Shown: piece by piece, positions 1 to 30,047 of the stretch
How positions within the stretch are numbered: position 1 is the first letter of the stretch
Layout of the letters: the number at the start of each line of letters is the position of its first letter
IMG/VR virus record: IMGVR_UViG_3300046787_000693
Coordinates: 1 to 30,047 of that record
DNA length: 30,047 nucleotides
Source of the DNA: a virus
Reading direction: 5' to 3' (one strand)
Position numbers and translations under genes: made by a program
Notes under the pieces: model-generated
Databases searched by the model: none
Told to the model about the DNA's origin: nothing
Seen by the model: the letters and a program-made list of their open reading frames with translations, nothing else

Positions 1-11
1 ACACATATGAT

Positions 12-443
12 ATGATTTATAATGAATATTCTAATTTAATTGATTATGTTGTGAAAGAACACGGAGATTTTACGGAAGATTTAGATAATACGTTAAATTT
101 CAATTCTCCAGTTATTTCAGACTCTATTTTATCAGAATTTTTATCTATATTATTACAAGGTGAAAAGGAAAACATTATTAAACTGTACGAATCGGATACT
201 ACGATTTTTACAGATAAAGTAAGAGAAAAGTTAGGTAAAATATTTGAAAATTTCATTACTGTTCAAAAGGAGAAAAAATTCAAATTAGGTAAAATGCCAA
301 TTAGAAAAAACAGTAAAAGTGTTGAATTTGAAATAGGTTCAACAGCACCGATAACTGACACGGTTGAACAAGGTGTATTAACAAATATTTTCTTAAGTAA
401 AAATAAACTTGGAAAGAGTGTCTTAAATTTTTATAAACCATGA
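12..443 (+). CDS. Unknown protein upstream of gp53-like gene (143 aa)
   Basis: I do not recognise this protein. It is acidic at the N-terminus and Lys-rich in the middle, has no cysteine, no signal peptide and no membrane segment, and looks like a small soluble structural or assembly protein. The start is at the window edge and the frame is open upstream to base 3, so an earlier start outside the window is possible. However, ATG at 12-14 overlaps a TGA at 13-15 in frame 1, which looks like the ATGA stop/start overlap of an upstream gene and supports this start. Its own stop overlaps the next gene in the same ATGA way (440-443). It therefore belongs to a tightly coupled tail operon with the gp53-like and hub-like genes. 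A baseplate role is inferred from context only. Confidence 0.75.
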   Translation: MIYNEYSNLIDYVVKEHGDFTEDLDNTLNFNSPVISDSILSEFLSILLQGEKENIIKLYESDTTIFTDKVREKLGKIFENFITVQKEKKFKLGKMPIRKNSKSVEFEIGSTAPITDTVEQGVLTNIFLSKNKLGKSVLNFYKP

Positions 444-766
444 GTAGAGGGTATTTCGATAGGTATCAATATTTTGTAACGGACGGAGAATTTAAAATCG
501 TTCCGGGAATTGAAATCCCAATCAAGGGAACGGATAAGTATTTCCAATATAAAAGAGGTAAAGACAGATTAGATAAGATTTCACAAGAGTATTACGGTAC
601 TCCAGTACATGGGTGGTTAATTCTTTTAGCTAACCCATTATCGGGAAGTATCGAATTTGAAATACCTGATAATTTTTTATTAAGAGTTCCATTTCCTTTA
701 ATCAGCACTTTACAAGATTATAAAAGTGCCGTAGAATTGTATAAACTATATTATGGGGAACAATAA
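440..766 (+). CDS. 53: Baseplate wedge protein, gp53-like with LysM-type fold (108 aa)
   Basis: A small protein with the pattern of the LysM-like domain found in T4 gp53. A segment around residues 33-60 reads as Y-x-R-G-x-D-R-L-D-K-I-S-x-x-Y-Y-G, followed by a Trp and LLANP, then IPDNFLLRVPF. This is the usual 'D-x-L-x-x-I-A-x-x-Y-G ... W ... N ... I-P ... L-x-I-P' progression. In T4, gp53 joins the wedge to the hub to complete the baseplate; T4 gp53 is longer (about 196 aa), so this is a reduced version. The start overlaps the upstream stop as ATGA, and the 3' end overlaps the next start by 14 bases, so translation is probably coupled. The position next to a hub-like gene fits. Assignment to gp53 rests on domain type and context. 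Confidence 0.65.
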   Translation: MSRGYFDRYQYFVTDGEFKIVPGIEIPIKGTDKYFQYKRGKDRLDKISQEYYGTPVHGWLILLANPLSGSIEFEIPDNFLLRVPFPLISTLQDYKSAVELYKLYYGEQ

Positions 767-3700
767 TTTAAATGAGAATGAAAACATATTAGTTAAGGTA
801 GATCAGAATAACTTATTCTTTATCGACCCTAACAGTGTGGTTAATGACGGTGTTATCGAACCAAGAGGACTTAAACAGGAGAATCTGGTTATGTACGTTA
901 ATCTTGAAGCTGATATAATCCCAAGGTCAATTTTAAGTGCCTCAGGTGACCAAACGGCTAAGGGTGAAGTTGTGTCCATAGCAAAAGGAACACTTAACAT
1001 TCTAAAGAACCAAGGAGGAGGTGATTTCGATTCATCATGGACAAATGCGTATAATGGTAAGGACGAAACAATTTTCGATTCAAATGGAAAAGCAACAAGT
1101 AATCTTAGTGTTAACAATGTAAATTTTGACGGAACGGCACAATCTTTTGGTATTGACTCAATAAATATTAATATCAAAGGGGCCAATTTCATTCCACAAA
1201 TCAATATAAACTTTATTGACGTTAGAGGTAAGACATTATTTGAATCACCTGAAAACTCACCATATAAAGCGTTTTTCCATTTACCATGGCCGATATTTTA
1301 TTTAACGGTTAAGGGTTTCTACGGTAAGGCAATTAGATATCGTTTACATTTAACTAAATTTACTTCTAAATTCAATGAAGGTAACGGTAACTTTGAGGTA
1401 ACCACAACATTTGTTGGGTCAACATATGCATTTTTAAATGACATTCCATTGAATGGTATTTTAAATGCTCCATATATGTTTGCAATTGAACAAGATGTAC
1501 CTACATCGTTAAATCCATTAACCGGAGAACAAGAAAAGAAAATTTCTAAAACATCGAAAGGATATACGATGTTAAGGTCGGTTTATTCTGAATACAAAGA
1601 AAAGGGTTTAATAGATAAGGATTTTCCCGTTAGAACGTTAAGAGAATTAATTGTTATATCTAAAAGTTTAGATAAGGTACTCGAAAAAGAAATTTTTAGT
1701 GGAGTTGTTGATTTTAAAGTATTTGCCGGATTAAAAGAATTTGAAAAACTAATTCAAGATTTTGAAAACGCGGTTAGATTATGGGGAGGAAGTAATTTAA
1801 ATCCACAACCTATAACGGTAAACGGAGTGGCTTACAATCCATTGACGGGACCTAAGAAAAACACTTTAGATAATGTAATTGGAACTAAAGATACTAAAAC
1901 GTTAGAAAACCTTTTAAACGTCTACCCCGAACACTTAACAAAATCTAAATTATTTGTTGAAAACTTTAAAAACCAAGGAGGAGTTGATTTCAAGAAAGAA
2001 ACCTTCAATTACATCAACACAATAAAGGATGTAAACAAATACGTTTCTAAAATTGAGGGTGGAATATATGCGGTTGCGTTTCAATCTTTATTAAAAGATA
2101 TTTTTGATATACAAAGAACATTCGTAGCACAAAGAGATAAGTTAGAACGAACTGTCGAGGCACGAATGAATGACATTATTAAAGACAAAAATAAAGGTAT
2201 TGGGTTTGAACCAACAATAAGAAATATCTTTGCTGTTGTTATGGCAAATGCCGATGTTTACATTAGATTATTGAAAGACGTACACCAAAGGTCTTTTGAT
2301 GCGGGAACACAAAGAAAAAAATTACTAAAAGGTTTTTCTGATGAAACACCTAAAGAGGATTCGATATATCCGTGGCCGGAAATAAAAAAGGTGACTTCTG
2401 ACGCTAAACAAAAAGTGTTGGCGTATCCGGGGGACCCTGATTTACAAAGTAAATTACAATCTTACGATAAAACGTTATGGCCTGAGGTTGACTTTGTAGA
2501 GAATTACCAAGCAATATCAACTAAGAAAGTTGATACAAATTCAAGTAAAGAAGGAAGTGTTGGTAACATTAATTTCATATTTGAAAACAATTCACAAGAA
2601 GTAAAAACAAATAAAATATCGACATTATTCGAAGCGGGTATTAATTTCCCATATTCAAATAAATCGGTATCATCGGTTTTATATGAAATTTGGGAAAGAG
2701 CAAGATACACAACTTTGTTTGATACATTTAATAACGGTGCGGTTGAAGAACTTGCAAACGTTGAAATTAAAAATTTACAAAGTTTATTAACTGAAGATTT
2801 TGACGTTATTGGTGTTTTACAATCTATAACAGATAGAACTAAATTACAAGAATATCTACTTTCATTTTCACCATTTGAAAGATACCCATATTATCAAGAT
2901 AGAATTGCTACGGTACCATATATTAAAGATTTGACAACAAATTCATTTAATATTGAATCATATTTTGGTTTAACTAAAAACGCGAATAACGACGGGTTAT
3001 ATACTAAATTAAGTGATAACTTAGTAAATTACACTTCGGAAGAATATCGTACAAACATATATCCATTTAACTCTGATTTATATCTTTCATATTTGAATAA
3101 AAGTAATTTCGATAAGTCGGATTTAGATTTAAAAGGAATTTTAAATGTTAAAACCACCGAAGGATTGGTTAGTGGACCAATAAATCCATTACTATGGGTG
3201 AAAGATGGTAGTACCAATAATTTATTTAATCAAGATTTTAGATTATTAAATTCTTCGGCAAACATACTAAACACGCCATATTTCCATAAACAATTGTTTA
3301 ATGATTTTAACAAAACGTTACCACATGGAAAATATGTAGGTTCGGCGTATTTGTTATTGAATTCATTACCATTCTATGACTTAGAGGATAACGTTTCTTT
3401 TGGTTTAAACACAACAAGACTATCAACTATTTTTAGAGAAGTTGGTTCATCACATTACATACCTTATCATTTAATGTTGAAATGGGGGTCACTATACCAC
3501 AGATATAAAACGAAAATACTTGACGGTACAGACATACTTGATGGGTTTTTAAATGTATCAGGTGTAACACAACCAATCGACAGGGATGATTTTTTTGATA
3601 TAACGACAGGTACCACTTTTAATGCAACTGCAGATACAACAAGTGGTAGAGTTACGTATAATGTAGTTGGGTCAAATAAAAAAGATATTGGATTACACCC

Positions 3701-6518
3701 ATTTTACGACGGTATATTTCATCAGATAGTTAACGGGTATAGTCATTATTACATCGCATCAGGAAGTACTTCATATTCGGGTAATACTGAAAATTCAATT
3801 ATTAATTCAAGAGTTAAGGAATTAAAAGATGGATTTAGATATTGGACAAATTATGTAGATAATTCAATAGAAACTAACGGTGTAGATAAATATTTTACAT
3901 TACTACCGTGTGATGGAGGTAATAAAGTCGATAACTTAGATTTTAAACCACCTTTCCCAACATTCCCTATTGTTACATTTACAAATAACACATACGAATC
4001 AAAAGAACAAAATAATTTCAGAATTATTTGGAAAGACGAAATTTCAAATGTTGATTATAGTGGTAGGACTTTTCCTTCCGCAGACGAATATATTAGAACC
4101 TTTGTAACAGGTGACACGAGAAATAAATTCGACAACCTATTCGGTATAACAGATGATTTTAGAAAAGTAACAGATTTAATTGCGACTTTTTGTCCGGCAA
4201 TTTTAGATGAGTTTGAAAATAGTTTCTTAGATTTTGCGTCTGAAAAATTAAATGAAGAAGTTTCATATAAAAAGTTTCCAACTATAAATGACGAAAAGGG
4301 TAACCCACATTATGTTAGATATGATAAGTTCCAAGATTTATTAAAATCAATTGTAACTATTGAAAAAGATGGTAATGATGTGGGTAAAACTATTGAATCA
4401 ACAATAAATTCAATTAAAACAAAACAAAATATTAAATTAAGCACTATAACTGGTGACATGTTACATAGTGATAATTTAATTAAACTTACAATTGCGAATC
4501 CAAAAGAAATTGATTCGTACGTGTGGTATGGTTTTGTAAATGTTGTTAACTCATTTAGTTACAACAACTACGACACTGCTCAAGATACAGCTAATTTAAA
4601 GTACATTAAACTTTATGTTGGGGAAGATGTTGACGGAAAATATAAACAGTTTTTTGTTACAAATAATATAGAATTAAGTGAAGATAACGTTTTACAATTT
4701 AGACCGTTAATTTTAATATTTGCGGGTTATCTTAAATCCGGAGGAATAAACGGTAAAACCGAATTCCAAGATTACGTAGCGAATAACATATTAATAAATG
4801 CAGAAAATAGATTTTCCATTTTTATTAATCGTTTAATTGCTCAATTACAAACATTAAAAATAAAAGATACTGCAAATCAAGTAACAATAGTTAACGGTTA
4901 TAACGATACACCATTGAAACTTGAATTATATAACTTTTTTAAATCGTTTAACGATAAATGGGTAGGTGGGAATTCAATTGGTCAAAGATTATTGTTAGAG
5001 GAATTTTTATTTTTGGACAAAGCAAATAAAGACATTGGTTCTAAGGCATTTTTAAGTTTAGAGAAACTATTACCATTAGGTGATAATAAAAATGATAAAC
5101 AAAACCTATACGGTGTAATTGCGATGTTAATACAAGGTTCGGGATTTGACATGAGAGGATTACCTGCTTACGTAAATTTCTACGGAACAAATACGTCAAA
5201 CAAAGTGAAACTAACTCCATCTAAAAAATTAGCTCAAAATTTATTTGGGACTTTCTTAGATGTAGATTACCAAGAATCTTCACCTAAAATTATTGTACAA
5301 TACATTGGACCAACGTCTAAACATTTAGAGATGTCGGACATTGATGAAAAATATAAATTTAAAAACGATAGTGGTAATTTATTTAGTGGACCAAATAGTC
5401 CATTAGTAATTACGGTACCTGAAGTTTTTAAAACTGGTGATTTAGCGAAATCAAATAAAGTAATTGCGTTCGAAGTGAGTGTTGGTGACCAAAATCAAAG
5501 TATGTTTAAGGGTGTACAACTTGACCAAACATCAATTAAGAACACAACTGAATCGTTCGGAGTTATGGAAAATTTAGGACGTTCAGAAAGCGGTAATGGT
5601 GCACACCAAATTGATATCGGTTTATTTGACATTTACCGACAATCTTCATATACGTGTGAAGTCACAATGATGGGTAACGTAATGATTCAACCAACGATGT
5701 ATTTCTACCTTAAAAACATTCCAATGTTTAGAGGTTCTTATTGGATTACTGAAGTATCACATAATATTAAGAGTGGTAACATTACAACAACTTTTAAAGG
5801 TACGAGAATACCGTACGCTTCGTTACCCGACCCTAAAGATTCGTTCCTTTCAAGTTATAGAGCTTTATTTGATAGAATCACTAAAAGTGCGTTGGCGAGA
5901 GTTCAAGAAGAAAGTTTAAGAATCTCAGGAGCCACTAAAAATGAAATTACCATCACCACTAACGAAGGTATTTTTACAGTAGATATGGGTGGAAGTAATA
6001 AGAAAATTAAAGGTGAGGAAATAACAAGTGATAGTGGAGTTAGTAATTTCGGAGTACAATACAACGGATTCAACGGTGAGAAGTACGTACAAAAAGTTAA
6101 TTATAAAGGTAAAGAAGTCTTTAGAGCAATTGCAACAACAATGGGTGGTAAAGATAATCCATTAGATGATTTCATTGATATGACTATATTGTGTAGGGCA
6201 TCGGCAACTTCCGCAAGGGTAACTTGGGACTTTATGAAAGATTTAAGTAAAACAAATAGATTCTATTCAACTAAATTTAGATTAGCGTCAGTAAGTGCGG
6301 ATAAAATAATTACAGGTATAACAACCTTTATAAACCCTAATAATGGGGATAAAGAAGTAACGGTTCCACCTGTTCATGTCCTATCGGGTAATATAAAAGT
6401 TGAGGGAGCAATTAGTGCGGGACCATCTGTGGATGGTTTTGGTATTAGTATGTCTCAAAAATTAATGACCGATTTGGGATTATATAATGGACAAGTGGTT
6501 TATTTTACTATTAAATAA
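753..6518 (+). CDS. Giant baseplate hub-like tail protein (1921 aa)
   Basis: At 1921 residues this is by far the largest gene in the window. About residues 1631-1686 resemble the closing part of tail-hub proteins (gp27/gpD class): CEVTMMGNVMIQPTMYFYL, then PMFRGSYWITEVSHNI and a TTTFKGTR strand. An N-terminal stretch (about residues 135-240) reads as beta-rich, with NIKGANFIPQININFIDVRG and many aromatic residues. The middle has long charged, probably helical regions. A further C-terminal domain of roughly 170 residues ends in GLYNGQVVYFTIK; I cannot name it, and I see no lysozyme catalytic signature. No signal peptide or membrane helix is evident. The next gene begins 33 bases after the stop. 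It may combine functions that T4 divides between gp27 and gp5, but only the hub-like segment is directly supported. A different large tail protein with a hub domain is the main alternative. Confidence 0.6.
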   Translation: MGNNNLNENENILVKVDQNNLFFIDPNSVVNDGVIEPRGLKQENLVMYVNLEADIIPRSILSASGDQTAKGEVVSIAKGTLNILKNQGGGDFDSSWTNAYNGKDETIFDSNGKATSNLSVNNVNFDGTAQSFGIDSININIKGANFIPQININFIDVRGKTLFESPENSPYKAFFHLPWPIFYLTVKGFYGKAIRYRLHLTKFTSKFNEGNGNFEVTTTFVGSTYAFLNDIPLNGILNAPYMFAIEQDVPTSLNPLTGEQEKKISKTSKGYTMLRSVYSEYKEKGLIDKDFPVRTLRELIVISKSLDKVLEKEIFSGVVDFKVFAGLKEFEKLIQDFENAVRLWGGSNLNPQPITVNGVAYNPLTGPKKNTLDNVIGTKDTKTLENLLNVYPEHLTKSKLFVENFKNQGGVDFKKETFNYINTIKDVNKYVSKIEGGIYAVAFQSLLKDIFDIQRTFVAQRDKLERTVEARMNDIIKDKNKGIGFEPTIRNIFAVVMANADVYIRLLKDVHQRSFDAGTQRKKLLKGFSDETPKEDSIYPWPEIKKVTSDAKQKVLAYPGDPDLQSKLQSYDKTLWPEVDFVENYQAISTKKVDTNSSKEGSVGNINFIFENNSQEVKTNKISTLFEAGINFPYSNKSVSSVLYEIWERARYTTLFDTFNNGAVEELANVEIKNLQSLLTEDFDVIGVLQSITDRTKLQEYLLSFSPFERYPYYQDRIATVPYIKDLTTNSFNIESYFGLTKNANNDGLYTKLSDNLVNYTSEEYRTNIYPFNSDLYLSYLNKSNFDKSDLDLKGILNVKTTEGLVSGPINPLLWVKDGSTNNLFNQDFRLLNSSANILNTPYFHKQLFNDFNKTLPHGKYVGSAYLLLNSLPFYDLEDNVSFGLNTTRLSTIFREVGSSHYIPYHLMLKWGSLYHRYKTKILDGTDILDGFLNVSGVTQPIDRDDFFDITTGTTFNATADTTSGRVTYNVVGSNKKDIGLHPFYDGIFHQIVNGYSHYYIASGSTSYSGNTENSIINSRVKELKDGFRYWTNYVDNSIETNGVDKYFTLLPCDGGNKVDNLDFKPPFPTFPIVTFTNNTYESKEQNNFRIIWKDEISNVDYSGRTFPSADEYIRTFVTGDTRNKFDNLFGITDDFRKVTDLIATFCPAILDEFENSFLDFASEKLNEEVSYKKFPTINDEKGNPHYVRYDKFQDLLKSIVTIEKDGNDVGKTIESTINSIKTKQNIKLSTITGDMLHSDNLIKLTIANPKEIDSYVWYGFVNVVNSFSYNNYDTAQDTANLKYIKLYVGEDVDGKYKQFFVTNNIELSEDNVLQFRPLILIFAGYLKSGGINGKTEFQDYVANNILINAENRFSIFINRLIAQLQTLKIKDTANQVTIVNGYNDTPLKLELYNFFKSFNDKWVGGNSIGQRLLLEEFLFLDKANKDIGSKAFLSLEKLLPLGDNKNDKQNLYGVIAMLIQGSGFDMRGLPAYVNFYGTNTSNKVKLTPSKKLAQNLFGTFLDVDYQESSPKIIVQYIGPTSKHLEMSDIDEKYKFKNDSGNLFSGPNSPLVITVPEVFKTGDLAKSNKVIAFEVSVGDQNQSMFKGVQLDQTSIKNTTESFGVMENLGRSESGNGAHQIDIGLFDIYRQSSYTCEVTMMGNVMIQPTMYFYLKNIPMFRGSYWITEVSHNIKSGNITTTFKGTRIPYASLPDPKDSFLSSYRALFDRITKSALARVQEESLRISGATKNEITITTNEGIFTVDMGGSNKKIKGEEITSDSGVSNFGVQYNGFNGEKYVQKVNYKGKEVFRAIATTMGGKDNPLDDFIDMTILCRASATSARVTWDFMKDLSKTNRFYSTKFRLASVSADKIITGITTFINPNNGDKEVTVPPVHVLSGNIKVEGAISAGPSVDGFGISMSQKLMTDLGLYNGQVVYFTIK

Positions 6519-6538
6519 GAATATTAACAAATTAACGA

Positions 6539-6546
6539 TATTTATA
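6539..6546 (+). promoter_or_regulatory. TATTTATA motif before the small tail genes
   Basis: TATTTATA lies 5 bases before ATG 6552, in the 33-base gap after the hub-like gene. The same octamer precedes the gp25-like gene and the last gene of the window. It is the reverse complement of the T4 late promoter core TATAAATA. A role as a late promoter or an initiation-region element is inference; an AT-rich coincidence is possible. Confidence 0.25.
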
Positions 6547-6551
6547 GAAGT

Positions 6552-6755
6552 ATGGAAAATTCAAAATTAAACAACACGATGGACCAATTCCTAAGTCCTA
6601 AAACAATTAAAAATGTTTCAAAGGACGGTATGGAAAGGGAAGAATGTGATATGGTAACAGGAGAATGTTACGTAATCAGATCAAAAGACGGAATAGTAGA
6701 AAGAATAAATAAAAAGTATATTACCGAAGACGGTAGACAATTATTACAAGATTAA
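6552..6755 (+). CDS. Small unknown protein (67 aa)
   Basis: A 67-residue charged protein that I do not recognise. The only notable feature is a pair of cysteines nine residues apart in EECDMVTGECYVI, followed by an RSKDGIVERINKKYI strand-like stretch. There is no membrane segment or signal peptide. It starts after a 33-base gap that contains a TATTTATA motif, and it ends three bases before the next start, so it is transcribed with the coiled-coil gene that follows. The short gap, the ATG start and the neighbouring genes make it a credible gene; the function is unknown. Confidence 0.6.
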   Translation: MENSKLNNTMDQFLSPKTIKNVSKDGMEREECDMVTGECYVIRSKDGIVERINKKYITEDGRQLLQD

Positions 6756-6758
6756 GCC

Positions 6759-7385
6759 ATGTTAGAAAACAAACTACACGAAGAATTAATGCGTCATAAG
6801 GCCATCAATAAGTATGGTTCTAAAATGATTATGGAACAAGACGCACCTGCAGAGGTTCCTGCCGAAGAACCGGCATTACCTGAAATACCTGAGATTCCCG
6901 CTGAAGAACCTGCAACTGATGTTGCACCGGTTACTGACGTTGAATCACCTGAGATAGATAGTACTGAAGAAGTTGACATTACAGATTTAGTTAATATGAC
7001 AAAAAGTATTAAACACGATCTTGAAAATGGTAAACAAGACAACAGTGCCGTTATTAATAAAATGGATGACGTTTTCTCTAAATTGAGTGAACTTGAATCT
7101 AAATTAAGTGAAATGGACCAAGTAGTGGCTAAAATTGACCAATTGGGTGCAAAGGTAGAACAAATGAAACCTGAGACACCTCAAGAGAAATTAGAGATGC
7201 GTTCTTTGGATTCATACCCATTTAATCAAAAACCAAACGATTTCTTCTCACAAAAACAAGAGGAAATGAAAGCAAGTGGTAAAAATGAATACGTGTTGAC
7301 TAAGGATGACGTTGACAACTATTCTTTTAACGACATAAAAACATCATTTAAACCAGAAGACGAAACCGATGAAATTAAGTACTAA
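6759..7385 (+). CDS. Acidic Pro/Ala/Glu-rich coiled-coil protein (208 aa)
   Basis: An unrecognised acidic protein in three parts. After a short basic helix, residues 27-70 are a low-complexity Pro/Ala/Glu segment with repeated PAEEPA-type units. Residues about 75-140 show heptad-like hydrophobic spacing (VFSKLSELESKLSEMDQVV, then IDQLGAKVEQM), typical of a coiled coil. The C-terminal 65 residues are polar. There is no cysteine and no membrane segment. The architecture (flexible linker, coiled coil, polar tail) suits a virion-associated or scaffolding protein, but that is inference. Its 3' end overlaps the start of the ferritin-like gene by 17 bases, so the two are probably translationally coupled. 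Confidence 0.65.
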   Translation: MLENKLHEELMRHKAINKYGSKMIMEQDAPAEVPAEEPALPEIPEIPAEEPATDVAPVTDVESPEIDSTEEVDITDLVNMTKSIKHDLENGKQDNSAVINKMDDVFSKLSELESKLSEMDQVVAKIDQLGAKVEQMKPETPQEKLEMRSLDSYPFNQKPNDFFSQKQEEMKASGKNEYVLTKDDVDNYSFNDIKTSFKPEDETDEIKY

Positions 7386-7740
7386 CGTTCACTTTCTTTT
7401 AGAAACACAATTACAAATAAAGATTAACCATTGGCAAACTAAAGGTTTTGCAAGACATAACGCATTTGGTGGGTTTTATGACGCATTAGATGAGTTAATT
7501 GATACCTTTGTCGAATCGGCAATGGGAAAATACGGGAGATTTGTGTTATCTGATGAAGAAAAGACAATACAATTATCAAATTTATCTGAACTTGACCCAA
7601 AAGCCATGTTAAACACAGTTAGAGAGGCGTTAATCCAAATGTCTGACGAATTTGAAGAAACTGATACGGATTTAATGAATATTCGTGATGAAATATTAGG
7701 AGAATTGAATAAATTAGCTTACCTTTTAACTTTAGAGTAA
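7369..7740 (+). CDS. Ferritin/Dps-like four-helix protein (123 aa; possibly the DUF5856 type)
   Basis: The N-terminal half has the pattern of a Dps/ferritin helix pair: NHWQTKGFARHNAFGGFYDA followed by LDELIDTFVES. Placed against E. coli Dps, H21 falls at the position of H51, H30 at H63, D45 at D78 and E49 at E82. The H30-D45 and D45-E49 spacings match exactly. The loop between the histidines is three residues shorter, and the position of Dps D67 is Gly34. At 123 residues it is shorter than Dps (about 167), lacking the N-terminal extension and probably part of the last helix. Small ferritin-like proteins of uncharacterised function (Pfam DUF5856, from memory) occur in phages. It could bind metal or be a purely structural four-helix protein. 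It ends the left tail block and is followed by a terminator. Confidence 0.55.
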   Translation: MKLSTNVHFLLETQLQIKINHWQTKGFARHNAFGGFYDALDELIDTFVESAMGKYGRFVLSDEEKTIQLSNLSELDPKAMLNTVREALIQMSDEFEETDTDLMNIRDEILGELNKLAYLLTLE

Positions 7741-7775
7741 CCAACCACCAATTAAAGATTTTTTAAAAATAAATG

Positions 7776-7804
7776 AAACCGGATTTTGTAATTCGGTTTT
7801 TTTT
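7776..7804 (+). terminator. Rho-independent terminator after the left tail block
   Basis: A 10-bp stem (AAACCGGATT at 7776-7785 with AATTCGGTTT at 7790-7799, one G-T wobble) encloses a TTGT tetraloop and runs into eight Ts (7797-7804). It separates the tail genes from the single-strand-binding protein gene. Confidence 0.85.
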
Positions 7805-7830
7805 ATGTATATTTTACTATAACAGATTTA

Positions 7831-7849
7831 TAAATTAAATTAAACAATT
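7831..7849 (+). promoter_or_regulatory. Unstructured A/U-rich leader of the gp32-like gene with tandem TTAAA
   Basis: The leader just before ATG 7850 holds two tandem TTAAA units (7835-7844) and no hairpin or Shine-Dalgarno sequence. T4 gene 32 mRNA is autoregulated by gp32 binding to an unstructured leader that, as I recall, contains repeated UUAAA units. An equivalent control site here is inference. The upstream bases 7805-7830 (TATATTTTACTATAAC) are a plausible but unproven promoter region. Confidence 0.35.
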
Positions 7850-8695
7850 ATGTCAACATTTGATGCAGTACTTGCACAGTACGAGAAAAACAAAAACGCC
7901 ACAAGTGGCACCGCAAACAAAGTATCCCAAGAGGATAGATTAAAGAAGTATTTCGTAACTTTATTACCAAAAGGTTCTAAAGGAGAAGAAAGACGTATTC
8001 GTATTTTACCAACAAAAGATGGTAGTTCACCATTTGTTGAAGTTTTCTTCCACGAAGTTCAAGTGGATGGTAAATGGGTAAAATTATATGACCCTAAACA
8101 AGAAGGTAGCCGTTCACCGTTACACGAAGTTTACGAAGGATTGATGATGACAGGTGTAGATTCTGATAAAGAATTGGCTCGTCAATATCGTTCACGTAAG
8201 TTCTACATTGTCAAAGTAATTGACCGTGATAACGAACAAGATGGTGTTAAATTTTGGAGATTCAAACATAACCATAAAGGTGATGGGGTAATTGATAAAA
8301 TCTTCCCTATCTTCCGTAACAAAGGTGACGTTACACATCCTGAAACAGGTCGTGATTTGATTCTTTCATTATCATTGACTAAAGCGGGTACGGGTAAAGA
8401 GTACACAGTTATTAATTCAGTATTAAACGATGATGCTAGTCCATTACACGCAGATGCGGACATTGCTAAAACATGGTTAGATGACGAATTAACTTGGTCA
8501 GACGCTTATTCTAAGAAAAGTGTTGATTATTTAGAGTTGGTTGCTCGTGGAGAAGCGCCAAGATGGGATAACGACCAAAAGAAATATGTTTCAACATCTA
8601 CAAGCGATGAAACATTTTCAGCTCCACAAAAGAGTTCAACTCCAACAGTTGACCCACAAGTAGACGAAGAGGTAGACGAAGATTTACCATTTTAA
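7850..8695 (+). CDS. 32: Single-stranded DNA-binding protein, T4 gp32-like (281 aa)
   Basis: It binds ssDNA at the replication fork and during recombination. The core resembles the gp32 OB-fold region: KKYFVTLLPKGSKGEERRIR, PFVEVFFHEVQVDGKW, then YRSRKFYIVKVIDRDNEQ and VKFWRFKHNHKG, rich in aromatic and basic residues. The short N-terminal segment (MSTFDAVLAQYEK) would be the cooperativity region. There is no cysteine anywhere, so the zinc site of T4 gp32 (Cys-His-Cys-Cys) is absent. The C-terminus is a Ser/Thr/Pro linker and an acidic tail ending EEVDEDLPF, which matches the tip of bacterial SSB proteins rather than what I know of T4 gp32. The gene sits between two terminators, so it can be expressed alone and at a high level. 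It is slightly shorter than T4 gp32 (301 aa). Confidence 0.88.
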   Translation: MSTFDAVLAQYEKNKNATSGTANKVSQEDRLKKYFVTLLPKGSKGEERRIRILPTKDGSSPFVEVFFHEVQVDGKWVKLYDPKQEGSRSPLHEVYEGLMMTGVDSDKELARQYRSRKFYIVKVIDRDNEQDGVKFWRFKHNHKGDGVIDKIFPIFRNKGDVTHPETGRDLILSLSLTKAGTGKEYTVINSVLNDDASPLHADADIAKTWLDDELTWSDAYSKKSVDYLELVARGEAPRWDNDQKKYVSTSTSDETFSAPQKSSTPTVDPQVDEEVDEDLPF

Positions 8696-8707
8696 TTAAC
8701 AAACAAT

Positions 8708-8739
8708 GGAACCCTTGAATTCATCTTGGGTTCCTTTTT
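8708..8739 (+). terminator. Rho-independent terminator after the gp32-like gene
   Basis: A perfect 7-bp stem GGAACCC (8708-8714) / GGGTTCC (8728-8734) with a 13-base loop is followed by five Ts (8735-8739). It lies 12 bases after the gp32-like stop codon and 12 bases before the uvsX start, making the gp32-like gene a separate unit. Partial readthrough into uvsX is likely unless a promoter overlaps this gap. Confidence 0.8.
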
Positions 8740-8751
8740 AAAACAAACAAC

Positions 8752-9765
8752 ATGGCAGGTATAAAAAAGAATGACTTTTCCGCTTTAAAGAAAAAGTTCT
8801 CTAAAGAAGCCTCTTTCAAAGCCGAAAGATTCTTCGATTTAGGAAACGCTTTCTTAGAAGCAACGGGGTTACCCGGTCCAGCAATGGGACACATAAACAT
8901 GTTACTTGGTCATTCAGATACAGGTAAAACCACAGCTTTAGTGAAAACTGCCGTTGATGCTCAAAAGAAAGGAATTCTTCCTGTCTTTATTATCACGGAA
9001 CAGAAATGGGATTTCCCACACGCTAAATTGATGGGGTTTGAATGTGAACAAGTGGTAGATGAAGAAACAGGAGCAATTGATTGGGATGGTTTTTTCCTTT
9101 TCAACAATAACTTCCAATACATCGAACAAATTACAGATTACATAAACGAATTACTTGACGCACAAGCGAAAGGTGACATACCACACGATATGTTGTTTTT
9201 ATGGGATTCTGTGGGTTCTGTTCCATGTAAAATGACTTTTGATGGTAAAGGTGGTAAACAACATAATGCGTCTGTATTATCGGATAAAATCGGAATGGGT
9301 CTGAATCAACGTATTTCAGGTTCAAGAAGAACTGACAATGATTATACAAACACGTTAGTAATTGTTAATCAACCATGGGTAGAATTACCTGACAATCCAT
9401 TCGGTCAACCAAAAATTAAAGCTAAAGGTGGTGAAGCCATTTGGTTAAACTCAACGTTAGTGTTTTTATTTGGTAATCAGAAAGGTGCGGGAACAACTAA
9501 AATCTCAATCACTAAAGATAAGAGAAAAGTTAAAATCGCAACAAGAACTAAAATCTCAATTATGAAAAACCACGTAAATGGTTTAGGATATGAAGACGGA
9601 CGTATCTTGGTAACATCTCACGGATTTATGCCGGGTAGAGATGATGTTGAAGAGAAAAAATCAATCGAAGACTACAAAAAAATCTCAGGAGATTATATTA
9701 GTGAAAGATTGGGTGTTAGTGTTGCAGACATCGCAGACGTGAAAGTTGTAACAGAAGAAGAGTAA
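8752..9765 (+). CDS. uvsX: RecA-like recombinase, UvsX family (337 aa)
   Basis: An ATP-dependent strand-exchange protein for recombination-dependent replication and repair. Walker A is GHSDTGKT at residues 53-60. The following FIITEQKWDFPHAKLMG (about 79-95) contains the acidic residue expected to activate water. Walker B is MLFLWDSVG at 147-155. The L1/L2 region includes KGGKQHNASVLSDKIGMGLN and NQPWVELPDNPFGQPK, with a KGGEAIW stretch typical of RecA-type proteins. T4 UvsX is about 391 aa, so this version is shorter. The C-terminus is acidic. ATG 8752 follows AAAACAAACAAC with no Shine-Dalgarno sequence. It is the first gene after the gp32-like unit, and its partner at the fork would be the gp32-like protein. 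No UvsY-like mediator was recognised in the window. Confidence 0.9.
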   Translation: MAGIKKNDFSALKKKFSKEASFKAERFFDLGNAFLEATGLPGPAMGHINMLLGHSDTGKTTALVKTAVDAQKKGILPVFIITEQKWDFPHAKLMGFECEQVVDEETGAIDWDGFFLFNNNFQYIEQITDYINELLDAQAKGDIPHDMLFLWDSVGSVPCKMTFDGKGGKQHNASVLSDKIGMGLNQRISGSRRTDNDYTNTLVIVNQPWVELPDNPFGQPKIKAKGGEAIWLNSTLVFLFGNQKGAGTTKISITKDKRKVKIATRTKISIMKNHVNGLGYEDGRILVTSHGFMPGRDDVEEKKSIEDYKKISGDYISERLGVSVADIADVKVVTEEE

Positions 9766-9783
9766 CCTTTAATAAAAAAATAA

Positions 9784-10806
9784 ATGCCCGTTTTACTTGT
9801 TGATGGTGACAATTTACTTACGATTGGATTTTATGGTGTAAAGAACTACTTCTATAGGGGTACACACATTGGGGGAATATATCATTTCCTTAACACTCTT
9901 AGAAGGTCATTCGAAACATATCATTTAGATAAGATTGTAGTATTTTGGGACGGTCATGAAGGTTCTCAAACCAGAAGAAAAATTTATTCTCACTACAAAG
10001 AGAATAGGAAACAAAGAATAAGGACCGAAGAAGATTTAAACTCATACAATTACCAAAGAGATAGAGTTAAACAATATCTCGAAGAATTGTTTGTTAGACA
10101 AGGTGAATATGAATACTGTGAAACAGATGACTGTATTGCGTATTATACTCAAATGTCTACCAATGAAAAAATGATAGTTTATTCTTCTGACGGTGACTTA
10201 ACACAACTTGTTTCAGAGACGACACAAATCTACAATCCGTCTCACCAAAAGTTATACAAAAAAAACGATACAATTGTTTATGACCACGAAGATATTTTAA
10301 TAGAAAATGTTAAATTGGTCAAGATGATGTGTGGAGATTCTTCAGATAATATTGCAGGAATAAGAGGGATGGGAGTTAAAAGATTCCTGTCTTTACTTCC
10401 TGAACTAAGAACTGAACCTCTCACCATCCAAAACGTTAAAGACAGATGTAATTTTATATTCGAACAAGATAAGAATAATAAGTTAGTCACAAATCTATTA
10501 ACGGGAGTAACCAAACATGGTGTATTAGGAGAAGAATTTTTCGACGTGAATAATCGAATTGTAAGTTTGGACGAACCGTATTTAACGGATGAGGCAAAAG
10601 AGAACATTAATTTATTAATGAATGAATCATTGGACCCAGAGGGTAGGTCATATAAAAACACAATGAAAATGATGATGGAGGATGGTTTATTTAATGTGTT
10701 ACCAAAATCAGATGACGCATGGATAAAGTTCCTCAACCCCTTCCTCAGATTAACAAGAAAAGAAAAAAATAACAAAAAAACAATCAAAATTAGACAGTAT
10801 GAGTAA
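9784..10806 (+). CDS. rnh: 5'-3' exonuclease / flap endonuclease, T4 RNase H-like (340 aa)
   Basis: A FEN-family nuclease that removes RNA primers and flaps behind the replication fork. The acidic metal-binding residues are visible in order: D7 and D9 (LLVDGDN), D56 (VFWDGHEG), E113, D115 and D116 (CETDDCIA), D136 and D138 (SSDGDLTQL), and D185 and D188 (CGDSSDNIAGIRGMGVKR). The last stretch is followed by the helix-hairpin-helix region that contacts DNA. Length is close to T4 RNase H (305 aa), with a Lys/Arg-rich C-terminus. The start follows a TAATAAAAAAATAA leader 18 bases after uvsX. The 3' end overlaps the next gene by 8 bases, so the two are translationally coupled. Confidence 0.87.
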   Translation: MPVLLVDGDNLLTIGFYGVKNYFYRGTHIGGIYHFLNTLRRSFETYHLDKIVVFWDGHEGSQTRRKIYSHYKENRKQRIRTEEDLNSYNYQRDRVKQYLEELFVRQGEYEYCETDDCIAYYTQMSTNEKMIVYSSDGDLTQLVSETTQIYNPSHQKLYKKNDTIVYDHEDILIENVKLVKMMCGDSSDNIAGIRGMGVKRFLSLLPELRTEPLTIQNVKDRCNFIFEQDKNNKLVTNLLTGVTKHGVLGEEFFDVNNRIVSLDEPYLTDEAKENINLLMNESLDPEGRSYKNTMKMMMEDGLFNVLPKSDDAWIKFLNPFLRLTRKEKNNKKTIKIRQYE

Positions 10807-11248
10807 TCAACAATTAGACATTACGAAATTCGAGTTCCTTTTATCTTTAGACGGTAATATTATTTGCCAAAGATACTTCAATGTAAAAGATCACGTTAGC
10901 CAAGCTAGACGTTCGATGGATTTACACTATTATGTACAAAATATTTGTGACGATATTTCAGAAGATTTGAAAATGAAAAGTTCCAATTATTTGTGTGAAA
11001 ATCAAAACTATTTCCTATCTTCGGAGTTTGTGGAAGATGCCCCTGAAAAGGACAAAGAGCATTTTTTATTGGAAATAAAAATAGGTGAAGAGGTATTTAT
11101 TCAAAGAATATTTCCAGCTTATTGGTACCACCCAAAAGTTAGATATACGGTTGACATCCGACCAAATTTAAAAAGAATTTTATCCGATTTAACAGATATC
11201 TTATCTTCAGAAGATTTGGAAACAACCTATCTACAATACGAACTATAA
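10799..11248 (+). CDS. Unknown protein with two similar halves in the replication operon (149 aa)
   Basis: I do not recognise this protein. Residues about 13-57 and 89-135 look like two copies of one module. Each starts with FLL and a short beta hairpin, continues to a Q-R-x-F motif (CQRYF and IQRIF), then R-x-x-M/V-D-L/I, and ends in a helix with a D-I/L pair (ICDDISEDL and ILSDLTDIL). Between them is an acidic linker. There is no membrane segment. It lies between the RNase H-like and helicase genes and overlaps the former by 8 bases. In T4 the comparable position carries small replication or late-transcription factors (dsbA, 33, 59), so a replisome or transcription accessory role is plausible but is inference from context. 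Confidence 0.65.
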   Translation: MSNQQLDITKFEFLLSLDGNIICQRYFNVKDHVSQARRSMDLHYYVQNICDDISEDLKMKSSNYLCENQNYFLSSEFVEDAPEKDKEHFLLEIKIGEEVFIQRIFPAYWYHPKVRYTVDIRPNLKRILSDLTDILSSEDLETTYLQYEL

Positions 11249-11274
11249 TTAAGAACAAATAAAAAAAAATAAAC

Positions 11275-12648
11275 ATGGAAGAAAGGAATTTTGGGTATTT
11301 AGGGTTTTCCTTCCAACAGTCGTTGTTAAAGGCGATTGTGGAAGATAAGAAATATGGTGAGACCATCATAGATGTGTTAGAGACGAAGTTTTTCGACAAT
11401 AACTCATTTAGATATATCATGGAAAACATGAAGGAGCTGTACAAAACATATGAGAAAATACCCGATTACAATACACTGGCACAGAAAATCATGGCCGAAG
11501 GTGGTAATCGTGATTCTTCCAGAGTACACATTGATACGTTAGAAACTATCAAGGCGGATGAAAAAGACACAGCATATGTGAAGGACACCGCACTTAATTT
11601 TTGTAAACAACAAAACTTAAAAAGAGAGTTAAAAAATGTTCAAAACATCATTGAAAGTGGTGAGTTCGAAGCATATAATAGAATCGAACAAATTATTCAA
11701 AAGGCATTACAAGTTGGTATCGCTGATGATGAAGGAACGGATGTATTTCATGATGTCGATGGAGCATTAGAAAAAGATTTTAGACATCCACTACCAACAG
11801 GTATTGTAGGTGTTGATAATCTGTTAAAAGGTGGTTTGGGTATCGGTGAGTTAGGTGTAGTTTTAGCACCAACAGGAACAGGAAAAACAACGTTATTAAC
11901 TAAATTTGCCAACACAGCTTACAACTTAGGATATAATGTAGTTCAAATTTTCTTTGAAGATAACCCGGGTAATATCAAGAGAAAACACTACACTATTTGG
12001 TCAGGAATTGCACCGGATGAACAACCTGAATTTGCGGAAGAAGTAAAAGTAAAAATCAGTGAAGCTCAAGAACGTTCAAAAGGTAGTTTAAGATTATTGA
12101 AGTTATCAAGTGATAACGTTACTGTATCTGAAATTAAAAACAAAATCAGAAAGATGAATTCTGACGGTGGAAAAATAGATTTACTAGTATTAGACTACGT
12201 TGACTGTATTTCATCTGATAAAGCGTCTAATGGTGAGGAATGGAAAGGTGAGGGTTCTGTAATGAGAAGTTTAGAATCAATGACCGGAGAATTCGATATT
12301 GCAATTTGGACGGCAACACAAGGTAACCGTGAATCAATTTCATCTGAAGTTGTAACAGGGGACCAAATGGGAGGTTCTATTAAGAAAGCACAAATTGCTC
12401 ACGTAATTTTGTCAATTGGTAAAACATTAGAACAAAAGGAACACAATTTGGCAACTTTAACTTTACTTAAGTCACGTATCGGTAAAGATGGGGTAGTATT
12501 CCAAAACTGTAAATTCAACAATGAGTTTATTGTTATTGATACTGAATCACAAAACACGTTATTAGGTCACGAAGAAAAGAAAGTTGAAAATAACCAAAAC
12601 CGAGCGAGAGAGGCTTTCCTTAAAAGACAAGAATTAGCTAACAGATAA
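11275..12648 (+). CDS. 41: Replicative DNA helicase, gp41/DnaB-like (457 aa)
   Basis: A hexameric 5'-3' fork helicase. The N-terminal helical domain (about 1-150) begins FGYLGFSFQQSLLKAIVED, as in DnaB-type proteins. It is followed by a linker and a RecA-type ATPase domain opening PTGIVGVDNLLKGGLGIGEL. Walker A is APTGTGKTT at residues 198-206. E229 in IFFEDNPG is the likely catalytic glutamate. Walker B is IDLLVLDYVD (301-310). A later IAIWTATQGNRES and a basic LLKSRIGKDG loop fit DnaB motifs 3 and 4. T4 gp41 is 475 aa, a close match. The ATG follows an ACAAATAAAAAAAAATAAAC leader. No primase (gp61) or polymerase (gp43) lies in this window. Confidence 0.92.
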   Translation: MEERNFGYLGFSFQQSLLKAIVEDKKYGETIIDVLETKFFDNNSFRYIMENMKELYKTYEKIPDYNTLAQKIMAEGGNRDSSRVHIDTLETIKADEKDTAYVKDTALNFCKQQNLKRELKNVQNIIESGEFEAYNRIEQIIQKALQVGIADDEGTDVFHDVDGALEKDFRHPLPTGIVGVDNLLKGGLGIGELGVVLAPTGTGKTTLLTKFANTAYNLGYNVVQIFFEDNPGNIKRKHYTIWSGIAPDEQPEFAEEVKVKISEAQERSKGSLRLLKLSSDNVTVSEIKNKIRKMNSDGGKIDLLVLDYVDCISSDKASNGEEWKGEGSVMRSLESMTGEFDIAIWTATQGNRESISSEVVTGDQMGGSIKKAQIAHVILSIGKTLEQKEHNLATLTLLKSRIGKDGVVFQNCKFNNEFIVIDTESQNTLLGHEEKKVENNQNRAREAFLKRQELANR

Positions 12649-12668
12649 AATAAAATAAAATAAAAAAT

Positions 12669-13640
12669 ATGACTGAAAAGATTTTAATGGACAACCCGGG
12701 TAGGTTCGTCTTGTTTCCAATTGAACACCACGACTTGTGGAAATTATATAAACAACAAGAAGCTTGTTTTTGGACAGCTGAAGAAATTGACTTAGGTCAA
12801 GATCTTACAGATTGGGAGAACAAACTAAATGAGGATGAAAAACATTTCGTTAAACACGTATTAGCGTTCTTCGCGGCATCTGACGGTATCGTAAATGAGA
12901 ATTTGGCAATGAATTTTGTCAATGAAGTACAATACACTGAAGCGAAATTCTTCTATTCATTTCAAATGATGATGGAGAACATTCACAGTGAAACTTATTC
13001 TCTTCTTATCGACACGTACATTAAAGATAAAGAAGACCAAAATAACTTATTCAATGCAATTGAAACAATTCCTGCAATTAAAAAGAAAGCGGATTGGGCG
13101 ATTAAGTGGATTGAATCAGATTCTTTTGCTGAACGTTTAATTGCGTTTGCTGCAGTTGAAGGTATCTTTTTCTCAGGTTCTTTTTGTTCTATCTTTTGGT
13201 TGAAAAAACGTGGTTTAATGCCAGGTTTAACATTCTCAAATGAACTCATCTCTCGAGATGAGGGAATGCACTGTGACTTCGCTTGTCACTTATTCAATGA
13301 ACACATTGAGAAGAAAGTAAGTGAGAAGAAAATTAAAGAAATTATTTGTGGAGCATTAGAAATTGAAAAAGAATTTATTTTAGAGGCGTTACCGGTTCGA
13401 TTAATTGGAATGAATTCGGATTTAATGGCTCAATATCTTGAATTCGTAACCGATAGATTATTAATGGCGTTGGGTTGTTCTAAAGTTTACAACTCAGAAA
13501 ACCCTTTTGATTTTATGCAAAATATTGCATTACAAGGTAAAACTAACTTCTTCGAGAAGAGAGTAGCTGAGTATCAAAAAGCGGGAGTTAATAATGTTGC
13601 TGAAGATTTAGATTCAGCGTTTGGGGAGGTTGATTTTTAA
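12669..13640 (+). CDS. nrdB: Class Ia ribonucleotide reductase small subunit NrdB, eukaryote-like (323 aa)
   Basis: It houses the di-iron centre and tyrosyl radical used by NrdA to reduce ribonucleotides. Aligned by eye to mouse R2, the ligands are D72 ([12 protein letters not shown]), E103 and H106 with radical Tyr110 (ENIHSETY), E164 ([12 protein letters not shown]), and E198 and H201 (RDEGMHCDF), with spacings matching mouse D139/E170/H173/Y177/E233/E267/H270 apart from a two-residue shift. Long stretches such as [20 protein letters not shown] are nearly identical to animal R2 proteins, so this belongs to the eukaryote-like subclass that Bacteroidota also carry, unlike T4 NrdB. The C-terminal SAFGEVDF is the expected NrdA-docking tail. 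Length is complete apart from the eukaryotic N-terminal extension. nrdA follows after 13 bases, giving a B-A order. No intron interrupts it. Confidence 0.95.
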
Positions 13641-13653
13641 TAAATAAACAAAT

Positions 13654-16071
13654 ATGAAAGTAAAAAAAAGAAGTGGTTCCTTAGAGGAAATGAGATACGA
13701 TAAAATCACAAGAAGAATTAGTGTTTTTTGTGATGATTTAAATTTAGAATTTATTGACCCAACATACGTTACCCTGAAAGTTACTCAGGGTATCTATGAT
13801 GGAATTACAACAACAGAGTTAGATGTGTTAGCGGCCGAAACTGCGGCGTCGATGGTTACTACACATCCCGACTACGCAAAATTAGCGGGTAGATTAGCGG
13901 TTTCTAATTTACATAAAACAACACCAAAGAAGTTTTCACAATCGATAAAAGAGTTACATTCATTCATCGAACCGAAAACAGGAAAAGAGTCGTCATTAAT
14001 CGATACTGACATTTACCATTTTGTTATGGCAAATAAAGAAGTGATTGACGGAGCAATCCAACAAGAAAGAGATTTAGAGTTTGATTACTTCGGTATTAAA
14101 ACATTAGAACGTTCTTACCTATTAAAAATTGGTAACCGTATTGTTGAAAGACCACAATATCTTTATATGAGAGTTGCCGTTGGTATTTGTAAGGGTGACG
14201 TTGAAATGGCATTGAAAATCTATAATGATTTATCAGAACATTTTTATACACACGCAACACCGACATTATTTAATGCGGGAACCAAAAGACCACAAATGTC
14301 TTCATGTTTCTTAATTGGAAACAAAGGTGACGATATTGACGGTTTATTTGAAACTTTAGGTGATGTGGCAAAGATTTCTAAGTGGGCAGGAGGAATCGGA
14401 CTACACGTACATGATGTAAGAGCTAAAGGTTCTTATATTAAAGGGACAGGTGGAGAATCTGACGGTTTATTACCAATGATGAAAACTTATAATGAAGTAG
14501 CTCGTTGGATTAACCAAGGTGGTAAACGTAAAGGTTCATTTGCCGTTTATCTTGAACCATGGCACGCTGACATTTACGAATTTATTGATTTGAGAAAAAA
14601 TCACGGTAAAGAAGAAATGAGAGCAAGAGATTTATTCTTGGCAATGTGGACACCTGATTTATTCATGGAACGTGTTGAACAAGATGGTGATTGGACATTA
14701 TTCTCACCTGATGAGGCACCGGGGTTATCTGACACTTATGACACACCTGAAGACAAAGCATTCACAAGATTATATGAATCATATGAACAACAAGGTTTAG
14801 GAAGAAAAGTAGTTAAAGCGAGAAAATTAATGGATGCGATATTAACCGCACAAATTGAAACGGGAACACCTTATATGTTATATAAAGATCCGGCAAACTA
14901 CAAATCAAATCAAAAGAATTTGGGTACGATTAAATCTTCTAACTTATGTACGGAGATTATTGAGTATTCATCACCAACAGAACAGGCGGTTTGTAATTTG
15001 GCATCTATTGCATTACCAAAATATATCGTTGATGGAGTGTTTAATCATGAATTATTATACGAAAGAACTTACCAAGTGGTAAAGAACTTAAATAACGTAA
15101 TTGATTTAAACTTCTACCCAACTGAAGAAACAAAACGTTCAAACTTTAAACATAGACCAGTTGGTTTAGGTATTCAAGGTTTGGCAGATATTTTCTGTAT
15201 TTTAGGTTTACCATTCGAAAGTGAAGAGGCAGATAAATTACAAACTGAAATTTTTGAAACAATTTATTTCGCGGCTTTAACATCTTCAAAAGATTTGGCT
15301 AAAGAGTTCGGACCATACGAATCAATTGTGGGTTCACCAATTGAAAAAGGAATCTTCCAATTTCAAATGTGGAATAAAACAGATAAAGATTTATCAGGAA
15401 GATGGGATTGGAAATCATTAAGAAAAGAAGTGATTACCAACGGTGTTAGAAACTCTTTATTAGTTGCACCGATGCCAACAGCGTCAACGGCACAAATACT
15501 GGGAAATAATGAAGCCTTTGAACCGTTTACAACAAATCTTTATTCAAGAAGAACGTTGAGTGGTGAATTCATTATGATTAACAAACACTTAGTTAACGAC
15601 TTACTTAAATTGGGTATGTGGAATGACGATATTAAAAAGAAACTAATTATGGACAATGGTTCAGTTCAAAATATCCCTGAAATCCCAACTCAATTAAAAG
15701 AAGTATATAAAACGGTTTGGGAAATGTCACAAAAAAGAATTCTACAAATGGCAGCAAATCGTAGTATTTTTATTGACCAATCTCAATCATTAAATTTATT
15801 TATTGATAATGTGACTAAACCTAAATTATTGGCGGCACATTTATTCGGATGGAAATTAGGATTAAAAACAGGTATGTATTACTTAAGAACTCGTTCAGCG
15901 GTAGACGCACTTAAAGGTTTAGGTATCGACATGTCATCGAGTAAAACTGTTGAACAACCGGTAACGACACCTTCTAATAATCCAATTATAAGTGAAAACA
16001 CTCCCGAATTGGGAATGACAAATGAAAGACCAACAGATTCTCCATTTGAATGTGAGGGTTGTGGATCATAA
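13654..16071 (+). CDS. nrdA: Class Ia ribonucleotide reductase large subunit NrdA, eukaryote-like (805 aa)
   Basis: The catalytic subunit that makes deoxyribonucleoside diphosphates. Residues about 1-90 form an intact ATP-cone (KVKKRSGSLEEMRYDKI), so overall activity could be allosterically controlled. The specificity site and barrel follow. Active-site residues are visible: C218 (MSSCFLIG) and C447 (VCNLAS) as the redox pair, and N430, C432 and E434 (SSNLCTEI). Radical-transfer tyrosines are Y742-Y743 (TGMYYLRTRSA). The mobile C-terminal tail ends FECEGCGS, with C800 and C803 for re-reduction. C432-C447 spacing and order match mouse R1 C429-C444. Full length, no intein. It is the last gene of the replication block and is followed by a strong terminator. 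No thioredoxin or glutaredoxin gene is seen nearby, so a host reductant is presumably used. Confidence 0.95.
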   Translation: MKVKKRSGSLEEMRYDKITRRISVFCDDLNLEFIDPTYVTLKVTQGIYDGITTTELDVLAAETAASMVTTHPDYAKLAGRLAVSNLHKTTPKKFSQSIKELHSFIEPKTGKESSLIDTDIYHFVMANKEVIDGAIQQERDLEFDYFGIKTLERSYLLKIGNRIVERPQYLYMRVAVGICKGDVEMALKIYNDLSEHFYTHATPTLFNAGTKRPQMSSCFLIGNKGDDIDGLFETLGDVAKISKWAGGIGLHVHDVRAKGSYIKGTGGESDGLLPMMKTYNEVARWINQGGKRKGSFAVYLEPWHADIYEFIDLRKNHGKEEMRARDLFLAMWTPDLFMERVEQDGDWTLFSPDEAPGLSDTYDTPEDKAFTRLYESYEQQGLGRKVVKARKLMDAILTAQIETGTPYMLYKDPANYKSNQKNLGTIKSSNLCTEIIEYSSPTEQAVCNLASIALPKYIVDGVFNHELLYERTYQVVKNLNNVIDLNFYPTEETKRSNFKHRPVGLGIQGLADIFCILGLPFESEEADKLQTEIFETIYFAALTSSKDLAKEFGPYESIVGSPIEKGIFQFQMWNKTDKDLSGRWDWKSLRKEVITNGVRNSLLVAPMPTASTAQILGNNEAFEPFTTNLYSRRTLSGEFIMINKHLVNDLLKLGMWNDDIKKKLIMDNGSVQNIPEIPTQLKEVYKTVWEMSQKRILQMAANRSIFIDQSQSLNLFIDNVTKPKLLAAHLFGWKLGLKTGMYYLRTRSAVDALKGLGIDMSSSKTVEQPVTTPSNNPIISENTPELGMTNERPTDSPFECEGCGS

Positions 16072-16094
16072 AAATGAATAATAATCCTTAAATT

Positions 16095-16137
16095 AAAAAA
16101 TCGTAACATTTATAGAAATATAGTGTTACGATTTTTT
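16095..16137 (+). terminator. Strong terminator after nrdA, possibly bidirectional
   Basis: A perfect 14-bp stem, AAAAAATCGTAACA (16095-16108) with TGTTACGATTTTTT (16124-16137), has a 15-base loop. The A-run on the left and T-run on the right mean it could terminate transcription in both directions. It ends the replication/nrd block. Its loop contains TTTATAGAAATATAG. Confidence 0.88.
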
Positions 16138-16163
16138 GTTTATTATCATTTTAGTATTGTTTA

Positions 16164-16171
16164 TATTTATA
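16164..16171 (+). promoter_or_regulatory. TATTTATA motif before the gp25-like gene
   Basis: TATTTATA ends 3 bases before ATG 16175, in the first tail gene after the nrdA terminator. A new transcript must begin here, as the upstream terminator is strong. If the motif acted as a -10 element the mRNA would be nearly leaderless. The role is inference. Confidence 0.3.
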
Positions 16172-16174
16172 GGT

Positions 16175-16627
16175 ATGGCGGTAAAATACGGAATTGATTT
16201 TCCATTCAGAGACAGTTTAGAAGGTCACTATTTAAAAATGACAACGACACCCGAAAGAGAGGTGAGAGCAGACCTTATACATCTTCTTTTAACAAAGAAG
16301 GGTAGTAGATACTTTTTGCCCGATTTTGGAACAAGATTGTATCAATTTATCTTTGACCAAAACGATATGGTAACATTTGGTTTAATTGAAGACGAAATTA
16401 GAGAATCGGTAAGAAGGTTTATTCCGAATTTAGATTTAACAAAAATTGAAGTTATTTCAGCTGAGGATGACCCCGACCAAACAAGAACGTTCTCACAAGA
16501 TGAGGACGAACGTTTGTTTAGAGTGTCAGATAACTCAACAAAACCACATACTGCGGTGGTGAAAATAGAATACACAGTAAATAACGGAGCGTTTACAACT
16601 TCAGACTTTATAATATTAAACATTTAA
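16175..16627 (+). CDS. 25: Baseplate wedge protein, gp25/GPW-like (150 aa)
   Basis: A gp25-type protein that, with gp6 and gp53, forms the wedge core next to the tail sheath. The N-terminal KYGIDFPF leads into REVRADLIHLLLTKKGSRYF, then LPDFGTRLYQFIFDQND, the hallmark 'FG-T-x-L-x-x-x-I-F' core of the family. The C-terminal half is predicted beta strand (VVKIEYTVNNG). I chose ATG 16175. The frame can be opened 13 codons earlier at TTG 16136, but that start lies within the T-run of the terminator and would add an artificial hydrophobic stretch that family members lack. T4 gp25 is 132 aa, so 150 aa is a good fit. The gp6-like gene follows after one base. Confidence 0.85.
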   Translation: MAVKYGIDFPFRDSLEGHYLKMTTTPEREVRADLIHLLLTKKGSRYFLPDFGTRLYQFIFDQNDMVTFGLIEDEIRESVRRFIPNLDLTKIEVISAEDDPDQTRTFSQDEDERLFRVSDNSTKPHTAVVKIEYTVNNGAFTTSDFIILNI

Positions 16628-16628
16628 G

Positions 16629-18461
16629 ATGGCAAAAAAAATATCATACGCAACCAGAGACTTTGCGGGATTAAGACAAGAATTAGTTAACCTAACAAAA
16701 GAATATTATCCTGACTTGGTAAAAAATACCAATGATGCATCGATATTTTCGGTGTTATTGGATTTAAATGCTGCGGTTGCGGATAACTTACACTTTCATA
16801 TCGATAGAGTTTGGCAAGAAACGATGTTAGATTTTGCTCAACAAAGACAATCACTTTTTCATATTGCGAAAACGTACGGAATTAAAATTCCGGGTAATAG
16901 ACCATCGGTAACATTAGTCGACTTCTCAATTAATGTACCTGTTAGAGGTGATAAGGAAGATGAAAGATATTTGGGTAACATAAAGACAGGAGCACAAATA
17001 TCAGGAGGTGGACAAATCTTTGAAACAATTGCCGATATAGACTTTTCAAATCCTTTTAATGATAAAGGGGAACCGAATAGACTTAAGATTCCTAATTTTG
17101 ACGCTAATAATACGTTAGTTTCATATACAATTACAAAAAGAGAAGCCGTAGTTAACGGAGTATCAAGAGTATATAGAAGGGTAATCACCGAATTAGACCA
17201 AAAACCATTTTTAAAATTATATTTACCTGAACAAAATGTTTTAGGTGTTTCGGCAATCATACATAAAGAAGGAACATCATTCGGGGCCAACCCAACAACA
17301 AGTGAGTTCATGTCAACAACCAATAAATGGTACGAAGTTAAATCACTTATTCAAGATAAAGTTTTCATACCAGATTCAACTTCAGTATCAGATAAAGATA
17401 ATTTCAAGGCAGGAACGTATAAGTCCGTAACAAATAAATTCGTAACCGAATACACACCTGAAGGATATTTTTCATTAACATTTGGTTCTGGTAACGTTGA
17501 ACCACTCGATAATTTAGACAATTATATGACAAACTCACTTAAAGTGAATTTGGCAAGTTATTTAAATAACACTTCATTAGGTGCAATTCCTAAAGCTAAC
17601 TCAACTATATTCATAAAATATAGAATTGGTGGTGGTAAAGATTCCAATTTAGGGGTTAGTGTCATTAATAGTATAGATAACGTAGAATTCGACGTAAGTG
17701 GTCCTAATTCGTCTTATAATACACAAGTGATACAATCACTTAGGGTGAGTAATATTACTCCTGCAGTGGGTGGTGCAGATCAACCTACAATAGAAGAATT
17801 AAGAAACATGATTTCATATAACTTCGCAGCACAAAATAGAGCGGTAACTTTAAATGATTATAAATCGTTAATCGAAACAATGCCGTCCACATTTGGGGCA
17901 CCCGCAAAGGTTAACGTAATGGAAGAAGATAACAAAGTAAGAGTCAAATTATTGTCTTACGACGATAAAGGTAACTTAACTGACATTGTTTCCAACACAT
18001 TAAAGAATAATATCATTAATTATCTTTCAGAATATAGAATGATTAATGATTATATTGACATTGCAAGTGGAGAGGTAATTGACTTATCTTTACAAATGGA
18101 TTTAATTATTGATAAAAATGAAAACCCAACTGATATTATCAGAACGGCAATTCAAAATACAACCGATTTCTTTGCAATTGAAAAAAGAAAAATGGGTGAC
18201 CCGTTATTTTTAGGGGATTTAATTAGAGAAGTTGGGGCGATAAATGGAGTTGTTAACGTTGTTGATATTAGAGTTTTCAATTTAATAGGTGGTAATTATT
18301 CATCATCTGAAGTTGCTCAAAGTTATAAAGACCAAAACACAAAAGAAATTCAACAATCTGATATGACCATTTTCATGAAGTCAAATCAAATTTTTCAAAT
18401 AAGATTTCCAAATGTGGATATTAAGGTGAGAACTAAAACTTTAGGAACGACTACATTTTAA
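16629..18461 (+). CDS. 6: Baseplate wedge protein, gp6/J-like (610 aa)
   Basis: A gp6-type wedge protein whose dimers form the inner ring of the baseplate. The N-terminus (RDFAGLRQELVNLTKEYYPD, then DASIFSVLLDLNAAVADNLH and DRVWQETMLDFAQQRQSLFH) is the recognisable start of gp6/J-type proteins. The central part, about residues 330-450, has the J-like core, with GGGKDSNLGVSVINSI, PAVGGADQPTIEELRNMISY and AVTLNDYKSLIETMPS. The C-terminal part contains NGVVNVVDIRVFN. T4 gp6 is 660 aa, a close length. It starts one base after the gp25-like stop, reproducing the conserved 25-6 pairing of contractile tails. A 54-base gap with a hairpin follows. Confidence 0.87.
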   Translation: MAKKISYATRDFAGLRQELVNLTKEYYPDLVKNTNDASIFSVLLDLNAAVADNLHFHIDRVWQETMLDFAQQRQSLFHIAKTYGIKIPGNRPSVTLVDFSINVPVRGDKEDERYLGNIKTGAQISGGGQIFETIADIDFSNPFNDKGEPNRLKIPNFDANNTLVSYTITKREAVVNGVSRVYRRVITELDQKPFLKLYLPEQNVLGVSAIIHKEGTSFGANPTTSEFMSTTNKWYEVKSLIQDKVFIPDSTSVSDKDNFKAGTYKSVTNKFVTEYTPEGYFSLTFGSGNVEPLDNLDNYMTNSLKVNLASYLNNTSLGAIPKANSTIFIKYRIGGGKDSNLGVSVINSIDNVEFDVSGPNSSYNTQVIQSLRVSNITPAVGGADQPTIEELRNMISYNFAAQNRAVTLNDYKSLIETMPSTFGAPAKVNVMEEDNKVRVKLLSYDDKGNLTDIVSNTLKNNIINYLSEYRMINDYIDIASGEVIDLSLQMDLIIDKNENPTDIIRTAIQNTTDFFAIEKRKMGDPLFLGDLIREVGAINGVVNVVDIRVFNLIGGNYSSSEVAQSYKDQNTKEIQQSDMTIFMKSNQIFQIRFPNVDIKVRTKTLGTTTF

Positions 18462-18472
18462 AATGTTTTTTA

Positions 18473-18514
18473 CTTATAATAGTAGAAAATCTCCGGGTTT
18501 CTATTTATTATAAG
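18473..18514 (+). promoter_or_regulatory. Near-palindromic hairpin abutting the start of the 1283-aa gene
   Basis: The left arm CTTATAATA (18473-18481) pairs with TATTATAAG (18506-18514). Inside it TAGAAA (18483-18488) pairs with TTTCTA (18498-18503) across a 1x2 internal loop. The apical loop ATCTCCGGG holds the only G/C-rich bases. The structure ends one base before ATG 18516 and has no T-run after it, so it is not a standard terminator. It may control initiation, mark an mRNA processing site or be an operator; all are inference. Confidence 0.5.
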
Positions 18515-18515
18515 A

Positions 18516-21500
18516 ATGATGCAAAAACATAGAATTTCGACAGACATCGGTAAAGACCAAAGGGTAACCGTTGAACTAAAACAAGATTACGATTTACTTG
18601 AGATTTTATCACTAAAATTCTCACAGAAAGAGGCGTATACATCATTATGTGCCGATTACGGTGTGGTATGTGGTAGAATTAGTGTTAATAATGGGTTTGG
18701 TATTCCAAACGCCAGAGTTTCTATATTTGTACCCCAAACAGAGAAACATTCAACTGATCCGGTTATTTCAGCACTTTACCCATTTACATCTGTTACCGAC
18801 AAAAATGATGCGGGATACAGATACAATCTTTTACCTGCAAGACAACAACATGGTGGACATGAACCAACAGGAACGTTCCCTGACCAAACTGATATTTTAT
18901 CAAGAGAAGAACAATTAGAAATTTACGAAACGTATTATTCTTATACGGTTAAAACAAATAGTGCGGGTGACTTCATGATATGGGGTGTACCACTTGGACA
19001 ACAAACAATACACGTTGACGTTGATTTGTCAGACATTGGTTGTTTTTCACTAAGACCTGATGATTTTATTAGACAAGGAAAAGGTGTTGATAATTTTAAA
19101 TCAACCTACCAATATAAATCATCACCTGATTTAAATACATTACCACAAATTGTATCATTCGATAAGACAATAGAAGTTTTTCCATTTTGGGGAAATGTTG
19201 ACTTATGTGAAATTGGAATCACAAGAACTGACTTTGATTTATCGGACAGAGGTATAAAAATCGAACCGAAGGCGTATTTCTTAGGTTCAGTATTCTCAGA
19301 CCAAGGTAAAAATTCAGTAAATAAAAACTGTACACCAACCGGTACTATGGGTCAGAAATGTAGTTTAATTTCTGAACCTGCAGTCATTGAGGTCCTGCGT
19401 TTTACTTCACATAAAGACGAAAACAACAGACCAATACTTGAAACATACGAAATTCATGAAGATATAAGTGATGACGGGGCATTTGTTTTACCATTACCTA
19501 TGAACATGGAATACGAATACACAAATGAATTTGGTGAATTAGAAATTACTAATGACCCAAATAAAGGTATTCCAACTTCAGCTTGTTATAGATTTAGAAT
19601 ATCTGTAAAAAATCAATCATTGGGTAGAACCCGAGCAACTGCGAGTTACTTAATACCAAATATTAGAGAATACAACACAAGTGATTCGGAAATTGAAAAA
19701 TCATATGCTTGGTCAACTGATTGGTCAGATTACCCAACGGATGCGTTATCGGATAATATCATTTTTAATAACGTATACGGTAGTTTTTACCCACAAGATT
19801 ATTTCTATAGATTTAATTATAATAAAGTTTACGGAGTATCTTCATTTATGGGGTCTTACTTCTCAAGTGGTGGATTAAATAGACATACTTATTTGGGTAT
19901 AAAAGAAATTTCACCTAAAGAAGAAGAGGATTGTCAAAATAGTGTGGTTACTCCACCAATAAATTGGGCAATACAAAATTTTAATTTCTTAATATTACTT
20001 GCAATCATTATTAATATTTTTGAAAAATTAATCTATTACGCATTTATTGCAGCGGTACAGGTATTAATTATACCGTTCCAAGCCTTGTATGAATTTAGAA
20101 TTTACATACGAGCACTCCGTATCACATTCATTGATTGGAGACCATTTGGTTGGATGGATTCGGGTGTTATTGAACCATTACAACGATTTGGAACCGTTAG
20201 GTTAGGTATAGCAATCTACCCTGAATGTGAAACTTGTGATAACTTAGATTATAGTAATAGTGCTTCGGATGTTAATCCGGACCCTTCTACTATCTATGTT
20301 CCGGTTATGTCTGGTGTTGCCACGTCACAACCATATCTTACGGGATGTTTTCCCGATGATGATGCAAGTACGATATATATTAAATTACCATATATTGGTC
20401 AAGATAATTATATCGACCCACCATGCGATTTGACGGTATCACCTTCAGTCGGTGGATCATTTATTAATACAATTACGGATGACTTCTCGGGAAAATATGT
20501 GATTAAATTTTTAAGAACAGGTAAGTTTGGTGTCATTGATTTAATTAAAGTCCAATATGCGGGAACAGGACCTGACGTGTATTATTTTAACGACACACAA
20601 CAATTAACTTACACAACAAGTGGAGAGGGTCCAAGAGAACTTGAAGATTATGTAATTTATGATAGTACACAACGACTTATTAGTGGTCAAAGTGGAAACG
20701 GTAGTACCAATAGTGAATTACAGGGAGGATGTCAACAATATGTTACGGTTTATGATGAAACTGCCGTTTATGGAACTTATTGTGTGACGGACCCTAATAC
20801 TCAATACGGTTCACTATCCACAAATAACATACAAGGTTTCGGTACACAAAATGCGGTTACATGTACAGGTGGTAAACTTAAAGTAGGGCAAGTTATTGGA
20901 TATGATAGTAACCCATGTGGAACCTGTGCAACGAAAAGTGGATTTTCTGAATTTAGATATGGGTTATTTACAATTATTCCGGCAGCTAAATCAAGTAATT
21001 GGGATAATAACTTTAAAGCAATTACTGAATATGCAAATAGAAAGTTAGTTGCAAAATTATTCTGTGAAGGAGTTTCAAATTATTCATTCTTAGATAACTG
21101 GTTAACCGGTTCACTTTATTTCTTTCCATTTAAACAAAAAGTTAGATGGGATGACGAAGCAACATTAGATTTAAATTATGCACGTACAAGATATTGTGAC
21201 GATTTAGTTTATTTTAAGATAGGAACAATTGAAAGTCCTGACAAGAGATTCTATTACCGTTCAGCATACACAAATAACGGAGATACGTTTAGTGTGGCTA
21301 GAGGTACTTTAGGTCACCCAACAACAGTTGTTGATTTAGGTCCGAGAGATGAGTTTATTAAAGAGATATGTATTGACCCATCATTAGACCCTAACTGTTC
21401 AGTTATAAGAAATATTGGACCAACGTCATATCAAAATCATAAAGAAATGTTAGGACTCTACATTAATTATAGATTAGATACTATGAATGGTGGTGGTACA

Positions 21501-22367
21501 TATAAAGACTTCTTTAAGAATGACGGTTTTAATTATTCATTACCAAATAAAATGGATGGTCATGTCTTGAATGGGGATATATTACAATTGATTTCTATTA
21601 ACAGTGAAGCGGGAATTGAAGAATTTGATTTACAAAATAGAGATTATGGAGTTTATAATCCACAAATTTTAGATAATGAAGAATACCCAACATTATTAGA
21701 TGGTGGACCAATTCCGATTAATCTATTTTTAGACCCGGGTGAAGGTTACCGAGTTAGGTCATGTTTAAATGAACCGGGTAGACTTACTGAATCATCACAA
21801 AAAGTTCCATTTTATTTATGGGATAAAAAAGGTACAGGATTCGGTAGTGGATTTAACCAAGCGTGGGATTACCCGACGACAATGGTACAACCATTACAAG
21901 GAATGACATATGCTTACAAATATAGTGGAGATACAACACACCCTTACGTTTTATTCCCTATGGGAGAAGATTATTCAGGAAATGTTATCACAATATCAAA
22001 CATACAAGTCGGTGATTTTGATTTTGATATCGTAGACACAACAGATGTGAGGTCATTATATTCAATGCAAGAAGAAGGGTTTAGAGTATTAGTAGTTACG
22101 AGTGGAACAATAGTTGCACCGATAACAGGAACGTTATACACGAGAGTGGGTAACGCAACTCCTAATAGTACATCAAACTGGTCATCACAACAATGGAATA
22201 ACGATGTTGATTTCGTAATCAAACCTACAACTTCAAACTATAATGGTAATAAACAAATTTTATCTACACCATTTTTATTTTATTTTGGATTGAGACCCGG
22301 TAAAACTGCGGTTGATAAATTTATTGAAAGATTTGGGCCAAAAGGAGCCTTCCCGTCAGCTGAATAA
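18516..22367 (+). CDS. Large baseplate/tail protein in the gp7 position with an internal hydrophobic segment (1283 aa)
   Basis: An unrecognised large structural protein directly downstream of the gp6-like gene, the place of gp7 in T4 (1032 aa); equivalence is inferred from order and size. Residues about 46-170 look like one carboxypeptidase-regulatory/CnaB-type beta-sandwich with a long insertion: VVCGRISVNNGFGIPNARVS, then TNSAGDFMIWGVPLGQQTIH. Residues about 489-521 are strongly hydrophobic (FLILLAIIINIF, then LIYYAFIAAVQVLIIPF), long enough for one or two membrane helices, which is odd for a baseplate protein. It is cysteine-rich, with clusters such as CETC and CGTC. The rest is beta-rich with many Tyr and Gly. 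The start could be either of the two adjacent Met codons. Its stop overlaps the next ATG by one base. Confidence 0.6.
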   Translation: MMQKHRISTDIGKDQRVTVELKQDYDLLEILSLKFSQKEAYTSLCADYGVVCGRISVNNGFGIPNARVSIFVPQTEKHSTDPVISALYPFTSVTDKNDAGYRYNLLPARQQHGGHEPTGTFPDQTDILSREEQLEIYETYYSYTVKTNSAGDFMIWGVPLGQQTIHVDVDLSDIGCFSLRPDDFIRQGKGVDNFKSTYQYKSSPDLNTLPQIVSFDKTIEVFPFWGNVDLCEIGITRTDFDLSDRGIKIEPKAYFLGSVFSDQGKNSVNKNCTPTGTMGQKCSLISEPAVIEVLRFTSHKDENNRPILETYEIHEDISDDGAFVLPLPMNMEYEYTNEFGELEITNDPNKGIPTSACYRFRISVKNQSLGRTRATASYLIPNIREYNTSDSEIEKSYAWSTDWSDYPTDALSDNIIFNNVYGSFYPQDYFYRFNYNKVYGVSSFMGSYFSSGGLNRHTYLGIKEISPKEEEDCQNSVVTPPINWAIQNFNFLILLAIIINIFEKLIYYAFIAAVQVLIIPFQALYEFRIYIRALRITFIDWRPFGWMDSGVIEPLQRFGTVRLGIAIYPECETCDNLDYSNSASDVNPDPSTIYVPVMSGVATSQPYLTGCFPDDDASTIYIKLPYIGQDNYIDPPCDLTVSPSVGGSFINTITDDFSGKYVIKFLRTGKFGVIDLIKVQYAGTGPDVYYFNDTQQLTYTTSGEGPRELEDYVIYDSTQRLISGQSGNGSTNSELQGGCQQYVTVYDETAVYGTYCVTDPNTQYGSLSTNNIQGFGTQNAVTCTGGKLKVGQVIGYDSNPCGTCATKSGFSEFRYGLFTIIPAAKSSNWDNNFKAITEYANRKLVAKLFCEGVSNYSFLDNWLTGSLYFFPFKQKVRWDDEATLDLNYARTRYCDDLVYFKIGTIESPDKRFYYRSAYTNNGDTFSVARGTLGHPTTVVDLGPRDEFIKEICIDPSLDPNCSVIRNIGPTSYQNHKEMLGLYINYRLDTMNGGGTYKDFFKNDGFNYSLPNKMDGHVLNGDILQLISINSEAGIEEFDLQNRDYGVYNPQILDNEEYPTLLDGGPIPINLFLDPGEGYRVRSCLNEPGRLTESSQKVPFYLWDKKGTGFGSGFNQAWDYPTTMVQPLQGMTYAYKYSGDTTHPYVLFPMGEDYSGNVITISNIQVGDFDFDIVDTTDVRSLYSMQEEGFRVLVVTSGTIVAPITGTLYTRVGNATPNSTSNWSSQQWNNDVDFVIKPTTSNYNGNKQILSTPFLFYFGLRPGKTAVDKFIERFGPKGAFPSAE

Positions 22368-24148
22368 TGGAAGAAAGTAAAAAAATAATATTACCTAGTA
22401 AGAAATTTACAAAGGCACCCGAAGAAGAACTTAGTATTAAGTTAGATTTAGAAACGTCAGAATCATTAATGAGAATTGGTGATAAGGATATCATTTTGGA
22501 TGTTGCTGAATTATTTAACAAAGAACGTAACGAAAGTAAAAATTATAAAATTTACGGAAAAATGAGAATGATTTTTCGTAACATGTATAGTGGTTCTTCA
22601 GAATATTCATACATAGAAGAGAGATTATACCTTAACGGAGACGGAAGTAATAATAACTTTGAGGGATTTTTACCTTACGATGAATTTGCCTTTTTAAGGA
22701 GAGATTTATATAGAGAGGTTAACGTTCCGAACGCAGGAAGTACATTAGGTACATTCTCACAAAATTTACAGTTCTCAGGTTCTACGAGTCATAGAACAAT
22801 CACACCGTTAATTGCACCATATCATAATTGGAACATTTATTTAAGTTATGCTTATGATAGTGATTCGGATTTCCCTATTGAATATACTTTAAATGATGGA
22901 ATAACGGCTAAAGTTAAAAAATCATTTACGTCGAAAGACGGTATTCCGTTTAGAGTAACAAATAACGGTAAATGGTACACATTAACGTCACCTGTTGAAC
23001 ATGGTATGAGTGAAGGTGAATATATAACCATATCGGGTAATACATTACTTAATAACGTTGATTTGAAAATAAAAACATTTTATATCAATAGTGTCGGGGA
23101 TGAGATTTATAACTCTGAAAAATATGTTATCAATATTTTAAAAACTCAATTTAAAAGTGGTTACACATTATCAAGTGATGTAATTGTGTTAGGTAAGAGA
23201 TGTTTAGACATAAATAATATCGTGGATTCAACTTCAAGATATTATGTCCATAAAAATAAAACATTAACAAATATCAATGATTACATTATGGACCAAATTG
23301 GGTTCGAGACTCCAATATTTGAAGATGAGAAAAAAATATTGTTTGAAAATAGTGTGGGCGATAACGATGTGATTGTTGAAAGAAACAGAATGGAATCGGT
23401 TTTATATGATTTCAAGGAACCGTTAGTATTAACAGGATTAACAAATAATTTAGGATTCACTCCAACTGAAGTATTTTTAACAACAATTTTTAGAAATGGT
23501 GATGGTTATTTTGATTACCCACCTAAAGTTGGGTATAAATTTAATTTCCATAACACATGGATTGACGATCACTTCGAGGGTGAAACTGCAATTGAAACTG
23601 GTATAACGGGAACCACAACATTTAATGGTGTGGGTGGGTTCACATTTACAGGTGGAACCGAATTACCGGAAGGAACGGTATTAATCGGTGCGTTTGTAGA
23701 ATATAACCCAAAAGAAATGAAGGAAAGAACGATAAGTGAACCATTCCATAAAATAACAATAAGAAAAGATATTTTAGACCACGGTCAAGATACTGATGTG
23801 GTTAATTTTAGAGGTTCATCACCTCAAAATCCATTTGGAATTTATTACCAAGCACATCATAAAATTAAATTAAGAGAATTGTCACCATATACGGAAACGG
23901 CAATTACTAATGACGTTTATAACCTTCCTGAAAACACAAATTACGATTCAACTGAAAAAGTTTGGAGATGGAGAGATTTATACGACCATGGTTATGTGGA
24001 TGTTGACGGATTCGGGACAAATTTTCCATTTATTAATGGACAACATTACGTTAAAAATGATTTTAATTTCTATTTAAGAAATGAGAGGTTTTTTAATAAT
24101 AAACAAGACGGTTTAACAAACTTCAATAATAGAAAAATAGACTGTTAA
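22367..24148 (+). CDS. Unknown tail/baseplate structural protein (593 aa)
   Basis: I do not recognise this protein. The first 50 residues are charged and probably helical (ILPSKKFTKAPEEELSIKLD). The remainder reads as alternating beta strands rich in Tyr, Asn, Asp and Gly, with only two cysteines (C272 region and the final residue). A Gly/Thr-rich stretch near residues 410-440 (ETGITGTTTFNGVGGFTFTG) resembles turns in fibre or adhesin proteins. There is no signal peptide or membrane segment. It is coupled to its neighbours: ATG overlaps the previous stop by one base and the next gene starts directly after its stop. The position after the gp7-position protein suggests an outer baseplate or short-fibre component, by context only. 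Confidence 0.6.
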   Translation: MEESKKIILPSKKFTKAPEEELSIKLDLETSESLMRIGDKDIILDVAELFNKERNESKNYKIYGKMRMIFRNMYSGSSEYSYIEERLYLNGDGSNNNFEGFLPYDEFAFLRRDLYREVNVPNAGSTLGTFSQNLQFSGSTSHRTITPLIAPYHNWNIYLSYAYDSDSDFPIEYTLNDGITAKVKKSFTSKDGIPFRVTNNGKWYTLTSPVEHGMSEGEYITISGNTLLNNVDLKIKTFYINSVGDEIYNSEKYVINILKTQFKSGYTLSSDVIVLGKRCLDINNIVDSTSRYYVHKNKTLTNINDYIMDQIGFETPIFEDEKKILFENSVGDNDVIVERNRMESVLYDFKEPLVLTGLTNNLGFTPTEVFLTTIFRNGDGYFDYPPKVGYKFNFHNTWIDDHFEGETAIETGITGTTTFNGVGGFTFTGGTELPEGTVLIGAFVEYNPKEMKERTISEPFHKITIRKDILDHGQDTDVVNFRGSSPQNPFGIYYQAHHKIKLRELSPYTETAITNDVYNLPENTNYDSTEKVWRWRDLYDHGYVDVDGFGTNFPFINGQHYVKNDFNFYLRNERFFNNKQDGLTNFNNRKIDC

Positions 24149-25417
24149 ATGGAAATTTTAAGAAAAAATGAAGATTTAAGTATTGTTATTAACAAAGAAC
24201 AAGATTTTCAAACAAATTTAGGGTGGCAAGACAACATGGTTCAATTTGAGGATGAAGTATTATCTACTATCATCAATCCAATTGAGAACTACGAAACTGT
24301 TCGATATGTACATTCACCATATACATGTTCCGGTGGGGTAACCCAAACGGATATTTGGTTTTATTTTTATTTTATTGATAATAACAACAGTTACAATAAC
24401 GGATTAGATTATAATTTAGTGGGGATTACTTCAGAGGAGAACTCTAAAATGTTAAAACAATCAACTGAAAGTTTTTTTAGATTAGAATTTTTTAAAACAC
24501 CGAACGACGAAACTCCAACAAGAATTAATCGTAAATTAGTTTTTGCGAAAAATCTGTCATTACCGTTAGGTGAAAAATATTTTTATACTCCACTTAAAGA
24601 TTACATTCATTTACCTGTCTTTAAAGGTTCAAATGTTGAGAACAAAGAAAACATGTATCTTTTTTGGTTCCAAGATGATAGTGTATTATCAGAAACGACA
24701 TTAACAGGGAATACGTTTTGGGTTACTGCAAAATTTTTTAATGCCAAAGACGGTACAATTATAGATTTCGTCAATTCTAATTTCCAAGATACACATGAAA
24801 TTAATGAAAGTAACGACATGTATTATAAAGTTGTAATTGATAAGACCGACTACTCATATCAGATTTCAGGTTATACTGGGACAACTGGCGACAGAATGGG
24901 GTTAAGATGTAATCCAATTACTTTTTATGAAAAAGGAGGTACATCACCTGTTACCCCAACGCCAACACCAACAGTAACGCCAACACCGACGTTAACAATT
25001 ACACCTACACCGAGTATGACACCAACATTGAACAACACACCTACACCTTCCCCATCGCCAACACAGGCGGGTGAACTTTATGATACGTACGTTGATTTTG
25101 CATTATCGTTTGACCCGGGTAATAGTGGGTACATGGATGTATTCACAAACGGCGAATTTTCACACAGATTAAATTATGACGGTGCAGTTTTCCAAGTTCA
25201 TTTATTAGAAGGTGACTCGTTTTATTGTATCATAACTCACACTGCACGTTCCAATAGTGGACAAAACGGACAAATAATTACAAACGAAAATGATTACACC
25301 ATTGATGTGACAGTAACAGGACCGGGAGCGTTACCTGAAAGTGTAACTGGACCAACGACGATAATCACTGCCGGTAATACTTATAGTGTATACGGAATCT
25401 GTGGATTCTTGGTATAA
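24149..25417 (+). CDS. Tail protein with a Thr-Pro linker and a C-terminal beta-rich domain (422 aa)
   Basis: An unrecognised protein in three parts. Residues 1-264 are a beta-rich domain that probably attaches to the virion. Residues 265-305 are a low-complexity Thr/Pro/Ser linker (for example [20 protein letters not shown]). Residues 306-422 are a compact beta-sandwich-like domain (TYVDFALSFDPGNSGYMDVF, later YTIDVTVTGPGALPES) that ends in YSVYGICGFLV. The linker is the same type as the much longer one in the next gene, which suggests these are modular host-contact proteins that exchange tip domains. It starts directly after the previous stop. Nothing identifies the ligand. Confidence 0.65.
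   Translation: MEILRKNEDLSIVINKEQDFQTNLGWQDNMVQFEDEVLSTIINPIENYETVRYVHSPYTCSGGVTQTDIWFYFYFIDNNNSYNNGLDYNLVGITSEENSKMLKQSTESFFRLEFFKTPNDETPTRINRKLVFAKNLSLPLGEKYFYTPLKDYIHLPVFKGSNVENKENMYLFWFQDDSVLSETTLTGNTFWVTAKFFNAKDGTIIDFVNSNFQDTHEINESNDMYYKVVIDKTDYSYQISGYTGTTGDRMGLRCNPITFYEKGGTSPVTPTPTPTVTPTPTLTITPTPSMTPTLNNTPTPSPSPTQAGELYDTYVDFALSFDPGNSGYMDVFTNGEFSHRLNYDGAVFQVHLLEGDSFYCIITHTARSNSGQNGQIITNENDYTIDVTVTGPGALPESVTGPTTIITAGNTYSVYGICGFLV
24941..25063 (+). repeat. Short Thr-Pro coding repeat (41 residues)
   Basis: An ACN-CCN type repeat encoding TPTPT-like sequence inside the 422-aa gene. It is A/C-rich and G-poor on the + strand, like the long repeat at 26065-27381, and separates two folded domains. 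Confidence 0.85.
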
Positions 25418-25434
25418 AAATTTTAAAATAGTTA

Positions 25435-27981
25435 GTGAAAAAAATAAGATATAACATAAAGCGAAAACACATACCTAATGTCAAGTTAGTTTCATTAACT
25501 GGCATGACTTGGTACGACGCGGAAGATAATCTTATTTCTTGGGACGATACCATTAATACGTCACCTAACACCGGTACAACAATTTTTAATATTTCAGGAG
25601 GTACAGTTCCTTCAGGTTATTATATATGGGGAACACCTACAGGTAGCACGTGGAATGAAGTAACTGGAGACACGTCTACAATTAATTCACAAATTTACGA
25701 CGACTACCAACTTCCACTTTATTTGGAATCTTCAGTTGATGAGTACGGTCCAATGGTTGATTTTGATGGTAATATAGCTTACGATATAACTCCTGTTGCG
25801 GTTAATTTCGTATATGAAATAGATTGTAATGAAGTTACAATTACAGGTACAACAAATGTTAGTTCATTAAATAATATAGGTGATATTATATTCACGGTAC
25901 ATTGGGGAGATGGTGAAACCGACCCAATTAGTGCGAATGGTGTTGCTAGTCATTTCTACGCCACAAATGGACCAAAAACAATTAAAGTAACGTTAGATGC
26001 TCCATGGATAAATGAACAGGTAATTAAGACTGTAGTAATCGATTGTATCACATTCGTAACAAAAACACCTACACCTACACCTACAAAAACACCAACGGCA
26101 ACCCCAACAAATACACCTACAAATACTGTCACACCAAGTGTTACTGCGTCGGTAACGCCAACAATAACTGTAACACCATCAGTAACACCGACAACTTCGG
26201 TAACTCCAACAATTACAAATACACCAAGTGTTACAAATACTGTAACACCAACAGTATCTGTTACACCATCTGTTACACCAACAGAAACACCGGCATTATC
26301 GGCAACTCCAACACCAACAGTTACACGTACACAAACACCTACACCGTCAGTAACTGCAACTCAGACCCCAACACCGTCTGTTACTGCAACAAACACACCA
26401 ACGCCAACAGAAACGCCAACTCAAACGCCTACGAATACAGTGACTCCTACGGAGACACCAACTCAAACGCCAACAAGTTCAGTTACACCAACTCAAACGC
26501 CAACACCAACAGTTACAAATACACCTACAAATACGGTTACCCCATCAGTAACTGCAACTCAAACGCCTACTCAGACACCAACAGAAACGCCAACACAAAC
26601 ACCAACTAACACACCAACGCCAACAGAAACGCCAACCCAAACACCTACTAATACACCTACAGCAACTGTAACTCCGACTGTAACTCCGACTGTTACACCA
26701 ACAGAAACACCAACTAACACACCGACACCATCGGTGACGGCTACTGTTACGCCAACGGTTACACCTAGTCATACAGCAACTCAAACACCTACTCAGACAC
26801 CGACACCATCGGTGACTGCAACTCAAACGCCAACTCAAACGCCAACAGAAACACCAACTCAAACACCTACAGCAACTGTGACTCCTACGGAGACACCAAC
26901 AAATACGCCTACAAATACACCAACAAGTACAGTTACACCATCTGTAACGGCAAGTCAAACGCCAACAGAAACACCAACTCAAACACCTACGAATACAGTG
27001 ACTCCTACGGAGACGCCAACTCAAACGCCAACAGAAACCCCAACAAATACGCCAACAAATACCGTTACCCCATCGGTGACTGCAACTCAAACGCCAACTC
27101 AAACACCTACAAATACGGTTACCCCATCAGTAACTGCAACTCAAACGCCAACAGAAACGCCAACCCAAACACCTACGAATACCGTTACACCATCTGTAAC
27201 ACCAACAGAAACGCCTACACAAACACCAACAGAAACACCTACTCAGACGCCAACACCGTCAGTAACTGCAACTGTTACACCAACTGTTACACCAACAAAT
27301 ACACCTACAAATACGGTTACACCATCGATAACACCAACAAATACAGTAACACCAACGCCAACAGTAACGCCAACTCCAACATCAGTACCGTTATGTGTGT
27401 CTTTAGTTACTGCAACCGAAATATATGACCCATTCAATGTAAATGTGAATTTTGTAATTAATAAACAAAATTCATTAGCAAGTGGTCATGTTTTTGACGG
27501 AATATATACGGGAACAACATTAAATAAAACATATGCTATTAACAGTAATGTAAGTGTAACAGGAGTGACCACAAATAGTTCAACATTTGTTGGATGGAGT
27601 TTAACACCAAGTGGTGAAAACGTTTTCCAAACTGAAAGTGTATTATCCTTTGTTGCTAACCACGATGAAACATATTATGCGATAATTGATAAAACAGGTG
27701 TGGTAAGTAGACAATTCTGTTACTACCCAATTGGAACTGACATGAACGATATTTGTTTAACCTGTCCGACAACAGTCACTGTTTATTATGACGAAACAAG
27801 TTATAACACGAATGGATTTGAAAATTCAACATGGTATACTGACGAGTCGTTAAGTACTACAGCCACTAATGGGTATTATAAAGATATGACAGTAAGTGTA
27901 CCAATAATTTATGGTCTTAGTACGGGTATTTCATCAACATATGGAACATGTGGTGATGGATTTATTTATTGTACTGTTTAA
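25435..27981 (+). CDS. Adhesin-like tail protein with PKD-like domain and giant Thr-Pro stalk (848 aa)
   Basis: Three regions are visible. Residues 1-210 include a beta-rich N-terminal part and a PKD-like domain at about 130-206, with the hallmark [10 protein letters not shown] around residues 155-164 and later [10 protein letters not shown]. Residues 211-649 are an uninterrupted Thr-Pro repeat of 439 residues, probably an extended, unfolded stalk. Residues 650-848 are a C-terminal beta-rich domain with several cysteines ([20 protein letters not shown], ending [10 protein letters not shown]). The start is GTG 25435; an in-frame stop at 25429-25431 rules out an earlier one, and the first in-frame ATG is residue 24, so a shorter form is possible. 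PKD domains and long stalks are typical of surface-binding proteins, so a receptor-binding or adhesion role is plausible. No signal peptide is seen, consistent with a virion protein. Confidence 0.7.
26065..27381 (+). repeat. Long imperfect Thr-Pro coding repeat (439 residues)
   Basis: About 1.3 kb of three-base-phased ACN/CCN repeats encode T-P-T-x-T-P units, where x is mainly E, Q, N, V, S or A. Higher-order blocks recur, for example [14 protein letters not shown] around 26530, 27058 and 27115. Synonymous third positions vary between copies (ACA, ACG, ACT). The + strand is very poor in G, so the - strand is G/T-rich. Confidence 0.93.
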
Positions 27982-28004
27982 TACCTACAAATAATGAAAA
28001 ATAA

Positions 28005-28012
28005 TATTTATA
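28005..28012 (+). promoter_or_regulatory. TATTTATA motif before the last gene
   Basis: TATTTATA ends 10 bases before ATG 28023, in the 41-base gap after the 848-aa gene. It is the third copy of the octamer located just before a tail-gene start. Function is inferred. Confidence 0.25.
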
Positions 28013-28022
28013 ATTAAAATAA

Positions 28023-30047
28023 ATGCCAACATATAGTAACTCAGTAACAGTAAATTTCAGTTCATCTGACTACACATCGAATAAACCATCATTCGGTGCA
28101 ACTGGTAACTATGCAACAAATTTAAAATTTGCAAATAAAACAAAATCATTACAGTTAGGAACTAATGATTACGGTTATACGGTTTTTGAAGTATCATATA
28201 CGGGATCTGTTAATTATGTCTCAGTAAATTTTACAGACCCAAATGGCGGGAATATTTCAATTTCACAGAATCAATTAGATTTATATAAAATATCAAATAG
28301 TACTGCCATTTTGGAAAACGTTGTTTTAAGTGATAAAACAAGTGGTACCAAGACATACTATGTAATAGTTAATTCAGACCCAACAAAAAAAACTAGTAAA
28401 TTAAACGTATCGATAGCAATTGGTAAGTATAATAGTGCACCTGTTACATCTAGTGTAACAATATCTTATAATTGTCCGGAACCAATTAATTCTTACACTA
28501 CCGGACTACACGTTTATTCACCTTGGGATGCCCAAGAAAGTATTTCAAAATTAACAACTAACCTTTATTCGTTCACACCAATCGAAAGTTGGACATCGAA
28601 TACGGTTGTTTATGCGTCACCAAGTTTAAATAATCCAGCCTTACCATATTATTATGGTTATGGGTCTAATGTATACAAAATAGGTGGGACTTACGAAAGG
28701 TCGTACGGAACACAAAAACAAATTACCGTAAAGAAAAAATTATTTGGAAAACCAAAAACAACTGAACAAACAATTGGTCCACAATCTTTTTATAATTCGG
28801 GAACCACTTCTTCAGACGCATGTACTGTGGTTTTTACCGAAGGTGTGGGTAAAGTAAGACAGATTTTTGATAATACGTCACTAACTCAACCACAAGAGTA
28901 CAGATATTATATGGGTTACGACGCAAGTAATAAACAAAAATCTAATGATAGTGTTTTCACACAATATAGTTTCGCAACCAATAGTAGTAATCCAATTGTT
29001 GGGGCAACACACGCATTAAATAAATTATTAGTTGGTGTCGTTTCTGGTTATAATACAGAATGGAAACTTAATGAATGGTCAGCAGCCGGAACTGTACTCG
29101 GTATAGGATTATTATTACCTGCAAGTGATGCAACATATACGTTTTTAGGTCAAGTAATTGCTGCTCAGTTCGATAAATTTGTCGGTGGATTACTACCTCA
29201 ATGGTTAACAGTTGGTTCAGGATTTGGCGCCACTTTATCTGCAATCTTACCATGGGTTTTCGGTGCATTATTACTATACTCTATTATAACATTAATTTTC
29301 AGTAGTTCAACAAAAACATACCGAGAGTCATGTAAACAATTTTTATATCACTTCACAAATAAACCTTACATTGAAATAAGTCAAATAGGTAACGATACCG
29401 TATTATATAGGGACCAAACATTAACCACAATTAATAATGGTTATTATTGTGACGGGGTTTACTATTATCAACAAAGTGGAGGTAAAATAATTTCAAAAGA
29501 ATTATCATACACAAACGCAATTGTAAACGATAATCCCGTTAAATTCCAATTTCAATATTCGGTCGCGGCGGATTCTCCATTATTAGTTGACAATTTTAAT
29601 AAATTAGTAATTTTACCGTACACATCAGGGAAACCTATTCCGTATTGTGGTGGTACTATATATTATAATAACAATACATTAACGCAAACGATAAATAATG
29701 ATTGTTGTGATTTACAAACAGGTGAATCGGTAACAATAACAGTTTCACCGGGTGAAGAGTTTAGTTGTATTAGTCAAATCGACGCAAATAACAAAGCAAC
29801 TCAAACATTTAATGCTTTAGTCACGTACGCACAAAATGCTGGACAATATTGTACACCGTTTGCGGATAGTGAAATCGGAACGTTAGACACGTCATTCACT
29901 CACGAAATAAAGGTCGAAGATAATCCAACACAAACTACAATATTTTACGATTCAAGAGTTAGTGGGGCAGTTATCGGTAAAACATTGTATTACGATAATT
30001 CGGGATGTCAAAAGGTACTTAACGGTTACTACACAATTTCAGGAACA
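28023..30047 (+). CDS. Large tail protein with internal hydrophobic segments, incomplete at the window end (675+ aa)
   Basis: An open frame of 675 codons runs from ATG 28023 to the last base of the window without a stop, so the 3' end lies outside. I do not recognise it. Residues 1-150 are beta-rich (SVTVNFSSSDYTSNKPSFGA, then a strand-turn pattern ending SVTISYNC), like an Ig or fibre head domain. Residues about 354-429 contain hydrophobic stretches: AAGTVLGIGLLLPA, then a Gly/Ala-rich amphipathic part, then LSAILPWVFGALLLYSIITL, which reads as a true transmembrane helix. The remaining part is again beta-rich with scattered cysteines. It follows the 848-aa adhesin-like gene after 41 bases. 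Base and codon use match its neighbours. It may be a tail-fibre or membrane-interacting tail protein; function is inferred only from context. Confidence 0.7.
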   Translation, partial: MPTYSNSVTVNFSSSDYTSNKPSFGATGNYATNLKFANKTKSLQLGTNDYGYTVFEVSYTGSVNYVSVNFTDPNGGNISISQNQLDLYKISNSTAILENVVLSDKTSGTKTYYVIVNSDPTKKTSKLNVSIAIGKYNSAPVTSSVTISYNCPEPINSYTTGLHVYSPWDAQESISKLTTNLYSFTPIESWTSNTVVYASPSLNNPALPYYYGYGSNVYKIGGTYERSYGTQKQITVKKKLFGKPKTTEQTIGPQSFYNSGTTSSDACTVVFTEGVGKVRQIFDNTSLTQPQEYRYYMGYDASNKQKSNDSVFTQYSFATNSSNPIVGATHALNKLLVGVVSGYNTEWKLNEWSAAGTVLGIGLLLPASDATYTFLGQVIAAQFDKFVGGLLPQWLTVGSGFGATLSAILPWVFGALLLYSIITLIFSSSTKTYRESCKQFLYHFTNKPYIEISQIGNDTVLYRDQTLTTINNGYYCDGVYYYQQSGGKIISKELSYTNAIVNDNPVKFQFQYSVAADSPLLVDNFNKLVILPYTSGKPIPYCGGTIYYNNNTLTQTINNDCCDLQTGESVTITVSPGEEFSCISQIDANNKATQTFNALVTYAQNAGQYCTPFADSEIGTLDTSFTHEIKVEDNPTQTTIFYDSRVSGAVIGKTLYYDNSGCQKVLNGYYTISGT

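Follow-up and report, generated by a model that had tools for sequence, protein, structure and literature searches.

We describe a large lineage of uncultured phages whose gp32-type single-stranded DNA (ssDNA)-binding protein ends in an invariant Leu-Pro-Phe (LPF), the ending that Bacteroidota SSB proteins have in their partner-docking tip. Our analysis leads us to propose, with moderate confidence, that this tail end is an SSB-Ct docking tip and that it most likely binds partners of the host SSB, for instance RecO, PriA, RecQ or RecG. Judging from its fold and gene context, the protein itself would coat ssDNA in the phage's own replication and recombination.

The window, by which we mean the whole stretch of DNA analysed, is an IMG/VR virus record of 30,047 bp, and an open reading frame on its plus strand (7850–8695) encodes the 281-amino-acid protein at issue. 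This protein and the segments of its tail are located as follows:

7850..8695, + strand: gp32-type ssDNA-binding protein, recognized by Pfam, PHROGs, the AlphaFold2 core and Foldseek
8600..8650, + strand: variable disordered linker (aa 251–267), of low conservation and with indels between relatives
8651..8659, + strand: D-P-Q box in the tail (aa 268–270), about eight residues before the tip
8675..8692, + strand: SSB-Ct-like tip DEDLPF (aa 276–281), with LPF in 157/157 of the distinct genes listed

The original prediction held that the fold reads as gp32, that the zinc cysteines are lacking and that the acidic tail closes in an SSB-type EDLPF, and all three points are borne out. The Pfam gp32 profile (PF08804) matches residues 47–226 (3.6e-14; 53.7 bits against a cut-off of 26.8), and the PHROGs matches are to phrog_1192 and phrog_224, both phage ssDNA-binding proteins. 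An AlphaFold2 model made from an input alignment of 26 relatives is confident over much of the core (pLDDT mostly 80–90) and disordered in the tail, and its best Foldseek matches are the gp32 cores of RB69 (2a1k, 2.8e-9) and T4 (1gpc, 2.1e-8), with target TM scores of 0.62–0.63. The zinc site of T4 gp32 consists of His64, Cys77, Cys87 and Cys90; our protein has no cysteine at all and hence no site of this type. Because the gp32 proteins of P-SSM2, HTVC008M and immuto are also without it, the zinc site is not needed for membership of the family. Translation of the reading frame gives the C-terminus DPQVDEEVDEDLPF, and bases 8666–8695 hold its last nine codons (EEVDEDLPF, residues 273–281) and the TAA stop. 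The SSB OB-fold profile (PF00436) has no match anywhere in the 30,047-bp window and none in eight related contigs of 80–212 kb, and it found its control matches in 10 genomes, so the gp32 is the only SSB-type protein seen there. Among GenBank phages, the best matches to it are of cyanophage type at about 28% identity, with no named cultured relative, and no integrated relative was found in the genome collection searched.

The strongest evidence that the tip matters comes from its conservation. Relatives were gathered by scanning IMG/VR with the window protein and then with progressively more distant members, each scan having at least 600 matches, of which the best 80 stretches were obtained; members more distant still lie beyond this sample. 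With a complete C-terminus, the scans gave at least 295 loci, at least 157 distinct genes and at least 141 distinct full proteins. Among the matches listed, the complete relatives in the LPF lineage are 58–100% identical to the window protein, and every one of them has the D/E/N-L-P-F end that had been predicted to be conserved among gp32 relatives. Close relatives with unrelated C-termini, named beforehand as the outcome that would tell against the idea, were not seen; such ends occur only in clades about 21–23% identical. The lineage consensus is D-x-(D/E/N)-L-P-F. In the 157 distinct genes listed, the last three residues never change, while their codons vary synonymously (six for Leu, four for Pro and two for Phe); position −4 is D in 127, E in 19 and N in 11, and position −5 is free (E, G, D, S, T or A). 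An LPF fixed amid synonymous codon change, a free position −5 and a shifting linker points to constraint at the protein level on these three residues. LPF occurs at about 2e-4 per residue within the lineage's proteins, at which rate a single C-terminus ending this way could be luck; invariance across 157 genes through synonymous change rules chance out.

The tip has the sequence features of an SSB-Ct: a terminal Phe and penultimate Pro, an aliphatic residue at −3 (Leu in 157/157) and acidic residues upstream. It also hangs, as an SSB-Ct does, from a disordered and poorly conserved linker. Residues 251–279 have pLDDT <50 in the AlphaFold2 model, and in an alignment of 141 proteins the column conservation of the linker is 0.22 versus 0.82 for the core, with many gaps in the linker. 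Near the end of this tail, the D-P-Q box is nearly as invariant as LPF (Q in 141/141, D in 140/141 and P in 129/141) and is absent from the Bacteroidota SSB tails inspected. Having no counterpart in the host tails examined, the box indicates that the phage tail is not a plain copy of theirs, and it is possibly a second docking site.

This pattern of constraint bears on two simpler accounts of the tail. One is that it serves only as an autoregulatory acidic flap competing with ssDNA for the gp32 cleft, its LPF end recruiting nothing. T4 gp32 and T7 gp2.5 have acidic regions for which such a role has been proposed, and both proteins gain DNA affinity when the acidic tail is removed (PMC5686142), and the acidic residues ~273–301 of T4 gp32 have been assigned to ssDNA-binding functions, not recruitment (PMC11551737). 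Charge alone, however, would not fix L-P-F while the adjacent positions vary among D, E, G, S, A and N, and we regard this account as improbable. The other, to which we give hardly any weight, is that the LPF end is a degradation tag through which host ClpXP limits gp32. A C-terminal LPF is indeed enough to bring about ClpXP-dependent degradation in some strains of Streptococcus mutans, but it goes unrecognised in several strains of that species, as in Escherichia coli and S. gordonii (PMC5143411); moreover, a tag would leave the conserved acidic context unexplained, and a phage has little to gain from degrading its essential ssDNA coat.

The LPF end is also confined to one part of the gp32 family. 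In a maximum-likelihood tree of 49 gp32 sequences with the last 45 residues removed, the clades nearest to the LPF lineage are the immuto-like and Mel-JY01-like proteins, which have a highly conserved C-terminal motif of their own, F-(D/N/S)-x-L-F-N. All 79 immuto-like proteins tallied with a complete end finish in FD(D/E)LF followed by N, K or S, and none of 77 Mel-JY01-like proteins ends in PF, the ends inspected being FDxLFN-like. T4 and other straboviruses, cyanophages, pelagiphages, ackermannviruses and Campylobacter phages have gp32 ends of other kinds; that of T4 is DDTDLDDLLNDL, with no PF. The strabovirus gp32 proteins of Aeromonas phage avDM12 and Enterobacter phage EBPL contain DDDDVPF and NTPPF, internally and not at the C-terminus. 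Every LPF sequence in the tree falls on one side of a single branch (support 100/100), so that one change is needed; with 2.46 changes per column this is a long branch, and the deep joins are uncertain, whereas the LPF grouping is firm. As read from these sequences, the LPF tip is a lineage-specific replacement of the gp32 tail end that arose once.

Downstream of gp32, the window continues with the following genes:

8752..9765, + strand: RecA/UvsX-like recombinase, a candidate phage-encoded partner (phrog_97, UvsX-like, 1.7e-10)
9784..10806, + strand: 5'-3' exonuclease (Pfam 5_3_exonuc_N, 3.2e-27)
10799..11248, + strand: conserved 149-aa protein with no family match, between the exonuclease gene and dnaB
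11275..12648, + strand: DnaB-type replicative helicase (phrog_19, 3.7e-59; Pfam DnaB_C)
12669..13640, + strand: NrdB, ribonucleotide reductase beta subunit, from its position and homology to immuto NrdB
13654..16071, + strand: NrdA, ribonucleotide reductase alpha subunit, from matches to phage NrdA

The RecA/UvsX-like gene lies directly downstream of gp32 and always adjoins it in the loci checked. In nearly all long related loci, the genes for gp32, RecA, the exonuclease, the 149-aa protein and DnaB are contiguous, and the gene order of the window, through to NrdB and NrdA, is preserved. The 149-aa gene is itself present in nearly all of these loci and has no counterpart in immuto; the AlphaFold2 model of its product (pLDDT 53) is too poor for a fold search. 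The lineage's own enzymes include a family B polymerase, a DnaG-type primase, DnaB helicase, RecA, SbcC/SbcD-like proteins and the 5'-3' exonuclease. With the family B polymerase found in 6/7 large related contigs, we rejected reliance on the host DNA polymerase as a reason for the tip. Profiles for the helicase loader gp59 and the mediator UvsY had no match in 10 records and were likewise silent in control genomes.

Other features were recorded in passing. A second PF-ended phage protein, PcfJ-like and 642 aa long (L158, 16768–18696, contig G002), ends in AEPLPF; only a single other genome, 97% identical, shares it, the more distant relative in contig G009 ends in DIEF, and its ending may be a coincidence. 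Contig G002, a related contig of 212 kb, also has genes (within L158–L169) for a sigma factor, for numerous enzymes that modify sugars and for a protein bearing the helix-turn-helix domain of the DnaA C-terminus. In the window, an 848-aa open reading frame (25435–27981) carries a long low-complexity tract of PTxTPT repeats.

The host of the lineage is probably a member of the Bacteroidota, a reading based on NrdA kinship, on gene order like that of the Flavobacterium phage immuto and on the lack of Shine-Dalgarno motifs. The nearest phage matches to NrdA infect Tenacibaculum and Cellulophaga, and the protein is 56% identical to Algoriphagus NrdA; a Shine-Dalgarno motif precedes 0 of 16 window genes, as is usual for Bacteroidota. 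The SSB proteins of this phylum do share the phage D-L-P-F end, as the original prediction had anticipated: in 33 SSBs from 31 genomes, the best-scoring matches of a 61-genome draw, the end is DLPF in 31, ELPF in one and GLPF in one. This end is not unique to Bacteroidota, as SsbA of Streptococcus mutans ends in DDDLPF (PMC5143411). The match therefore fits the inferred host and supports mimicry of a bacterial tip, without identifying the host.

How might such a tip work? When an SSB-Ct docks, its last Phe sits in a pocket, with the carboxylate of this residue at a basic lip and the Asp residues along a basic ridge; the pocket needs this Phe, the Pro before it and acidic residues, and deleting the Phe abolishes binding (PMC10164576). 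As these features are all matched at a free C-terminus, we infer that gp32-coated ssDNA can recruit proteins bearing an SSB-Ct pocket. If the phage tip behaves like an SSB-Ct, its Phe side chain would enter the hydrophobic pocket, with the free carboxylate paired to the basic lip and the preceding Asp/Glu residues resting on the basic ridge; to SSB-interacting proteins, gp32-coated phage ssDNA would then resemble SSB-coated DNA. At the stem of the lineage, the gp32 tail tip would have been replaced by a copy of the bacterial one, whether converged upon or acquired. The likeliest partners would be host-encoded, such as RecO (a recombination mediator), PriA (a restart helicase), RecQ or RecG. 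The phage could in this way enlist host factors for fork repair and recombinase loading to work on its own DNA, or else vie with host SSB for them. Given that it makes its own polymerase, primase, SbcC/SbcD-like proteins, helicase and RecA, the gain is likelier to lie in repair, restart and recombinase loading than in basic synthesis.

The same gene set feeds the most serious alternative, in which the protein docked by the LPF tip is made by the phage itself. Candidates include the RecA/UvsX homologue encoded next to gp32, the 149-aa protein, the primase and the helicase; the tip would then resemble the host SSB-Ct because the pockets are similar, and host proteins would not be used. The contiguity of gp32 with recA, the exonuclease gene, the 149-aa gene and dnaB speaks for such a partner, as do precedents in other phages: HK620 SSB, which ends in NDYPPF, needs those residues to load the phage protein Sak4, a RecA relative (PMC5928155), and the gp32 tail of T4 likewise has phage-encoded binding partners (PMC3012046, PMC11551737). 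The HK620 precedent of a PF-ended tail loading a phage protein and the extra DPQ box count against host partners, and so do the lineage's own replication enzymes, which lessen its dependence on those of the host. The neighbouring clades can be read both ways. That they keep a different invariant tip (FDxLFN) beside the same neighbours favors an internal partner; yet their RecA, exonuclease and DnaB are homologous to those next to the LPF tip, so the tip is not required by these proteins as such. Nor would a purely internal interaction predict that Bacteroidota SSBs hold constant exactly the same three residues as the phage tip. We consider a phage-encoded partner unlikely, although well short of negligible.

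Docking of host SSB partners by the tip can be extended into a fuller scenario, which we offer more tentatively, as a fair candidate and not as the expected answer. The whole lineage would have swapped the phage-internal FDxLFN code of the gp32 tail for the host SSB docking code in one event, the host SSB interactome would service phage ssDNA and DPQ would be a second, phage-specific dock. If true, this swap would be the exchange of a protein-recruitment code on an unrelated ssDNA-binding fold.

Compared with known systems, the lineage protein shares with gp32 of T4 and RB69 its family, its core fold and a disordered acidic tail after the core. It differs from T4 gp32 in having no zinc cysteines and in carrying an SSB-Ct-like motif at the very end. 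The contrast with T4 first drawn for this protein stands: T4 gp32 uses a helix within its tail (residues 248–270), and not its last residues, to bring in Dda (PMC11551737). Taken as a whole, however, the T4 tail region does recruit phage partners (PMC3012046). Among other phages, immuto has the same order of gp32, recA, exo, dnaB, nrdB and nrdA (without the 149-aa gene), and Microcystis phage Mel-JY01 shares gp32, recA, a gene in the exonuclease position and the helicase. Immuto-like phages have a family A DNA polymerase, whereas most LPF-lineage contigs have one of family B.

Bacterial SSB tips (...DDDIPF in E. coli, ...DDLPF in Bacteroidota) resemble the phage tip in the terminal Phe, the penultimate Pro, the acidic residues and the disordered linker, and those of Bacteroidota also in Leu at −3. 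The phage tip, however, sits on a gp32 OB fold and not on a PF00436 SSB, with a free position −5 and an added DPQ. E. coli-type phage SSBs with PF tips are already known. HK620 SSB is one such parallel, in that its PF-type tip is essential if a second protein is to be loaded; it differs in being an E. coli-type SSB whose demonstrated partner, Sak4, is phage-encoded (PMC5928155). For an SSB-Ct tip on a gp32-type protein, we found no report among openly licensed papers. Phage ssDNA-binding proteins are reported triggers of the defence systems Hna, AbpAB, Hachiman, Nhi and Retron-Eco8 (PMC13381803, PMC10732053), and, speculatively, a host-like tip may also alter recognition by such systems. The SSB tip is a central docking code of bacterial DNA repair, and a lineage that carries it on an unrelated fold offers a natural test both of the portability of the tip and of which host repair factors a phage needs.
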